Source: Clostridiales bacterium
GTDB taxonomy: Bacteria > Bacillota > Clostridia > Lachnospirales > Lachnospiraceae
Reading direction: 5' to 3'
Length of the DNA: 64,000 bases
NCBI GenBank assembly: GCA_012839295.1
Contig: DUNO01000030.1
Span: forward strand, 1 to 64,000
Positions 1 to 64,000 of this stretch are shown here, piece by piece. Numbering within the stretch: position 1 is the stretch's first letter; each line of letters opens with the position of its first letter. Made by a program: the position numbers and the translations under genes. The notes under the pieces are model-generated. The model worked only from the letters and a program-made list of their open reading frames with translations, had not been told where the DNA came from and made no database searches.

Positions 1-80
1 TCCACCTGGGCGCAGACCGGGCCTCCCGTGCTTGCCTGCACTTGGCAAGCATGGGATGTTAAAGGCAAGCCCAGGTGGAT
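1..80. other. Nested inverted-repeat element, candidate structured RNA (Moco-riboswitch-like?)
   Basis: Bases 1-10 (TCCACCTGGG) are perfectly complementary to 70-79. An inner hairpin pairs CCCGTGCTTGCC with GGCAAGCATGGG across one mismatch. The GCTTGCC arm at 30-36 can pair with GGCAAGC at 44-50 or with a second GGCAAGC at 64-70, so two exclusive folds exist. A long closing stem around an inner stem is riboswitch-like. Because the neighbours belong to the selenium/molybdenum-linked purine locus, a molybdenum-cofactor riboswitch was considered, but the consensus could not be checked and no plus-strand gene follows. It could also be a 3' structure after ygfK. The element may continue left of the window. 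Confidence 0.4.
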
Positions 81-145
81 ATAGCTGTACTCATATCCAC
101 CTCACAGCCCCCTTGCCCATTTGTCCCTGAAATCACTTCCGAATT

Positions 146-3136
146 CTAGAACAAATAATCATAATCTTCGTAGACAGCCTTCATTAATTTTATTACTCCC
201 TTATCCAGCCTGGAATCCTCCTCAAAGCCCTGATAAGTCATAACTTCATCATCATATCTGACTTTAAATGTAAGGCTGTCTTTATCGGCAAGTAAAAAGC
301 CTTCATTCTTACTATCTTCAAAATCCTCCATTGTATTAAACAACGTAAATTTTTCCTTATAAGGAGCACTGTCCCAAGGGCAGAAGGTTTCACAGTTACC
401 GCACTCATTACACATCCTGTCCACATGGACAATCTGGGCCATTGTCATCTCAGGAACCTTAAGGGTTAAGTTCGCCCTATTCGGACATACGTCCACACAG
501 TTTTCGCAAACTGCAGAACAAACCAGGCAGCGGCCGCACTCCAATAGGTCTTCATTGGCTTCCTGTAAAATACCTCTCTTTTCATATACAGAAGCATCCG
601 GCACGTTATCAACAATGTTCTTCGCAACCTTTTTATCCAAAATTGCTTCAGCCACTATCATACCGTCCCTGATCGCCTCTACTACCGTAGAAGGACCGTA
701 CAGCCCGTCCCCTGCCACATAAACACCCTTCTGGTTCGTTTCCAGGGAATCCTTATTTACAACAGGGCGTCCCTTTTTATCTACCTCAATATTGTTATTT
801 TCGTAGAATTCACGGTCTGTCTGCTCGCCAACTGCTGCAATTACAGTATCCGCGGGAACCTTAACAACCTCATCCGTCTCCACCGGGGAACGCCTTCCGG
901 ATTCGTCCGCCTCTCCCAGCTTCATTTTATGGCACAGCAACGTATTTCCTTCCATTCGGTAGGGTGCCAGCAATTCAAGGAATTCAACACCGTCATCTAA
1001 GGCAAGGATCATTTCCTCCTCATCTGCCGGCATGTAACGCTTTGTCCTGCGGTATACCAGGGATACCTTTTCTACGCCATCCGTCCTTTTTGCCGCCCTG
1101 GCAGTATCCATGGCAGTATTTCCGCCTCCGATTACCGCTACATTCCTGCCGATGTCCATATGCCCTTCTGATGTTTTGAATTCCTCCAGGAATACGAGGG
1201 CATTCTTTGCTTTTCCCTGCTCCAGCGAAAGATGTCCCGGCTTCCAGGCACCGATAGCAACAATTACATTTTCAAAGCCCATTTCCTTTACCTTTTCAAT
1301 GGAGCTTACCTTTGTATTCAGCCGGATATCCACACCCATGTGCTTCACAAGGGTAATATCATTTTCAATGGATTCATCCGGGATCCTGAAGCTTGGAATA
1401 ATGTATTTTACAATACCGCCAAGAGTTTCTTTTTCTTCAAATATTGTAACCTGGGCACCGTTTCTTGCAAGGAAGAAAGCAGCTGCAAGACCGGCAGGGC
1501 CGCCGCCGATGATTGCCGTTTTACCCTGTACAAAAGAGGCAGGCGCCTTCAATTCCTTTAACAGGTCCGAAAAACCACCCTTTGCCGCCTCTAATTTGAC
1601 AGCCCTGATCTGTACGGACTGATCATAAAAATTACGGTTACATTTATACATACAGTTATGGGCACAGATCGTTCCAGTAATAAAGGGCAAAGGATTCTTC
1701 TCTGTAATGACCCTCAAAGCCTCCAGGTACTTGCCTTCCCCTGCCAGCTTTAAGTATGTGGTAATATCCTGGTGGATCGGACATGCTTCTTTACAGGGTG
1801 CCATAAAGCAATCCAGCAAAGGAACCTTCTTCCTCGTTTTGTGGGAAGAGAAAGGCTTTACAGATTTTACGTGGTGGGGATCCGTTACGGAAGCCTGCCT
1901 TAATTTTTCTACCGCATCCGGGTCAATGCCTGTAAATGGAGCGTATTCCACACGGTCAAACAGCCTTGCGATCTGGTAGAACCTGTCATATCCGCCCGGC
2001 TTTAAGATGGTGGTTGCCAGTGTAATGGGCCATATGCCCGCATTGTATATCTTCTTAATATTATGCGCATCGGCCCCGCCGGAATACGAGATCCTTAAGC
2101 TTCCTCCAAATTCCTTGGAAAGCCTTGCTGCAAGCGCAATGGACAGCGGATATAGGGAGCGCCCTGACATATACATCTCATTTCCGGGAAGCTCTCTTTC
2201 TTCAATATCTACCGGGAATGTATTGGTCAGCTTCACCCCAAAGCCCAGGTTCTTTGACTCAGCCAGGGCAATCAGCCTGTGGAGCATGGGGACTGCATCC
2301 TCATATTGAAGGTCATCCTTAAAATGAAAGTCCCCGAAGGCTATATAGTCATAACCCATTTCATCCATGGTTTTTCTCGCAAATTCATAGCCAAGAAGGG
2401 TAGGATTACATTTGATAAAGGTGTTTAAGTTCTTTTCCTCTATTAAATAGGAAGCGATCCGCTCGATCTCTGCCGGAGGACATCCATGAAGGGTCGACAG
2501 GGTAATGGAGGTACATATATTAGAGGAGATGGATTCCACATCCTCCCTTGTTACGTTCTGGAATAAGTCGAGATGGCTTAAGGCATATTCCTTACATTCC
2601 TTAAAGATAGCCGTATCCTTTGCTTCCTTCAGGTTCTCTATAAAGTCATCAATCTTCTTTGTTTTAATTCCTTCCAGGTCATAGCCTACGCTCATGTTGA
2701 ACATGAACCCGTCCATGGCTCCCAGGTTAAATTCCTTGGAAATCAGCTTAAGGGCATACCAACCCTTCACATATTCCTCAAAAGCCTCCGGTACCCTAAG
2801 CTCTGTTGACCACTCTACATTGTAGCCCTCATCCTCTGCCAAGATACATGGCTTTGATACAGGAAGGTCTTCCCCGTCAAGGATCTGGACCGTCTTTAAT
2901 TCAAAGAAACGGCTTCCCGCATAATAGGCTGCTACAATATTCTGGGCCAACTGGGTATGGGGGCCTGCTGCAGGTCCAAAGGGTGTCTCCATTTTTTCAT
3001 GGAACAAGCCTAATTCCCGTGACTGGTTTGCCGTATAGGGCTTGCGCACACCAAATACGGTATTGCTTTTTCTCTTCTCTTCAAAAATCCAATTCATTAA
3101 CTGGTCAAATGAAATGGGTGTCATTCTATCACTCAT
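146..3136 (-). CDS. ygfK: YgfK-type FAD/Fe-S oxidoreductase (putative selenate reductase subunit)
   Basis: A 996-residue multidomain oxidoreductase. The N-terminal ~420 residues resemble a dihydroorotate-dehydrogenase-type barrel. A cysteine motif follows (CKEACPIHQ near 440), then a glutamate-synthase-beta-like module with an FAD loop (GGGPAGLAAA, ~540) and an NADPH loop (GGGNTAMDTA, ~665). The C-terminus carries two Cys clusters (CGRCLVCSAVCENC and CNECGNCETFCPWD, ~875-920) for 4Fe-4S centres. This architecture is YgfK. In gut anaerobes ygfK belongs to the cluster required for anaerobic urate breakdown, where it is thought to move electrons; the older selenate-reductase name is weakly founded. 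The start has a GGAGG site 5 bases upstream. It lies 9 bp downstream of ssnA, so the two are probably co-transcribed. Confidence 0.88.
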   Translation of the reverse strand: MSDRMTPISFDQLMNWIFEEKRKSNTVFGVRKPYTANQSRELGLFHEKMETPFGPAAGPHTQLAQNIVAAYYAGSRFFELKTVQILDGEDLPVSKPCILAEDEGYNVEWSTELRVPEAFEEYVKGWYALKLISKEFNLGAMDGFMFNMSVGYDLEGIKTKKIDDFIENLKEAKDTAIFKECKEYALSHLDLFQNVTREDVESISSNICTSITLSTLHGCPPAEIERIASYLIEEKNLNTFIKCNPTLLGYEFARKTMDEMGYDYIAFGDFHFKDDLQYEDAVPMLHRLIALAESKNLGFGVKLTNTFPVDIEERELPGNEMYMSGRSLYPLSIALAARLSKEFGGSLRISYSGGADAHNIKKIYNAGIWPITLATTILKPGGYDRFYQIARLFDRVEYAPFTGIDPDAVEKLRQASVTDPHHVKSVKPFSSHKTRKKVPLLDCFMAPCKEACPIHQDITTYLKLAGEGKYLEALRVITEKNPLPFITGTICAHNCMYKCNRNFYDQSVQIRAVKLEAAKGGFSDLLKELKAPASFVQGKTAIIGGGPAGLAAAFFLARNGAQVTIFEEKETLGGIVKYIIPSFRIPDESIENDITLVKHMGVDIRLNTKVSSIEKVKEMGFENVIVAIGAWKPGHLSLEQGKAKNALVFLEEFKTSEGHMDIGRNVAVIGGGNTAMDTARAAKRTDGVEKVSLVYRRTKRYMPADEEEMILALDDGVEFLELLAPYRMEGNTLLCHKMKLGEADESGRRSPVETDEVVKVPADTVIAAVGEQTDREFYENNNIEVDKKGRPVVNKDSLETNQKGVYVAGDGLYGPSTVVEAIRDGMIVAEAILDKKVAKNIVDNVPDASVYEKRGILQEANEDLLECGRCLVCSAVCENCVDVCPNRANLTLKVPEMTMAQIVHVDRMCNECGNCETFCPWDSAPYKEKFTLFNTMEDFEDSKNEGFLLADKDSLTFKVRYDDEVMTYQGFEEDSRLDKGVIKLMKAVYEDYDYLF

Positions 3137-3145
3137 AGTAACCTC

Positions 3146-4477
3146 CTAAGCATTTATCGTTTTCCAAAGCTTTTCTGCCTCTGTTCTCACATTGTCAATT
3201 GCCTTCTCTTCATCTATGCAGGTTAAGATCCTATCCTTCATTAATATCCGGCCATTTGCAATTGTGGTTGTTACCTGGCTGCCGTTCATTCCGAATAAGA
3301 TATGGCTGTTACAGTTTGCCCCTGTCATAGGCGTAATCGGATTATAATTCATAATAATAACATCCGCTGCTGCTCCTTCTTTCAAGATTCCGAGGGGCTT
3401 CTTAAAATAGCGGTTTGCCATCGCTGCATTATTCTTAAATAACATCACAGGCACCTCACCCCATGCTGCGTTAGCATCGCATAAATGGTGCTTGTGAAGG
3501 ATATTCGCTACTTTGTAGGACTCAATCATATCATGGGTATAACCGTCAGTACCTAATCCCGTTAATACGCCATGATGGAATATCTCCATGGTTGGAGGAC
3601 ATCCACAGGCATTTCCCATATTGGATTCCGGGTTATGTACCACCATGGTATCCGTTTCCTTTAATACTTCCATTTCGTGCGGGTTTACATAGATGCAATG
3701 GGCTGCTATGGTTTTAGGCCCTAAAATATTCTGGTCCATTAAACGGTCAATGATCCTTTTTCCATATTTCTTAAGGGAATCATAGAGATCTTCAATTCCT
3801 TCCGCCACATGGATATGGTATCCTACCTCTTCCGGCTTATTGGCGGCACAATATTCAAGGGTCTCATCACTTAAGGTAAAGGATGCATGTAATCCCATCA
3901 TTCCTGCTACCATGTCGGTCTGGTCTGCCAATGCATGCTTTATAAAAGCGGCATTCTCTAAAACAGCTTCCTTCATCTTATCCTTGCCATCCCGGTCAGA
4001 AACCTCATAGCATAAGCATGTCCGAACTCCCAGCTCCTTAGCAACATCACCGATGACAAATAAGCTGTCTTTAATTGCTCCATAGCTTGCATGATGGTCG
4101 AATACCGTGGTAACCCCATTCTTAATACAATCAATATAAGTAGCAACCGCACTTTGCTTTGTTTGCTCCAAGGTCAGTGTCCGGTCGATTGTCCACCACA
4201 ATCCATCTAATATATCCAGGAAGCCATCCGGATTATAGCCATTAATGGATAATCCCCTTGCCAGGGCACTATAAATATGCTCATGGGCATTAATCAGACC
4301 CGGCATAATGACGCCGCCTTTGGCATCAATATATTCCGCACCCTGATTTTCCTTTCTTAATTCCTCCGTGGAACCCACTTTTATGATCCTGTCATTTTCA
4401 ATCAGTACCGCCCCATTTTCTAAAAATGGATTGGCCTCATCTCTGGTTATCACCCTGCCATTTCCGACTAAAAGCAT
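3146..4477 (-). CDS. ssnA: SsnA family putative aminohydrolase
   Basis: A 443-residue amidohydrolase of the cytosine-deaminase/TrzA type. Metal ligands are visible: HEH in NAHEHIYSAL (~67), HIHVAEG (~220), AHC (~258) and an Asp in LGTDGYT (~310). SsnA is a conserved member of the anaerobic purine/urate cluster and probably hydrolyses or deaminates a ring-opened purine intermediate; the exact substrate is not evident. A GGAGG site precedes the ATG. The gene heads the leftward ssnA-ygfK pair and diverges from the YheO-type regulator at 4782, with a 304-bp shared promoter region. Confidence 0.88.
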   Translation of the reverse strand: MLLVGNGRVITRDEANPFLENGAVLIENDRIIKVGSTEELRKENQGAEYIDAKGGVIMPGLINAHEHIYSALARGLSINGYNPDGFLDILDGLWWTIDRTLTLEQTKQSAVATYIDCIKNGVTTVFDHHASYGAIKDSLFVIGDVAKELGVRTCLCYEVSDRDGKDKMKEAVLENAAFIKHALADQTDMVAGMMGLHASFTLSDETLEYCAANKPEEVGYHIHVAEGIEDLYDSLKKYGKRIIDRLMDQNILGPKTIAAHCIYVNPHEMEVLKETDTMVVHNPESNMGNACGCPPTMEIFHHGVLTGLGTDGYTHDMIESYKVANILHKHHLCDANAAWGEVPVMLFKNNAAMANRYFKKPLGILKEGAAADVIIMNYNPITPMTGANCNSHILFGMNGSQVTTTIANGRILMKDRILTCIDEEKAIDNVRTEAEKLWKTINA

Positions 4478-4588
4478 TGATTTTCCTCCTTTTTTCCTAA
4501 AAAATACATTTGTACTTAACTTACAAGGTCATGCAAATCATCACTCTATACATTTGCCAAAAACTAATAAATTATTCTGTCGATGTTT

Positions 4589-4610
4589 GGATATTATATG
4601 CATTATATCC
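4589..4610. promoter_or_regulatory. Near-palindrome in the ssnA/regulator divergent promoter region
   Basis: GGATAT and ATATCC flank an ATGCAT core (22 bp in all). The site lies about 110 bp upstream of ssnA and 100 bp upstream of the regulator promoter, a natural place for an operator read by the neighbouring YheO-type regulator. The sequence shows the symmetry; the binding is inference. Confidence 0.35.
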
Positions 4611-4710
4611 ATATGCTTTTCTATAAGCACAGTTTAACATCTATATAATTGAAATGCAATAGAAAAATACAAAAATTTTTAGCTAACCTAATTTTTTTTG
4701 TAAAAAGGTA

Positions 4711-4738
4711 TTGAAAATATAAATTTTTGTGTTATCAT
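4711..4738 (+). promoter_or_regulatory. Promoter of the YheO-type regulator
   Basis: TTGAAA (4711-4716) and TATCAT (4733-4738) are separated by 16 bp, about 45 bp upstream of the regulator ATG. The rest of the 4478-4781 gap is AT-rich and holds only the near-palindrome at 4589. Confidence 0.5.
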
Positions 4739-4781
4739 GTCCATATAGGAACACAACCTATTCGCGAAGGGGTATCTAAAA

Positions 4782-5417
4782 ATGGAATTAAATTACTTAA
4801 AACAAATAGCGCATGGCATCGCACAACAATTTGGCCAAAATTGTGAGGTTGTCATCCACGATTTAACCACCGAAGATTTAGAAAACACCGTTGCTTATAT
4901 TGAAAATGGGCATGTAACCAACCGCCATATCGGCGACGGACCTTCTCATGTTGTACTTGAAGCATCAAAAAAAGACCCGGCAAAATTAAAAGACCGCTAT
5001 GGTTATCTCACACGTACACAGGACGGACGAATCTTAAAATCCTCTACCATTTATATACGGGGAGACAGTAACAAAATCCAATACATTATTTCTATTAACT
5101 ATGATATTACCGGATTATTAGCAGTTGAAGGTGCAATTAAAACGCTGATTTCCACAGAACCTGAAGAAAAGGCTCCCGAAAGAATCACCCAAAATGTCAA
5201 CGACCTGTTAGACGACCTGATTGAAGAGTCTGTTGCACTAATCGGAAAGCCGGCAGCACTTATGTCAAAAGAGGAAAAAGTCACAGCAATACAATTTTTA
5301 AATGATGCCGGTGCTTTTTTAATCACGAAATCAGGTGATAAGGTTTCTAAATTTTTTGGCATATCCAAGTACACACTATATAGCTATATAGATGTAAACA
5401 AAACAAACAATAAATAA
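4782..5417 (+). CDS. YheO/DauR-type transcriptional regulator (PAS-like + HTH)
   Basis: A 211-residue protein with the two-part layout of the YheO/DauR family. The N-terminal ~115 residues are a PAS-like YheO sensor domain (QFGQNCEVVIHD, and YIISINYDITG near 105). The C-terminal ~60 residues are an HTH_22-type helix-turn-helix (FLNDAGAFLITKSGDKVSKF, then GISKYTLYSYI). It is divergent from ssnA and immediately upstream of ygeX, so it is the likely local regulator, sensing a purine-breakdown intermediate by inference. The start is supported by AAGGGG nine bases upstream. In E. coli the related cluster is served by a sigma-54-type activator instead, so control appears to have been swapped here. 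Confidence 0.8.
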   Translation: MELNYLKQIAHGIAQQFGQNCEVVIHDLTTEDLENTVAYIENGHVTNRHIGDGPSHVVLEASKKDPAKLKDRYGYLTRTQDGRILKSSTIYIRGDSNKIQYIISINYDITGLLAVEGAIKTLISTEPEEKAPERITQNVNDLLDDLIEESVALIGKPAALMSKEEKVTAIQFLNDAGAFLITKSGDKVSKFFGISKYTLYSYIDVNKTNNK

Positions 5418-5424
5418 AGAGGCA

Positions 5425-5494
5425 GTGTGAAATACAGAGCATTCCACATCCGGCACCCGGTGTCCTAACGGCCAAATGTCCGTTAGTGTGAAAT
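5425..5494 (+). repeat. Dispersed intergenic repeat, copy A
   Basis: About 70 bp starting 8 bp after the regulator stop codon. It matches, in reverse complement, the segment at 32929-32996 over nearly its whole length with few mismatches. It carries internal symmetry: CTAACGG (5465-5471) pairs with CCGTTAG (5480-5486). A GTGAAATA...CAC hairpin is imperfect here but perfect in copy B. Both copies sit directly behind a stop codon. The family is unknown to me. Confidence 0.7.
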
Positions 5495-5568
5495 ATAAAA
5501 AGCAGTTTTCACACGCAGGTTTGTGCTTGCGCACCACAAACCTGTCATGCACAAAAATCGTGCGCAAG
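5486..5568 (+). promoter_or_regulatory. Hairpin-chain 5' leader of ygeX with possible pseudoknot
   Basis: Three consecutive inverted repeats fill the leader. GTGTGAAA (5486-5493) pairs with TTTCACAC (5507-5514). CAGGTTTGTG (5516-5525) pairs with CACAAACCTG (5535-5544). The nine-base loop of that second stem, CTTGCGCAC (5526-5534), is perfectly complementary to GTGCGCAAG (5560-5568). A loop pairing exactly with a downstream strand is the signature of a pseudoknot or of two competing folds. The ribosome site AAGGGG begins 2 bases after the last strand, so folding could control ygeX translation. It could instead be part of a composite repeat or mobile remnant. Confidence 0.6.
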
Positions 5569-5587
5569 AAGGGGATTTTTCTTAACA

Positions 5588-6802
5588 ATGAAAAAAATAA
5601 AGTGGGTTGTAAATGAAATGCCTAAGTCAGAGGATAGCCAATTAAAGATTATGGCTACCGATCAAGTAAAAAAGGCCAGGGAATTCCATGAGAGTTTTCC
5701 CCAGTATTCAAAGACACCTTTGGCGAAGCTTGATAATATGGCTTCCTTCCTGGGTGTAAAGGAGCTCTATGTAAAGGATGAATCATACCGTTTTGGCTTA
5801 AATGCATTTAAGGTGCTGGGCGGCTCCTTTGCTATGGCAAGATACATTGCAAAGCAAACGAACCGTGACGTTGCCGAACTCCCTTATAACGTCTTAACCT
5901 CAGATAAGCTGAGGGAAGAATTCGGCCAGGCGACCTTCTTTACCGCCACGGATGGTAACCATGGAAGGGGTGTTGCATGGGCCGCTAATAAGCTGGGACA
6001 AAAGGCCGTTGTCTATATGCCAAAGGGCTCCACACAGACAAGATTAGAAAATATCCGCAAGGAAAATGCCATTGCAACCATTGAAGAGGTTAATTATGAT
6101 GAATGCGTCCGTATGGCTGCTGCCGCTGCAGAAAAAACTCCAAACGGCATCATTGTACAGGATACCGCATGGGATGGCTATGAGGAAATACCTGCCTGGA
6201 TTATGCAGGGCTACGGAACCATGGCAATGGAAGCCAATGAGCAATTAGAGGATTATGGCTGTGACCGTCCTACCCATGTATTTGTCCAAGCCGGTGTCGG
6301 TTCCCTGGCAGGTGCTGTTACAGGATATTTTGCAAACCGCTATCCAGAAAACCCTCCTGCTGTAGTCGTTGTAGAAGCGGATGTAGCTGATTGCCTTTAC
6401 AAGGGCGCTGCCGCAAAGGATGGGGAGCTTCGTATCGTAGATGGTGATATGCAGACAATCATGGCCGGCTTAGCCTGCGGTGAGCCGAATACGATTTCCT
6501 GGGATATCCTTAAAAACCATGTTAGCGTATTTGTTTCAGCCCCGGACTGGGTTGCTTCCAAGGGTATGCGCATGCTTGCTGCCCCGATCAAGGGCGATCC
6601 ACAGGTTACCTCCGGTGAATCCGGTGCCGTTCCTATGGGATTGCTGGCATGTATCATGCAAATGGATGAATTAAAGAAGTTAAGGGAATACTTAAAGCTT
6701 GATGCCACATCAAAAATTTTGCTTTTCTCCACAGAAGGCGACACTGACCCGGAGCGTTTTAAAGAAATCATTTGGGAAGGCAAAGAATTCCAATTAAATT
6801 AA
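5588..6802 (+). CDS. ygeX: Diaminopropionate ammonia-lyase (YgeX)
   Basis: A 404-residue fold-type II PLP enzyme. The Schiff-base lysine is in GLNAFKVLGG (~78) and the TDGNHGRGVAW motif (~120) is present, both diagnostic of 2,3-diaminopropionate ammonia-lyase, which yields pyruvate and ammonia. In the anaerobic urate pathway of gut bacteria this lyase makes the carbon skeleton available. It is first in a rightward run with ygeY (33 bp), ygeW (25 bp), carbamate kinase and permease, probably one operon. The 170-bp leader ahead of it is highly structured. Start ATG at 5588 lies 12 bases after AAGGGG. Confidence 0.9.
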   Translation: MKKIKWVVNEMPKSEDSQLKIMATDQVKKAREFHESFPQYSKTPLAKLDNMASFLGVKELYVKDESYRFGLNAFKVLGGSFAMARYIAKQTNRDVAELPYNVLTSDKLREEFGQATFFTATDGNHGRGVAWAANKLGQKAVVYMPKGSTQTRLENIRKENAIATIEEVNYDECVRMAAAAAEKTPNGIIVQDTAWDGYEEIPAWIMQGYGTMAMEANEQLEDYGCDRPTHVFVQAGVGSLAGAVTGYFANRYPENPPAVVVVEADVADCLYKGAAAKDGELRIVDGDMQTIMAGLACGEPNTISWDILKNHVSVFVSAPDWVASKGMRMLAAPIKGDPQVTSGESGAVPMGLLACIMQMDELKKLREYLKLDATSKILLFSTEGDTDPERFKEIIWEGKEFQLN

Positions 6803-6835
6803 ATGCGCCGTTAACACGGCAGATGGAGGTAAAAA

Positions 6836-8140
6836 ATGAATTTTGATCAAATCAAAAGTGCTGCACAAGGTTATGAAAAAGATATGACTAAATTCCTCAG
6901 GGATTTAGTTCGTATCCCCGGGGAAAGCTGCGGGGAAAAAGGGCATATTGACCGTATTGCCGAGGAAATGAGAGCTGTTGGCTTTGACAAGGTTGAAATC
7001 GATCCGATGGGAAATGTCCTCGGGTATATGGGAACAGGAAAAACATTAATCGGTTACGATGCCCACATTGACACCGTAGGTATTGGTAATAGGGCTAACT
7101 GGAACTTTGATCCTTACGCCGGCTTTGAATCTGATACGGAAATCGGCGGACGCGGAACCTCCGACCAATTAGGCGGCATTGTATCCGCAGTTTATGGTGC
7201 AAAGATCATGAAGGATTTAGGTCTTTTAAATGATAAGTACACCGTACTTGTTACCGGTACCGTACAGGAGGAAGACTGTGATGGTCTTTGCTGGCAGTAC
7301 ATCATTAATGAAGGTAAGGTAAGGCCGGAATTCGTTGTTTCCACAGAACCTACAGATGGAGGTATTTACCGCGGACAGCGTGGGCGTATGGAAATCCGTA
7401 TCGATGTCCAGGGCGTATCCTGCCATGGCTCCGCTCCGGAACGCGGTGATAACGCAATCTATAAGATGGCTGATATCCTTCAAAACGTCCGTGACCTTAA
7501 CGAAAACGATGCTGCAGACGACAAGGAAATTAAAGGCTTAGTTAAGATGCTGGATGAAAAGTATAATAAGGAATGGAAAGAAGCCCGTTTCTTAGGCCGG
7601 GGTACCGTAACGACCTCCGAGATCTTCTTTACTTCCCCCAGCCGTTGTGCAGTAGCTGACTCCTGCTCTGTTTCCTTAGACCGCCGTATGACAGCCGGCG
7701 AAACCTGGGAGAGCTGCTTAGATGAAATCCGTGCACTTCCTTTTGTCAAGAAATATAATGCAGCGGTCAGCATGTACGAATATGACAGACCAAGCTACAC
7801 AGGACTTGTATATCCCATCGAGTGCTACTTCCCTACCTGGGTTATCCCGGAAGACCATGCTGTAACAAAGGCAATGGAGGAAGCATATAAGGGCCTTTAC
7901 GGAACAACACGCAGCGGTTCTGCAGACGCGGACGCAATGAGAAAAGCCCGTCCGCTCACAGATAAATGGACCTTCTCCACAAACGGCGTATCCATTATGG
8001 GACGTAACGGAATTCCTTGTATCGGATTTGGCCCAGGCGCTGAAGCCCAGGCCCACGCTCCAAACGAAAAGACCTATAAAGAAGATTTAGTAAAATGTGC
8101 AGCTGTTTATGCAGCATTACCAACAATGTATTGTAAGTAA
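6836..8140 (+). CDS. ygeY: YgeY family selenium-metabolism-linked M20 hydrolase
   Basis: A 434-residue M20-family metallohydrolase. Metal and catalytic residues are visible: YDAHIDTVG (~76), [11 protein letters not shown] (~105), the EE pair in VQEEDCDG (~143), and a late His in AQAHAPNE (~408). The central lid domain (~190-310) is complete. YgeY members accompany ygeX and ygeW in urate-degrading anaerobes and are expected to hydrolyse an amide or carbamoyl intermediate in the cytoplasm. The ATG follows GGAGG with normal spacing, 33 bp after ygeX. Confidence 0.88.
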
Positions 8141-8165
8141 TTTCAAATAAAAGGAGATCAGGAAT

Positions 8166-9359
8166 ATGAAAACACTTCAAACTTATATCGATAAGCTGAA
8201 CAAATTAAATTTTAAAGAAATGTACAACAACGATTTCTTCCTTACCTGGGAGAAAACTAACGACGAGCTGGAAGCAGTCTGGACCATCGCTGATGCCCTC
8301 CGTTACATGAGAGAAAACAACATCTCCACAAAAGTATTTGAAAGTGGCTTAGGAATCTCCTTATTCAGGGATAACTCCACCCGTACCCGCTTCTCTTTTG
8401 CTTCTGCTTGTAACTTACTTGGCTTAGAAGTACAGGATTTGGACGAGGGAAAATCACAGGTAGCACATGGTGAAACAGTCCGTGAAACAGCTAACATGAT
8501 TTCCTTTATGGCAGATATTATCGGAATCCGTGATGATATGTACATCGGAAAAGGTAATGCATATATGCATGAGGTTTCTGAGGCTGTAAAGCAGGGAAAT
8601 GAAGATGGCATCTTAGAGCAGAGACCTACTATCGTAAACCTTCAATGTGATATTGACCATCCGACACAGAGTATGTCCGATATGCTCCACATCATCCATG
8701 AATTCGGCGGTATCGAGAATTTAAAGGGTAAGAAGCTTGCTATGACCTGGGCATATTCTCCTTCCTACGGTAAGCCATTATCCGTACCCCAGGGTGTAAT
8801 CGGCCTTATGACCCGTATGGGTATGGACGTTGTTCTTGCACATCCGGAAGGCTATGAAGTAATGCCAGAGGTTGAGGAGGTTGCTAAAAAGAACGCTGCT
8901 GCTTCCGGCGGTTCCTTCACAAAGACAAACAGCATGGCAGAAGCCTTTAAGGATGCTGATATCGTATATCCGAAGAGCTGGGCTCCATTTGCAGCTATGG
9001 AAAAACGTACAAACCTTTATGGCGAAGGCGATACAGAAGGTATCAAAACCCTGGAAAAAGAATTACTTGCACAGAATGCACAGCATAAGGACTGGGCATG
9101 TACAGAGGAATTAATGGCAACTACAAAGGACGGAAAAGCCCTTTACCTCCACTGTCTGCCTGCTGATATCACCGGCGTAAGCTGTAAGGAAGGCGAAGTA
9201 GACGCTTCCGTATTTGACCGTTACCGTACTCCTCTTTACAAAGAGGCAAGCTATAAGCCATACGTTATCGCTGCTATGATGTTATTAAGTAAATTCGAAG
9301 ACCCTGCTGCATTATTAAAGAAATTAGAAGAAAAAGGTACACCTAGAAAGATGGATTAA
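8166..9359 (+). CDS. ygeW: Knotted carbamoyltransferase YgeW
   Basis: A 397-residue member of the aspartate/ornithine carbamoyltransferase superfamily. The carbamoyl-phosphate loop STRTR is at ~73 and the HCLPAD motif at ~330. YgeW proteins have a knotted fold and carbamoylate an unconfirmed amine; in the purine pathway they work in the phosphorolytic direction, passing carbamoyl phosphate to carbamate kinase. That fits the carbamate kinase gene 44 bp downstream. AGGAG precedes the ATG. Confidence 0.9.
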   Translation: MKTLQTYIDKLNKLNFKEMYNNDFFLTWEKTNDELEAVWTIADALRYMRENNISTKVFESGLGISLFRDNSTRTRFSFASACNLLGLEVQDLDEGKSQVAHGETVRETANMISFMADIIGIRDDMYIGKGNAYMHEVSEAVKQGNEDGILEQRPTIVNLQCDIDHPTQSMSDMLHIIHEFGGIENLKGKKLAMTWAYSPSYGKPLSVPQGVIGLMTRMGMDVVLAHPEGYEVMPEVEEVAKKNAAASGGSFTKTNSMAEAFKDADIVYPKSWAPFAAMEKRTNLYGEGDTEGIKTLEKELLAQNAQHKDWACTEELMATTKDGKALYLHCLPADITGVSCKEGEVDASVFDRYRTPLYKEASYKPYVIAAMMLLSKFEDPAALLKKLEEKGTPRKMD

Positions 9360-9403
9360 TTCATAACCTGCATTCTTCCCACAAACTTGAAGTGAGGTAT
9401 AAT

Positions 9404-10345
9404 ATGAATACAAAAAAAAGAATTGTTATTGCTTTAGGCGGTAATGCTCTTGGTAATACCCTCTCTGAACAGATGGCTGCGGTGAAAATCACCGCACAGT
9501 CCATCGTTGATTTAATCGAAGAGGGGCATCAGGTGGTTATTTCCCATGGAAATGGGCCGCAGGTGGGCATGATTAACAACGCAATGACTGATTACAGCTT
9601 AAATAACCCGGGCCAGCCCATGATGCCTCTTTCTGTTTGTGTTGCAATGAGTCAGGCATATATCGGTTACGACCTGCAGAATGCACTCCGTGAAGAACTA
9701 AAGAACCGTAACAAAGATATCCCTGTTGTTACCATGATCACTCAGGTACGTGTGGAAGAAACCGATCCTGCATTTGATCATCCGACAAAGCCAATCGGAC
9801 AGTTCCTGACGCAGGAACAAGCGGAAGAAATGGAAAAGAAATACGGATATCCTACGAAAGAAGATGCCGGAAGAGGTTACAGGCGGGTCGTCGCTTCCCC
9901 TAAGCCGGTTGAAATTGTAGAAATTGGTGCAATCCGAGCTTTAGTGGATGCCGGCCAGGTAGTGATTGCCGGCGGAGGCGGTGGTATTCCCGTGGCACTG
10001 CAAGGAAACCACTTAAAGGGAAAAAGCGCAGTTATCGATAAGGACTTTGCAAGCTGTGTCCTGGCACAGGAATTAGATGCTGATTTCCTTATTATATTGA
10101 CAGCAGTTGAAAAGGTTGCGATAAACTTCGGTAAGCCGGAAGAAAAATGGCTATCTAATATCAATGTAGAGGAAGCGAAAAAATATATGGAAGAAGGACA
10201 TTTTGCTCCTGGCTCCATGCTTCCCAAGGTACAGGCTGCTGTGGATTTTGCGTCTTCCAAGGAAGGCCGCAGGGCTCTTATTACACTGCTGGAAAAAGCA
10301 AAGGACGGAATTGCCGGTAAAACCGGAACAATTATAACCAAGTAA
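9404..10345 (+). CDS. arcC: Carbamate kinase (ArcC/YqeA)
   Basis: A 313-residue amino-acid-kinase-fold enzyme with carbamate kinase motifs: VIALGGNALG at the N-terminus, SHGNGPQVG (~48), GGGGGIPV (~197) and AVIDKDFA (~215). It makes ATP from carbamoyl phosphate, giving ammonia and CO2, the energy-yielding last step of the YgeW branch. An in-frame GTG at 9392 would add four residues, but that GTG is part of the GTGAGG ribosome site; the ATG at 9404 sits 6 bases after it and is preferred. Confidence 0.9.
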   Translation: MNTKKRIVIALGGNALGNTLSEQMAAVKITAQSIVDLIEEGHQVVISHGNGPQVGMINNAMTDYSLNNPGQPMMPLSVCVAMSQAYIGYDLQNALREELKNRNKDIPVVTMITQVRVEETDPAFDHPTKPIGQFLTQEQAEEMEKKYGYPTKEDAGRGYRRVVASPKPVEIVEIGAIRALVDAGQVVIAGGGGGIPVALQGNHLKGKSAVIDKDFASCVLAQELDADFLIILTAVEKVAINFGKPEEKWLSNINVEEAKKYMEEGHFAPGSMLPKVQAAVDFASSKEGRRALITLLEKAKDGIAGKTGTIITK

Positions 10346-10374
10346 TTAAAAAAACTGGTTTAGGAGGAACTAAC

Positions 10375-11712
10375 ATGTCAAGTAATAAAAGCAATAAACA
10401 ATACGCCTCTATCTTTCAATTAGATGGACGCCCCGCAATGAAGGAAGCAATACCATTGGCTTTTCAGCATGTTATAGCCATGATCGTAGGATGTGTGACA
10501 CCAGCCATCGTAGTAGCCGGTGTTGCAGGATTAGATACAGGGGATAAGGTTATTCTGATCCAGGCATCTTTAGTAGTAGCAGCAATTACAACTTTTATTC
10601 AAGTTTATTCCATCGGCGGCTTTCTAGGATGCCGGCTTCCCGTTATCCTCGGAATCAGCTTCGCATATCTGCCAAGCTTACAGGCAATTGCCTCGGGCTT
10701 TGATATGGCGACTATTTTTGGCGCCCAAGTCATTGGCGGTGTCTGTGCCTTTTTCTTCGGACTATTTGTAGAGAAGCTCCGCAAATTCTTTCCGCCTTTG
10801 ATAACCGGAACCGTTGTATTCACCATTGGTCTTTCCTTATACCCTACTGCTGTTAATTATATTGCAGGCGGTGTCGGCAGACCGGATTACGGTTCATGGC
10901 AAAACTGGCTGGTAGGCTTACTTACTTTGGTTATTGTATTAGTACTCAACCACTGGGGTAAAGGAATCGTAAAATTAGCATCATTATTAATAGGACTAAT
11001 CATCGGTTACATTATATCAGCCTTCTTTGGTATGGTTAGTTTTAGCAATGTAGCTACTGCTGGATTTTTCCAGTTGCCACAGCCTTTGCATTTTGGAATG
11101 AAATTTGAGATATCTTCCATTATCACCATTGCTTTATTATTTATCATTAACTCAGTTCAGGCAATCGGTGATTTAACCGCCACTACTTCAGGCGGACTTG
11201 ACCGTCAGCCTACGAACAAGGAATTAAAGAACGGAATCATGGGCTATGGTATTTTAAATATCCTTGGAGCCTTCCTTAGCGGTATGCCTACTGCTACCTA
11301 CAGCCAGAATGTTGGTATCGTTGCTACAACTAAGGTTGTAAACAGATTCATTTTTGGCATTGCATCCGTAATCATTCTTATTGCCGGATTAGTACCTAAG
11401 TTTTCAGCCCTTTTAACTACGATTCCATACGCTGTACTTGGCGGTGCCGTTATCGGCGTATTTGCATCCATTACTATGACTGGTATGAAGTTAATTGCAA
11501 CCCAAGAGCTGAATTACCGCAATACTTCCATCGTTGGACTTGCAGTTGCTATGGGTATTGGTATCACATTAGTTCCACAGTCATTGGCATTATTCCCTGC
11601 ATGGGTTACTACGGTATTTGGAAAGTCTCCTGTTGTCGTAGCAACCATCGTGGCAATTTTGCTCAACCTGACATTACCCGGTAAGAAAAAAGAAGAAGAA
11701 GTCCACGAATAA
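10375..11712 (+). CDS. NCS2 family xanthine/urate permease
   Basis: A 445-residue polytopic membrane protein with about 12-14 hydrophobic segments. The NCS2 signature QNVGIVATTKV (~310) and an early QHVIAMIVG segment (~24) are present. NCS2 members bring in xanthine, urate or uracil with protons. Its position at the end of the ygeX-ygeY-ygeW-arcC run argues for urate or xanthine import, as for E. coli YgfU or XanQ. AGGAGG lies 7 bases before the ATG, and a terminator follows at 11742. Confidence 0.85.
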   Translation: MSSNKSNKQYASIFQLDGRPAMKEAIPLAFQHVIAMIVGCVTPAIVVAGVAGLDTGDKVILIQASLVVAAITTFIQVYSIGGFLGCRLPVILGISFAYLPSLQAIASGFDMATIFGAQVIGGVCAFFFGLFVEKLRKFFPPLITGTVVFTIGLSLYPTAVNYIAGGVGRPDYGSWQNWLVGLLTLVIVLVLNHWGKGIVKLASLLIGLIIGYIISAFFGMVSFSNVATAGFFQLPQPLHFGMKFEISSIITIALLFIINSVQAIGDLTATTSGGLDRQPTNKELKNGIMGYGILNILGAFLSGMPTATYSQNVGIVATTKVVNRFIFGIASVIILIAGLVPKFSALLTTIPYAVLGGAVIGVFASITMTGMKLIATQELNYRNTSIVGLAVAMGIGITLVPQSLALFPAWVTTVFGKSPVVVATIVAILLNLTLPGKKKEEEVHE

Positions 11713-11741
11713 GATCGCACAAACATAAAGAAAAAGAGAGA

Positions 11742-11780
11742 AGCCTGGTGTGAATACCTTTACACCGGGCTCTTCTTTTC
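11742..11780 (+). terminator. Intrinsic terminator after the purine operon
   Basis: AGCCTGGTGT pairs with ACACCGGGCT (one G-T wobble) around a 10-base loop, followed by a T-rich CTTCTTTTCC. It closes the ygeX-permease operon. Confidence 0.7.
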
Positions 11781-11848
11781 CACTTGATGAATTTGGCTTT
11801 GATTTTTAGAAATTTAAGTACCAACAAACTAATACACTTGTAATAATA

Positions 11849-11877
11849 TTGACACGTGTCCTACTTTTTGCTATTAT
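11849..11877 (+). promoter_or_regulatory. TetR-gene promoter with overlapping palindromic operator
   Basis: TTGACA (11849-11854) and TATTAT (11872-11877) are separated by exactly 17 bp. The perfect 10-bp palindrome GACACGTGTC (11851-11860) overlaps the -35 box, a position typical of TetR-family self-repression. The promoter is directly seen; autoregulation is inference. Confidence 0.65.
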
Positions 11878-11943
11878 TATATGGTCAGATATACAAAATG
11901 TCAATTCTATTATAAAAAGTATGACAAACTGGAGGGATATGTC

Positions 11944-12495
11944 ATGTATAAAGGAACAAACCCTGCCGCAAAGCGTTCACAGGAGTGGATTGCGAATGCT
12001 CTTGTTTCTTTGATGCAGGAAAAACCTCTTGAACAAATAACGGTTAAGGAAATCATGGAAAGCAGTGAACTAGCAAGACAAACCTTTTACCAGGTATTTG
12101 ATTCAAAAGAGGATGTGCTGGATTACATCATGGATACATTATTCATGGAGTATTTAGGGCACTGTAAAACACAGGTGATAGATAATTTATGTGATGCAGC
12201 AAAGCTGTTTTTTCAATTCTTTGCAGAAAATGAGCCATTTGTAGAAGCCTTGGCCTTAAATCAGAAGGTCTGCATCCTGCAAAAAAAGTGCAAAGAATAC
12301 TTGCAGGATGAAAGCTTTCTAAAATTTACACAAGCAGGAATTCATAATTTACAAGAAAAGGATTTTGCTTCTGCTTTTGTAACATCCGGATTGGTAGGAA
12401 TGCTGGTGACCTGGTTTAAAAGCGGCAAAGCACTCAGTACGGAAGAACTGGCAGATATCGTTTGCAGGCTCACAAATACACCTTCCAGCGACTAG
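11944..12495 (+). CDS. TetR/AcrR family transcriptional regulator
   Basis: A 183-residue protein with an N-terminal TetR helix-turn-helix (RSQEWIANALVSLM, then ITVKEIMESSELARQTFYQV, ~10-50) and a variable C-terminal ligand domain. The frame is open back to 11881, but GGAGGG at 11931 with 8-base spacing fixes the start at 11944. It probably represses itself through the palindrome on its promoter and may control the CGGC-domain gene 85 bp downstream. Its inducer is not evident. Confidence 0.75.
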   Translation: MYKGTNPAAKRSQEWIANALVSLMQEKPLEQITVKEIMESSELARQTFYQVFDSKEDVLDYIMDTLFMEYLGHCKTQVIDNLCDAAKLFFQFFAENEPFVEALALNQKVCILQKKCKEYLQDESFLKFTQAGIHNLQEKDFASAFVTSGLVGMLVTWFKSGKALSTEELADIVCRLTNTPSSD

Positions 12496-12580
12496 TATCC
12501 ACAATGCGAAACAATTTTATATCTATTATTTCTATAAAGAGTTCAAAGAACGATTAACATTAATTACTTGGAGGTCATTT

Positions 12581-12913
12581 ATGAAGGTTGGAATTATCCG
12601 GTGCATGCAGACGGAAGATTATTGCCCCGGCACCACAGATTTCCGTATGATACGGGAGAAAAAAGGGGTTTTTGAGGGCGTTGGGGAAGACATTGAATTA
12701 ATTGGCTTTATTAACTGCGGAGGATGTCCCGCTAAAAAGGCAGTGCTCCGCGCCAGAGAGCTGGTAAAAAGAGGTGCCGATACGATTGCCTTCGCTTCCT
12801 GTATTCAAAGGGGTACGCCCATTGGCTATCCTTGCCCGTTTGCGAAAAAAATGAAGGAGATTATATCCAGGGATTTAGGAGAACAAGTTAAACTGCTTGA
12901 TTACACCCATTAA
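12581..12913 (+). CDS. CGGC-domain protein
   Basis: A 110-residue cytoplasmic protein of the CGGC family. It has CMQTEDYCPG at the N-terminus, the defining NCGGCPAKKA motif (~47), FASCIQRG (~76) and a late YPCPF. The family is annotated as putative metal binding through these conserved cysteines; the function is unknown. GGAGG sits 7 bases before the ATG. It follows the TetR gene in the same direction. The 222 bp after it hold no gene I can support. Confidence 0.8.
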   Translation: MKVGIIRCMQTEDYCPGTTDFRMIREKKGVFEGVGEDIELIGFINCGGCPAKKAVLRARELVKRGADTIAFASCIQRGTPIGYPCPFAKKMKEIISRDLGEQVKLLDYTH

Positions 12914-13135
12914 TTTCGTTGCGGTTCACAGGCGAAATTAAATGAATGCGTTCATAAGATGCTGTCAAGTAGGGACTAATAATTATTTTAACGTATTTGA
13001 TATTTATAAATGTTGAGCAAAAAGTCTGCTGTGTTTTCCCAAATGTTCTCAATACCCAAAATTTAATCTGTTCAATTCCGGTTTATCACTTTTTTCCATC
13101 TGATAGTCCGCTATTATAAAATATTGCAAAATAGA

Positions 13136-13462
13136 CTAAGCATTATGGCATTCTAAATAATAAACCCTTTTTCCAGTCTTTATAGCGTATTCTATTTCAC
13201 CTTTTGTACTTTGGCCTATATATCCGTTTTTGTTAATCACATAAATTTCATCAGACATATCAATTTTTCTTTTATGTATATCGTCAAGCATTACTTTAAT
13301 TTCAGGAGTGATGACATTTTCAAACTCGCCATCAGCATGTCCAAACATTCCTACTGAAATAACTATATTCCCTTCTAGAGTTAATTGTTTTTGTACTTTC
13401 AAGAACTCATCTTTAAACCTCGTACTCCCGCACAAAGTTATTACTTTATACTTCCCTACCAT
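13136..13462 (-). CDS. Nucleoside 2-deoxyribosyltransferase-like protein
   Basis: A 108-residue protein with LCGSTRFKDEF at the N-terminus, MSDEIYVINKNGYIG, and a STKGEIEYA motif whose Glu resembles the nucleophile region of nucleoside deoxyribosyltransferases. Similar short proteins are usually annotated as hypothetical or NDT-like. An ATG four codons upstream (13474) overlaps the stop region of the preceding gene, but GGAGG lies 5 bases before the ATG at 13462, so the shorter form is preferred. It is probably translated together with the gene at 13475. Confidence 0.6.
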   Translation of the reverse strand: MVGKYKVITLCGSTRFKDEFLKVQKQLTLEGNIVISVGMFGHADGEFENVITPEIKVMLDDIHKRKIDMSDEIYVINKNGYIGQSTKGEIEYAIKTGKRVYYLECHNA

Positions 13463-13474
13463 AATATCCTCCAT

Positions 13475-13720
13475 TTAATGATTTTCCCATATGTCTTTAA
13501 ATAAAAAATTAAATTTTACATTAGAATGTTTTTCTTGACCATTAACACTATAGTAAACACTAAAAATTTCATCACGTTCTGATAATTTTTCAATTTTCAC
13601 AACATACCCATTTTCATTTCTGATATGCTTATCTATCTTGTTTTTACATATCTTAATTCTCCATATTTTTTCATACATTAATAAAAGTATTATAAAGGGA
13701 ACTACCCATATAAAATCCAT
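13475..13720 (-). CDS. Small single-TM hypothetical protein
   Basis: An 81-residue protein with one N-terminal hydrophobic helix (FIWVVPFIILLLMY, ~3-16), a basic stretch (KICKNKIDKHIR) and a short soluble C-terminal domain (~35-81), layout N-out/C-in by charge. I do not recognise the family. GAGGAG lies 5 bases before the ATG. Its TAA is adjacent to the next gene, so the two form a pair. Confidence 0.55.
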   Translation of the reverse strand: MDFIWVVPFIILLLMYEKIWRIKICKNKIDKHIRNENGYVVKIEKLSERDEIFSVYYSVNGQEKHSNVKFNFLFKDIWENH

Positions 13721-13812
13721 TATTACTCCTCGTCCTTCACTTTCATAATATATTGTGACTTATCCTCACATGTAAGACAATACTATTCTGCAAATATGGT
13801 TTTAAATGGTTC

Positions 13813-14025
13813 TTATTTGCCACCGATCAAAATTATATTCTCATCTTTTTCATCCTCAGCAATCTCAGTCAACTCACGAAGTTTATTCTCAAGTAGTTTC
13901 TTATTTGGTAGGAGAAGTCGATATTCAGCTACCAAGGCAGGTGACAAACTGCGATGCAATGCATATTCGACTACAGTATCTTCCTGTAATCTATTATCAG
14001 CATTAGACCTCCTCGCCTGTTGCAT
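13813..14025 (-). pseudogene. C-terminal remnant of a DUF1016/YhcG-type nuclease
   Basis: A 70-codon frame whose core (VEYALHRSLSPALVAEY followed by a LPNKKLLENKL segment) matches the C-terminal end of DUF1016/YhcG proteins, PD-(D/E)XK-type putative nucleases found near restriction-modification genes. The catalytic and N-terminal parts are missing, and the first ~15 codons do not fit the family. There is no ribosome site at the ATG. It is read as a broken gene end. Confidence 0.6.
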
Positions 14026-14325
14026 GTGTATATATCATCATAATACACAATGTTACCATAACCTCTGGCATTTGCCAATTGGATAAGCCTCTCTTTCTGC
14101 ACAAATACTACAAAATTATCGGCTGTGCAGTACGGTAGTAAACGGCTTCAACCTTTTCATGCTGTTTCGTGGGAAACTTTCCTTTTTCTTGTTAGTAACA
14201 CCCTCAAAAGGATAGCTTGAAAGTTGCCATACAACTTCAATCCGGATACTACCAATCCTTCGACAAGCTCACACGTCAGTCCAGCCGTTAAATCAATGCC
14301 TCCGAGTATTTTTTAATTATTACGC
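14026..14325. other. Gene-free stretch with degenerate coding traces
   Basis: No intact gene is visible. On the minus strand a start-less frame runs leftward from about 14140 and contains LIQLANARGYGNIVYYDD, which looks protein-like but was not assigned. Next to the DUF1016 remnant this suggests an eroded accessory or mobile segment. Confidence 0.3.
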
Positions 14326-14361
14326 AAAAAAAGGACAGGATATAGTTTCTTATACCCTGCC
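14326..14361 (-). terminator. Terminator after the MerR gene
   Basis: On the minus strand GGGCAGGGTATA pairs with TATATCCTGTCC (wobbles allowed) around a 5-6 base loop, directly followed by seven T. It lies 90 bp past the MerR stop. Confidence 0.75.
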
Positions 14362-14451
14362 CATATAGGCCATCCACGCTTAATATCTTAACTTATCGAT
14401 TCGATATTGGTTCTGCAGCACGCCCTTACTCTGGCTCACAAATATGATATT

Positions 14452-14838
14452 TTACTCATCAAATTTCTTCAGTTCCTCTTCACATTTCATCATCCGTTCC
14501 TCGTAGCCATCTATCTTTGTATCCAGATAAGCCAGCGTATTCTGTAGCTCTTCTACTTTCTCTGCAAGCTGCCTTCTCTGCTCCAGCAATAATTCTTTTC
14601 TTAAAGTTATTGTCTCGTTTCCCTTCTGGAATAAAGCTACATATTCAATCAGGCTTTCGATAGAAAGCCCTGCACTTCTCATACACTTGATAAACTTAAC
14701 CCAGCGGCAATCTTCCTCTGTATAATCCCGGTTGCCGCTGCTATTACGATTTACCGGCGGTACAAGCCCGATTCTCTCATAATAGCGGAGGGTATCAGCG
14801 CTTAGGCCATATTGCCTGCTCACTTCTGCGATTGTCAT
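14452..14838 (-). CDS. MerR family transcriptional regulator
   Basis: A 128-residue regulator with a MerR winged helix at the N-terminus (MTIAEVSRQYGLSADTLRYY, then IGLVPP) and a C-terminal dimerisation coiled coil (~80-125). No metal-binding cysteine pattern is seen at the C-terminus, so it belongs with the small-molecule MerR types often coupled to aldo/keto reductases. It lies 131 bp downstream of the reductase on the same strand. The 19-bp-spacer promoter ahead of the reductase is the expected target. Confidence 0.85.
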   Translation of the reverse strand: MTIAEVSRQYGLSADTLRYYERIGLVPPVNRNSSGNRDYTEEDCRWVKFIKCMRSAGLSIESLIEYVALFQKGNETITLRKELLLEQRRQLAEKVEELQNTLAYLDTKIDGYEERMMKCEEELKKFDE

Positions 14839-14969
14839 CCTATTCCACTTCCTTCCTAGCTAAAGATTCTTCCCTTTTCATCAGCCCCTTTCATGGCCTT
14901 GGTTTTTAGAAATAAAGCATGTTCCTCACCTGTCCGTCCAAAATCAAAGAGGTTTATGATGTCTTTGGT

Positions 14970-15932
14970 TTAAATGGCACCGACAATCTTATGCGGAACA
15001 TACAGCTCTTCAAGGTAGGTGATATCCTCCTGCGTAAGCCTCACACGGAAGGCTCCCACTGCATCGTCAAAATACTTAGCCTGGGTCGCTCCGATAATCG
15101 GGGACGTGCTTCCCTTGGCAAATTGCCATGCCAGGGCAACCTGGGTCATTGTGGCACCGTACTTTTCTGCAAGCTCGTTTACACGGAGCACAATGCCATA
15201 GTCTGTTTCCTGTGTGCTGTCGTACTTAGAGATCGCAGTTTTATCAGTCTGGCTGCGTTTCGTGTCAGCATTCCACTCCAGGCGGGACAGTCTGCCTGCG
15301 GCAAGGGGGCTGTAGGGAGTACGGGCCACATTCTGCTGGTTGCAGATCGGAATGAGTTCACGCTCGTCCTCACGGTAAAGCAGGTTATAATGATTCTGCA
15401 TTGATACAAACTGTGTCCAGCCATTTCTTTCGGCGGCGAGCTGCATATTGTAAAACTGGTAGCCGTACATTGCAGAAGCTCCAAGAGCCCTCACCTTGCC
15501 CGCCTTAACAAGGCTGTCCAGTGCCTCCATGGTCTCCTCTGCCGGGGTATCGTAATCGAAGCGGTGAATAATGTACAGGTCAACATAATCTGTCCCCAGC
15601 CGCTTTAGGGATCCGTCAATCTCACGCTGTATTGCAGCCTTTGAGAGACGTCCCTCGTTAAAGTAAACCTTGGTCGCTATTATCACCTTATCACGGGCAA
15701 CATTATTCCTGATGGCACGGCCGAAATACTCCTCGCTGGTGCCGCCGGAATAAACATTGGCGGTGTCAAAAAAATTAATGCCCAGCTCAAGGGCATGCTT
15801 GATTAATACCTCGCTTTCCTCAGGATTAAGCGTCCACGCATGCATGTTACTGGCCGGATCACCAAAGCTCATGCAGCCTACGCAAAGGCGTGATACCTCA
15901 AGGTTTGAATTTCCAAGTTTTGCATACTCCAT
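14970..15932 (-). CDS. Aldo/keto reductase
   Basis: A 320-residue NADPH-dependent aldo/keto reductase. The catalytic tetrad is complete: Asp and Tyr in DTANVYSGG (~56-61), Lys in VIIATKVYF (~88) and His in LYIIHRFD (~123). It probably reduces aldehydes or ketones in the cytoplasm; the substrate is not evident. A GGAGG site precedes the ATG. It is first in a two-gene unit with the MerR gene. Its codon use is somewhat richer in GC than the neighbours. Confidence 0.88.
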   Translation of the reverse strand: MEYAKLGNSNLEVSRLCVGCMSFGDPASNMHAWTLNPEESEVLIKHALELGINFFDTANVYSGGTSEEYFGRAIRNNVARDKVIIATKVYFNEGRLSKAAIQREIDGSLKRLGTDYVDLYIIHRFDYDTPAEETMEALDSLVKAGKVRALGASAMYGYQFYNMQLAAERNGWTQFVSMQNHYNLLYREDERELIPICNQQNVARTPYSPLAAGRLSRLEWNADTKRSQTDKTAISKYDSTQETDYGIVLRVNELAEKYGATMTQVALAWQFAKGSTSPIIGATQAKYFDDAVGAFRVRLTQEDITYLEELYVPHKIVGAI

Positions 15933-15994
15933 TTTATTCCCTCCTTAATTACTGCGGACAGCTATTGTTTTATGCGTCCATTGAACCTAATTTT

Positions 15995-16025
15995 AGCTTA
16001 CTACTTGGAGCCCACTCCATGTCAA
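15995..16025 (-). promoter_or_regulatory. MerR-type promoter (19-bp spacer) for the aldo/keto reductase
   Basis: On the minus strand TTGACA (16025-16020) and TAAGCT (16000-15995) are separated by 19 bp. The spacer carries the perfect 5-bp inverted repeat TGGAG/CTCCA (16006-16019) between the boxes. Over-long spacers with a dyad inside are the hallmark of MerR-activated promoters. The rest of the 15933-16308 gap holds nothing I can support. Confidence 0.65.
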
Positions 16026-16308
16026 GTCCTATTTCATCTCATTTATCTTCTTACCTTTTGTTTTATCTTTTTCTTAGGATATAGCAGATTTAGTTTTTTT
16101 GCTTTCATTTAAGTTTTCTTTTACGCTTGTAACACCCTTAAGCTCTTTAAACTCTGTTGATTTCTTCTTATCAGGTATAATGTATAAAAAAAGGAAAGCC
16201 CTTTTAAGAGCTTGCCTCAAAAACCAATTAAATTATTGACATTGTTTTTGACATGCCCTCTTTTCTTTCATTGAGGCATCCAAATACGGAATTATTTTTA
16301 TCTTCCTA

Positions 16309-18267
16309 TTAGTAGACAGATTTATTTTCTCTGTAAATCCGCCAGACATTTTCAAAAAAATAATCCTCTTCCTTTAACTCTCGTACATTTCGCCAGTGGA
16401 AGCTGCATTGATTGTTCTGGAAACGGACCTCCTGAATACGATTGTTTCTACTACCGTTATCTAGCTTAAACTTAAAAGTCTCCGGTAAAAATTCATATGG
16501 GCATTCCCCTTCCGGGGTTGTATATAAAACAGAGCCCCTGCTATGTGCACCATGTTCTATATAATCTGCCATGGCAGATAGATATACAAATTGGCAGATA
16601 AGAGTATCATATAATCTATGAACCTTCTTTATGTCTATAATCTTATCTATCTTAACGGATGCCGGAAAGCTTTTTAGCTCCTTCAGCACTTCCTTCATTA
16701 CTTGGTTTATCCTATCTTTATCCCTTATGGCTCCTCCATAAAGGCTCATCCGTTTAGTAGCTTGTTTATACAATGCATCTACCGTATTCTCATTCGATAA
16801 GCAGCTTTCTCCCAGCATAATCGTATTCTTAATCATTTCAAGGCTTTTCTTCAGAAACACCTCTGTTGTAACAGAGGTTCCCGTCCTTCTTTCTGTGATA
16901 TATTGGGCAGCCCGCATAGAACCCACTTGTCCCGCATTCAGGGCTGTACCACCGGGTCTGTACACACCATGGGTTCCACTTACTTCCCCTACAGCAAAAA
17001 AACCCTCTATATTAGTTTCCCACCATGAATTAACGCTTAATCCTCCATTATTATGTTGTGCACATAATGCAATCTCCAGCGGCTTGATTTCCAGATCAAT
17101 GCCTCTTTCTTTATAAAAGTCATACGCCGGCAGATTCATATGCTTTAAGCGTTCAATTGGTGTTTGACATTCTGCCCCTGCCGCCTTAAGATATTCCCTG
17201 GACTCTTGAGATAATTGGGCAAAATCTATTGGCTTATTCCCAGGGTTCTCTCTATAGTCAAGGAAAACCCTTCTTTTTTTTATATTAGTCTCAATATAAA
17301 TCAAAATATCTATAATGGATGAGCCTTGGTTCACCTTCTGAATGTCAAAAGGCCATTGATATCCTTTTAGGAATATTTTTGACAAGAGCACTGATATATC
17401 CGGAAAATACTCTAATAGAAATTCCTTCCCGTCACCCCCTTGCATATCCGTAGATATCATTTTAGGAATTGCCTGCATGTAAGTTCCCGATACATTCCAT
17501 CGTGGCCTGATAGATGCCAGCCCATATTGCCATTCCGTGAGATTTTTGCCCATGACTCCAGCTTCGAATGCCAGCCCGGAGGAACCATAGTGACCAGCCG
17601 GATAAGACACATCCGAATAGATGCCCGCTGGACCACCGGTAGCATAAACGATGTTTTTGCAATTAAATATAACATACCGTTCGTCAGGGTCAACCATATT
17701 TGTACTAATACACATCAAGCCATAGCTTTTTTGATTATTTGTTAACACCCTGATGCATTGCAGTTTGTCATAAATCCGGATATTTTTACTTCGCACCGAC
17801 TTTTCCAGGCATTCCGTCATTGTCTTAGAGGTATAAGGGCCTGCTGAGGTTGCCCTATTTCTGGGGTCATGGTCTGTTTTATATCCTATATATTCACCGT
17901 ATCGGTTTTTGGGAAATGGAATCCCCATTTCAACAAGTCGATAGAAGCACTGTGTGGACGATGCCGCCTCACATATTGCAAGATCCCCGTCCATGCAACC
18001 TCCTTCAAATAAAGTTTTTGCCATTTCCCCCACTGAATCAGGTCGATTCCCCGAAAGGGTGAGCTTATAATAGGTCTGTTTGTCCGAACCAGTGTTACGC
18101 GATGTACCTGCATTAATATTTTCAGTGACTATTGCAATATCGGTCTGCCCATATTCAAATAATCTATCCGCAGCATTTAGGCCTGCTGCCCCCGTTCCTA
18201 CAACGATTGTATTATAATTATGTATTTTCACATTAAATCCATTTATTTGGATCGTTTCTGTTCTCAT
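16309..18267 (-). CDS. FAD-dependent oxidoreductase, fumarate reductase flavoprotein-like
   Basis: A 652-residue flavoprotein. The FAD loop VVGTGAAGLNAA is at ~22, a GTSRNTGSDKQTYY segment follows, then NRATSAGPYTS (~138) and GTALNAGQVG near 430 in the FAD-binding C-terminal part. The build is that of the SdhA/FrdA/aspartate-oxidase superfamily, without an added flavocytochrome or FMN domain. It probably reduces or oxidises a C-C bond of an organic acid or its CoA ester. It is last in the leftward catabolic cluster, 9 bp after an SDR gene. The exact substrate is unknown, and no partner Fe-S subunit is present in the window. Confidence 0.75.
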   Translation of the reverse strand: MRTETIQINGFNVKIHNYNTIVVGTGAAGLNAADRLFEYGQTDIAIVTENINAGTSRNTGSDKQTYYKLTLSGNRPDSVGEMAKTLFEGGCMDGDLAICEAASSTQCFYRLVEMGIPFPKNRYGEYIGYKTDHDPRNRATSAGPYTSKTMTECLEKSVRSKNIRIYDKLQCIRVLTNNQKSYGLMCISTNMVDPDERYVIFNCKNIVYATGGPAGIYSDVSYPAGHYGSSGLAFEAGVMGKNLTEWQYGLASIRPRWNVSGTYMQAIPKMISTDMQGGDGKEFLLEYFPDISVLLSKIFLKGYQWPFDIQKVNQGSSIIDILIYIETNIKKRRVFLDYRENPGNKPIDFAQLSQESREYLKAAGAECQTPIERLKHMNLPAYDFYKERGIDLEIKPLEIALCAQHNNGGLSVNSWWETNIEGFFAVGEVSGTHGVYRPGGTALNAGQVGSMRAAQYITERRTGTSVTTEVFLKKSLEMIKNTIMLGESCLSNENTVDALYKQATKRMSLYGGAIRDKDRINQVMKEVLKELKSFPASVKIDKIIDIKKVHRLYDTLICQFVYLSAMADYIEHGAHSRGSVLYTTPEGECPYEFLPETFKFKLDNGSRNNRIQEVRFQNNQCSFHWRNVRELKEEDYFFENVWRIYRENKSVY

Positions 18268-18276
18268 TCTTTACTC

Positions 18277-19041
18277 CTATAATCTCTGAATATGAAATCC
18301 TCCATCGACATCTATATAGTTTCCAGTTGTATACAGGAACATGTCTGAGCAAAAGACTGAAGCAGCATTAGCCACATCCTCTGGCTGTCCCCATCTGGCT
18401 ATAGGAAACAGACCCGTTTCAATCATTTTAGAATATTTCTCATGGACGCCGTTCGTCATGTCTGTCTCAATAACACCCGGCCTTAATTCATGAACTAAGA
18501 TCCCTTCCCTTGCCAGCCTGTCTGCATATAATGCTGTAAGCATTGTAATGCCCGCCTTTGATACGCAATATTCTCCACGTGTAGTAGAAGATACCACGGA
18601 GGAACAAGATGTGATATTAATGATTGTACCTGTTTTCCTAAATAGCTTCTCCTGCTTCATCATCTGCTTTGCAACAATTTGGGTCATGAACATATTTCCT
18701 TTTGTATTTATACCGATCACCCGGTCAAAACTCTCTTCTTCCATTTCCAGCAGGTCTTTCCTCTCAAGAGGTGCCACACCCGCATTATTAACCAGTACAT
18801 CCACTCTTCCAAAGGTATCAACCGCTTCTTTCAGGAGCCTTTCCCTATCCACTTGGTTGTCAATGTTGCCCTGAACATAGCAATGCGGAATGTTCTCCGA
18901 AAGCAAGATCTCCGACGCTTCCTTCGGCAGCTGCAGCCTTGTAGCTAAAATAACTATATTATATCCATCCTTACCTAACCGATGTGCAATGGCAAAGCCT
19001 ATTCCTCTGCTGCCCCCGGTTATGATTGCAGTTTTATTCAT
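18277..19041 (-). CDS. SDR family NAD(P)-dependent oxidoreductase
   Basis: A classical short-chain dehydrogenase of about 254 residues. It has the GGSRGIG cofactor loop (~10), NNAGVAP (~88), catalytic Ser in ITSCSS (~145) and EYCVSKAG (~160), and ends in an FYTTGNYIDVDGG-like family tail (DVDGGFH). Three ATG codons follow one another from 19047; the third (19041) has the best spacing from AGGAG. It is probably a 3-hydroxyacyl- or alcohol-oxidising step in the cluster, 9 bp before the flavoprotein gene. Confidence 0.82.
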   Translation of the reverse strand: MNKTAIITGGSRGIGFAIAHRLGKDGYNIVILATRLQLPKEASEILLSENIPHCYVQGNIDNQVDRERLLKEAVDTFGRVDVLVNNAGVAPLERKDLLEMEEESFDRVIGINTKGNMFMTQIVAKQMMKQEKLFRKTGTIINITSCSSVVSSTTRGEYCVSKAGITMLTALYADRLAREGILVHELRPGVIETDMTNGVHEKYSKMIETGLFPIARWGQPEDVANAASVFCSDMFLYTTGNYIDVDGGFHIQRL

Positions 19042-19085
19042 CATCATCTCTCCTAAATTGTTTACACTACTACCATACTGTAACC

Positions 19086-20081
19086 CTATTTCGTTGTCTT
19101 TCTTACGATTATCTCTGTATCAAAAACATCCACCACCGGTTCTACCGGCCCGTTTCCATTAATTATATTGATTAATTTTTTAGCAGCTAAGCTCCCCATA
19201 TCGTAAAGAGGCTGGGACACTGTTGACAATGGGGGATTCAGTAATTTACTGATCTTTATATTATCAAATCCTAGTACGGAAATATCCTCTGGAATTCTTA
19301 AGCCTACATCACTAACCGCCTGCATAGAAATAATTGCTTTATGGTCATTTGTGGCAAAGATGGCATCCGGTCTGTCTGCCGACTTCAGCACATTCATAAT
19401 CGCCTTATAAAGACCATTGGCACCGCTTGTCTCATGTATAACCAACTGATCATCATATATTATATTTGCATTCTTCAAGGCAGCTTTATAGCCCTCATAT
19501 CTTTCCCGATAGAGGCTCAGGTCGGTTCTGCCTACTACAATTGCAATTCTTTTATTGCCTGAGTTGATTAAATAATTGGTAGCATCATATCCGGCATGAA
19601 AGTTATCTATTACAACCGCATTGATTTTGTCTCCATAATATCTGGCCACTAATACAACAGGAATACCGTCTCTTTGGAGTTGCCTCACATGATCACTATT
19701 TTGCGTCATAGAGCATATAACAAACCCATCTACGGCACCCTGGCTCATCTTATTGATAAAATTCTTTTCAATATCTATATCTTCATTCGTGCAGCTTAAC
19801 ATGAGATTATATCCATTTTTTCTTGCATATGTTTCAATACCCTTGATAATAGGAGGAAACATTTCATTTTCAATATCAGGAATAAGCAGCGCAATACTAT
19901 TGGTTCTTCCGCCTCTAAGTCCCTTGGCATGCATATTTGGAGTATATTGTAATTCTTGAACTGCCTCCAGAACCTTTTCTCTGGTTTCCTTTGCAACATA
20001 TGCCTGCTTTGAACCCAGAACCCGTGATACGGTACTAGCAGATACACCCGCTTTTTCTGCAACCATCTTAATATTTATCAT
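19086..20081 (-). CDS. LacI family transcriptional regulator
   Basis: A 331-residue regulator. The LacI helix-turn-helix is at the N-terminus (IKMVAEKAGVSASTVSRVL), followed by the hinge and a periplasmic-binding-like effector domain (~60-331; AIFATNDHKAI near 230, DISVLGFDNI near 265). It sits inside the cluster between two SDR genes and is the probable pathway repressor. Candidate LacI-type sites with an AACGTT core lie upstream of the first cluster gene at 26980 and 27135. About 265 bp separate it from the upstream SDR gene, enough for its own promoter. Confidence 0.88.
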   Translation of the reverse strand: MINIKMVAEKAGVSASTVSRVLGSKQAYVAKETREKVLEAVQELQYTPNMHAKGLRGGRTNSIALLIPDIENEMFPPIIKGIETYARKNGYNLMLSCTNEDIDIEKNFINKMSQGAVDGFVICSMTQNSDHVRQLQRDGIPVVLVARYYGDKINAVVIDNFHAGYDATNYLINSGNKRIAIVVGRTDLSLYRERYEGYKAALKNANIIYDDQLVIHETSGANGLYKAIMNVLKSADRPDAIFATNDHKAIISMQAVSDVGLRIPEDISVLGFDNIKISKLLNPPLSTVSQPLYDMGSLAAKKLINIINGNGPVEPVVDVFDTEIIVRKTTK

Positions 20082-20347
20082 GTCCTCACCATCCCTCTGA
20101 TATTATGCATTATTTTATCATTTTTGGTTCAAATACAAAGCATACGACGACACTTTGCACTCCTATTGCCCCCTATCATCAGCAGATTTCTAAGCTGATT
20201 ATATAAATTGCTTCATGATAAAATAACGTAAAATCAGATCCTCTCATTAATTATATATAATAAGCTTAATTAGGATGCCAAAAGCTGACACCATAGTATT
20301 CTGACACCCTAATCAAATTTTATTAGACCAAAAATCATGGCAGGAAA

Positions 20348-21094
20348 TTACATTGCACTTCTACCACCGTCGACAGCTATAATTGTTCCTGTTAAATTGG
20401 AGGATTTATCAGATGCGAGAAATTCTATCACATCAACAATCTCCTCCGGTTTTGAAAAACGCTTCATCGGATACATCTGGATCGTCTTTTCCTTCCTATC
20501 TTCATCATTACCAAACTGACGGTCCACCATTGGAGTTTCAACCATACCAGGAGCAACTGCATTGATACGGATATTATCAACAGCATAATCAATTGCCATT
20601 TCTCTCGTCAAATTATTAACAGCCGCTTTTGATGCACAATAAGCAGCGCTTCTCGGACTTCCCGTCACACCCACGCGGGAAGACACATTAATAATATTCC
20701 CTGATTTCTGCTTCTGCATGATAGGAATTACATTATGGCATAACAGATATACACTCTTTACATTACTATTAATGACATTATCCCACTCATCCTCTGAAGT
20801 TTCAACTACTGTTGCATTCATATGTGTACCAGCGTTGTTTATTAATATATCAATATGTCCATGTTCTGCTATGATTTCGGCAACAACTTTTTCCACCTGC
20901 ATTCTATCGGCCACTTCCAGCTTTTTGGTAAAGCACCGGTCTGGATATAAGTCTGCCATTTCGGTAAATGAAGGCTGATCCCTTCGAATCGTTCCAATAA
21001 CAATCGCCCCTAACTCCAGGAATCGTTCTCCACACAGTTTCCCAATTCCTGAACTGGTACCAGTAATCAATATTACTTTATCCTTGAAGCTCAT
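20348..21094 (-). CDS. SDR family oxidoreductase
   Basis: A 248-residue classical SDR with TGTSSGIGKL (~11), NNAGTH (~88), Ser in NVSSRVG (~140), AYCASKAAVN (~153) and a VDGGRS tail. It overlaps the upstream CoA-transferase by 4 bp (ATGA), so translation is coupled. Together with the transferase and hydratase this suggests oxidation of a hydroxyl on a CoA-linked intermediate. It is distinct from the second SDR in the cluster. Confidence 0.82.
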   Translation of the reverse strand: MSFKDKVILITGTSSGIGKLCGERFLELGAIVIGTIRRDQPSFTEMADLYPDRCFTKKLEVADRMQVEKVVAEIIAEHGHIDILINNAGTHMNATVVETSEDEWDNVINSNVKSVYLLCHNVIPIMQKQKSGNIINVSSRVGVTGSPRSAAYCASKAAVNNLTREMAIDYAVDNIRINAVAPGMVETPMVDRQFGNDEDRKEKTIQMYPMKRFSKPEEIVDVIEFLASDKSSNLTGTIIAVDGGRSAM

Positions 21095-22671
21095 CCAGTC
21101 ACACCTCTTTTATCATCTCTTTCACTCCAATATTCCTTTAAGCCCATTGGCCCAGAATTAAATAAGAAGGCAGGCATCTCCTTTAAATCTTTTGCTATTA
21201 ATGGTTTATATTCCATATTATCTAAAATATCTCGGTCAATGTCAATTCCAGGTGCTACTTCTACAAGCATTAATCCCTCCGGTGTCAGTTTAAATACACA
21301 ACGTTCAGTAATAAATATTACTTTTTTACCGATTTTTACAGCGTAATCACCGTTAAAGGTTATCTGCTGGATCTCATTAATAAATTTTTTGACTTTACCT
21401 TGCTCTTCGACAATTACTTTACCATCTTCGAACCTAACCTTGCTCTTTGCACATAGGGTGCCTCCAAATACAATGAGCTTTGTTTCCTGTGAAATGTCAA
21501 TGAAGCCACCGCACCCTGTGATGCTCTTACCCAATTTGCTTACATTAACATTACCACGGAAATCAATTTCTGCTGCTGATAAGCATGTTGCATCCAATAC
21601 TCCACCATGATATAAGTCATGCTGTACAGGGTGATCCAGTATAATCCTGGGGTTAATCATAGTTCCTGCATCCAGCCCCATTACCGGAATCCCACCAGAT
21701 TGTCCTTGCTCCAAGGATAAAGTAATCGTATCAAGTAAGCCCTCCTCCGCCAGAATGAACGGAACACCATTCGATACTCCTACACCGATATTTACAAGCA
21801 TATCGGGTCCAAGCTCCATCGCTTGACGTCTTGCTATGAATTTTCTTTCATTGAATTTCTCACCGGGCCAAGTGAAATCAACAGGCTTTTTTATCGCTCC
21901 ACAATAGGATGGATTATAGAAATACTCATAGGACTGTTTTTGATTCGGATCAACAACAACATAATCCACTAAATATCCGGGTATTTTAGTTTTGGCAAAA
22001 TCAAGTGTTTCCCTTTTAGCCAGTTGTTTTACCTGAACAATAACAATTCCTCCATTATTCTTTGCTGCAGCAGCCATGGCAAGTACTTCATCATAATGGA
22101 CTTCTTCTTCATAACTGATATATCCATCCTCATCCGCAGTTGTACCACGAATCAGTGCCACATCTATGGGGATTGGCTTATATCTCATCCACTCCTCCCC
22201 GTCTATTTCAATAAGCTCTACCAAGTCATCCTTTGCTGACTGGTTAATCCTCCCACCTGACTGGCGAGGATCGATGTATGTACCAAGCCCAATTTTAGTA
22301 ATAACGCCTGGGCCTCTTGCGGACATATTACGGATCAGCTGCGCCATCACCCCTTGGGGGAAGTTATAAGCCTCTACCTCTTCTTCCATCGCAAGCTGCC
22401 CCATGGCAGGACTCATGGCCCAATGTCCACCGATTACTCTTTTACACATACCCTTATGGGCAAACCTTGCAATACCACCCTTGTCCTTGTCACCAAGTCC
22501 TTGGGGATGAACTATTGTCAGGCTCTTCGGCGCTTTCGTTTCAAAGTATCTGTTTTCAACTGCCGCCAACAGTTTTTCAGGCAATATGTTCGAAGCACCT
22601 GAACCACTTACAGCCACTGTGCTTGTATCCTTAATAAGGGCTGCCGCCTCTTCAAAACTAATAATCTTCAT
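21091..22671 (-). CDS. Acyl-CoA:acetate / 3-ketoacid CoA-transferase
   Basis: A 526-residue fused two-domain family I CoA-transferase of the YdiF/propionate CoA-transferase kind. The N-terminal domain starts with AAALIKDTSTVAVSGSGAS. The active-site Glu lies in LSLEQGQSGG (~350). It activates the pathway acid by moving CoA from acetyl-CoA or a similar donor. The frame is open to 22722, but GAGGAGGG with 5-base spacing marks the ATG at 22671, which fits the family N-terminus. It overlaps the following SDR gene by 4 bp. Confidence 0.85.
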   Translation of the reverse strand: MKIISFEEAAALIKDTSTVAVSGSGASNILPEKLLAAVENRYFETKAPKSLTIVHPQGLGDKDKGGIARFAHKGMCKRVIGGHWAMSPAMGQLAMEEEVEAYNFPQGVMAQLIRNMSARGPGVITKIGLGTYIDPRQSGGRINQSAKDDLVELIEIDGEEWMRYKPIPIDVALIRGTTADEDGYISYEEEVHYDEVLAMAAAAKNNGGIVIVQVKQLAKRETLDFAKTKIPGYLVDYVVVDPNQKQSYEYFYNPSYCGAIKKPVDFTWPGEKFNERKFIARRQAMELGPDMLVNIGVGVSNGVPFILAEEGLLDTITLSLEQGQSGGIPVMGLDAGTMINPRIILDHPVQHDLYHGGVLDATCLSAAEIDFRGNVNVSKLGKSITGCGGFIDISQETKLIVFGGTLCAKSKVRFEDGKVIVEEQGKVKKFINEIQQITFNGDYAVKIGKKVIFITERCVFKLTPEGLMLVEVAPGIDIDRDILDNMEYKPLIAKDLKEMPAFLFNSGPMGLKEYWSERDDKRGVTG

Positions 22672-22790
22672 TTTGACCCTCCTCATAAAAACCATGTATG
22701 AAAATGCCCGTTCACTTAACATCCGCCATAAGATCCTTTGATCGAACAGCTGTTGATTTTATAATGATGACATCCCATTGCTTTGCCATG

Positions 22791-24059
22791 TTATAGCAAC
22801 AATGCCGGTAACAGCGTGGACATCTGCGGAATTATAATCAATAGAGCCAAGACAATCAACTCTCCAATCAAGAACGGTGCCGTTCCTGCAATCACTGTCT
22901 TTAAGGGCTTTTTTGCCACACTAGAAGCGACAAACAATACCTGCCCCACCGGTGGTGTAATCAGTCCAATGGCAGATGCCACAACCACAACAATTGCAAA
23001 CTGTATGGGATTAATGCCAACAGCTGTAGCAACCGGAAGCAATATTGGGACCATAATCGTAATGATAACAATATTATCTACGAAGCATCCCAGGAAAAGA
23101 ACAATCAATGCAACAATTGAGAGAACTATGATAGGACTTGTTGTGAAGCCTGTTATGAACGCACTAATAATTGCAGGCATTCCTTCAAAAGCTAAGATCC
23201 AGCCCATAGGGAAGCCGATGGAGCAAATCAGTAAAGGCAGCGCCGAAAGAAGTGCTACCTCTTTTAGGCTTGACCAGACCACCTTCATGGACAACTGCCT
23301 TGTAGCAACCCCAACGATAAGGGCATAAAAAACACATATGACCCCAGCCTCAGTAGAGGTAAAAATACCTGCTCCAGTCCCACCAAGAATGATAAGGGGA
23401 ATCATCAGGGACGGTATCGCCTTATAAGCTACCTGTAAGCCCTCCCTAAAATTAAGGTGCTTAGTTTTTGGGAAGTTATATTTTTTCGTCATATAAAGAA
23501 CCTGAAACATCTGCATAACACCTACGATTAAGCCTGGCAATATCCCACCCATAAACATACCCGCTATAGATACATTAGCAACGGAGCCTAATACCAACAT
23601 TGGGATACTCGGCGGAATGATGACACCTATTGTAGAAGATGCACATGTAACACCCAGCGTCACTTTAGAGGGATAGCCCTCATCCTCCATTTGCTTAATC
23701 ATAATGGAGCCGATACTTGCAGTGTCTGCCTGTGAAGAGCCGGACATCCCGGCAAATATCATACTATCTAAAACATTCATGTAAGCAAGTCCGCCCTTAA
23801 CCCTGCCAAAGAATATCCTGCAGAATTCCACCAATTTTGCCGACAGGTTACCATTATTCATCAATGAACCTGAAAGCATGAAAAGGGGGACTGCCAACAA
23901 CGTAAAGGAATCTACGCCATAGAACATACGTCGGGCTACCAGCGTTATTTCATTACCCGAAAAGAGGGACCATAGTATACTGAAGCCTCCTAATGAGAAT
24001 GCAATTGGAACTCCAACAGCCAAACAAATAAAAAATATAATAATGATTGCTGCAAACAT
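22791..24059 (-). CDS. TRAP transporter large permease (DctM)
   Basis: A 422-residue DctM-type membrane protein with about 12 hydrophobic segments and the typical PLFMLSGSLMNNG and GGILPGL motifs. It forms the transport channel of a tripartite ATP-independent periplasmic transporter for an organic acid, driven by ions. It lies 36 bp after the small permease gene. The set DctP-DctQ-DctM is complete. Confidence 0.9.
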   Translation of the reverse strand: MFAAIIIIFFICLAVGVPIAFSLGGFSILWSLFSGNEITLVARRMFYGVDSFTLLAVPLFMLSGSLMNNGNLSAKLVEFCRIFFGRVKGGLAYMNVLDSMIFAGMSGSSQADTASIGSIMIKQMEDEGYPSKVTLGVTCASSTIGVIIPPSIPMLVLGSVANVSIAGMFMGGILPGLIVGVMQMFQVLYMTKKYNFPKTKHLNFREGLQVAYKAIPSLMIPLIILGGTGAGIFTSTEAGVICVFYALIVGVATRQLSMKVVWSSLKEVALLSALPLLICSIGFPMGWILAFEGMPAIISAFITGFTTSPIIVLSIVALIVLFLGCFVDNIVIITIMVPILLPVATAVGINPIQFAIVVVVASAIGLITPPVGQVLFVASSVAKKPLKTVIAGTAPFLIGELIVLALLIIIPQMSTLLPALLL

Positions 24060-24095
24060 AATTAACCTCCTGATCTATTTATTGATCCTCGTCCC

Positions 24096-24617
24096 TCAGT
24101 CTAAATAACTCTCTTCCTTTTCTTTTACTAATTCCTTTCCAATTATGGTTCTGACCGCATGTTCCAACGTAAAGATAAGGCCAACTGCGCTAAAAACAAG
24201 AATACTTGAATAAGGAATTGACATCCTCATTCTTAAAACCGGTGAAAGCCTTGCGTCCATTTGCGGAATAAATAATATAGACGTATAAAGAAGAAACCCA
24301 AAAAAACCGATCTGCAGGGCAAGAGCAAGAACCGAAATCAGCTTTTTCACCTTAGCCGATTTCACCTTAGCAAATGCATCAAAGCTGTAATGGGACAAAC
24401 GTCTTACCCCTACAGAACAACCTGTAAAAAGCATATATATGAATGAATATTTTGAAATCTCCTCTGTCCATGCAAGGGGAGCACTAAAAACAAATCTTGT
24501 TATAACCTGTGACATTACTGCGATACAAAAAATCGCTAGCAGTATAGATGCTATAACTTCTAATACTATTTCAAGACTTTGTAACATCTTGGACAGGATA
24601 TCTGTACCTTTTTTCAA
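24096..24617 (-). CDS. TRAP transporter small permease (DctQ), TTG start
   Basis: A 173-residue DctQ-type protein with four hydrophobic segments (SLEIVLEVIASILLAIFCIA; FIYMLFTGCSVGV; LISVLALALQIGFFGFLL; ILVFSAVGLIFTL). An in-frame ATG at 24674 has no ribosome site and would add an odd basic N-terminus. AGGAGG lies 8 bases before a TTG at 24617, so a TTG start is preferred. It partners the large permease. Confidence 0.82.
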   Translation of the reverse strand: MKKGTDILSKMLQSLEIVLEVIASILLAIFCIAVMSQVITRFVFSAPLAWTEEISKYSFIYMLFTGCSVGVRRLSHYSFDAFAKVKSAKVKKLISVLALALQIGFFGFLLYTSILFIPQMDARLSPVLRMRMSIPYSSILVFSAVGLIFTLEHAVRTIIGKELVKEKEESYLD

Positions 24618-24641
24618 TTGTCCTTCCTCCTGACTTAAGGA

Positions 24642-24770
24642 AAAGCAAATCCATCTCCTACTAATCCATGCCAATACATACGTCGGTTTTCCATCCGCAA
24701 CAGATCATTGTTCCTGCACATTTACATATGTACGCACGACTTTCAAGCAGTAGATAGATGGATTTGCTTT
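24642..24770 (-). repeat. 15-bp inverted repeat between dctP and dctQ
   Basis: AAAGCAAATCCATCT (24642-24656) is perfectly complementary to 24756-24770, with 99 bases between. It occupies the intercistronic gap just ahead of the dctQ ribosome site. It may reduce downstream expression relative to the binding protein or stabilise the dctP message. Confidence 0.5.
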
Positions 24771-24798
24771 CTTATATTTTTATTTTTCCAAAAATGAG

Positions 24799-25893
24799 CT
24801 ATTCTTTCGGTGTGTTTTTAATCATTTCTACAAGCTCAGTACCATATTTGGTATAAACATATTTTTCATAGAAGGGCTGGATCTCTTCGACGAAGGATTC
24901 TTTCTCAACCTGATTAACCATAACACCCTCTGCCTCTAGTTTTTCAATAAAACCTGCAGCAGTATCCTCTACCCATGAGCGCTGTTCCTTCTGGGCGATA
25001 GCACACGCTTCATTAAACCATCCCTTTTCCTCATCGGTCAATGAGTCATAAAATTTTTGACTAACAAGCGCAATCCCTGTAGCAACCTGTTGGATATGTT
25101 CTGTCAATGAATAATACTTACACACTTCATAAAATTTCATCTGATAGAAATTACTCGGATCATTCTCAGCAGCATCAATAACTCCTTGTTGCAACGCACT
25201 GTATAATTCCGTATATGCAATAGGGGTTACTAAAGCCCCAAGTGCTTCAAAGGATTTTACGTGGATGTCATTGGGTTGCGTCCTGATCTTAAGTCCCTTC
25301 AAGTCCTCAACGGTATTGATGGGACCTTTTGAACTGAATACGCTACGAGTACCTCCACTCCAGTAGCCCATTACACTAACTCCCGCTTCTTCAGAAATTG
25401 ACGTTGCTATGATTTGCCCAACTTCACCATCCATGGCATTCCATGCCTGTTCCTTTGTTTCAAACAGATATGGGACATCCAACAATCCAACACTCGGTGC
25501 AAAGTTACCTAAATCAGCACAACTGGAAACTGCACATTGAACTGTGCCTAACTGCAACTGTTGAATCAACTCTGTCTGGTCGCCCAGCTGCCCTGCTGGA
25601 TATATCTCTACTTTAAATCTATCATTACTAAGTTCTGCAATTGCCTTTGCAAATGCTTCAAAGCCCACCTGCCATGCGCCGTCTTCTGCCGTATGATGGC
25701 CAGCCTTAATCACAATCTGTTCCTTGGTTTTTCCTGCATCTTCTTTGCTGCCATCACTCTCAACCGTGGTATTTTGTGCCTCCTTATTGTCTGTATTGTT
25801 GCCGGCATCCTTAGCAGGAGCTTTTCCGCAGGCTGATAATAACAGAGCAAAGCATAATAAACTTGAGACTAATGATACTAACTTTTTTTTCAT
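24799..25893 (-). CDS. TRAP transporter substrate-binding lipoprotein (DctP)
   Basis: A 364-residue extracellular solute receptor. It has a lipoprotein signal (CFALLLSACGK; lipobox LSAC, Cys ~22), an Asp/Asn/Lys/Glu-rich linker, then a DctP domain (~55-360) with IRTQPNDIHVKSFEALGA, the segment holding the conserved Arg that binds the substrate carboxylate. It therefore captures an organic acid outside the membrane. AGGAGG precedes the ATG. It follows the hydratase gene. Confidence 0.88.
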   Translation of the reverse strand: MKKKLVSLVSSLLCFALLLSACGKAPAKDAGNNTDNKEAQNTTVESDGSKEDAGKTKEQIVIKAGHHTAEDGAWQVGFEAFAKAIAELSNDRFKVEIYPAGQLGDQTELIQQLQLGTVQCAVSSCADLGNFAPSVGLLDVPYLFETKEQAWNAMDGEVGQIIATSISEEAGVSVMGYWSGGTRSVFSSKGPINTVEDLKGLKIRTQPNDIHVKSFEALGALVTPIAYTELYSALQQGVIDAAENDPSNFYQMKFYEVCKYYSLTEHIQQVATGIALVSQKFYDSLTDEEKGWFNEACAIAQKEQRSWVEDTAAGFIEKLEAEGVMVNQVEKESFVEEIQPFYEKYVYTKYGTELVEMIKNTPKE

Positions 25894-26061
25894 AATATCC
25901 TCCTTTTTCTCTTGGCGCCATCCATAGCGCTTCTTAATATTTTTTTTATTCCTGTTTTATTAGTACACAGCATAAAACACTGCTACCGTTTTGATTAAAT
26001 ACAACCGGAGCCTATTCCCTGTTTTGTATTATTTGTATGTAATGTCACTGCAGTATACCCT

Positions 26062-26886
26062 TTACTTCTTCTTCCTGCTTCCAAAAAAATCCCTTAGACG
26101 TTCCTTCGTAGATTGCGAGCTCATGCACACGCTGGAAGTTGTCGCTTCGAGAAAATCATCTTTTTTAATATTTGTCAGCCACTCATCGTTTATAATATTT
26201 TTGATATAGTTAATAACCCGTAGATCATTTTTGCTGATTTGCTGTATCAATTCATTCACACAATCTTCTAATTCATCATTGGTGCAAACACGATTCACCA
26301 ATCCCCAATCATATGCTGTCTTTGCGTCAATCGACCTACCGGTTGCAAATAATTCCTTTGCCCTATTAGGGCCGACCAGCATCGGAAGCCTGAAGGTTCC
26401 TCCCCAGCCTGGCATAACTCCCAAAGATGCCTCAGGTTGCCCAAACTTCGCATCTTCACCTGCAATAATAAAATCACAGGCCATAGCAAGCTCCAGTCCT
26501 CCTCCAAGTGCTAAAGATTTTACCTTTGCAATAACTGGTATTGGCAGATTCATAAGCCTGTTAAATACCTGATGCCCGGTATGAACCCACTCAATTATAT
26601 TCTCGCTATTCAATGTTTCCAAAACAGCAATATTTGCTCCGACAATAAATGACTTCGGAGAAGCACTTTGTAATACGACCACCGAAAACCCTGTGATATT
26701 CTGCAGTATTTCAGAAATACATTCATCCAATTCTCTTATGGAGTCCCAATCCAATGTACAGGGCCTGCGTTCTTCCTCCTCAAAAAATGTAATATACGCT
26801 GCATAGTTCTCTGCATGCATCCTAACATGCGTTGCCAATTCAATCCCTCCTATTCCTTCTCCAATTATTGATTTGTTGGCCTGCAT
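26062..26886 (-). CDS. Enoyl-CoA hydratase/isomerase (crotonase family)
   Basis: A 274-residue crotonase-fold enzyme. The oxyanion-hole region (IVGANIAVLE, ~90), GGGLELAMACDF (~135) with its catalytic Glu, and FGQPEASLGVMPGWGGT (~155) with the second Glu are all present, so hydratase activity is plausible. The N-terminal ~25 residues (SIIGEGIGGIELATHV) are an unusual extension. It heads the leftward catabolic cluster and acts on an enoyl-CoA made after the CoA-transferase step, by inference. Confidence 0.83.
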   Translation of the reverse strand: MQANKSIIGEGIGGIELATHVRMHAENYAAYITFFEEEERRPCTLDWDSIRELDECISEILQNITGFSVVVLQSASPKSFIVGANIAVLETLNSENIIEWVHTGHQVFNRLMNLPIPVIAKVKSLALGGGLELAMACDFIIAGEDAKFGQPEASLGVMPGWGGTFRLPMLVGPNRAKELFATGRSIDAKTAYDWGLVNRVCTNDELEDCVNELIQQISKNDLRVINYIKNIINDEWLTNIKKDDFLEATTSSVCMSSQSTKERLRDFFGSRKKK

Positions 26887-26979
26887 AAGTGCCTTTACCT
26901 ACAGTATCTATTATCTTCTGCTGCAAACCAGACCATATGAAATAGTTGCAATAAATATTTCAAAACTGAGAAATGATGT

Positions 26980-26993
26980 GTTAACGTTTTCAT
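26980..26993. promoter_or_regulatory. LacI/cre-like operator 1
   Basis: TGTTAACGTTTTCA fits the TGNNANCGNTNNCA pattern shared by CcpA cre sites and many LacI-family operators. It lies 94 bp upstream of the hydratase start and 155 bp (centre to centre) from the second site. Confidence 0.45.
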
Positions 26994-27134
26994 ATATTAT
27001 ATTTTGTGCATATTCAATATTATTTTAACTATCATCTCATCGTTTTAACTATTTTATACAACTTTATTGCTTGCTTGTCAAGCACATTTTGCATTATTGA
27101 ATAATATTTCACTTTTTTATCCTATATTTTTGTA

Positions 27135-27148
27135 TGGCAACGTTTCCA
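27135..27148. promoter_or_regulatory. LacI/cre-like operator 2
   Basis: TGGCAACGTTTCCA is a nearly perfect palindrome centred on CG and fits the same pattern as site 1. The remaining AT-rich part of the 26887-27228 gap holds no gene. Confidence 0.5.
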
Positions 27149-27228
27149 CACAAGATGCAGAATTTATCTTGATTTTTAACAATCCATCAAATGGCGTTCC
27201 CTGACTCATTCCCTCTTGAACTTTAAAA

Positions 27229-27265
27229 AAACAAGCTCATGGAAAAGCTTTCCATGAGCTTGTTT
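27229..27265. terminator. Bidirectional intrinsic terminator
   Basis: A long perfect stem (ACAAGCTCATGGAAA with TTTCCATGAGCTTGT) with a 3-base loop is flanked by A on the left and T on the right, so it can stop transcription on both strands. It lies just past the decayed decarboxylase gene. Confidence 0.85.
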
Positions 27266-27273
27266 TTTCTCTA

Positions 27274-27436
27274 TTAATTCCCGTAAATTTCCTTGGCCAT
27301 ACGAAAGCCCGCCCATGCCTTGAGCCATCCAGTATAAAAGGCGAGGTGGGTCAGAACTTCCACCATCTCGTCCTTCGTGACTCCGTTATCTTTTGCCCTT
27401 TTAATGTGGTGTTCCAATGAGCTGTCCAGTATTCAT
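27274..27436 (-). pseudogene. Decayed carboxymuconolactone decarboxylase family gene
   Basis: An ATG at 27436 with GGGAGG five bases upstream opens a frame that stops after 11 codons. A second frame (27432-27274) continues to the natural end and encodes a clear carboxymuconolactone decarboxylase C-terminus (KDEMVEVLTHLAFYTGW, then AFRMAKEIYGN-like ending). The middle of the gene is missing and the ends are out of frame. It is a gene with an internal deletion, 11 bp after the alcohol dehydrogenase remnant. Confidence 0.7.
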
Positions 27437-27447
27437 TGAAACCTCCC

Positions 27448-27804
27448 TTACCGGTATGATTTTTCAAAGATTGCCACGCAATCCTCGTTAGACAACTGGA
27501 CACGGTCACACCCGAACAGGCCACCCATGGTGTCCCGTGCGTTCTGTGCCATTGCTGGAAATTCATCGGGCCAAATTCCGTAATCAGACATTTTTAAATC
27601 AGCAACACCGCAGTCTTCCTGCAATTTCACAAGAGCAGTAATGAAATCCATGGGCTCAGCCGCATCCTTCATGCCGAGAGCCTGCGCCATGCGCACAAAG
27701 CGGTCATCACAAGCGTGCTTCTCAATGAAGTGTGTAAAATATGCTTTGGAAATCATAATCAACCCTGCACCGTGGGGTAGCTCGTAATAATAGGCTGTAC
27801 ACAC
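27448..27804 (-). pseudogene. C-terminal fragment of an iron-containing alcohol dehydrogenase
   Basis: About 118 codons matching the C-terminal third of Fe-type alcohol dehydrogenases. Homology starts at TAYYYELPHGAGLIMISKAY, the region of the third metal-binding His, and runs to the natural stop. The NAD-binding half is absent; upstream codons are open but unrelated. It was probably one operon with the decarboxylase, both truncated. Confidence 0.72.
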
Positions 27805-27943
27805 ATCAATGGAAGAAAGTAACGTGCCAAGCGAATTTCGTAATGTATGTGAAAAAGCAAAAGGATTGTCAAAAATCAGATAAAAGCATTCAATATAATA
27901 TCAGATAAAAGAAAGATTCATCTGTTAGCCCAGCTTTACAAAA

Positions 27944-27965
27944 GGGGGCGTCCGCCCCCTCTTAT
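27944..27965 (-). terminator. Terminator of the GGDEF/EAL gene
   Basis: GGGGGCG and CGCCCCC form a perfect 7-bp stem with a 2-base loop (27944-27959), followed by TTTT on the minus strand. It lies about 275 bp past the stop. Nothing else was identified in 27805-28234 apart from a repeated ATCAGATAAAAG near 27876 and 27899. Confidence 0.6.
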
Positions 27966-28234
27966 CATCACCCTTTTAATCACCTTATACTCTCAAACAT
28001 TTTTGTCGAATATATTTCTATATCCAAAGGATTTATCATATTAATCTTTTCTTTCACCTTCCGAATATCCACCTATCTCGGCCTTATCATTTATTTCATT
28101 GTAAGAAACATTGGAGGGATATCCCCTTAATCCTCAGCCATGGTTCTTTCGAATGGGTAAATTCTTCTAAAATCTTTCCGCTGTAACAGCATAGGTTCTT
28201 TATAACACTATCTACTATTGCCTTCCCATAAACA

Positions 28235-30997
28235 CTATTTCATATTTACCGTTTCCCTTTTTCCGGCAAGCAGCTCCTCCACGTCTCCGGCGGGGAGAGG
28301 CTTACTGTAATAATACCCCTGGATCATGTCACAATTCTTATCCGCCAGATAATCTACCTGCCCCTTCTCTTCAACCCCCTCCGCAATGACCTTCATGCCA
28401 AGCTTGTGGGCAATTGATATGATCTCGCTTAAGATCAGCGATTCGGGTGAACGCTTGCCTATTTCATCGATAAAGCTCTTATCGATCTTTACCGTTGCAA
28501 TCGGAAGATGTTGCAGGTAATTGAGGGAGGAATACCCCGTACCAAAATCATCCAGTGCGATATCAACCCCCAGCCTCCTGATACGGTCCAAGGTTTCAAC
28601 GCTTGCATGCATGGACTGCATGAAATTGCTCTCCGTAATCTCAATATGCAAATACCGTGGATCCAGGCCTGTTTTTAGCAGGATTTCCTCCAGGTCGGAA
28701 ATAAAGTCCCTGTCCTCTAACTGGAGCTCCGAAACATTTACCGCGATAGGCAGCTTCCACTGCCCCTTCTCCTGCCACTGTTTATTCTGGCGGCAGACCT
28801 GCTCCATTACCCATCTGCCGATTTCCCGGATCAGCCCCGTCTCCTCCGCTACAGGAATGAACTCATTCGGTGATATCCTGCCCTTATGGGGATGGACCCA
28901 ACGGATTAGGGCTTCCATGCCGACAATATTCTCCTCCGCCACACTATAGTAGGGCTGGTAATAGATTTCAAACTCCTGCCTTTCAATGGCCTTCCGTATG
29001 CTCTGCTCAAGATCGGACCTTTGCTCAACCCGATGGAGCATATCCTCCTGGAAGAACTTATATTTTCCTTTTCCTGATGCCTTTGCCACATACATTGCAG
29101 CATCCGCGCTCTTTAGGATTTTCTGTACATCCGTTCCGTCCTCCGGCAGTACTGTAATGCCGATGCTGGCGGATACGTAGGTCTCACAGCCTTGGAGGTG
29201 CCATTCCTTCAGCAGAAGCTCAAGGATTCTATCGGCCCAAAGCGTGATCTCTTCCCTTCTCTCTATCTTATCCACGATTATGATGAACTCATCCCCACCC
29301 ACACGGAATACATAATAGCTATCCTGCTTCAACAGCAGCAGTTCTTCGGCGATTGACTGTAATAACATATCCCCGTAGGAATGCCCCAGGGTGTCATTAA
29401 TGTGCTTAAAATTGTCCAGATCCACATAATACAAGGCTGCCAGGTGTTTCATGCCTGAGACGGTGCTTAGTATCTGCTCCATTGTCTCATTTAAAAATAC
29501 CCTGTTGGGCAGATTCGTAAGGTAATCATAATATGCCAGGCGGAAAATCCTGTCCTCATACCTCCTATGCTCATTGACATCGCTGATGGAGCCCGCGATA
29601 CGTATGATATTGCCTTCCTCGTCCTTGACCGGCTTGCCCTTCACGTTCACCCAGATATATTCCTCCTGGTGTGAAATCTGGAACTCGGCAGCAAAACTCT
29701 CCTCCTGTTGCGTCTGGCATAATGAAGCCATTTCCTGGACTGAGGCTTCATTCTCCTTCTTAATCATTCCCTGCCATTTCTTTGAAAATTCTTCGACGCC
29801 GGTACTCCGGAAGCCTAAGCGGTTACACCATTTTTCAGAAAGATACATTACATCCGTAGTCAAATCCCAATCAAACAGTCCGTCATTTGTGCACTCCGCA
29901 ATGAGGCGGTACCTCTCTTCGCTGGCCTCCAGCTCCTTTTTTGCCTCATCAATTTCTTCACATTGTGCCTGGATCTCCTCCATCTGAGCCTGAATTTCTT
30001 CGTACTGGGCCTGGATTTCTTCATATTGTACCTGGAGAATTTCATGGGCTTCCTCCAATTCATGGTTTACATTCTTTAGCTTAGTATAATTAATGGAAAG
30101 CCTCTTCTTTAGAAAATCAATGTACACCTTCATGGCCGCGATAACCAAAAGGATGCTCACCCCCACTATGGAAATAATGGCGATGCTTCTTATCCTCTGG
30201 CTTTTCAAGTAATAGTCCGAATGGCTGTAAAAATATTTCATGTAAATTTCATCAAAAACGCCGTTGCCCTTAAGCTCTTTAATTCTCCTGTTCATATATT
30301 CCACCAGATCCGGCCTGCTTTTACTTACCGCATAGGCATGGGGCAACGGATACAGATCCTTGATCTGTGCGGTGATGGAGCCTTTATGGTTGGAGGCAAC
30401 CAGGGCGCTGTCCATCAGCCAATGGTCTTCGAAAATCACATCGATGTTGCCCTTGTCCAAGGCTTCTAAGGCCTGGCTCATATCCTCATAAGCAGTATAA
30501 TCCTTTATTTTCAGTTCGTCTCTTAGAAGCTCTTCTGTATAGTAGCCTTTTCCTGTACCCATTGACAGCTCCTGCAAATCCTCCAGGTCAATTTCCCTAA
30601 AATTCGGGCGCGTATAGACAGATACGCTGGAGTAGAAAATGGTATCCGTAAACAGCAGGTTTTTCTTTCTTTCCTCCGTAACAGCTATAATTCCGGCAAT
30701 ATCAACCTTTCCATCCAGGACTTTTTCATAAACCTTGTCCCAGGTGTCATAGGAATACCTCACATCATAATCCCGGGTATTGAAAATCAGGTTCGTAAAA
30801 TCCGGGTCAAATCCATAAACACGGTTATTATTGGAATAAGTGAAGGGCGGATAATTCTTATCCACCTGGTAGATTACTTCCTTCCTGCCGGAGGCCGCCG
30901 CCACCGGATACCCGGGTATAATAAAAAAGCAGCAAATACTTATTAATATGAATTTCTTTATGAATTTTTTTCCTGGATTTGAGATTCTATTTTTCAT
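28235..30997 (-). CDS. Membrane-bound GGDEF/EAL sensor with periplasmic-binding and PAS domains
   Basis: A 920-residue protein. Order: signal peptide/TM (KKFIKKFILISICCFFIIPG), extracellular SBP_bac_3 amino-acid-binding-like domain (~40-260), TM helix (~267-290), coiled coil of YEEIQAQ heptads (~310-360), PAS domain (~372-490), GGDEF (VGGDEF, ~566) and EAL (MEALIRW ~692; DDFGTGYSSL ~810). Both output motifs look intact, so it could make and break cyclic di-GMP in response to an extracellular ligand. The frame is open to 31072, but the ATG at 30997 with a GGGG site starts the signal peptide directly. It is monocistronic. Confidence 0.9.
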   Translation of the reverse strand: MKNRISNPGKKFIKKFILISICCFFIIPGYPVAAASGRKEVIYQVDKNYPPFTYSNNNRVYGFDPDFTNLIFNTRDYDVRYSYDTWDKVYEKVLDGKVDIAGIIAVTEERKKNLLFTDTIFYSSVSVYTRPNFREIDLEDLQELSMGTGKGYYTEELLRDELKIKDYTAYEDMSQALEALDKGNIDVIFEDHWLMDSALVASNHKGSITAQIKDLYPLPHAYAVSKSRPDLVEYMNRRIKELKGNGVFDEIYMKYFYSHSDYYLKSQRIRSIAIISIVGVSILLVIAAMKVYIDFLKKRLSINYTKLKNVNHELEEAHEILQVQYEEIQAQYEEIQAQMEEIQAQCEEIDEAKKELEASEERYRLIAECTNDGLFDWDLTTDVMYLSEKWCNRLGFRSTGVEEFSKKWQGMIKKENEASVQEMASLCQTQQEESFAAEFQISHQEEYIWVNVKGKPVKDEEGNIIRIAGSISDVNEHRRYEDRIFRLAYYDYLTNLPNRVFLNETMEQILSTVSGMKHLAALYYVDLDNFKHINDTLGHSYGDMLLQSIAEELLLLKQDSYYVFRVGGDEFIIIVDKIERREEITLWADRILELLLKEWHLQGCETYVSASIGITVLPEDGTDVQKILKSADAAMYVAKASGKGKYKFFQEDMLHRVEQRSDLEQSIRKAIERQEFEIYYQPYYSVAEENIVGMEALIRWVHPHKGRISPNEFIPVAEETGLIREIGRWVMEQVCRQNKQWQEKGQWKLPIAVNVSELQLEDRDFISDLEEILLKTGLDPRYLHIEITESNFMQSMHASVETLDRIRRLGVDIALDDFGTGYSSLNYLQHLPIATVKIDKSFIDEIGKRSPESLILSEIISIAHKLGMKVIAEGVEEKGQVDYLADKNCDMIQGYYYSKPLPAGDVEELLAGKRETVNMK

Positions 30998-31189
30998 AAA
31001 TTCTGCCCCTTTGATTGTTTGAATAGCCTTCCCTTTGCCTGAACTTTCACGATTAGGAAAAACTTCCATCACTAGATATTATAGAATAATTTGTCGATAT
31101 TTACAAGCAAAGATATTACAGGATTATTGTCCAGCACATAAAAAGACGCTGCTGTACGCAACGCCATTGTAATATGATCCATAATTTTA

Positions 31190-31404
31190 TTATAAGTCTA
31201 ATGACCGAAAAATCGGGTACATCATATCTACATTCAAATTCAAGGAAGCATGGCATCCTGTAACCATGCCGGTCCTTCCTGCTTCTATAGCTCTCTTTGC
31301 CGCCCGGGCTGTCCCTCCCATAAAGGTCTCTGGGCACAACCTAACAGAAGCCGCCTTTCCTCTGCTAATTGCGACAGCTCCTTCGCTTCCTCCAGATTGC
31401 TGGT
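31190..31404 (-). pseudogene. Internal fragment of a Gfo/Idh/MocA oxidoreductase with frameshift
   Basis: Directly behind the pduO stop codon the minus strand encodes SNLEEAKELSQLAEERRLLL then GC; after a one-base loss the next frame gives PETFMGGTARAAKRAIEAG and a short HASLNLNVDMMYPIF segment, ending at 31190. Joined, these match the middle of Gfo/Idh-type NAD-dependent oxidoreductases. Both ends and the Rossmann domain are missing. It marks a rearrangement border of the diol dehydratase cluster. Confidence 0.65.
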
Positions 31405-32463
31405 TTACCCAAGAATTTCAGCTAAGGCAGACGCGCCGAATTCCGCCAACTCCGCATCCACCTCGGAAACCCCTCCGCTGATGCCAAGCCCGCCGATGAT
31501 GGTGTCCCCATCATATAAGGGAACGCCGCCGCCAAAGATAATCATGCGCCCGTTATCCGCTTTATCAATTCCATAAAAGGTTCCGCCGGGCTGGGCAAGC
31601 TCCCCTAATTTCTGTGTGGTCATTTTCACCGCAACGCTGGTATAAGCCTTTTTCATGGCAATATCAAAGCTTGCTAGAAATGCATTATCCATAACATGTA
31701 CCGCAACCATGTTGCCATCCGGCCCGCAGACGGCAATAACTGCGCTTAAGCCCATGACTGCGGCATGCTCCTCCACCTTTTCAATCAGCTTCTTCGCAGT
31801 ATCCAGGTCTATCCTGTTGCGGCCCAGGCCTAATTTTTTTACCACAGCGTTAACCAAATCCTCATTTACCATCCTCGGAGCCACCTCTTTATGCAGATTT
31901 GCCAAACCTGCTTTCTCTGCATTTATCTTATCCGTATTATCCTTATACCTATTACCCTGTTCCGCCAGGTAATCATTATACCTTGCCAGCATATAGAAAT
32001 AATCCGCCAGCCGGTTCATGTATTTCTTCGCGCCGGGATCCGCATTAAACTTCTTATCAACCATGATTAAGGTTCTCTCAGCACGCCTTGCAATAGTTCT
32101 TGCAATATCAATCTGGGCTGATTTTGGATTGCTGCCCGGGAGGACGAATTCCTTTTTCCTCTCAAAGCCGGCTTCAAGGCGGTCAATCTCCTCCTCTAGG
32201 CGGTTGACTTCATTTTCCGGGAACTTATGTTCCTTGTTGAACTGGTCTGCTATGGCAGCCATGATTTTCATCAGGTTTCTCTGAATCCGCTCCAATTCCT
32301 TACGGGCATCCCCATCCGTCTCGGAGGCCTTCACTGCCCCAATCTGGCTGGTCAGCTCATCAATTGTCCCAAGACACTGGATACGGTCATCCGTCTTGGA
32401 TACATTCTGAAGCTTCATTAAATTGGTTGAACCGTTATCGCCTGTTTTCGTATATATGTTCAT
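31405..32463 (-). CDS. pduO: PduO-type cob(I)alamin adenosyltransferase with HbpS/GlcG domain
   Basis: A 352-residue two-domain protein. Residues 1-185 are a PduO-type ATP:cob(I)alamin adenosyltransferase (IYTKTGDNGSTNL; ARTIARRAERT; NRLADYFYMLAR). Residues ~200-352 are a DUF336/HbpS-like domain (GPDGNMVAVHVMDNAFLAS). It makes adenosylcobalamin, the cofactor of the adjacent diol dehydratase. An ATG at 32478 is in frame, but GAGGG eight bases before the ATG at 32463 is better. It is last in the pduCDE-reactivase-pduO run. Confidence 0.9.
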   Translation of the reverse strand: MNIYTKTGDNGSTNLMKLQNVSKTDDRIQCLGTIDELTSQIGAVKASETDGDARKELERIQRNLMKIMAAIADQFNKEHKFPENEVNRLEEEIDRLEAGFERKKEFVLPGSNPKSAQIDIARTIARRAERTLIMVDKKFNADPGAKKYMNRLADYFYMLARYNDYLAEQGNRYKDNTDKINAEKAGLANLHKEVAPRMVNEDLVNAVVKKLGLGRNRIDLDTAKKLIEKVEEHAAVMGLSAVIAVCGPDGNMVAVHVMDNAFLASFDIAMKKAYTSVAVKMTTQKLGELAQPGGTFYGIDKADNGRMIIFGGGVPLYDGDTIIGGLGISGGVSEVDAELAEFGASALAEILG

Positions 32464-32507
32464 CTTATCATCCCTCATATGAATGCCATTGTTGTTTCCT
32501 TTATCAT

Positions 32508-32843
32508 TTATAGCTCTTTAAACGGAATTCGCTTTACCGCCCTCGCCGCGTTTGCCCCAAGGCACCTGGCCTGGGATAGGGTGGGATTTACCGTGGAAAA
32601 CAGCTGCTTTCCCTTCGGCAGTAAGCGTAAATGCAGTGCCGCCCGGGAGCCCCGTATTCCGATTCCGGCTCCGAGGATGGAATCATTTGCACTTTCAAAG
32701 CACAGATCATCAAAATCCATTGCTGCCTTCCTGACAATCGAAAAGGGTATTCCTTCCTCTTCCATTCCTGCACAGATTTCCCTCAGCAATTCCTCCTGCG
32801 GCTCGGTTGCATAGATTAAAATCGTCGGCTTGTTCGTTGTCAT
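32508..32843 (-). CDS. ddrB: Diol/glycerol dehydratase reactivase small subunit
   Basis: A 111-residue protein of the DdrB/PduH family, starting TTNKPTILIYATEPQ and containing GAGIGIRGSRAALHL. It pairs with the large reactivase subunit to exchange damaged cobalamin. An ATG at 32855 would add four residues; either start is possible. It lies 140 bp after ddrA, and that gap is largely filled by repeat copy B. Confidence 0.82.
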   Translation of the reverse strand: MTTNKPTILIYATEPQEELLREICAGMEEEGIPFSIVRKAAMDFDDLCFESANDSILGAGIGIRGSRAALHLRLLPKGKQLFSTVNPTLSQARCLGANAARAVKRIPFKEL

Positions 32844-32928
32844 GACTATGTCCATGCCCTATACCGCACAAATCACCATGAAAGTGCTGGCATGAATCCG
32901 ATCCCCCTTCATCCATTAGTCTTATTTC

Positions 32929-32996
32929 TTTCAGCCTAACGATCATTTGACCGTTAAGTCACGGGGTGCCGGATGTGAAATATTCTGTATTTCACG
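32929..32996 (-). repeat. Dispersed intergenic repeat, copy B
   Basis: The minus strand matches the 5425-5494 plus strand with few mismatches. It contains a perfect hairpin GTGAAATA/TATTTCAC (32975-32982 with 32988-32995) and a CCTAACGATC.../CCGTTAA dyad. It begins one base after the ddrA stop codon, as copy A begins just after the regulator stop. Confidence 0.7.
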
Positions 32997-34808
32997 CTAT
33001 CCGCCTATATAGGATAGTACAAGCCCCGTTGCCACTGCATTCCTGGGTCCTTGCGTCCCCCTGATATTGCCTCGTCCGCATACAATCTTAAAGCTTATGA
33101 ATTCCTCCATCAGCATCTCCGGAACCTCAAAATCCTCTGCGGAACCGCCTACTAAGACAATATTCGGAATATTACGTAGATTATTCTCCGGTGCCACTTT
33201 TTTTAATGCCCTTACCGCATTGCGGAGAAATACCTTCTTCTTTGCCTCACTCCGTACTGCGGCAATCTTCTCCAAGGGTATGTCCTGCGTGAGTTTAATC
33301 ATTTCCCCGGGAGCCAGCAGCACCACGCTCCCAAAATACTTGGGATCAACGGCTTCCTCGAAGAAATGGATTGCCCCGCTTTCCAGCCTCATATGGTACA
33401 GGCTCTCTATCTTCGCCAGCGGGTATTTCTTTATCTGTTCAGCCTCCAGGCGGCTGGTTAAGCCTAATTCCGTCTGGATCAGCATTGTTACCAGCTCACC
33501 GGCACCGGCCTGATGGGTCACTGCCACACGGCCATCCTCATCAATGACTGCCGCATCCGTTGAGCCTCCGCCCAGATCCAGGATTGCAAGGGGCAGCCTC
33601 GTACCAGGGGTTGTAATTGCCCCCAGGGAAGCCATCACCGCTTCCACACCGGCCACCTTAACATTTATGTTTAACTGCCTTTTCAGCTCCAGGGCTATCT
33701 TTTCCATGGGCAATTGCTGGGTCTTTACCATGGCCGCAATTCCTACAGCCTTTTCCAGACAGGCCTCTCCTGCCAGGGAGCCTGCAATAGGCACCGGTGC
33801 CAGTGTGTCCACCGCCAGGATATCCGTTATCCTGATATTCCCGCCGGTTTCCCCGCTCACTTCACCCATGCCGGCTTTAATTCCGGACAGCATGTTACCG
33901 ATATTCGTATTATCCTGCCCCCGGATGTCCTCCACCTCACCGGCTTCCTCCAGGGTTTCCATGATCTTATCGGCACCGGCGTCAATATTTACCACATAGG
34001 TTTTACCTGCTTCCAGATAGATTTCACCTGCCGGAAGGATATTCTCCTTCACATTACCATGGGGTGTCTTAATTACAACTGCACTCCGTTTCCCGATCAG
34101 GCTTTTTGCAATAGGTGTAACCTGCTTCGTCTCATCCGCATTCAGTTTGAGTAAGGTAGCTATCCCATAGGGATTCGATAACATCCTGACCGTCTGGCCT
34201 GGTAGTGCCACCTCTACCGCCGCAAGCTTACCTTCCGGGATTTGGGATATATTTTTAACCTCATCTACAATTGGTATTTTACGTTCCAGCCGGTTCCATA
34301 CCAGCACCGCTTCATCTGCCTGTAAAATGATGCCTGTCAGATTCAGCCGCTTACTATACTGGTTGGCCAGCTCTGCAACCTTCTCATAAGAATAGCTGCT
34401 ATCTGCTATCAAAATGTATGGAAGCTCCTCCCTCCCCTGATCCAGCCTTGCAATATGGAGAATGGTGCCAACGGCCTGCCCCGTTCCTGCCGGAGTAGAG
34501 GGATTATGTCCGATCATCGAGGATTCCGTGATGATGGTTTCCGTAATTGTCTCCATGGCAGTATCTCCGATCACCGGCGTTGCCTCATTAATCCGGATCA
34601 GGCTCAGGGAACTGACAGGCTTTTGCAGCCGCCCCATAGCCTCCTCCAGTGCTGCCTTTATTCCCGGAACATTTGCCAGGGTGCCCTTTGTCCCGGTGGT
34701 CAGCTTGGAAGCAGAAGCCAGAAAAGTGACCTTGCCATCATCATCGAAGCTGCCAATGCAAACTTCCGTTGTTGAATTACCGATATCCACACCTGCAATT
34801 AATTTCAA
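32997..34808 (-). CDS. ddrA: Diol/glycerol dehydratase reactivase ATPase large subunit, TTG start
   Basis: A 603-residue DdrA/PduG-type chaperone ATPase of the actin fold: AGVDIGNSTTEV (phosphate 1, N-terminus), AILDLGGGSTDAAVID (~425) and VLVGGSAEDFEVP (~565). It releases inactivated cobalamin from the dehydratase. The first codon is TTG at 34808, overlapping the pduE stop by 4 bp (TTGA). AAGGGG lies 8 bases upstream, supporting it. No in-frame ATG fits the family N-terminus. Confidence 0.9.
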   Translation of the reverse strand: MKLIAGVDIGNSTTEVCIGSFDDDGKVTFLASASKLTTGTKGTLANVPGIKAALEEAMGRLQKPVSSLSLIRINEATPVIGDTAMETITETIITESSMIGHNPSTPAGTGQAVGTILHIARLDQGREELPYILIADSSYSYEKVAELANQYSKRLNLTGIILQADEAVLVWNRLERKIPIVDEVKNISQIPEGKLAAVEVALPGQTVRMLSNPYGIATLLKLNADETKQVTPIAKSLIGKRSAVVIKTPHGNVKENILPAGEIYLEAGKTYVVNIDAGADKIMETLEEAGEVEDIRGQDNTNIGNMLSGIKAGMGEVSGETGGNIRITDILAVDTLAPVPIAGSLAGEACLEKAVGIAAMVKTQQLPMEKIALELKRQLNINVKVAGVEAVMASLGAITTPGTRLPLAILDLGGGSTDAAVIDEDGRVAVTHQAGAGELVTMLIQTELGLTSRLEAEQIKKYPLAKIESLYHMRLESGAIHFFEEAVDPKYFGSVVLLAPGEMIKLTQDIPLEKIAAVRSEAKKKVFLRNAVRALKKVAPENNLRNIPNIVLVGGSAEDFEVPEMLMEEFISFKIVCGRGNIRGTQGPRNAVATGLVLSYIGG

Positions 34809-35197
34809 AGAAGGATTCCCCTTTTTTCATAAATTTCTGCTGCTTCTAATACCAGTTTTGCACAGTTCTTTGCTTTGTATTTATCAAGGAGCTCCTGTGC
34901 CATCATAACAAGCTCCAATTTGGTTGCCCGGTTCGGCCTGAGCTTATTATACATCCTTAAGATAACCTCATCCGGGACATCAACTAATTCCGAGGCTCTC
35001 TCAAAGTTCTTCGCAAGCCCTATATTGTCGTTATCCTTCGCTACCTCCGACTGCTTATAAAGCATCTCCTTCGAGATCTTAATGTCATCAGCAGTAACAT
35101 TTCCCTTCTTAATCTCTTCTATCGTTATTTCATCCAGCTTCTTACCCGTCTTTGAGCGGATGGAAGCCTTCTCATATTCACCTAAAGGATATTTCAT
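34805..35197 (-). CDS. pduE: Diol dehydratase small subunit
   Basis: A 130-residue small (gamma) subunit of adenosylcobalamin-dependent diol/glycerol dehydratase: KYPLGEYEKASIRSKTG at the N-terminus, LRPNRATKLELVMMAQEL near 90. An in-frame GTG at 35218 would add seven residues; the ATG at 35197 matches the family start. It is translationally coupled to ddrA by a 4-bp overlap. About 100 bp with strong hairpins separate it from pduD. Confidence 0.88.
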   Translation of the reverse strand: MKYPLGEYEKASIRSKTGKKLDEITIEEIKKGNVTADDIKISKEMLYKQSEVAKDNDNIGLAKNFERASELVDVPDEVILRMYNKLRPNRATKLELVMMAQELLDKYKAKNCAKLVLEAAEIYEKRGILL

Positions 35198-35215
35198 AAT
35201 TACACCCGTGCCTTT

Positions 35216-35290
35216 CACTTTTTGATGACCTATTCAAAAAGTGAATAGGCCTTAATAAATAGTTTGAAAGTGACTTTCTTTCACACTTTC
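35216..35290 (-). other. Competing hairpins in the pduD-pduE gap
   Basis: CCTATTCA and TGAATAGG form one stem. Overlapping strands CACTTTTTG and CAAAAAGTG form another, so the two cannot coexist. A third pair, GAAAGTG with CACTTTC, lies closer to pduD. They sit just ahead of the pduE start and may set subunit ratio or mRNA cleavage. Confidence 0.5.
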
Positions 35291-35296
35291 TCCTCC

Positions 35297-35953
35297 CTAG
35301 TTCCACTCAATATAAGGAATATCCGAATCCACCTGTTCTGTTTCCTTGATATGCATTAAGGCTGCCTTCACCTGGTAATTGGCTCTTACCATGGGATCGT
35401 TTTGCCCCTCAATAGGAGTTACCTTTTCGCCCTTTACATACCTTGCAGCATTTTTTCCGATGGCACGGTAGGTTTCCAGGGTCATAAGCGGTGCCTGCGG
35501 GAATAATTCCAGGTTGGATAAGGGATACAGGTCCTTCTGGTGGATTACTGCCGTACCCTTGGACTGTAATCCGATTCCAATGCCGGAGCCGCTTAAACGT
35601 GCCGCCTCCAGCCCCATAAAGCATACGTCGGAGGTCTTAAGCACCTTTACCACCCTGGGAACCATCCCTTCCTCTTCCACCCCCGCCTTGATATTCTTTA
35701 TTACGTCCTCCAGGCTGAGGCCGTTGATCGTCTTATTGATCTGCCTTTGGAATGCAGGTCCGACTCCGATCACAACCTCTTTCGGGTCCGTCCCCTGTCT
35801 GGCAACCGGGAACCCTGCATAGGAGGTCTTTTCTGCCATCCGGCTTCCTGCAGCCTTTACGCCCTGTGCCAGCACTTGGACTCCGCCCTTTGCGTTGATT
35901 TCTTCTATAACAAGCTTCGTGACGCGTTCAATTAATTTTTCATTAATTTCCAT
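35297..35953 (-). CDS. pduD: Diol dehydratase medium subunit
   Basis: A 218-residue medium (beta) subunit: an N-terminal helix (INEKLIERVTKLVIEEI), EVVIGVGPAFQRQINKTING (~75), and IGIGLQSKGTAVIHQKDL (~128), which contacts the cobalamin. The frame is open to 35995, but GGGGG eight bases before the ATG at 35953 and the family length support the shorter form. The N-terminal helix resembles those that target PduD to microcompartments, although no shell genes are seen in the window. Confidence 0.9.
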   Translation of the reverse strand: MEINEKLIERVTKLVIEEINAKGGVQVLAQGVKAAGSRMAEKTSYAGFPVARQGTDPKEVVIGVGPAFQRQINKTINGLSLEDVIKNIKAGVEEEGMVPRVVKVLKTSDVCFMGLEAARLSGSGIGIGLQSKGTAVIHQKDLYPLSNLELFPQAPLMTLETYRAIGKNAARYVKGEKVTPIEGQNDPMVRANYQVKAALMHIKETEQVDSDIPYIEWN

Positions 35954-36015
35954 AGGTATGTCCCCCTTTCTCTCTCTAACTATTCTTTCTTCCAAGCTTA
36001 CTTCTATACTAATAC

Positions 36016-37680
36016 CTAGAAATTGTCCGGGTCAATAATATGGGGAATTGCTTTAATCTCTTCCCATCGCCTGCCATCCACACGGTAGCCTGTACCTGGC
36101 CCCATATAATCATTGGGGCAGTTCACACCTGACATTACCTTAAACTCTTCATCCAAAATTGCAGAGGTCTGCATGTAATCACCGACAACCCTTTGCTTAA
36201 GCATGCTGAGAATACTCTCCGCCAGCTCCTCGAAACCGGACTCCGCCAATGCCTTAACGATGTCAACGCCGGTAATTCCACGCTTCATCATATCCTCCAC
36301 TGCGGCCAGATCCGTCGCCACATCACGGGATATGGTATCCTTGCTGCCATGTGCATAGGTAACAGCTTCCACCTGCTCGTCCGTAACCTCGGACAGACCC
36401 AGATAACGGAATACCGCTTGAACTGCTTTCCCAGCCGTATACCGTACCCTGATGACATCTTCCTCTTTTACAGGCTTTAATCCGCCGTCCACCTGCATAT
36501 CTCTTTGTAATACATTATAATCATCAAAATCCTCCGCATCAAAGTTAGATCCGGCGAATAAATTATCGTAATTTGGCTCTCCCGCATATCCGGAGAAAAT
36601 AAAGTCCGTTCCAGGTAAGAACTGCAGCATTGTTCTTGCAGTACGCCTCATATCGGAATTTGTAAAGCTCTGGTCATTGGAGGAAGCACATTCTAACCCC
36701 AGAAGCGCCGCCACCAAATTCTCGCCAAGCACCTCACGGATTCCGGCAGGAACACTTGCCGCCACACCGATACAGCTCACGGAACCATTCTGGATGCCCT
36801 GTGAACCCGCACCCTTCGTTACATAGAGACATCTTGTCTCAAGGTAGAGCATGGATTTCTTCTCTGCTGAACCCATTAATACCTCAGAACCCGAGCCGGA
36901 GGTAAATCTGGTCTTTAAGCCGCGGGACGAATAGGCAGCATTTAAAAACGCCTTTGAATAGGGGGTATCATCCCCATCAATAAATACCTTTTCCGTACCA
37001 TAGACCGACATAGTCTCCGCATAGGTAGTAAAGCCTCGGATTCCCAGCTCCAGCTCCGTCGCCTCTTCCACGGCACACTGGGTCAAAACGCCCTTTCTTC
37101 CCGCCTGGGAACCGATCAACAGGGCGATCGCATTAAAGGGTGCATACCGTGCAATGCCAACCGTGGTCTCTTCCTCCCGGAAGCCTCTTAAGGCTCCTTC
37201 CGCGGCATCGGCAGCAATCTGGACCGGATCATCCTTCAGGTTCGTAATATGTGCCTGATTTGCAGGAGTTCTTCTTGCCCTTATCTTTTGCATTCCCATC
37301 ATCATCTCAACCACATTAAGGTAGTTTATCACTTCCACCATTTTAGCCGGAGTAATACCGGAAACTATCTCAAGAATTTCTTTTCTGGAAACATTAATAT
37401 CTACAATCCTTCTTGCAATATCAAGTGAGGAGATTGCCATTGACTGCTCCGCGCGCTCTATACGGATTGCATAATCGGCAATAAACTCATCAATAAAATC
37501 AAACTCTTCTCTTTTCTTTCCGTCCAGTTCAACAATGACGCCATTGTGTATCCTGATAGAAGGCTTGGGGTCATAGGGACTGGACATCGCCACAAACCCC
37601 ATCTCGGGCCATTCGTTGATATAGCCGTCTTTGTTTACCGGGCGTCTGTCCAAAGCTTCAATTCTCTTCGATCGTTTCAT
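36016..37680 (-). CDS. pduC: Diol/glycerol dehydratase large subunit
   Basis: A 554-residue alpha subunit of adenosylcobalamin-dependent propanediol/glycerol dehydratase: RSKRIEALDRRPVNKDGYIN at the start, ECASSNDQSFTNSD (~335), GSGSEVLMG (~280), and the family C-terminus (GYRVDGRRWEEIK). It converts 1,2-propanediol to propionaldehyde or glycerol to 3-hydroxypropionaldehyde by radical chemistry. It is first of the leftward pduC-pduD-pduE-ddrA-ddrB-pduO run, with a 160-base leader behind a good promoter. Confidence 0.92.
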   Translation of the reverse strand: MKRSKRIEALDRRPVNKDGYINEWPEMGFVAMSSPYDPKPSIRIHNGVIVELDGKKREEFDFIDEFIADYAIRIERAEQSMAISSLDIARRIVDINVSRKEILEIVSGITPAKMVEVINYLNVVEMMMGMQKIRARRTPANQAHITNLKDDPVQIAADAAEGALRGFREEETTVGIARYAPFNAIALLIGSQAGRKGVLTQCAVEEATELELGIRGFTTYAETMSVYGTEKVFIDGDDTPYSKAFLNAAYSSRGLKTRFTSGSGSEVLMGSAEKKSMLYLETRCLYVTKGAGSQGIQNGSVSCIGVAASVPAGIREVLGENLVAALLGLECASSNDQSFTNSDMRRTARTMLQFLPGTDFIFSGYAGEPNYDNLFAGSNFDAEDFDDYNVLQRDMQVDGGLKPVKEEDVIRVRYTAGKAVQAVFRYLGLSEVTDEQVEAVTYAHGSKDTISRDVATDLAAVEDMMKRGITGVDIVKALAESGFEELAESILSMLKQRVVGDYMQTSAILDEEFKVMSGVNCPNDYMGPGTGYRVDGRRWEEIKAIPHIIDPDNF

Positions 37681-37845
37681 ATACTGAACCTCTCATCATT
37701 TTAACCACGTTTCCTATTCCTTAAATGCTCCGATATAGCTGTAAGCCAGCTGGTGCCGGCTCCTCCTTGTATCCCATATCCATCAAGCATCCATCAAAAT
37801 GTGGTTTTACTTGGTTTGTTATTGGTTTTGTTTGGTTTTGACATA

Positions 37846-37874
37846 ATAATATCACAAAAAGCAAGGAACGTCAA
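37846..37874 (-). promoter_or_regulatory. pduC promoter with -35 inside a terminator loop
   Basis: On the minus strand TTGACG (37874-37869) and TATTAT (37851-37846) are separated by 17 bp. The -35 box is the beginning of the loop of the terminator at 37856-37893. Downstream, 37801-37840 holds several AAACCAA-type short repeats about 10 bp apart, possibly regulator sites. Confidence 0.6.
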
Positions 37875-37893
37875 CCTGCATTCCTTGCTTTTT
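37856..37893. terminator. Bidirectional terminator between the chemoreceptor and pduC
   Basis: A perfect 13-bp stem, AAAAAGCAAGGAA with TTCCTTGCTTTTT, encloses a 12-base loop. The A/T ends give a T-run on either strand. It should stop transcripts from the chemoreceptor gene. Confidence 0.85.
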
Positions 37894-37986
37894 CCCTGTT
37901 TTTTGTTTGTTTTATGTTATTTTTAGTTGTTTTTAAAATATGGCCTCAGGCTTCCTGAATTTCATTTCCAGATAATAATTTTGGGA

Positions 37987-39705
37987 CTAATTTGTTTTAA
38001 AGATTGCTACTGCCCTACCCAGCTGCTCAGCAATATCCTTGGACTTAACTACCTGGGAAAGGATTTCTGCAGCGTGCATATTGACACTGGAATTTCTATT
38101 CGCTATATCCGAGGTTCCCTGTGCTCCTTCCTGTGCAGCAATAGCTACTGCATCAATTCCGGTAATTACCTCCGAAATGGAAGCCAGAAGCTCTTGTGCC
38201 GTGGCACTGAAATCTGTTACCATATTATCTACATAGCTTGCATCATCATTGTATTTCTCTGCAACCTCGATCAAGGTTTGATAATCCTGGTTTACATCGT
38301 TTGACATGAATTTCAGCAGCTCATTGGAATGCAGGGACAGATTATAGACCGCCTCCGATACTTTCCCGGTAATGCCCTGGATCTCGATTACCGTGTTTTT
38401 AGAAGCATCCGCCAGCTTACTGATTTCCTCTGCCACCACTGCAAAGCCCTTCCCGGCCTCCCCAGCCCTCGCGGCTTCAATGGAAGCGTTGAGTGCCAGC
38501 AGGTTGGTTTGGGTTGTAATTTGCATGATCGCCTGTGAAAGCACATTGATCTGTTCAACTACCCTGGAATTCTCGATTGCCTTTTCAAGGGCTCCTTTTG
38601 TTTCCTCAAATACCTTCATGGCATTGCTCTGGGCACTTTCCACCCGCACTTGTGTATCCTTGGCACGGCGTGTGATTTCGTTTGCCTTTTTTGCACCTTC
38701 TTCTGATTTCTGTGCAATGGAGTGGACAGCCCGTTCCATATCCTGGGAAGTCGCTGCCATTTCCTCGGAAGAAGCTGCCGTCTCTTCCATTCCTGCTGCC
38801 AATTCCTCCGTTGTTGCAGATACACTCTCAATCTCTTCTGTCAAAATATTCGCATCATCATTCACACGCTGTACAATTCCTTCCAGCTCCGCCGCTTCTG
38901 ATTTTACCCGCCCTACCAATTGGTTCATGGCATTCTGCATGCTATCAAGTGCGCGCAGCAGCATACCAACCTCATCCTTGCGCTGAAGCAGCTTTCCATC
39001 AACAGGGACTGATAAATCTCCTTTTGCCACTTGGTCAAGGGCAGAAACAGTCTTAAGCAGCCCTTTTGTGATATTATCCGAGATGACCTTGCTGATGAAA
39101 AAGGCTAGGATCAGCATGACAGCGACCGTGATAACCAGCATCCTGGAATTAGAATTAAACTCATCCTCGCCTTCCTTCTCCATGGCCGCACCCGCTTCCC
39201 GGTTATAAACCGTCAGGTTTCTCACTGCGGTATGATAATCCTCCAATGTCGTAATATTGTCATGATAAAACCGGTTCGCTTCGTCCATCCTTCCTGCCCC
39301 GGTTAATTCAATAACCTTATCAATAACTGCCCTCCAAGGGATTATCTTCTCTTCCATCTCAGTCATGAGAGCCACTTCCTGATCCGTTTTTAAAAGAGCC
39401 TTGAGGGTTGACATATCTTCATCAATGGTTAACTTGCGCGACTTAATGTCTTCTATCGTTGCCTTATATTCTTCCTCCGAAGTGCTCAGGATCAACCCAT
39501 AGAGATTCGTGCTGTTTACCTGGGTCTGGGTCTGCAGGTCTGCTGCAAAATCCATACATTGCATATTGAAGTTGTACATATCTGAGAATCTTTGATTGCT
39601 TTTCCGCAAATACAGATACCCCATAACTGCAACGAACACGGTAACGATCAGTAACAATAGGGTAATCAGCATGATTTTTTTCCTAACATTGAGACGGCTT
39701 AGCAT
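37987..39705 (-). CDS. Methyl-accepting chemotaxis protein
   Basis: A 572-residue chemoreceptor: TM1 (~9-33), a four-helix-bundle extracellular domain (~34-183), TM2 (~185-208), HAMP (~208-262) and a cytoplasmic signalling domain with the conserved hairpin ([20 protein letters not shown]). It senses a small molecule and signals to CheA/CheW. GGAGG eight bases before the ATG at 39705 fixes the start over an ATG at 39720. It lies upstream of pduC in the same direction but is separated by a terminator. Confidence 0.9.
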
Positions 39706-40053
39706 AGCTTCTTCCTCCATTCTTTTGTAAGTAACTTAAGCTGTCCAGATCTTGGTTATCCATCCAGCATAATGAGATTCACAGGTCCTGTATACCTTCG
39801 GTCCATATTGGGACATAATTTGATACCTTCAAAATCATAGGCCAGCATTTCATTACTATTTACATTTGATTATACTTGGTACAAATGAACTATTCCACTC
39901 TTTTTTCGTTTTATTTTATAAAACAAGTTTTTTCAACAGCTAAATTCGACATTTGCGCCTTTTTCCATTGAACCTAAAGAATTTATTTTTTTCTTCCTTA
40001 CCGTTGAAATGCGGGATGCCGGGATGCCGTGCCGGGAAATTTCCGCAAGGAGG

Positions 40054-40082
40054 TTGACAAATCCATCCGATCCGCATATGCT
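40054..40082 (+). promoter_or_regulatory. Promoter of the mgtA transcript
   Basis: TTGACA (40054-40059) and TATGCT (40077-40082) with a 17-bp spacer, ending about 15 bp before the riboswitch begins. No other supported feature was found between the chemoreceptor start and this site. Confidence 0.65.
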
Positions 40083-40097
40083 ATATATAGTTAAACT

Positions 40098-40338
40098 TTT
40101 TCCGTTTCGGTAGGTGAGGCTACCACAGGGATACGGGTTGCTGCCGCAAAGTAGTGGAGACACTATGAGCAGGTCAACAGTCCATGTCGAATCCAAGGCA
40201 TGGAATAACGCAACTTCACCGCCCTGTGAAGCTAAAACTTGGACGATGGCGAGGAACGCTTTGAAAGCATTAAACGCTGTAGGTATGAGGATATATCCTC
40301 TGTCATCGTCATGATACGTTGGCAGAGGATTTTTATTT
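40098..40338 (+). ncRNA. M-box (ykoK) Mg2+ riboswitch with terminator
   Basis: The segment has M-box hallmarks: GGTAGGTGAGGCTACC near its start, GGGATACGGGTTGCTGCCGC, AGGTCAACAG in the middle and an AAGCATTAAACGCTGTAGG-like closing region. It ends in an expression platform: ATCCTCTG (40295-40302) pairs with CAGAGGAT (40323-40330), followed by a T-rich run. In this class Mg2+ binding favours termination, so the downstream Mg2+ ATPase is made when Mg2+ is low. Confidence 0.88.
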
Positions 40339-40358
40339 TGCCTGGAGGTAGGAATATT

Positions 40359-40463
40359 ATGGATAACAGCAATAGCTGTAAACAACATCTAAATGATGGT
40401 TTTATGGGGAGCAGGCCTGTTTTTACAGGTGCTTGGCCGCCGCGCGTCCGCGTGCGCCGCTAA
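40359..40463 (+). CDS. Small leader ORF 1 of mgtA (34 aa, ends PPRVRVRR)
   Basis: A 34-codon ORF with GGAGG ten bases before its ATG, starting right behind the M-box terminator. The peptide begins MDNSNSCKQH and ends AWPPRVRVRR. Its last ~9 sense codons are nearly pure G+C in an otherwise mixed region. Pro-Pro followed by Arg codons is prone to slow translation. A second intrinsic terminator lies 52 bases past its stop, so a role as a regulatory leader peptide is likely. I know of no named family. Confidence 0.55.
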   Translation: MDNSNSCKQHLNDGFMGSRPVFTGAWPPRVRVRR

Positions 40464-40514
40464 ACTAAAATGGTATGCCTGCCAATTTCCGGGCCAGCCG
40501 GATAAGTCACCCAG

Positions 40515-40547
40515 CCATCGTTTGAAATTTCTGGACGGTGGTTTTTT
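40515..40547 (+). terminator. Second intrinsic terminator in the mgtA leader
   Basis: CCATCGT (40515-40521) pairs with ACGGTGG (40535-40541, one wobble) and is followed by six T. It sits between two small ORFs and upstream of mgtA, so mgtA expression must read through it, which makes it a candidate attenuator. Confidence 0.65.
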
Positions 40548-40631
40548 CATGCCTTTTTAAGGCCTCAGGATACACGCAACATCCTATAAGGGTTTTATAT
40601 AAATATTACAAGAATAAGCGAGGTGAATGGA

Positions 40632-40724
40632 ATGGAAACCGGAAGTAAACACAGCCCCGACCCTGACGGGCGACCGAAATATGGCATGGGGAATGGAAAC
40701 GGGCTTTCCATCCCATCACCATAA
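40632..40724 (+). CDS. Small leader ORF 2 of mgtA (30 aa, Pro/Asp-rich)
   Basis: A 30-codon ORF with GAGGTG six bases before its ATG, ending 78 bp before mgtA. The peptide contains SPDPDGRP and ends in SIPSP. Alternating Pro and acidic residues recall the EPDPTP start of enterobacterial MgtL, where such codons destabilise ribosomes in low Mg2+. Its start region (GGAATGGAAAC, 40629-40639) is repeated at 40690-40700, and both can pair with TTTCCAT at 40705-40711. Translation is inference. An overlapping frame from ATG 40627 is less likely because its ribosome site would be only one base away. Confidence 0.5.
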   Translation: METGSKHSPDPDGRPKYGMGNGNGLSIPSP

Positions 40725-40802
40725 AATAAAACGAACGCCCATCAGCTTATGGGTTGTGCTTCCAACGATCTTTTCAAAATTAAGAAATGGAGGTACAGAC
40801 CA

Positions 40803-43535
40803 ATGCAGAGGACAAAAAACAATCCTAAAAACAATCCTATAGAAACAAAAAGAACACTTGTGGAAAGGGTACGCCGCGAGGAGCTAAAGGGCAGGCTGAA
40901 ATTCGCCTCCGCCTCCGAAGCTGATTTTTTACTCAGCAAGCTGGGGACGACCCGGGAGGGCTTGAGCGAGATCCTTGTGGACGCTTCCCGGGAGAAGTAC
41001 GGCAACAACCAGGTTACCCAGGGTAAGAAGGAATCCTTGCTCCAGCGCATCTGCAAGGCATTCATCAATCCCTTTACCGCCATCCTGCTCGGGTTGGCAG
41101 CGGTGTCGGCCTTCACCGACATTATCCTGGCAGAGCCGGGAGAAGCCTCCCCCATCACCGTTATCATCATTATGACAATGGTAATAGTCTCCGGCATCCT
41201 GCGGTTCGTCCAGGAAATAAGGAGCGGGAACGCAGCGGAGAGCCTGCTGAAAATGATTAAGACCACCACCTGTGTCCAGCGGCAGGGAGCAGGAAAGGAG
41301 GAAATCCCCCTGGAGGATGTGGTCGTTGGCGACATCGTGCATCTTGCGGCAGGCGACATGCTTCCGGCGGATATGCGTATCCTCCGCGCCAAGGACCTGT
41401 TCATCAGCCAATCGGCGCTGACCGGCGAAAGCGAGCCGGTTGAGAAATTTCCTGACGCTGCAAGTGGCAGCTGCAATACAATGACCGAATGCCCCAACCT
41501 TGCCTTTATGGGGTCAAATGTCATCAGCGGCAGTGCCGCAGGCGTGGTAGTAGCGACAGGGGATGATACAATGTTTGGCAGCATGGCAGAAAACTTAGGC
41601 AGCAAGCCTGTCCAGACCAGCTTTGAAAAGGGCGTAAACTCAGTATCTTGGCTGCTTATCCGCTTCATGCTGGTGATGGTACCCGTAGTTCTGTTCATCA
41701 ACGGCTTTACAAAAGGGAGCTGGATGGAGGCCGTCCTATTCTCCCTTTCCATAGCTGTAGGGCTTACCCCCGAAATGCTGCCAATGATTGTCACTACCTG
41801 CCTTGCCAGGGGCGCAGTGGCAATGTCGAAGGAAAAGACAGTTATCAAGAACCTGAATTCCATCCAGAACATTGGCTCCATGGATATTTTATGCACGGAC
41901 AAAACCGGCACACTGACACAGGATAAGGTAGTGCTTGAGCATCACCTTAACATCCATGGTGAAGAGGATCTGCGGGTTCTGCGCCACGCCTTCCTCAACA
42001 GCTATTACCAGACAGGCCTTAAAAACCTTATGGACATCGCCATCATTGAGGGGGTACTAAAGGAGCAGGAGGCCAACCCTGAGCTGTGCAAAATCACAGA
42101 CAGGTTCACAAAAGTGGATGAAATCCCCTTCGACTTTGAACGCCGCCGCATGAGTGTGGTGGTAGCAAACGGAAAAACACAGATGATTACCAAGGGTGCA
42201 GTAGAGGAAATGCTGTCGGTGTGCAGCTTTGCCGAGTATGGCGGAAAGGTTCTGCCGCTGACCGACGACATCCGGGAGTATATCCTGGGAAAAGTGGATG
42301 AACTAAACGATGAGGGTATGCGCGTCATTGCCGTAGCACAGAAGACCAATCCCTCACCCGTGGGCGCATTTTCAGCAGCAGATGAATCAGAAATGGTGCT
42401 GATGGGCTACCTGGCCTTCCTCGATCCTCCGAAGGAATCAACGGCCGCGGCAGTAAAAGCCCTGAAGGAGCACGGCGTAGACGTAAAGATCCTGACCGGC
42501 GACAATGACAAGGTGACACGCTGCGTCTGCCGTCAGGTCGGGATCCCGGTTGACCAGATCTTGCTCGGCTCTGATTTAGACAGCATGACTGACGAGACCC
42601 TCAGCAAGGCTGCCGAACATGTAAGCGTCTTTGCCAAGCTCTCACCGCAGCAAAAGGCACGGGTTATTACTGCTTTACGGGGGAATGGCCACAGCGTCGG
42701 CTATATGGGTGACGGCATCAACGATGCTGCAGCAATGAAAGCCTCCGATGTAGGTATTTCAGTGGATACTGCCGTGGATATCGCAAAGGAGTCCGCCGAC
42801 GTTATCCTGCTGGAAAAGGATCTGATGGTTCTGGAAAAGGGCATTATCGAAGGCCGCAAGACCTATGCCAATATGATTAAATATATCAAAATGACTGCCG
42901 CCTCCAACTTCGGCAACATGTTTTCTGTGCTGGCAGCCAGCGCTTTCCTGCCCTTTTTGCCGATGCTGCCGATCCAGCTGATCCTGCTCAACCTGATATA
43001 CGACCTGAGCTGCACAGCAATCCCCTGGGACAGTGTGGACAAAGAATTCCTGGCCAAGCCGAGAAAATGGGAGGCTTCCTCCATAGGCCGGTTTATGGTG
43101 TGGCTGGGTCCCACAAGCTCAGTGTTTGACATTACCACATATCTGCTGATGTACTTTATCATCTGCCCTGCCATGTTTGGCGGACAGCTGTTCCACCAGC
43201 TTACAGACCCGGTGTTGCAGGCACACTATATCGCCGTTTTCCAGGCCGGATGGTTCGTGGAATCCATGTGGAGCCAAACCATTGTCATTCACATGATACG
43301 CACGCCGAAGCTCCCCTTTATCCAAAGCCGTGCTTCGCTTCCCGTAACACTGCTTACCCTTGCCGGGATAGCCGGCCTGACCATCATCCCCTTTACCGGC
43401 CTTGGTTCGGCAATCGGCCTGGCGGCTCTGCCGACCGTATATTTTGCATGGCTGGTGCTGACTGTACTTTTGTATATGGCGCTGGTGACTATTTTCAAAA
43501 ATATCTTTGTCAAAAGGTATGGGGAACTGCTTTAA
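40803..43535 (+). CDS. mgtA: Mg2+-importing P-type ATPase (MgtA)
   Basis: A 910-residue P3B-type ATPase: TGES actuator motif (~206), phosphorylation site [11 protein letters not shown] (~364), KILTGDN (~563) and [11 protein letters not shown] hinge (~637), with about ten TM helices. It imports Mg2+ across the cytoplasmic membrane. The frame is open to 40749, but GGAGG nine bases before the ATG at 40803 fixes the start. The M-box upstream independently supports a Mg2+ role. GC content is higher than in neighbouring genes, so recent acquisition is possible. A strong terminator follows. Confidence 0.93.
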
Positions 43536-43564
43536 TTTTTTATTTCAGGAGCATAAGTTAAACA

Positions 43565-43608
43565 GGAAAAACGCTGCCTTCCATCTCACTGGAATGCAGC
43601 GTTTTTCC
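43565..43608. terminator. Bidirectional terminator between mgtA and the FGGY kinase
   Basis: GGAAAAACGCTGC pairs with GCAGCGTTTTTCC, with an inner TTCCA/TGGAA extension. It serves the convergent genes on both sides. Confidence 0.88.
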
Positions 43609-43617
43609 TATTCATAA

Positions 43618-45051
43618 TTAATATAAACCAGCTATTTTATCATGTAATTTCATATAGCCTTGATATAAAGAATCATATCCTGCTTTAATTTCCGGCTGAT
43701 AATAAAAAGTTTCCTTTATTCCAATCCTAGGTAATGTAACCATTTCAAAACCTGTAGCAACCATCACAAGAAGGCATGCACCAATTGTTGTGGCCTCCTC
43801 TACGGAAGAACGCTGAACCTTCACACCCATGATATCGGCTTTCAGCTGAAGCCATAAATCACTTTTCGAGCCTCCCCCGATTGCAATTACCCTGTCGAAT
43901 TCAATTCCTGCATTCCGCCCCAGTTCTGCACACCTTCTGATCGCATATCCATTCGACTCCATAACGGCCCGAAACAGATGCTGCGCTTTATGACGATACT
44001 CCAGTCCTACCATAGTGCCCCTCATCTGAGGAATCCAGAATGGTGTTCTTTCCCCGGCAAGGGTTGGCAGGAAAGTGACGCCGTCGCTTCCCGAAGGAAT
44101 TTCTTCTGCCATTTTACCCATTTCTATCATATCAGAGCTTTTATTCATAATGTTATTTAGCAGCCACTCCAATGTTCCTCCGTACATTCCCATGGGACCG
44201 CCAACCAACCATAATCCCGGAAAAACATGGGGATTGATAATCAATGCTTTTGTTTGATCAAAAACCAGTTTATCTTCTACCATAAAAAATACATCCGTGG
44301 TTCCCATTACACTTACAGCCAGGCCTGATTCAATTGCACCCGCTCCAAGAATACCTGTTGAACCGTCAACGCTGCCAGCGGCTACCGGAATATTTCCTGT
44401 GATCCCTAATCCAGCAGCAATATCCCCCTTTACTGTTCCAAGGATTTCATATGGACGTATCAGCCTGGCCAGTTTTGTACTATCCACTCCGGTATAACCA
44501 AGAATCTCCCTGCTCCAATCCTGATTCTTTATATTATATAGCATGGTATAACAGGCACTCGTATGGTCAATTGCAGCTATACCGGTTAGCTTCATATTAA
44601 TAAAGTCTTTTAATGATATAAACCAGCTCATTTTGTCATAAATCTCTCTATGTTCCTTTTTCAGATTTAAGATTTTAAATACAGACAGCTCAGAGCTGAT
44701 ACACCGGCCGCTGATTGGATAAATCAGATCATCCGAATATTTCAATTTAAACTCTTTACACTCTTCTTCACACTGGTGCATATAGGAATAGCATGGGGTT
44801 ACAGAATTACCGTGCTGATCCACGCCAATCCAGCCCAAAAGGGAAGATACCGCCATACCGTCAATTTTTACATCACTTGATTTTATGACGGCTTTCATCC
44901 TTTGATATATATGATCCCATTCCTCTTCCGCATCAAAACAAACACCGGCACTCCGTTTAACCACTTCTATATTTAATATTTCAAGTTTTTCATTAATAAT
45001 TGCAACACGTAATGAACTTGTCCCTATATCAATGATTAAAAAGTTTTTCAT
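43618..45051 (-). CDS. FGGY family carbohydrate kinase
   Basis: A 477-residue sugar kinase of the FGGY fold: IIDIGTSSLRVAI at the N-terminus, GWIGVDQHGN (~75), GSVDGSTGILGAGAIE (~235), GGPMGMYGGTLEW (~285) and GGGSKSDLWLQLKADIMG (~395). It phosphorylates a sugar or polyol (gluconate- or xylulose-kinase-like); the substrate cannot be told. GGAGG five bases before the ATG at 45051 is preferred over the ATG at 45063. It follows its GntR regulator by 57 bp. Confidence 0.85.
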   Translation of the reverse strand: MKNFLIIDIGTSSLRVAIINEKLEILNIEVVKRSAGVCFDAEEEWDHIYQRMKAVIKSSDVKIDGMAVSSLLGWIGVDQHGNSVTPCYSYMHQCEEECKEFKLKYSDDLIYPISGRCISSELSVFKILNLKKEHREIYDKMSWFISLKDFINMKLTGIAAIDHTSACYTMLYNIKNQDWSREILGYTGVDSTKLARLIRPYEILGTVKGDIAAGLGITGNIPVAAGSVDGSTGILGAGAIESGLAVSVMGTTDVFFMVEDKLVFDQTKALIINPHVFPGLWLVGGPMGMYGGTLEWLLNNIMNKSSDMIEMGKMAEEIPSGSDGVTFLPTLAGERTPFWIPQMRGTMVGLEYRHKAQHLFRAVMESNGYAIRRCAELGRNAGIEFDRVIAIGGGSKSDLWLQLKADIMGVKVQRSSVEEATTIGACLLVMVATGFEMVTLPRIGIKETFYYQPEIKAGYDSLYQGYMKLHDKIAGLY

Positions 45052-45108
45052 CCGTCCCTCCATTACAGTGCTTGGAAAGAAACGAAGGTTAAGCTCCCTG
45101 TTTCATAA

Positions 45109-45834
45109 CTACCTATTTAATGTCATTGACAGCTCATACCTGTCGGAAACATAATAGCTATCGGAGTATTCTATACATTCGTTAGTATCCAAATATGTTG
45201 TTCGATTGACCTTCAGCATACAGGTCAGATCATTTAATTCAAGCAAGGCCGCAATTCTGTAGTTAGCCATGCATGCATGGATCGTCTGTTTGGCATAAGA
45301 AATTTTAAGCCCATAATCTTTTTCTATCGTTTCATAAAGTGATACCTTTGCCAGCTTTTTCACATCTAAATCAGGACACAATGCTACTGGCAGATATATT
45401 TTCTGATAACACAGCGGATTACTGTTCGCATAGCGCAATCTTTCAATCATATACAGGTCATCGTCTACGGACAGACTTAATTTTTGCGCCAAAAGATTAT
45501 CTGCTTTTACGATCTCTGAATTCAGTATATAAGAAAAACACATGATTCCGGCTTGAGTAAGCTCCTCATGAAGTCCCCCTAAATGATTTAAGCTTCTGGG
45601 CACCGGCGTACTTTTTACCCTGGCTGTCATTCCAAAGCCTCTCTCCAGTACATTCTCCTGGATCAACTCATTAATTGCCCTGCGTATTGTTACGCGGCTG
45701 GACTTGTATTCTTCGCACAAACTGCTTTCCGTAGGAAGAACATCACCAGATTTATATTGACCGCTCAATATTTTCTCTTTAATATCTTCCTTAATAACAA
45801 AATAAAGGGGTCTCGATTTTTTAATATTATTCAT
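45109..45834 (-). CDS. GntR family regulator with UTRA domain
   Basis: A 241-residue regulator with an N-terminal GntR helix-turn-helix (KEKILSGQYKSGDVLPTES, then SRVTIRRAINELI) and a C-terminal UTRA effector domain (~90-235). It probably responds to a phosphorylated or free sugar handled by the adjacent FGGY kinase. GGAGGAG precedes the ATG. The dyad CGGAATTGTTCCG about 85 bp upstream is a candidate site. Confidence 0.85.
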   Translation of the reverse strand: MNNIKKSRPLYFVIKEDIKEKILSGQYKSGDVLPTESSLCEEYKSSRVTIRRAINELIQENVLERGFGMTARVKSTPVPRSLNHLGGLHEELTQAGIMCFSYILNSEIVKADNLLAQKLSLSVDDDLYMIERLRYANSNPLCYQKIYLPVALCPDLDVKKLAKVSLYETIEKDYGLKISYAKQTIHACMANYRIAALLELNDLTCMLKVNRTTYLDTNECIEYSDSYYVSDRYELSMTLNR

Positions 45835-45918
45835 ACTGTATCTCCTCCTTTACTAATAGCAAAATACCGCAAAGCTGTTTTTTGATTCCTTCCTTTGTTT
45901 TTCCTCAGTTTAATTGTC

Positions 45919-45931
45919 CGGAATTGTTCCG
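45919..45931. promoter_or_regulatory. Dyad CGGAATTGTTCCG upstream of the GntR gene
   Basis: A perfect 5-bp inverted repeat with a 3-base centre in the GntR promoter region. Binding by the GntR protein is inference. The rest of 45835-46079 is AT-rich with nothing else identified. Confidence 0.35.
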
Positions 45932-46079
45932 AAATGATATCTATATTAAATCCAGTGATAAAATACCTTATTTTATTTACTATATATTAGGTAGGAAAAT
46001 TTCTAGTATAGGTCTTAAAGTTAAATTTTGTCATTATTTTGTATAAAATATTATCACAATCATATTACAAAGTCAACAA

Positions 46080-46108
46080 GAGGATAACTGCGCATCCTTG
46101 TTATCCTC
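46080..46108 (-). terminator. Hairpin terminator of the 4-hydroxybutyrate operon
   Basis: GAGGATAAC pairs with GTTATCCTC around an 11-base loop. On the minus strand it is followed by TTGTTGACTTTG, a weak T tract. Confidence 0.55.
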
Positions 46109-46124
46109 TTCACTAATCCTTTGT

Positions 46125-46193
46125 TTATGACAGAGCTACCTGGGCAATAGATGAACCCACGGTACCCGCGCCAACAACACACATTCTTTTCAT
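46125..46193 (-). pseudogene. N-terminal remnant of a 3-hydroxyacyl-CoA dehydrogenase-like gene
   Basis: A 22-codon ORF reading MKRMCVVGAGTVGSSIAQ then VALS and a stop. The VGAGTVGSSIA loop is the NAD-binding motif found at the start of 3-hydroxybutyryl-CoA dehydrogenases. Everything after it is lost. It lies 40 bp past the CoA-transferase in the operon, where such a dehydrogenase would make metabolic sense. Confidence 0.55.
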
Positions 46194-46233
46194 ATACAAT
46201 ACCTGCCTGTTCTTAAACTGAGCCTGTTCTTTC

Positions 46234-47532
46234 CTAAAAAGCTGTTTTAAACCTTTTCTGCCATTCCATAATCAGTCCGTCCCTGAATTTAGGATGGGCT
46301 ATGTTAATCAAGGCTCTTCCACGTTCTCTCAGCGTCTTTCCCTTCAATTTGGCTATGCCATACTCTGTAACAATATAATCCACGTCATTTCTGCTTGTGG
46401 TGACGGCTGCCCCATTCTCCAGCAATGGTACAATCTTGCTTAACTGCCCGTTACATGCCGTTGAGCTTATGGCAATGATTGCCCTTCCGCCCTTAGAGAT
46501 ACTTGCACCCCTGATAAAATCCACCTGACCCCCGACGCCGCTGATCTGTTTTAAGCCTATGCTTTCCGAACAGACCTGCCCCTGCAGATCTACCTGTACG
46601 CAGGAATTGATGGCGATCAAATTATCATTTTGTCCGATGATATACGGGTTGTTGACATAATCCACCGGAGCCATGTATACAAAAGGATTTTCATCGGCAA
46701 ACTCATATAATTTGCGGCTGCCCATGATAAAGGTAGCCACAATCTTTCCCTTATGTAAATTCTTCCTGCTGTTGTTGATTACACCCTCTTTTACAAGGCT
46801 CATGACACCGTCAGAAAACATTTCACTATGTATTCCCAAGTCTTTTTTGTCCCCGAGTGACATTAGTACAGCATCCGGCAGCGTTCCTATCCCTAATTGC
46901 AGCGTAGCTCCATCCGGTACCAGTTCCGCACAGTATCTGCCTATCTGTAATTCTTCTTCCCCTAATTCCGACCGGTTTAATTCTATTAACGGTTCCGTAT
47001 GTTCTACGAAGCAGTGGATTTTGCTGACATGTAAGAAGCTGTCACCCATCGTCCTTGGCATGTTCCCATTCACCTGGGCTATGACAAATCCCGCATTTTC
47101 TGCCGCTGCTTTCGTGTAATCCACAGAAATCCCAAGGCTTACGTATCCGTTCTTATCCGGTCTGCTTACCTGTATCAGTGCAACATCAACCAGTAATTCC
47201 TCTTTAAACAGTGAGGGCACCTCGTAAAAAAAGCATGGTGTAAAGTCTCCTCTTCCCTCTTCGATGGCTGATCTTGTCGCTCCTCCCAGAAATAATGCAT
47301 TATGCCTGAAATGCCCTTTCGCTTCGGGAGCACAATATTTCGCCTTTCCCATACTGACAAAATGTACAACCTCTACATTTTCCAGCTCCTCCTGCCTATC
47401 CACCATTGCCCTGACCAGCTCCTGCGGTTCTCCTGCTGCATGCCCTACTACTACTCTGTCCCCGCTTTTTATATGGTTCACTGCACTTGCAGCATCTGTG
47501 CAATGTTCTTTGTAATACTGACTAAAATCCAT
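46234..47532 (-). CDS. abfT: 4-hydroxybutyrate CoA-transferase (acetyl-CoA hydrolase/transferase family)
   Basis: A 432-residue family I CoA-transferase of the Cat2/AbfT kind: KSGDRVVVGHAAGEPQ (~23), LQLGIGTLPDAVL (~213), HSEMFSDGVMSLV with its Glu (~237) and GVGGQVDFIRGA (~330). It transfers CoA from acetyl-CoA to 4-hydroxybutyrate. The assignment rests on the dehydratase and dehydrogenase genes directly upstream. AAGGG precedes the ATG. Confidence 0.88.
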   Translation of the reverse strand: MDFSQYYKEHCTDAASAVNHIKSGDRVVVGHAAGEPQELVRAMVDRQEELENVEVVHFVSMGKAKYCAPEAKGHFRHNALFLGGATRSAIEEGRGDFTPCFFYEVPSLFKEELLVDVALIQVSRPDKNGYVSLGISVDYTKAAAENAGFVIAQVNGNMPRTMGDSFLHVSKIHCFVEHTEPLIELNRSELGEEELQIGRYCAELVPDGATLQLGIGTLPDAVLMSLGDKKDLGIHSEMFSDGVMSLVKEGVINNSRKNLHKGKIVATFIMGSRKLYEFADENPFVYMAPVDYVNNPYIIGQNDNLIAINSCVQVDLQGQVCSESIGLKQISGVGGQVDFIRGASISKGGRAIIAISSTACNGQLSKIVPLLENGAAVTTSRNDVDYIVTEYGIAKLKGKTLRERGRALINIAHPKFRDGLIMEWQKRFKTAF

Positions 47533-47628
47533 CTTTTTCCCTTCTCCTCATTTCATTTAACCTGCATTCCACCATCAGAAAGGCATCTGTTTGTTCCAAG
47601 GCCGGGATTTCTTGCCTTCCCCCATACC

Positions 47629-49080
47629 TTATGCTTCCTTTATTCCACAGATTTTCTTAGCAAGTTCTTTCTTGCCTTCTATATTACCCTGCCTTGAAAT
47701 CATAATTCTCTGGGCCTGGGGAGAACCGGCACCGTGCAGGGATTCTGTCCTGTAACCGACGGCAGCGGCTCCTAAGGTAATATTCTCAATGAGCCTTAAT
47801 ACCCGGACGCGGTCCAACGTAGGTACATTGGCTACGCCCTGCAGATATTTATCCAGATATGGCTTCAGCTTCTCATTTTTAAAATCAGCCTCCGACGGTA
47901 GCGTAACCATAAGCCCGCCTGCAATATCTTCAGCAAGGCGCGTTATTTCATAAGGAAATCTCGTGACATTCTGCTTGCATACATTTGCTAATAAGGTATC
48001 TACGAAGTAATTTCCCGAAGCCGTCTTTGCGCCTTCGGCAGAGCATGCGATACCGCAGGCATAAAGAGTTTCATTTAAATGTGTCATTTCTATCAGCTTA
48101 TCCTTGATGTGTGAAGCCTTTGCAGCCCCATTATAATCTGCGGCCAATGCAGCTGCACCTATTAAGACGTCACCTACACCCACCTTACAGCCGCCATAGC
48201 TTTGTCTGTGATAGGCTGCAAAGCGCTCAACAAGCATTCCGGAAAATTCAGTTTCCCCATTCATAAAAATCCTGTCATTTGGTACAAAAACATCATCAAA
48301 GATTACTAATGCCTCATGTCCTCCATACTGGCTGTTGCCCAAATCAATATCAGCATCCTCCTCCAGCTTTCTGGTATCACAGGACTGGCGTCCATATATC
48401 ATAAAGACACCTTTCGTATCAACAGGTACTGCAAAGGACACAGCATAATCTTTATCTTCCGGTTTCATGGAAACCGTAGGCATAACTAAAACCTCATGGG
48501 AATTAACCATGCCGGTCTGATGCGCTTTTGCCCCACGGACTACAATACCATCAGCCCTTCTCTCCACAACACGAAGAAATAAATCAGCATCTGCCTGGGC
48601 TGACGGAGATAACCCCCTGTTTCCTTTTGGATCAGTCATTGCTCCATCTACCGTCAAATCATTATCCTGTACCATAGTCCAGTATTTTATAAAATTTCCA
48701 AAATAATGAGTGCCGCAGGCTTTATCTATCTCGTAGGAAGTACTATATACTGCATTGCCGGCATCCATTCCAACACATCTCTGGAAGCAGGAAGCCGTAA
48801 CCTGTCCAAGAAGCCTTTGCATTTTTACCTTCCTGACCAAGTCCTCCTGGGATTGATGGATATGGTTAAAACGATTGATCTTCTTGCCTGTAAGATTGGA
48901 AACTGCCGTCATCAGCTCCTCATATTCCGCCTTCGCAGCCAGCTCATAGGTTGCAGCTACTGAATTCATCGACGGCTTTATGATAGGATGATCCACCGTA
49001 TTTTCAACCCTCTGGCCAAACAGATAGACAACCGGCTGCAGCTTTCTTAAGCTTGCTATGTACTCTTCTTTCGTCATCAT
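47629..49080 (-). CDS. abfD: 4-hydroxybutyryl-CoA dehydratase / vinylacetyl-CoA isomerase
   Basis: A 483-residue FAD and 4Fe-4S enzyme. The cluster ligands are present: Cys-x3-Cys in ASCFQRCVG (~95-99), and His and Cys in AYHRQSYGGCKVG (~287-294). It removes water from 4-hydroxybutyryl-CoA by ketyl-radical chemistry to give crotonyl-CoA, and is oxygen sensitive. The length is close to the Clostridium aminobutyricum enzyme. GGAGG lies nine bases before the ATG. It is the middle gene of the abfH-abfD-abfT operon. Confidence 0.93.
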   Translation of the reverse strand: MMTKEEYIASLRKLQPVVYLFGQRVENTVDHPIIKPSMNSVAATYELAAKAEYEELMTAVSNLTGKKINRFNHIHQSQEDLVRKVKMQRLLGQVTASCFQRCVGMDAGNAVYSTSYEIDKACGTHYFGNFIKYWTMVQDNDLTVDGAMTDPKGNRGLSPSAQADADLFLRVVERRADGIVVRGAKAHQTGMVNSHEVLVMPTVSMKPEDKDYAVSFAVPVDTKGVFMIYGRQSCDTRKLEEDADIDLGNSQYGGHEALVIFDDVFVPNDRIFMNGETEFSGMLVERFAAYHRQSYGGCKVGVGDVLIGAAALAADYNGAAKASHIKDKLIEMTHLNETLYACGIACSAEGAKTASGNYFVDTLLANVCKQNVTRFPYEITRLAEDIAGGLMVTLPSEADFKNEKLKPYLDKYLQGVANVPTLDRVRVLRLIENITLGAAAVGYRTESLHGAGSPQAQRIMISRQGNIEGKKELAKKICGIKEA

Positions 49081-49110
49081 AGTGAGACTCCTCCTGCTTA
49101 TTATTTTATA

Positions 49111-50223
49111 TTAGTAAAGCTCTTTATAAATCTTATAGACTCTCCTTGCATCCAGTTCTACAAAGTTATTGGCCATCAGCCTTCCCTGGTTATTCATGAC
49201 CGATTCCGTAAATTCGGATAAGTCCTCCTCCGTTACACCGTAATCACTCAATTTTTTCTTTTGGACCAAATGATTCAGCAAAATTTCCAGCTCTTCATAT
49301 ACATTTTTAACATCGCATCCTAAAATATCTGCAATAAACTGATTCAGTTTTGCTATTTCACCCTCCGATTTGATTTCCATATAATTTTTCATAACACCGG
49401 TAAATATTGCATAATTGGATTCACCATGTGCGACATGGTATTTTGCCCCTAAGGGGTAGCTTAGCGCATGGACTGCCGCGCAGCCCGCATTCCCAAAGGC
49501 GATGCCGGCATAATTACTTGCTACAAGAAAATCTTCCAGAAGAGGTATTCTTTCATCCGGCCCACCCTCAGCAATTCTTTTATACCCTTTTAAAATCATC
49601 TCAATCGCTTTATAGCCAAAAAGCTTCGTCATCCTAGTTCCCTTTGGAGAAAGGCTTGATTCCACTGCATGAATCAATGCATCGATTGAGCTGGTCGCAA
49701 AAAAGCGAAAAGGCAGACCACTTAATAATTCCGGTATCAGTACCGCACTGTCTGCATACATTTCCTCCAATGCCAATCCTTTTTTTGTATTCTTAGAATT
49801 TAGCTCCAGAATTGCTATGTTGGTTACTTCGCTCCCTGTTCCACAAGTTGTTGGCACAAGTACCAGCTCCTTATCTTTTTCAATCGCAAGCTTTCCATCA
49901 AATAAATCCAGAACCGGCGAAACATTCTTCAATGCAAAAATCTTGCTGATATCAATTATAGTTCCTCCGCCGATTGCAATGATTCTCTTGTAATCGCCTT
50001 TCCTATCTTTATATATGGCTTCAACCATTTCATCGGAAGGCTCACCAGCTCCATATTTCTCCTGATAAAGTACATCACAGGCTAAGTTTAATTCTGAAAA
50101 ATAGGGATGATAGATATATTCATTTGTAATAATCAGATCACCCTGTCCGATTTTAAATTCATCCACAAATTCCTTTACGTGGGCATACTGATAAATGGCA
50201 GGTTTAATCATTAACTGTTTCAT
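49111..50223 (-). CDS. abfH: 4-hydroxybutyrate dehydrogenase (iron-type ADH)
   Basis: A 370-residue iron-containing alcohol dehydrogenase: GGGTIIDISK (~97, NAD), PTTCGTGSEVTNIA (~135), the metal-ligand region SSIDALIHAVES (~190) and a His-rich AKYHVAHGESN segment (~255). By context it reduces succinate semialdehyde to 4-hydroxybutyrate, or the reverse. It is first in the operon and has a very good promoter with an AT-rich operator. Confidence 0.87.
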   Translation of the reverse strand: MKQLMIKPAIYQYAHVKEFVDEFKIGQGDLIITNEYIYHPYFSELNLACDVLYQEKYGAGEPSDEMVEAIYKDRKGDYKRIIAIGGGTIIDISKIFALKNVSPVLDLFDGKLAIEKDKELVLVPTTCGTGSEVTNIAILELNSKNTKKGLALEEMYADSAVLIPELLSGLPFRFFATSSIDALIHAVESSLSPKGTRMTKLFGYKAIEMILKGYKRIAEGGPDERIPLLEDFLVASNYAGIAFGNAGCAAVHALSYPLGAKYHVAHGESNYAIFTGVMKNYMEIKSEGEIAKLNQFIADILGCDVKNVYEELEILLNHLVQKKKLSDYGVTEEDLSEFTESVMNNQGRLMANNFVELDARRVYKIYKELY

Positions 50224-50297
50224 TTTATTCTCCCGTATTATAATATTTTTGTTATATTTATTTTGTTTAATTATTTAATGCCGAGGATCAGCTTTAC

Positions 50298-50356
50298 TTA
50301 TTGTATTATTATTGTATTTATATTAAAAAGATATCACAGTACAATAATATTGTCAA
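50298..50356 (-). promoter_or_regulatory. abf operon promoter with TTGTAT-type operator
   Basis: On the minus strand TTGACA (50356-50351) and TATCTT (50333-50328) with a 17-bp spacer. A 21-bp site at 50298-50318, made of two ATACAAT half-sites 11 bp apart, lies just past the -10 box. The same 21 bp occur unchanged at 57857-57877. The spacer also holds ACAATAATATTGT. A bound repressor would block initiation. Confidence 0.72.
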
Positions 50357-50480
50357 CATATAAATAGTAATATAAAAATACGACTATTTTGCAATTTTGG
50401 ATTTCAGAATATTAACCTTAATTGTTTTAAAACCGTAACGGCATCCAGTGTGTAGCCATGTTTTAACTTATAAGTCCATA

Positions 50481-50541
50481 ATAAAGATCAGGCGGTACAC
50501 AATTTTCATGAAGCAAAATTGTATACCGCCTGATCTCTTTA
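50481..50541. terminator. Large hairpin terminator between dapA1 and abfH
   Basis: AGATCAGGCGGTA pairs with TACCGCCTGATCT, with inner ACAATTTT/AAAATTGT extending the stem, flanked by AAA and TTT. It separates the aldolase genes from the abf operon. The remainder of 50224-50678 carries the abf promoter and no gene. Confidence 0.78.
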
Positions 50542-50678
50542 TAGCAGCGGAGTCCTTCTATTGACCAGAATTTTTAAAATGAAATTAAAGCTTTGAACAA
50601 AGCAGATTATTATGCAAGCTATGCACATATGGTTGTTATACCGCATGTATACAGCTGATTTATCCCTTGAAGCAGTTA

Positions 50679-51599
50679 TTATTTTAATTCCCCAATTTCT
50701 TCCAAAATGCCATATGTAACCTCAAGTTCTTTCTCAGTTGCGGGGGCAAGAGGTCCCCTTGCAGGTCCCAGCTTAATTCCTGTTGTTTTTTCAATTGCAG
50801 GGCGCAAAATGGAATTTGGCAAGATTCTTCCATTTTGTCCTGTTGATTTGCAGAATTTGTAGATTGGAATAAATAAATCTTTTGCTTTCTGATTATCTCC
50901 TTCCGCAAATGCTTTAAAAATAGCCCTGATCTCATGTCCGAAGATATGTGCACCACCGCTTACAAGTCCCATTGCTCCTTGAACAATCGTAGGCAGCAGC
51001 ATAATGTCATCTCCGTTATACACAGCAAAACCCGGATTAATTTTTTCTGTTGCCAGGAAGAAGTCCGTTACCTGGGTAGGATTGATCCCGGCCTCATCCT
51101 TAACTGCAACGATATTTTTAATGGCTGCTAATCTGGCAACTGTCTCAGCTTCCAGATTAACGCCTACGAAAATCGGAATATTGTAAAGCATGATATCGCA
51201 TTTTGTGCTCTCTGCAATTGCTTTAAAATGGTTATAAATGCCTTCCTGCGTTGGTTTATTATAAAACGGAACTACCACAAGGCATAAATCAATTCCCAGC
51301 CTTTCTGCTTCCTTCGTAAGAGCTATCGTCTCCTTTGTTGAGGCACATCCGGTTCCTGCAATAACAGGCTTTCTGCCTTTGGCAGCCTTAACCGCAGTTT
51401 CCATTAATTTAACCCTTTCATCAAAGGTACAAAGACTTGCCTCACCAGTAGTACCTGTAACGATCAGGGAATCACATAAATCATTTTGTATGAGGTATTC
51501 AATCAGCTCCTCGTACTTGTCATAACAAACTTCTTCCTTTTCATCATAAGGGGTAATCAGGGGTAGTAAAATCTGTCCATACTTTTCTTGAAACTTCAT
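50679..51599 (-). CDS. DapA family aldolase/lyase 1
   Basis: A 306-residue (beta/alpha)8 protein of the dihydrodipicolinate synthase/N-acetylneuraminate lyase family: GTTGEASLCTFDER (~47), catalytic Tyr in MLYNIPIF (~137) and Schiff-base Lys in IVAVKDEAG (~165). Because a second paralogue and other catabolic genes surround it, a sugar-acid or 2-keto-acid lyase role is more likely than lysine synthesis. The ATG follows GGAGACG. It lies 165 bp after dapA2. Confidence 0.8.
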   Translation of the reverse strand: MKFQEKYGQILLPLITPYDEKEEVCYDKYEELIEYLIQNDLCDSLIVTGTTGEASLCTFDERVKLMETAVKAAKGRKPVIAGTGCASTKETIALTKEAERLGIDLCLVVVPFYNKPTQEGIYNHFKAIAESTKCDIMLYNIPIFVGVNLEAETVARLAAIKNIVAVKDEAGINPTQVTDFFLATEKINPGFAVYNGDDIMLLPTIVQGAMGLVSGGAHIFGHEIRAIFKAFAEGDNQKAKDLFIPIYKFCKSTGQNGRILPNSILRPAIEKTTGIKLGPARGPLAPATEKELEVTYGILEEIGELK

Positions 51600-51764
51600 A
51601 TCAGCGTCTCCTTTTATATTTCGTATTTTTTGGGTTAAAATCTGGCGGAGCCTGCCAAAGCTGCTCTGCTCCTTAAATTTCTTATAGTATAGTAAGCATA
51701 AAAAACATAGCTATTATTGTCCTACATAATATATATCTTTCCTTCTGCTTACAAACCACGATTG

Positions 51765-52640
51765 TCAACCTCCAAAAGCCATTCTTATTTTTTCCTTTTC
51801 ATTTTCCGGTAAATATGTAATGGGACTTCTGCATAAGCCAGGCTCACGCCCCAGTACCTTCAATGCATATTTCAGGCGGATAGGGAATTGATTACCGCCA
51901 AGACATTGCCACTTTGGATAGAGTTGATTTTGTATCTCAAAGGCCAATTCCTTGTTACCAGCTTCAAAGCTATCCCACATCTTTACACATTGTTCCGGAA
52001 ATACGGATAAAATAGCTGAAATAGCACCCCTGGCTCCAAGATCATAGCAGGTAAAAAGCATGTCATCGGTTGCTGCATAGATCTTACCTTGGTTCCCGCT
52101 TGCCATCTTCATTGCATAAAGAGCCTGAACGCCTCCTACGCTCTGTTTAACGCCCATAACATATTCTGTTTCCTCCAATAAACGTTTATAAAGTCCGGGG
52201 GATATGGTATTCTGCGGTATCACATTATAAATAATAACCGGAAGCCGTACTTCCTTCGATATCGTATTATAAAAGTCAAACATCCCTTCCTCATTGGGAA
52301 CCAGCACATTATAAGCCGGCGGTGTTACCATTATAATATCTGCACCCGCTTCCTTCGCTGCCAGTCCTGCTTTTACTGCATCTCTGGTGCAGGTGCGCAT
52401 TACCCCGCATACTACAGGCTGCCCCTCATTGACATGATTCTTTGCTAATTGAATTAACAACTGCAGTTCCTTATCATTTAAGGTTGGCCCCTCGCCCGTA
52501 CTTCCTCCAACACTCAGCCCATGCACTCCTGCATTAATACAGATCTCCATCTCCTTTGCAGCTAACCTCTCATCAATGCCGCCATCCTCCTTAAAGGGTG
52601 TAACAATCGGTGGGATGATACCTTCAAACCTTTTACCCAT
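51765..52640 (-). CDS. DapA family aldolase/lyase 2
   Basis: A 291-residue DapA-family protein: GGSTGEGPTLNDKE (~46), Tyr in VIIYNVIPQN (~134) and Lys in VMGVKQSVGG (~163). The frame opens at 52682, but GGAGG five bases before the ATG at 52640 matches the family N-terminus (GKRFEGIIPPIVTPF). It is diverged from the adjacent paralogue, so the two probably act on different substrates or at different steps. Its promoter carries the shared operator. Confidence 0.82.
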   Translation of the reverse strand: MGKRFEGIIPPIVTPFKEDGGIDERLAAKEMEICINAGVHGLSVGGSTGEGPTLNDKELQLLIQLAKNHVNEGQPVVCGVMRTCTRDAVKAGLAAKEAGADIIMVTPPAYNVLVPNEEGMFDFYNTISKEVRLPVIIYNVIPQNTISPGLYKRLLEETEYVMGVKQSVGGVQALYAMKMASGNQGKIYAATDDMLFTCYDLGARGAISAILSVFPEQCVKMWDSFEAGNKELAFEIQNQLYPKWQCLGGNQFPIRLKYALKVLGREPGLCRSPITYLPENEKEKIRMAFGG

Positions 52641-52680
52641 GCCTTCCTCCATTCTGATCCTTATTGCGTCACGCCAAATC

Positions 52681-52737
52681 ATATTGTATAATTGTATGAT
52701 GTGTTATTATTATACAATCATTATTTCTCTGCGTCAA
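52681..52737 (-). promoter_or_regulatory. dapA2 promoter with TTGTAT-type operator
   Basis: On the minus strand TTGACG (52737-52732) and a perfect TATAAT (52714-52709) with a 17-bp spacer. A 22-bp site at 52681-52702 with two ATACAAT half-sites 8 bp apart follows the -10 box. The same 22 bp recur exactly at 52893-52914 in front of the divergent dehydrogenase. Confidence 0.72.
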
Positions 52738-52862
52738 CCCCGTCATTTCATTTAATATTGACATTTTGATTAAACTAATGTGATAATAGCTTTGCAAAAG
52801 CCTATATTTTCAAGCTGCATATTAACATGCCGATTCATTTAAATAAAAATTAAAAGTCCCCT

Positions 52863-52914
52863 TTGACAAAATGCAAAAAATCCATTATCATTATATTGTA
52901 TAATTGTATGATGT
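52863..52914 (+). promoter_or_regulatory. Dehydrogenase/FadR promoter with TTGTAT-type operator
   Basis: TTGACA (52863-52868) and TATCAT (52886-52891) with a 17-bp spacer. The exact 22-bp repeat of the dapA2 operator starts one base past the -10 box (52893-52914). Confidence 0.72.
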
Positions 52915-52944
52915 CAAATTGCTATAACAGGAGGATTTTATATT

Positions 52945-54018
52945 ATGTCACATAATATGACCGCTTTAAAAATAGGATGCGGTAAATATTATCATGGACA
53001 GGGTGCCGTTAACAGGCTTGCTGATGAAATCGTACGTCTTGGTGGACGAGCTTTCATCATAGGCGGAAAAAGCACGCTGGATTTGGTAATGAATGCTGTC
53101 GCTAATCAGTTAGACCGTTCCTCTGTCAGTTATTACACATCATACCATACCGCCCAGTGTACTACTGAATGGGCACAACACTATGCTGATATTGCCCTAA
53201 AAAATAACTGTACCGTATTAGTTGCCTGTGGCGGAGGCAAATGTATTGATACCGTAAAATGTGCCTCTGTTTATTCAGAACTGCCGATTATCACGGTTCC
53301 AACATCCATTGCTACCTGTGTTGCCACTTCAATGGTAGCGATTATGTATGACGACTCAGGCAAAAGAACTATATCCGTTAAGCTTAAGAAGGCCATCGAT
53401 GTTTGTATCGCAGATGATGATCTAATCGGCACTGCACCCAGAAGGTTATTGGCTGCCGGCATTTTTGATTCCATAGCGAAACTGCCTGAAAGTTTTCATT
53501 TGAAACGGGTAAGCTCCTATCTGGATTGTAATTTATGTGAATATATCCAGATTAAAAATGCAGAGATTATTTACGAATTTCTAAAAAATGAGGCTGTTGA
53601 CTTATATACGAACGGAAAGGACGCCAGGCTCTTTTCTGATTGTATACTGACTAATCTACTACATACCTCTATCGTTAGCGGCTTTGCTGATGGTTCAGGC
53701 CAGCTGGCCCTGGCACATGCTGCTTATGATTTTATGAGAAATAATAATACGCAAAACAGTGCATCACATTTACATGGCGAAATAGTAGCCGTAGGCATCT
53801 TAATCCAGATGGCATTTAACCAGTATCCCCAGAAGGAAATCGATGAAATATACAACTTGATGAAATATATGGATATGCCGCTTAATTTAAATGACTTGGA
53901 TTATGATATTACCCCAGACAGCCTTGATCTATTTTTCAACATACTTGCTGCCAGCTCCAATATAACTTCAAAAGAAGATCTTGCTTTATTGAAAAAAGCA
54001 ATTGAGACTGTGGTATAA
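52945..54018 (+). CDS. Iron-containing alcohol dehydrogenase, glycerol-dehydrogenase-like
   Basis: A 357-residue protein with GGGKCIDTVK (~95, NAD), PTSIATCVATS (~118) and metal ligands Asp in GIFDSIAK (~175), His in LALAHAAYDF (~255) and His in HLHGEIVAVG (~275). It oxidises or reduces a polyol or hydroxy-acid aldehyde; the substrate is not evident. GGAGG precedes the ATG. It is followed 72 bp later by the FadR-type regulator in the same direction, probably one transcript. Confidence 0.82.
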   Translation: MSHNMTALKIGCGKYYHGQGAVNRLADEIVRLGGRAFIIGGKSTLDLVMNAVANQLDRSSVSYYTSYHTAQCTTEWAQHYADIALKNNCTVLVACGGGKCIDTVKCASVYSELPIITVPTSIATCVATSMVAIMYDDSGKRTISVKLKKAIDVCIADDDLIGTAPRRLLAAGIFDSIAKLPESFHLKRVSSYLDCNLCEYIQIKNAEIIYEFLKNEAVDLYTNGKDARLFSDCILTNLLHTSIVSGFADGSGQLALAHAAYDFMRNNNTQNSASHLHGEIVAVGILIQMAFNQYPQKEIDEIYNLMKYMDMPLNLNDLDYDITPDSLDLFFNILAASSNITSKEDLALLKKAIETVV

Positions 54019-54090
54019 ATGGCAGTCCCGCTGGCTCTCTTATCCACCTGAATGCTTTATATATAAATAATTAATAAGAGGTGTAATTTT

Positions 54091-54786
54091 ATGAAAGAAA
54101 TTAAACGTATATCTGTTACGGATTCCGTGGTTGAAAGCATTAAAAGCTCTATTCTGTCCGGTGAATATGCACCAGGAGATAAATTACCGACAGAAAATAG
54201 TATGTGTCAGGAAATGGGAGTCAGCAGGACATGTGTGCGGGAAGCCGTACGTGTTCTGCAGGCAATTGGATATGTTGATATACTTCCCGGTAAAGGTGCT
54301 TTTGTTTCCAGTAAAATAGGTGAAGGCGATCAGCTCTGGTATGAGATCCCGGACGCACAATTTTATGACTTTATGGAAGTCCGTATGGCTATTGAAACCC
54401 TTTCAACCCGCCTGGCCATAAAAAGAGCGGATAGAAAACAAATTCAAAAGCTTGCTGAAATCAACAATTCTTTTATTGAGGCAGTAAATGAAAAAAATCA
54501 GATTCAGTTAATCATGTATGATGAGCTATTCCATACTGAAATTGTAAAAATAACTGGCAATAAATTATTAATTGCTATCAATAAACAAATTGTAACTTCC
54601 GGTAAAAAATACAGGGGAGAATCCTTCATGGATAATTCAGTATATAAAAATGCTGTCATCCCCCATACCAAAATTTTAGAAGCCTTTCAATCAAATGATC
54701 CTGAAAAAGGCCAGGCAGAAATGTATAACCATCTTCAGATAACCGTAAATGATATGAAACAGATCTATGAAAGATCCGTAAAGTAG
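54091..54786 (+). CDS. FadR-subfamily GntR regulator
   Basis: A 231-residue regulator: N-terminal winged helix (SSILSGEYAPGDKLPTENSM, then SRTCVREAVRVLQ and GKGAFV) and a C-terminal FCD domain of helices (~95-225; DELFHTEIVK near 150) that would bind an organic acid through a metal. It is the best candidate to read the TTGTAT-type operators found at four promoters around it. AAGAGGTG precedes the ATG. Confidence 0.87.
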   Translation: MKEIKRISVTDSVVESIKSSILSGEYAPGDKLPTENSMCQEMGVSRTCVREAVRVLQAIGYVDILPGKGAFVSSKIGEGDQLWYEIPDAQFYDFMEVRMAIETLSTRLAIKRADRKQIQKLAEINNSFIEAVNEKNQIQLIMYDELFHTEIVKITGNKLLIAINKQIVTSGKKYRGESFMDNSVYKNAVIPHTKILEAFQSNDPEKGQAEMYNHLQITVNDMKQIYERSVK

Positions 54787-54977
54787 CTGCATCAATGATT
54801 TATAACTATAAATAGGATGCTGCCGCACTAATTGATTGTGCATAGCTTCCCTCCCACAGTATGGATGAAGCAGATATCAAAAACAGGACCGGCTATGGAA
54901 AAATAAAGATGTATATGAAGGATGCAGGATATAAACAAGATGAATCAGCAAGAAAATTCACTTGTCATGAATAACGA

Positions 54978-55004
54978 AAGCTGCCAACTCGCAATTGGCA
55001 GCTT
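54978..55004. terminator. Hairpin between the FadR-type and TPP-enzyme genes
   Basis: AAGCTGCCAA pairs perfectly with TTGGCAGCTT around a 7-base loop, between convergent genes. A T-run is lacking on both strands, so termination strength is uncertain. Otherwise 54787-55111 holds only an unsupported 37-codon frame. Confidence 0.55.
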
Positions 55005-55111
55005 CCAAAGCCATATACTATCTGAATTTAACCCATGAAATATTCTCTATTACCATAATCAATCCTGACTGTATCAGGCCTGACAATATAAAAATACATT
55101 TATTTATGTTT

Positions 55112-56767
55112 TTATATTGCTTCAGGCCATACTGTGAAGCTGCCATCCAGTTTTACCTCAATCATATATGGCCTGCCTGATTGTCTTGCCGCTTCCATAG
55201 CCTCTTTTATCTGGCTTGCTTTTGTTACAATCATGCCTTCAAAACCAAATTCCTTTGCAACATTTAAGTAATCATAATCTTTAAAGTCAACGCCAATATA
55301 CCTGTTATTACCCATTTTATACAATTCTTCCTGCCGTATATTTCCGTATGCAGAATCATTTAGGACAATAACAATAATAGGCAGCTCCTCTCTTCCTATG
55401 GTTTCCAGATCACCGAGGCTCATACCCAGGGATCCGTCCCCCAGCAAAGCAATAACCTCCCTGTCCGGAATTGCTTCTTTACAACCAAGGGCTGCTCCTA
55501 AGGCAAATGCCATATTTCCGAAATTTACAGGCTTCATATAGCAGGTTCCCTTGGGGAAGGTTGTATAATGGGTCCAGGCACCCGGATTACCCGCATCAAC
55601 GCAGAAAACAGTATTTTCTTTTAATACTTTCTGCAACTCCATATGTAACGCGATGGGAGGAACCGGAGAAGCCTCCGTATCTGCAATTGCTCCGATCTCC
55701 AGATTTTTCTTCCATTCTGATTTACGTGCGAGCATATCCTCCAGATAGCCCTTTTCGCCCTTATAATCTCCAAGGGCTTCAATTAATTTATTTAAGGATG
55801 CCTTTGCATCACCGATCAAACCTACCTCAACCGGGTATTGGCGGCCTATGTTTTCGGCAATGATGTCCAGCTGTATCATGCTTCCAGGCTTAATTCCCCA
55901 GCGGTTCGTGCTGATTGCCGTAAGGGATGAGCCAATACATATTACACAATCTGCTTCTTCAATACATGCCTGCGTAACCCTTGAGCCATGCCTTGAACGG
56001 GTGCCCAGGAAGTTTTTAAACTCATTGTCAATGGCACACATGCCATTATAGGTACAAACAATCGGTGCATTTAAAATATCGGATAATATTTCTACCTCTT
56101 TACTTGCCTTTGAAAGTTTTACACCATTACCGACCCATAACATTATTTTTTTTGATGACCTGATTTTTGTAACAGCTTTTGTGATTGATTCTTCACTTGC
56201 AACCGCATCAAACTTATAACAATATGTCTTAGGATCCATTGGTATATATTCAGCCTTCTGGTCTTCAATCACATCTCTGTAGAAATCCACGACCACCGGA
56301 CCTGGGCGGCCTGTCTTTGAACTCCTGTAGGCTTCACGCAAAGCCCAGGGTAAAACAGAAATATCCCTGACAGGAATATATTTTTTACAGATACTGTTAA
56401 ACAAAAGCTCATGGTCACTTTCCTGTGCGTCACCCCTGCCCGCATCCGGCAGCCTGTTTTGAAAAACCAAGGCAATAACCGGGCTTGAATCTCTTAATGC
56501 TCCGCCTAAGCCGGTAATCAAATTTGTAGCTCCCGGGCCGGTTGTCGCTAAACATACCCCCGGTTCACCCGTTAAACGCCCCCATCCGTCTGCAGCCGTT
56601 GCAGCACCATTTTCATGCCTGGTATGAATAAACCGCATTTCCTTTGTATCCAGAATAGGATCTGTAACAAACAATGTCTGTCCGCCGGGAACACCGAATA
56701 CTACCTTTACTCCATACTCCTCCATAACCTTTACTGCCAATTGCCCACCTGTTAAAAGTTCTCTCAT
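55112..56767 (-). CDS. Thiamine-pyrophosphate-dependent enzyme, acetolactate-synthase-like
   Basis: A 551-residue TPP enzyme with the three-domain layout. The activating Glu lies in HTRHENGAATAADGW (~51) and the TPP/Mg2+ motif is GDGSLGMSLG followed by LND (~437-470). It could be a 2-hydroxyacyl-CoA lyase, oxalyl-CoA-decarboxylase-like enzyme, 2-oxo-acid decarboxylase or carboligase. The hydratase gene 14 bp upstream and the CaiB transferase nearby favour a CoA-linked substrate. There is no regulatory subunit gene as for biosynthetic acetolactate synthase. Confidence 0.75.
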   Translation of the reverse strand: MRELLTGGQLAVKVMEEYGVKVVFGVPGGQTLFVTDPILDTKEMRFIHTRHENGAATAADGWGRLTGEPGVCLATTGPGATNLITGLGGALRDSSPVIALVFQNRLPDAGRGDAQESDHELLFNSICKKYIPVRDISVLPWALREAYRSSKTGRPGPVVVDFYRDVIEDQKAEYIPMDPKTYCYKFDAVASEESITKAVTKIRSSKKIMLWVGNGVKLSKASKEVEILSDILNAPIVCTYNGMCAIDNEFKNFLGTRSRHGSRVTQACIEEADCVICIGSSLTAISTNRWGIKPGSMIQLDIIAENIGRQYPVEVGLIGDAKASLNKLIEALGDYKGEKGYLEDMLARKSEWKKNLEIGAIADTEASPVPPIALHMELQKVLKENTVFCVDAGNPGAWTHYTTFPKGTCYMKPVNFGNMAFALGAALGCKEAIPDREVIALLGDGSLGMSLGDLETIGREELPIIVIVLNDSAYGNIRQEELYKMGNNRYIGVDFKDYDYLNVAKEFGFEGMIVTKASQIKEAMEAARQSGRPYMIEVKLDGSFTVWPEAI

Positions 56768-56781
56768 TCATATTTCCTCCA

Positions 56782-57840
56782 TTAATTAAGTAATTTTAAT
56801 CCTACAGCTACAGGCTGGATAATACAGCTTGCCCAGCCAGCTGCTGACAAACGATTATCTGATGAACGTCTCACCCACACCTCAAGACCGACTTTCTTTC
56901 TACCCTCCGGTAATTCTTCCACTGAGGTCACAATACCGGAAGCTTCAAAGGGTTCAAATACCTTTATGGGAGAAATAAATTTAGCTCTGACCCAGCCGCT
57001 GGTGAAAAAGTCTTTTCCAAAAGCACGTGTCAGCAATTCAGCCAAGGAGCAAAAGAACTGCGCCCCCTGTACGATCGGAATTCTCAAATTCCCCTTTCTT
57101 GCCGTTTCCAAATTATTATGAATATTAATAACAAATTCACCCACCCTGGAAAATACTGCTGCCTGTTCCGCTGTTATTGTTTTTTTCAGAGGCCTTAATA
57201 CATCTCCAACTTTTACATCCTCTGTAATGCTGTCTACAAATCTTGCATTGTCAGGGACTTCACCAGTTACTTTTTTCTCCGGGGAAGCAGACGCTCTTCC
57301 TGCTATATTTCCCGGAGTCGTTTTTAAAATCTCTATTCCTCTGTAACGGACAATCGTTCTATTATCCTGGCCCTTTACTGCCGCATCCAGTACCACATAT
57401 CCCTGACCGCGCTTCTCATATGCATCCGTATACTTCCCTTCCAAAGTAACGACTTCATTCATCTTAGCAGGATTCTCAAACCAAAGCTGGGCTTCCGTAT
57501 GCAGTCCGATTACCTTACTTCCTTTGTAGGCTAAGGTAAATAGCTGCACAATATCATTCGTTAAAAGTCCCGCCTGTGCAATTCTTTCGTTACCAAATGG
57601 ATTTTCTTTTTCTTCCATTGCCCAAGGCAGGTAATCATCCAGCTCAAAAGCATATCTTTTAATTTTATGGTCATCGATGATTTCTTTTACCGGGCCAAAT
57701 TGCTCCGGAATCTTAAGATTTTCAAATTCCGGTTCTTTTAAACCAGCTTCTAAATCATCCACATATTCTGCTCTTCTCGGATCAGTGATATCTCTCCATA
57801 CTTCTTCATTGTTTGTATTCGTTATATTTTCCTTCTCCAA
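56782..57840 (-). CDS. Double-hotdog MaoC/FAS1-like hydratase
   Basis: A 352-residue protein with two hotdog-like halves (~45-185 and ~205-345), as in MaoC-like and mesaconyl- or itaconyl-CoA hydratases. The N-terminal half has ELDDYLPWAMEEKENPFG, resembling the substrate-binding region. I do not find the canonical D-x-N-P-[LIV]-H motif, so the catalytic assignment is tentative. It heads the hydratase-TPP operon behind a strong promoter with the shared operator. Confidence 0.62.
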   Translation of the reverse strand: MEKENITNTNNEEVWRDITDPRRAEYVDDLEAGLKEPEFENLKIPEQFGPVKEIIDDHKIKRYAFELDDYLPWAMEEKENPFGNERIAQAGLLTNDIVQLFTLAYKGSKVIGLHTEAQLWFENPAKMNEVVTLEGKYTDAYEKRGQGYVVLDAAVKGQDNRTIVRYRGIEILKTTPGNIAGRASASPEKKVTGEVPDNARFVDSITEDVKVGDVLRPLKKTITAEQAAVFSRVGEFVINIHNNLETARKGNLRIPIVQGAQFFCSLAELLTRAFGKDFFTSGWVRAKFISPIKVFEPFEASGIVTSVEELPEGRKKVGLEVWVRRSSDNRLSAAGWASCIIQPVAVGLKLLN

Positions 57841-57856
57841 GTCATGCCCTCCTTCA

Positions 57857-57916
57857 TTATTGTATTATTATTGTATTCTATATAACTATAATACCTTTAA
57901 CTTTAATCAATGTCAA
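57857..57916 (-). promoter_or_regulatory. Hydratase/TPP operon promoter with TTGTAT-type operator
   Basis: On the minus strand TTGACA (57916-57911) and TATTAT (57893-57888) with a 17-bp spacer. The 21-bp operator at 57857-57877 is identical to the one at the abf promoter. Confidence 0.72.
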
Positions 57917-58035
57917 TATACAATTTTAATATGATTTCAGTGTATGTGAACTCCGATTACTAGGATTGCCTTTTGTTTATAATCTGTCGGAAACCACAAG
58001 GAACGGATGAAGAGCCTATGAGCTAAATACAAGCG

Positions 58036-59229
58036 CTATATGATCCCAGCGTCTTTTAATCCTTCGATTTTATTTACATCATATCCCAACAGACCCTGTA
58101 ATATCTCATTCGTATGTTCACCCAGCTTCGGGGCAGTTAAATAAACATCTGGATTTGTATCTGACATTTTGATTACAGGACCATTGCATTTTATTGTCCC
58201 TAACTCCTTATCTTCTACGTCCCGTATCATTTTCCTATGGATTAATTGTTCATCCTTCACCATATCCTTTACGCTATTGACCGGTGCACAAGGAATATTA
58301 TGTTTCTCACATAAGCTTATGACTTCCTCCAGGCTGTAATTCTTAACCCAATTTTGGACCAGCTCATCACATTCTTCCATATGTTTTGCCCGTCCTGAAA
58401 TATGCCTGAATTCTTCCTTCCCTAAAATTTCCTCACAGTTTGCCAGCTTACAAAAGGATACAAAGGCAGGATCCTGTCCCGCATGGATATAAACCATTCT
58501 TTCATCCCTGGTCTTAAAAAATGTTGCAGGCCAGGCAGCCCTATCCTGGTTTCCGTTACGCTGCATCTCGATTCCCAACAGGAAATAATTCATTACGGCT
58601 GAAAGTGTAAGGCTGCTGGCACTATCAAATAATGCCACATCCACTATTTGTCCCTTCCCCGTCCTGCTCCGGGATTGCAATGCCGCCAATGTTCCTATGG
58701 CACCATATAATCCGGCACTGAAGTCACATACATATGACCCCATCATTACCGGTTCCTCCTCCGGTTTCCCTGTCATACTCATTAATCCGCTCAACGACTG
58801 TGCTACCGCATCAAAGCAAGGTCTATTGGCATAGGGCCCATCCTGGCCAAAGCCAGATATTCTTGTAATAATTAAGCCCGGATTTTTCTCTAATAATTTC
58901 TGGGGATCCAAGCCCATTTTTTCCAATGTCCCCGCTTTAAAATTTTCCACGAGCACATCGGCGGATTCAATTAATTCATATAATATTTCCAAAGCCTTAG
59001 GCTGTCTAAAATCAAGAGTCATACTTTTTTTATTTCTGTTATAGGTCATAAAATAAGTGGATTCTCCCTTATAAAACGGTGCATAACCTCTGCTAATGTC
59101 CCCGTCACCGCGTTTTTCGATTTTAATGATTTCCGCTCCCAAATCGCCTAAAATCATTGTACAATATGGACCTGCAATTACCCGGGACAAGTCAATAACC
59201 CGTATTCCGCTTAGTGCTCCCTCTTTCAT
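58036..59229 (-). CDS. CaiB/BaiF family (class III) CoA-transferase
   Basis: A 397-residue class III CoA-transferase: RVIDLSRVIAGPYCTMILGD at the N-terminus, NRNKKSMTLDFR (~65), VLVENFKAG (~95) and catalytic Asp in CFDAVAQSLSGLMSMTG (~148). It moves CoA to a carboxylic acid. Relatives act on oxalate, carnitine, bile acids, mesaconate or malate. The link to the hydratase and TPP enzyme is by position only. It follows the GH78-like gene by 53 bp. Confidence 0.87.
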   Translation of the reverse strand: MKEGALSGIRVIDLSRVIAGPYCTMILGDLGAEIIKIEKRGDGDISRGYAPFYKGESTYFMTYNRNKKSMTLDFRQPKALEILYELIESADVLVENFKAGTLEKMGLDPQKLLEKNPGLIITRISGFGQDGPYANRPCFDAVAQSLSGLMSMTGKPEEEPVMMGSYVCDFSAGLYGAIGTLAALQSRSRTGKGQIVDVALFDSASSLTLSAVMNYFLLGIEMQRNGNQDRAAWPATFFKTRDERMVYIHAGQDPAFVSFCKLANCEEILGKEEFRHISGRAKHMEECDELVQNWVKNYSLEEVISLCEKHNIPCAPVNSVKDMVKDEQLIHRKMIRDVEDKELGTIKCNGPVIKMSDTNPDVYLTAPKLGEHTNEILQGLLGYDVNKIEGLKDAGII

Positions 59230-59282
59230 TCTAGTTTCCTCCTTGCGTTCAAATTGTTATTTATAGAAGAATGGATAACTCC

Positions 59283-61586
59283 TTAACCTTTATAAACTTT
59301 TATTTCTTTTGGGCATTCTATTTTACTAATCACACTGCCATCTTTTCTTTCAAGCCTCACCTCAATACTACCATAAGGTGTGGGTATCATCCCCTGTGCA
59401 TAGCTTAGTTTTTCCGGAAGGCATGGCCGGAAATTAATTTCTGAGAATCCGGGCTTTTTGGGTGTTACTCCTAAGATTTTAGACGGCAGCTGATAGGTTG
59501 GTGTTCCTCCCCAGGCATGAGAATAGTCACAATCAAATCCATACCATACTTCTTTTAATGCACTGGCATTTTCATCAATTAATTTTTTCCACCGCTCAAT
59601 CTGACCCAATCCATATTTTTCAAAAAGACCCACTTTATCCAATGCTTCAAATACAAAATGCATAAAATATGGCTGCGCCTGGCTCAGGCCGGGGTCATTC
59701 ATAACTTTTTCCATTACATTAAGCTGCTTATCGAACGGCAATATATCATAAAGCACGCATAACACATTCATATGCTGGCTGTAAAAAACCCTGTCACAAT
59801 CAGCGGGCAGCCATTTAGAATTTACATTCGCATTCTTATCATAGATTCCGTCACAGAATAAACCTCTGTCCTCCTTCCAAAGTAATTCACAGATACTTCC
59901 GGCCACTTTATCAGATATCCTTTGATAGCTTTTCCTAGCTTCCACCGGACTGCCGGTTAATTCCATCAATTTCCCAGCTATATTCAGTGCACCGACAAAC
60001 AGAGCACTCATATAGCCCTGCCCCATACACTTTGGAGGATGATGTCTGTTATATTCCCCTTCGATGACCCAATCCATAAACATATAATTGGGAGCCTTGT
60101 CAATCAAATAGTTCCCGCCTAAATAAGATTGGAATAAAGCAATGATTCCATTTACCGTATCCATTAGCCCTGATAGGATTGAAACATCTCCGCTATACAT
60201 GACATAATCATAGATCATCTCAATATAAATCAGGCAGTAGCTGGGATGGAACATAACAAAATTACGGCTCTTTAAATAATCAGCGATTTTTAGAATATCA
60301 AACCTTGTTAGATAATAATCCCCAAAGGTATAATAATTCATTAAGCTTTCTATCGTATAATCGCCCATACATCCCAGTGGTTCCTGATGGATCGGGGAGT
60401 CCATATGATAGGTCTGTCTGCAAATCTGATTTGTCCTGATGCCAATATCATAAATCTGCTGCAATACAGGCAGGTCAGAGACAAAGCTTCCCTTCAATTT
60501 TGTTGGATAAAAGCTAACATTCAAGCCGCACTTTTCTATTATGATATCTTCCCATAGATTACTTACGGTAACCTGGACATATGCTATGCTGTGCAGCCGC
60601 AGCGATTCAAACTCATTGTCCCCATCCCCCAGAATATAGGTTTCCGTGGTGCCTTCCCTTTCGGTTTTTCCCGGAAACTCCTGCATGTGAAGTACCATTT
60701 TAACCCCTGCTCTTCCTATTATTTTCATATAGAAAAAGGCCGCATATATTTTTTCAAAATCCAGCCAGAAGGTAACCGGCCTTCCGGCTTTTATAACAAT
60801 TCTTCCTGACCCGTCCCTGATTACCCTGTCCTGGTCGAAGGGTATTATCATTTTTTCATATTCCATCTTATAATAATTTAAATTAGGAATTGGCGTTTCT
60901 AATAATTCAGGATAATTACTCTGCCCGCTTACAACTTCTGCGTCTTCCCAGCATTCATCAACATATCCTTTTTCCGTTCTCCCTAATCTATGCTGCCCAT
61001 TCCACATTGCCCTGTCCGTATAGCAGTTATCCTTCGTACATTTCCAGGTTTCATCCGTACCAATCACATGGCCATCCATTTCAATATCCGCTATTAATCC
61101 TCCCCAACCACAGGAAATTTCGGATAAGACAATGGGACTTAGGCTAACCCTGACCGAAATAATATTCTCACCAGGGTTCAGATAATGTTCTATCCCATAC
61201 TTTTCATAATATTTCTTACTTACACTCCCGCAATTGGCATAATCCCCGCCTGGCTGGGCCGGTCCTCTTCCTACCGGCTTTCCATTGATAAACACTTTAT
61301 ACGATGACTCCGCTGTTATGAACAGATTCGCATTTTTAATCCTTGTTTCGATATTCCATTTTTTTTGGAATATAAATATTCCATACCGGCTATCTTTATT
61401 TTGAAATAAAGTATGGCAGCTTGTCTGTAAATCCATATATTTTTGCTTTGCTGCCCAAATCCATTTTCCCTTCCATTCGTGGGGTTGATCCGGTAACACA
61501 AAATTATCCGGATGAATAAGATCGATAATGCCATTTTCCCTGATATAAGCATTGTCATTAGCATATGGTTCTTCTATAAGCCTCAT
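59283..61586 (-). CDS. GH78-like (alpha-L-rhamnosidase-type) glycoside hydrolase
   Basis: A 767-residue protein without a signal peptide, so cytoplasmic. The N-terminal ~220 residues are beta-rich and lectin-like (VFINGKPVGRGPAQPGGDY). The (alpha/alpha)6 catalytic region follows at ~375-690 with HQEPLGCMGDYTIESLMNYY, and a C-terminal beta domain with HAWGGTPTYQLPSKILGV and PGFSEINFRPCLP. It probably hydrolyses a rhamnoside or related sugar brought in by the adjacent ABC transporter; the true substrate is not evident. Confidence 0.78.
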   Translation of the reverse strand: MRLIEEPYANDNAYIRENGIIDLIHPDNFVLPDQPHEWKGKWIWAAKQKYMDLQTSCHTLFQNKDSRYGIFIFQKKWNIETRIKNANLFITAESSYKVFINGKPVGRGPAQPGGDYANCGSVSKKYYEKYGIEHYLNPGENIISVRVSLSPIVLSEISCGWGGLIADIEMDGHVIGTDETWKCTKDNCYTDRAMWNGQHRLGRTEKGYVDECWEDAEVVSGQSNYPELLETPIPNLNYYKMEYEKMIIPFDQDRVIRDGSGRIVIKAGRPVTFWLDFEKIYAAFFYMKIIGRAGVKMVLHMQEFPGKTEREGTTETYILGDGDNEFESLRLHSIAYVQVTVSNLWEDIIIEKCGLNVSFYPTKLKGSFVSDLPVLQQIYDIGIRTNQICRQTYHMDSPIHQEPLGCMGDYTIESLMNYYTFGDYYLTRFDILKIADYLKSRNFVMFHPSYCLIYIEMIYDYVMYSGDVSILSGLMDTVNGIIALFQSYLGGNYLIDKAPNYMFMDWVIEGEYNRHHPPKCMGQGYMSALFVGALNIAGKLMELTGSPVEARKSYQRISDKVAGSICELLWKEDRGLFCDGIYDKNANVNSKWLPADCDRVFYSQHMNVLCVLYDILPFDKQLNVMEKVMNDPGLSQAQPYFMHFVFEALDKVGLFEKYGLGQIERWKKLIDENASALKEVWYGFDCDYSHAWGGTPTYQLPSKILGVTPKKPGFSEINFRPCLPEKLSYAQGMIPTPYGSIEVRLERKDGSVISKIECPKEIKVYKG

Positions 61587-61608
61587 AATGCAGCCATCCT
61601 TTCATACT

Positions 61609-61650
61609 TTAAAATGCAGAGTAAGTAATGAAACAAACTCTGCATTTTAA
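61609..61650 (-). terminator. Hairpin between the sugar-binding protein and GH78-like genes
   Basis: TTAAAATGCAGAGT pairs perfectly with ACTCTGCATTTTAA (14 bp) around a 14-base loop. The T-run is within the stem. It lies 17 bp past the binding-protein stop, where partial termination commonly keeps binding-protein mRNA in excess. Confidence 0.6.
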
Positions 61651-61666
61651 TCCTAATTACTCTTGA

Positions 61667-63085
61667 TTACTCCTTGTATTCATCAAGAACACTCTGGCAT
61701 TCTTCATTCAATGCGTTAAGTCCTTCTTCTACAGAAGCATATTTCCCTTGAATTGTATCAGCAAGATATTGTGCCATTACAGTCTGGACCTCTGTGAGTC
61801 CGCCGTAGGATGGCTTTGGCTTAACGCCTTCCATTAAAGTGCCCTCATCATACATTCTTACCAAATCCGGCTGAACTTCCTCGGTCTGCTTTCTCAATTC
61901 GGCATCTTCATAGGAAGCAATGTCAACAGGTGTTCTAGCGCCCACATAGGTAACCCATTCATGCCAGTAGTTTTTGTCAATTAAAAATTGCAGGAATTCT
62001 CCAACTGCCTCTACGTTTTTCGTGATCGAGGATATACTAATTTCCTGGTTTGAGCTAACCATGCGGTAGAAAGCATTATCCTTATCAATATTGGTACCGG
62101 CATCAGGAACAGGCATATCTGCCATGATATAATTAAAGTCCTCCGGTACGCTCATATCCTCCAGTAAACCATTCAGGTATGTATATCCAATATTAGTTGC
62201 CACAACACCTCCGAAGAAATTCTCATGACGGTCCATGTAAGTCTCATTTGCGGCATTTTCTGAAAATACTCCGGCTTCATATAAGGAATTTAAATATTTA
62301 ACTGTAGTAACTGCATGTTCATCATTCATTGTCATGGTTTTTCCATCCGCACTGATCGGAGATCCGCCAAGCTGCCAGTTCCAATAGTTGAATTCATTAT
62401 TAACGTCCGAATAATTTCCCATACTCATTGGAATTGTATATCCTACATAACCTGCCTCTTTCATTGCTATCGCAGCATCTTTAAATTCACTCCAGGTCTT
62501 CGGTACAGAATTTTCATCCAGACCAATTGCCTTTAATGCTTCCACATTGTACATCATGTAGGGGGATAGATCTACCCAAGAAGGTATCGTCCAGAGAACA
62601 CCATCCCTGGATGCAACCTGATCTGCAACCTCAGGAAGAAGTAATTTTTTAACCTGGTCTGCAATATCAGGCAGAGCTTCCTGAAGTGGTGATATAATGC
62701 CTAAATTCATACCATACTCTTCGATACAAGGTCCCAATACGTACATATCCGGTGCCGTTTCATCTCCACCCTGGAACGCAGTTACTATTTTTTCTTGCCT
62801 GCTGCCCCACTCCTGAGTTGTAACTGTCACTTTTATTTTGTCCTGGGATGCATTAAACTCGTCTGCTAATTTTTTGAATACCTCAGGCTCCTTTGACAAT
62901 CCGCCAAATACCCATAAATCCAAATTAATTACCTCACCACTGGAAGTGTCGGCTGTATTTGTGGGACTTGCATTTTCGGGAGTTGCATTTCCCGTCTCTG
63001 CGTTATCCCCTTTTTTCCCACAAGCAGTGAACAATGTAGCGGCCATTGCTGCAATCAAAACTACTGATATTAATTTTTTTCTCAT
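61667..63085 (-). CDS. Sugar ABC transporter substrate-binding lipoprotein
   Basis: A 472-residue extracellular solute-binding protein family 1 member. It has a lipoprotein signal (AAMAATLFTACGKKG; Cys ~22), an Ala/Thr/Asn-rich linker, then a two-lobe domain with FKKLADEFNASQDKIKVTV (~70), DMYVLGPCIEEYG (~118) and PKTWSEFKDAA (~205). It delivers a mono- or oligosaccharide to the membrane permeases. AGGAGG precedes the ATG. Confidence 0.9.
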   Translation of the reverse strand: MRKKLISVVLIAAMAATLFTACGKKGDNAETGNATPENASPTNTADTSSGEVINLDLWVFGGLSKEPEVFKKLADEFNASQDKIKVTVTTQEWGSRQEKIVTAFQGGDETAPDMYVLGPCIEEYGMNLGIISPLQEALPDIADQVKKLLLPEVADQVASRDGVLWTIPSWVDLSPYMMYNVEALKAIGLDENSVPKTWSEFKDAAIAMKEAGYVGYTIPMSMGNYSDVNNEFNYWNWQLGGSPISADGKTMTMNDEHAVTTVKYLNSLYEAGVFSENAANETYMDRHENFFGGVVATNIGYTYLNGLLEDMSVPEDFNYIMADMPVPDAGTNIDKDNAFYRMVSSNQEISISSITKNVEAVGEFLQFLIDKNYWHEWVTYVGARTPVDIASYEDAELRKQTEEVQPDLVRMYDEGTLMEGVKPKPSYGGLTEVQTVMAQYLADTIQGKYASVEEGLNALNEECQSVLDEYKE

Positions 63086-63192
63086 ATACCTTTCCTCCTT
63101 ACTTTTATCGTTACTGATTCAAAGTTTTATCTTCGTCACTTCTATATCCTCTCCTCCTTTAATTTATTTTTATTGATTTTCCTTTAAACCAG

Positions 63193-63238
63193 CAATTAAC
63201 TTTTTACCGCTCCGGCAATTATCCTTTTACCGCTCCGG
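63193..63238 (-). repeat. 23-bp tandem duplication at the 3' end of the permease gene
   Basis: Two adjacent 23-bp units (63193-63215 and 63216-63238) match at 21 positions. The permease stop codon lies in one unit and the other is outside the gene. A partial third unit (CAGTTAAGCCGG) follows within the gene. Without the duplication the protein would end nearly the same way. Confidence 0.7.
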
Positions 63239-64000
63239 CAGTTAAGCCGGCAATTAAATTTTTACCCAGCAACATAAATATTAACAAGGTCGGTATCGTA
63301 ACTACGATACTGGCAGCCCCCATTTCATTCCAATAGGTACCGAACTCTGTTATGAACCTTGACAGCCCCAAGGATATGGTGTATTTCGTATCCGTTGTAA
63401 GTAAGATTAAGCTATATAAATATTCATTCCAGGAACACATAAATGCATATACACCGACAGCTGCGATTCCCGGCTTAGAAATCGGAAGAATAATATTGAC
63501 AAATATTTTTAATGCACCGCCCCCATCGATTCTGGCTGCTTCCTCCAGCTCCCTCGGAACTCCTTTAAAATAGCCGTACATCATCCAGATAGAAAAAGCC
63601 AGGCTTATTGTTGCATATAAGAGCATTAATCCAAGATGACTGTCATATAAACCGTAGGATTTATAAATTGAGAATAATGGAATAATGATTGATGTACTGG
63701 GGAACATCTGTGCAACTAAAACAAACATCAATAATGTTTTTTTAAAGGGAAACCGGAACTTTGCAAAGCCGTATGCTGCCATACAGGAAACTACCATTCC
63801 CAGGAATGTTGCAACTATGGATATTTTCAGGGAATTACTGATATAGGTTACAAAAGGTTTATCCACCCATACTGTCCTATAGGCTTCCAGCGTGAAATTC
63901 TCAGGTAAGATAGTAGCCGGAATCTTTAATAGCTCCGTCATATTTTTACTGGATGTTAATACCATCCAAAACAGAGGAAACAACGCCATAAACAGGATCA
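63219..64000 (-). CDS. Carbohydrate ABC transporter permease (MalG/UgpE type), partial
   Basis: 260 residues of an inner-membrane permease; the 5' end lies beyond the right edge, since the frame continues through ILF before MALFPLFWMVLTS. It has about five TM segments and the permease EAA loop (ELEEAARIDGGGALKIFVNI, ~165) that contacts the ATPase. The family expects a second permease gene and often a regulator upstream, outside the window. It precedes the binding-protein gene by 133 bp. Confidence 0.9.
   Translation of the reverse strand, partial: ILFMALFPLFWMVLTSSKNMTELLKIPATILPENFTLEAYRTVWVDKPFVTYISNSLKISIVATFLGMVVSCMAAYGFAKFRFPFKKTLLMFVLVAQMFPSTSIIIPLFSIYKSYGLYDSHLGLMLLYATISLAFSIWMMYGYFKGVPRELEEAARIDGGGALKIFVNIILPISKPGIAAVGVYAFMCSWNEYLYSLILLTTDTKYTISLGLSRFITEFGTYWNEMGAASIVVTIPTLLIFMLLGKNLIAGLTAGAVKG

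Follow-up and report, generated by a model that had tools for sequence, protein, structure and literature searches.

The mgtA gene of a Lachnospiraceae bacterium (Clostridiales bacterium, assembly GCA_012839295.1, contig DUNO01000030.1) is preceded by an M-box riboswitch and, between the riboswitch terminator and the gene, by a small open reading frame (ORF) and a further terminator. Riboswitches of the M-box class stop transcription at high Mg2+, and the question raised by this locus is what the additional signals may contribute. The window, i.e. the whole stretch of 64,000 nucleotides analysed here (positions 1 to 64,000, forward strand), had received a first-pass annotation from the sequence alone, which proposed translation-coupled attenuation stacked on the riboswitch, with slow translation of Pro-Pro and Arg codons altering the folding of the second terminator. 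The analysis described below makes it somewhat probable that the mgtA leader combines the M-box with two translation-coupled switches, one transcriptional (uORF1 and terminator T2) and one translational (uORF2).

Organization of the mgtA leader

The following elements were located upstream of mgtA (window coordinates):

40054-40082, + strand: candidate sigma-70-like promoter, TTGACA-17-TATGCT (consensus scan, 10/12)
40099-40258, + strand: M-box (Mg2+) riboswitch aptamer, RF00380 (109.6 bits, cut-off 44, E 1.6e-23)
40295-40334, + strand: T1, predicted M-box terminator, stem (40295-40330, then TTTTATTTT) of -19.5 kcal/mol plus T tract
40343-40352, + strand: uORF1 Shine-Dalgarno sequence, TGGAGGTAGG (from the sequence)
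40359-40463, + strand: uORF1, ATG start, 34 codons, MDNSNSCKQHLNDGFMGSRPVFTGAWPPRVRVRR (Shine-Dalgarno score 6; 23 counterparts including the window)
40389-40401, + strand: strand A, CTAAATGATGGTT, within uORF1, antiterminator partner of B (11 pairs with B)
40436-40460, + strand: G+C hairpin encoding the Pro-Pro/Arg end of uORF1 (MFE fold)
40477-40494, + strand: strand predicted to pair with the uORF1 Shine-Dalgarno region (MFE fold only)
40513-40524, + strand: B, 5' arm of T2 (terminator pattern and aligned leaders)
40533-40547, + strand: C, 3' arm of T2 (40533-40541), with T6 (40542-40547) (terminator scan and aligned leaders)
40618-40626, + strand: uORF2 Shine-Dalgarno sequence, GCGAGGTGA (score 7; region kept in 25 aligned leaders)
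40622-40638, + strand: R, uORF2 start region, predicted to be able to pair with G (MFE fold, window alone)
40632-40724, + strand: uORF2, 30 codons, METGSKHSPDPDGRPKYGMGNGNGLSIPSP, beginning METGSKHSPDPDGR (D/E2 rule; third-position variability)
40641-40676, + strand: D, uORF2 codons 4 to about 15, pairing with E (cognate pairing and covariation)
40704-40720, + strand: G, uORF2 end, predicted to be able to pair with R (MFE fold, window alone)
40736-40763, + strand: E, pairing with D (mgtA Shine-Dalgarno free) or with F (mgtA Shine-Dalgarno masked)
40789-40798, + strand: F, mgtA Shine-Dalgarno sequence, GGAGGTACAG (sequence and pairing)
40803-43535, + strand: mgtA, Mg2+-translocating P-type ATPase, 910 aa (TIGR01524, 1158.9 bits, and NF011702, both over cut-off)

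T1 is a predicted terminator platform ahead of a Mg2+ transporter gene, as in the M-box class. The first-pass annotation was accurate in sequence and coordinates for the M-box terminator and for the 34-codon uORF1 with its Shine-Dalgarno sequence and G+C-rich WPPRVRVRR end; its M-box was borne out by the RF00380 match, and the second intrinsic terminator with six T that it placed past uORF1, with mgtA downstream, was recovered as T2 (40513-40547, predicted stable in the window at -11.6 kcal/mol). The second leader ORF, uORF2, was absent from that annotation and was more widely found than uORF1. The final nine codons of uORF1 were nearly pure G+C (TGGCCGCCGCGCGTCCGCGTGCGCCGC) and formed a hairpin in the predicted structure.

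Everything past T1 lies outside the RF00380 family. Nine Rfam 15 matches were obtained for the region after T1 (40259-40810), all of them sub-threshold (E 0.55 or more), and no Rfam match in the window besides the M-box exceeded its gathering score. Searches with six leader peptides found nothing in NCBIfam and a single Pfam hit well short of its cut-off (E 0.28), and eight plasmid records contained nothing beyond M-box or mgtA fragments.

Acidic-start small ORFs upstream of mgtA

The mgtA loci compared here came from named genomes (the best 80 of 555 confirmed candidates in one scan), to which further relatives were added; 128 loci passed the identity and length filters and 119 were kept once identical start regions had been removed, with an M-box detected at most 1200 nt upstream in 54 of them. 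Small ORFs were recorded in the 750 nt ahead of mgtA when preceded by a Shine-Dalgarno match of at least 6 bases, and flanks searched by the same rule served as the control. The leaders are related by descent, and the p-values given below therefore overstate independence.

An M-D/E start was found in 90 of the 138 Shine-Dalgarno-preceded small ORFs ahead of the 119 mgtA genes vs. 47 of 500 in the flanks (Fisher p 2e-39 for an acidic codon 2, a value inflated by common descent); despite this kinship the contrast between leaders and flanks is large. Seventy-seven of the 119 leaders carried at least one acidic-start small ORF with a strong Shine-Dalgarno sequence, and 30 had no strong-Shine-Dalgarno small ORF. 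Clustered acidic residues (neighbouring, or with one residue in between) were present among the first codons of 38 of 68 uORF2, 9 of 23 uORF1 and 22 of 257 controls, and also of 11 of the 24 controls sharing D/E at codon 2. In the window, uORF2 showed E2 plus DPD at positions 10-12, and uORF1 a single early acidic residue, D2.

Counterparts of uORF1 were placed in 23 leaders, 21 of them with a detected M-box. This set was chosen by eye from listings, the M-D start partly guiding the choice, and the 21 of 23 members with D/E at codon 2 therefore represent a biased frequency; five further candidates (in L016, L041, L050, L056 and L117) were left out. The start codon was ATG, GTG or TTG (13, 7 and 3 leaders, respectively), and mean entropy over codons 2-10 was 1.41, 1.13 and 1.54 bits by codon position, a slight third-position excess. 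The conservation in relatives that the first-pass annotation had set as a check was found for the start and the Shine-Dalgarno sequence but not for the Pro-Pro/Arg end, C-termini and lengths being variable. Arg was enriched in the last 12 residues (45 of 276 vs. 241 of 3084 in control ORFs), and inverted repeats were visible at the uORF1 end in part of the alignment; a constraint on the peptide and a frequent hairpin at this place are not separable as causes of this enrichment. No codon run was conserved among the 23 uORF1, Arg being enriched without a run, and the leader is therefore not classed as an amino-acid attenuator. An arrest motif of the RAPP type was absent from the end of the window uORF1 (AWPPRVRVRR), and PP was rare among the counterparts. 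Codon usage was strongly biased to Ser AGT and Arg CGA, with 38 of 50 Ser codons being AGT in uORF1 vs. 15% in mgtA.

Terminator T2 and a putative antiterminator strand

A general-purpose scan for terminators over 5 kb returned 4 sites vs. 5.1 in shuffled sequences, so that T2 taken alone was not beyond chance. The terminator pattern CCRYC...GRYGG-Tn recurred in 22 of the 119 mgtA leaders, and in 19 aligned leaders 98.7% of B:C cells were paired, with covariation above every shuffle; T2 is credible because of this recurrence and of the B:C pairing across leaders.

Strand A, of the type AAACGATGG, could be placed inside uORF1 in the 21 T2-type leaders with a uORF1. In a free search it lay 21-42 nt past the uORF1 start in 18 of 21 leaders, the best partner being elsewhere in L087 and L097 (over the Shine-Dalgarno sequence) and in L112 (+49); in a search confined to +15 to +75 it lay 24-38 nt past the start in 20 of 21, and at least 8 of 11 A:B positions were paired in all 21 (best of many positions within that interval). 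The occurrences of A were spread over the three reading frames (8, 7 and 6), suggesting conservation of A at the RNA rather than the peptide level. When compared with dinucleotide shuffles, the A:B duplex had p≤0.05 for 15 of the 22 leaders, the window itself giving p 0.073. Cognate A:B duplexes were more stable than swapped ones (-14.43 vs. -11.36 kcal/mol, 0/5000 permutations, n=21, all leaders used), and when A was shuffled as a composition control the cognate advantage was -0.13 vs. -3.22 observed; in only 6 of 21 rows did the cognate partner rank first. In the alignment of 19 of these 21 leaders (L092 and L097 omitted), 94.1% of A:B cells were paired (1/500 shuffles) and covariation was 0.241 vs. 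0.175 in shuffles (0/500), whereas pairs with changes on both sides (3 vs. 1.5, 69/500) and further pair types (421/500) were not above shuffles. A:B and B:C share B, and the first strand lies within a leader ORF, which in terms of pairing potential is the layout of an attenuator.

In L085, uORF1 and T2 were followed by an MgtC-like ORF between the leader and mgtA. We take the ORF upstream of mgtA in L085 and L132 to resemble MgtC.

uORF2 and a proposed switch at the mgtA ribosome-binding site

A D/E2 small ORF conforming to the uORF2 rule was present in 68 of the 119 mgtA leaders, window included, and 16 of the 23 uORF1 leaders were among them. Three types were distinguished: type I, M[DE]x[GDE]S... 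(36 used); type II, MDS[DE]GSP... (10-11); and a third, MDxxP[RQ]..., in more distant mgtA. Mean entropy by codon position was 1.13, 1.00 and 1.56 bits for codons 2-14 of type I (n=36) and 0.44, 0.44 and 0.92 bits for codons 2-12 of type II (n=10); the greatest variability at the third position is a coding signature. AGT accounted for 90 of 171 Ser codons in uORF2, vs. 15% in mgtA, and Arg was often CGA, which points to an RNA-level constraint on uORF2. Pairing between D and E may explain part of this codon bias.

The MDxxP[RQ] uORFs before distant mgtA genes were seen in L148-L150, L152, L158, L161, L165, L170 and L171. In L150 and L170, a terminator-like hairpin lay near mgtA, after the uORF.

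Strand E, which ends about 40 nt ahead of the mgtA start, is complementary to D, and the duplex of the stretches searched in the window had a D:E energy of -35.6 kcal/mol. For type I, cognate D:E duplexes were more stable than swapped ones (-28.67 vs. -21.69 kcal/mol, 0/5000, n=36, all leaders used), composition accounting for -1.58 of the D:E gap of -7.19; for type II the cognate advantage gave 7/5000 (n=11). Only 6 of 36 rows had the cognate partner in first place. Twenty-five of the 36 type I leaders were aligned, five having been dropped and L064, L065, L075, L079, L081 and L082 excluded after their duplexes were inspected. Among these 25 leaders, 75.4% of D:E cells were paired, 59 cells were changed on both sides vs. 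31.1 in shuffles (0/500, in a set partly chosen after the duplexes) and covariation was 0.344 vs. 0.256 (0/500); pairs with changes on both sides (15 vs. 13.3, 121/500) and pair types (68/500) were not above shuffles. RNAalifold, unprompted, returned seven D:E helix pairs.

For E:F, 87.2% of cells could pair and cognate partners beat swapped ones (0/5000). E:F was rejected as a covarying helix, its covariation not being above shuffles (57/500). Shuffle tests of single leaders were modest, with p≤0.05 for E:F in 29 of 107 and for D:E in 17 of 65. Altogether, both uORFs with their acidic starts are supported by the sequence comparison, as are the putative pairings A:B, B:C and D:E, and E:F more weakly.

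Folding model with a ribosome footprint

An equilibrium folding model, in which a ribosome footprint was placed codon by codon, was applied to the uORF1 and uORF2 parts of the leaders. For the window without ribosome, the model gave T2 at 0.95 and the mgtA Shine-Dalgarno sequence free at 0.03, the start regions of both uORFs being themselves predicted to be paired. A ribosome on uORF1 codons 1-4 lowered the predicted T2 merely to 0.58-0.81; on codons 5-6 the modelled antiterminator reached 0.88 and 0.67, with T2 at 0.12-0.32, and from codon 7 onwards the antiterminator was predicted at 0.02-0.05 and T2 at 0.93-0.96. On the investigator's reading of the model, this early-codon effect was present in 12 of 21 leaders and not clear in 9. 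A ribosome late in uORF1 was predicted to favour the antiterminator in L040, L058, L071, L079, L081, L094 and L095, but not in the window.

For uORF2, mean accessibility of the mgtA site was 0.22 without ribosome, 0.07-0.11 with a ribosome on codons 3-17 and 0.23-0.33 on codons 23-29, the last values implying that finished translation of uORF2 is not clearly an OFF state. Twelve of 25 leaders behaved as proposed below, one in the opposite way and 12 without difference; the predicted effect in the window was small (mgtA Shine-Dalgarno sequence 0.26-0.27 free at best, codons 23-24). Statistics for the window by itself are no more than moderate, and the argument depends on the family as a whole; results with a late ribosome, like the counts of pairs and pair types, speak less clearly for the stacked switches.

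Proposed mechanism and alternative explanations

We infer the translation of the uORFs, the directions of the switches and low Mg2+ as the signal, ribosome drop-off being proposed by analogy with MgtL and MgtQ. In the first of three layers, the M-box and T1 would halt transcription at high Mg2+. In the second, ribosomes held at, or lost from, the first codons of uORF1 would leave A free, and A:B would form in place of T2 (ON), whereas elongation past codon 6-7 would cover A and let T2 form (OFF). In the third, free D would pair with E and leave the mgtA Shine-Dalgarno sequence (F) open (ON), whereas a ribosome on uORF2 codons 3 to about 20 would unwind D, and E would mask F (OFF). Good early translation would thus mean OFF at both layers, and early loss or pausing ON; the ON state would need ribosomes that load and then either remain on the first codons or dissociate there. 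Low Mg2+ would act through the instability of ribosomes that synthesize acidic N-termini (M-D/E, D-P-D), in the manner of MgtL and MgtQ.

The same strands could also work without sensing by translation: A/B/C and D/E/F may be real switches that respond to folding of the M-box, to Mg2+ or to the rate of transcription, the uORFs being incidental. The occurrence of A in any frame, the Ser AGT and Arg CGA bias (an RNA-level constraint) and the high stability of D:E would fit such switches, but the Shine-Dalgarno sequence and start were kept in uORF1 while the start codon itself varied among ATG, GTG and TTG, third positions varied most in uORF2 and codon 2 was acidic far above the control, which makes a purely RNA-driven system unlikely. 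Very unlikely is an arrangement in which T1 and T2 are two independent terminators for a tight OFF state and uORF1 merely protects the transcript against Rho or degradation, sensing nothing; both terminators are predicted to be stable in the window, and against their independence stand the cognate A:B pairing and the narrow range of spacings between the uORF1 start and A (18 of 21 or 20 of 21 leaders, according to the search). That the uORFs encode small functional proteins, e.g. regulators of MgtA or MgtE, we consider highly improbable: the N-termini are conserved with third-position variability, and the peptide of the Mycobacterium tuberculosis M-box uORF2, Rv1805A, has a homologue outside an M-box locus according to the accessible text of PMC12810186, but C-termini and lengths vary, the conserved part overlaps the pairing strands, and the six peptides searched had no NCBIfam match and no Pfam match over cut-off.

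The trigger originally proposed, slowing of ribosomes at the Pro-Pro/Arg end of uORF1 with an effect on T2, in response to proline or arginine supply or to EF-P, was rejected, since neither conservation nor the window's folding model spoke for it. The codons are present in the window, Arg is enriched at uORF1 C-termini, a late ribosome is predicted to favour the antiterminator in several relatives, and a response to proline is described for mgtP and the mgtA leader ORF of Salmonella (PMC3641672, as far as its accessible part goes). Nevertheless, PP occurred in just 2 of the 23 uORF1 peptides and was absent from that of Lacrimispora celerecrescens (L058, MgtA 81% identical, the closest named relative among the best 80 of 555 candidates), which ends in NRCFRQRLL, and a ribosome on codons 26-34 left the modelled T2 of the window at 0.94-0.96, leaving this explanation just as improbable as that of functional small proteins. 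The wider proposal, translation-coupled attenuation on the M-box, is plausible; uORF1 and T2 recur in relatives, with a covarying strand A within uORF1.

Comparison with known leader systems

To our knowledge, the mgtCBR leader of Salmonella is without an M-box. It resembles the present leader in having two serial leader ORFs before a Mg2+ transporter operon, mgtM and mgtP, and differs in that these respond to ATP and proline, as described in the part of PMC3641672 available.

In E. coli and Salmonella, MgtL precedes mgtA, and ribosome drop-off at EPDP in low Mg2+ turns mgtA on (PMC11282234, accessible part). As in MgtL, a short uORF preceded by a Shine-Dalgarno sequence was found here in the leader of a Mg2+ transporter, the MgtA pump, with acidic early codons and alternative leader folds; the resemblance consists in the acidic start and was judged without alignment. 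The proposed sign would also be that described for MgtL in the accessible text of PMC11282234 (drop-off, mgtA on). The same source, in the part seen, describes a Rho-dependent terminator for enteric mgtA. One leader peptide is annotated there, whereas the window leader combines an M-box with two uORFs, a strand that may mask the RBS and, for termination, the predicted intrinsic T2. MgtQ, which precedes Salmonella mgtB, likewise has acidic early codons and lies over a strand that controls RBS masking of the transporter gene; it differs in its 8 codons, in its location in the mgtC-mgtB intergenic region and in that ribosome occupancy frees the RBS (all from the accessible part of PMC8092293), while occupancy is predicted to mask the RBS here. 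The leader would work like MgtL or MgtQ and like an intrinsic-terminator attenuator, without being classed as MgtL.

The nearest published layout found is the M-box leader of M. tuberculosis pe20, in which the M-box is followed by a poorly conserved uORF1, a highly conserved uORF2 and switching between Shine-Dalgarno and anti-Shine-Dalgarno pairing; the peptide, which is specific to mycobacteria, and the mode of termination, with a Rho-dependent, translational expression platform, are different (PMC12810186, accessible part). The mgtE motif of PMC11109978 is, in the text available, confined to Thioalkalivibrio. Among the matches listed in the open-licence literature, no report of leader peptides ahead of mgtA or mgtE in Gram-positive bacteria was found.

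Acidic-start uORFs with other riboswitches and transporters

Of 27 M-box leaders in which no mgtA was detected, 11 also had an acidic-start small ORF, and in the ten of these 11 that were tested the next gene encoded MgtE by Pfam (L010, L013, L027, L028, L030, L031, L033, L038, L054 and L057). As a group, these mgtE leaders showed D:E-like pairing in which cognate strands beat swapped ones (7/5000, n=10). In two further leaders, L169 (G024, from the genus of the window) and L068, a NiCo riboswitch (RF02683; L169:108-207, 77.4 bits, and L068:2621-2721, 66.7 bits) took the place of the M-box and was followed by uORF2 and an mgtA-type ATPase; L169 had uORF2 with neither a T2-type terminator nor an M-box. 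The presence of uORF2 before mgtE and behind NiCo riboswitches suggests that the module is tied to Mg2+ transport genes and not to one riboswitch or transporter.

Two other arrangements were observed. In L207 (G014:C197:13500-18827), near a contig end, an M-box and a MDASSSYIEPEGRSRSR uORF lay about 0.86 kb upstream of an rpsJ-like gene; the genes downstream are presumably rpsJ and the S10 ribosomal operon. A membrane-protein-like ORF of about 100 aa, MDFTCIFFGVLFTIAG, recurred about 470-530 nt before mgtA, with no M-box detected, in L096, L100, L102, L104, L129, L130, L135 and L159.

Biological meaning

Strands A/B/C and D/E/F delineate candidate structured RNA modules, to which the present searches of Rfam 15 gave no match. 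More broadly, and with a probability that we place a little below even, the acidic-start leader peptides may form a family of nascent-chain Mg2+ sensors in the transporter leaders of Gram-positive bacteria, acting independently of whether the riboswitch is an M-box, a NiCo element or missing and of whether the transporter is MgtA or MgtE, and sharing one RNA switch, in which uORF codons 4-14 free or mask the RBS. Together with the uORF1/T2 attenuator, three stacked controls would then operate in a single leader. In the literature found, Mg2+ sensing by leader peptides through ribosome stability is documented for enteric bacteria; if the sensor family is real, the enteric type of principle would exist in Gram-positive bacteria too, stacked with a direct Mg2+ riboswitch and serving two unrelated transporter families, and it would become possible to ask by direct test whether Mg2+ is generally signalled by the instability of ribosomes on acidic N-termini.
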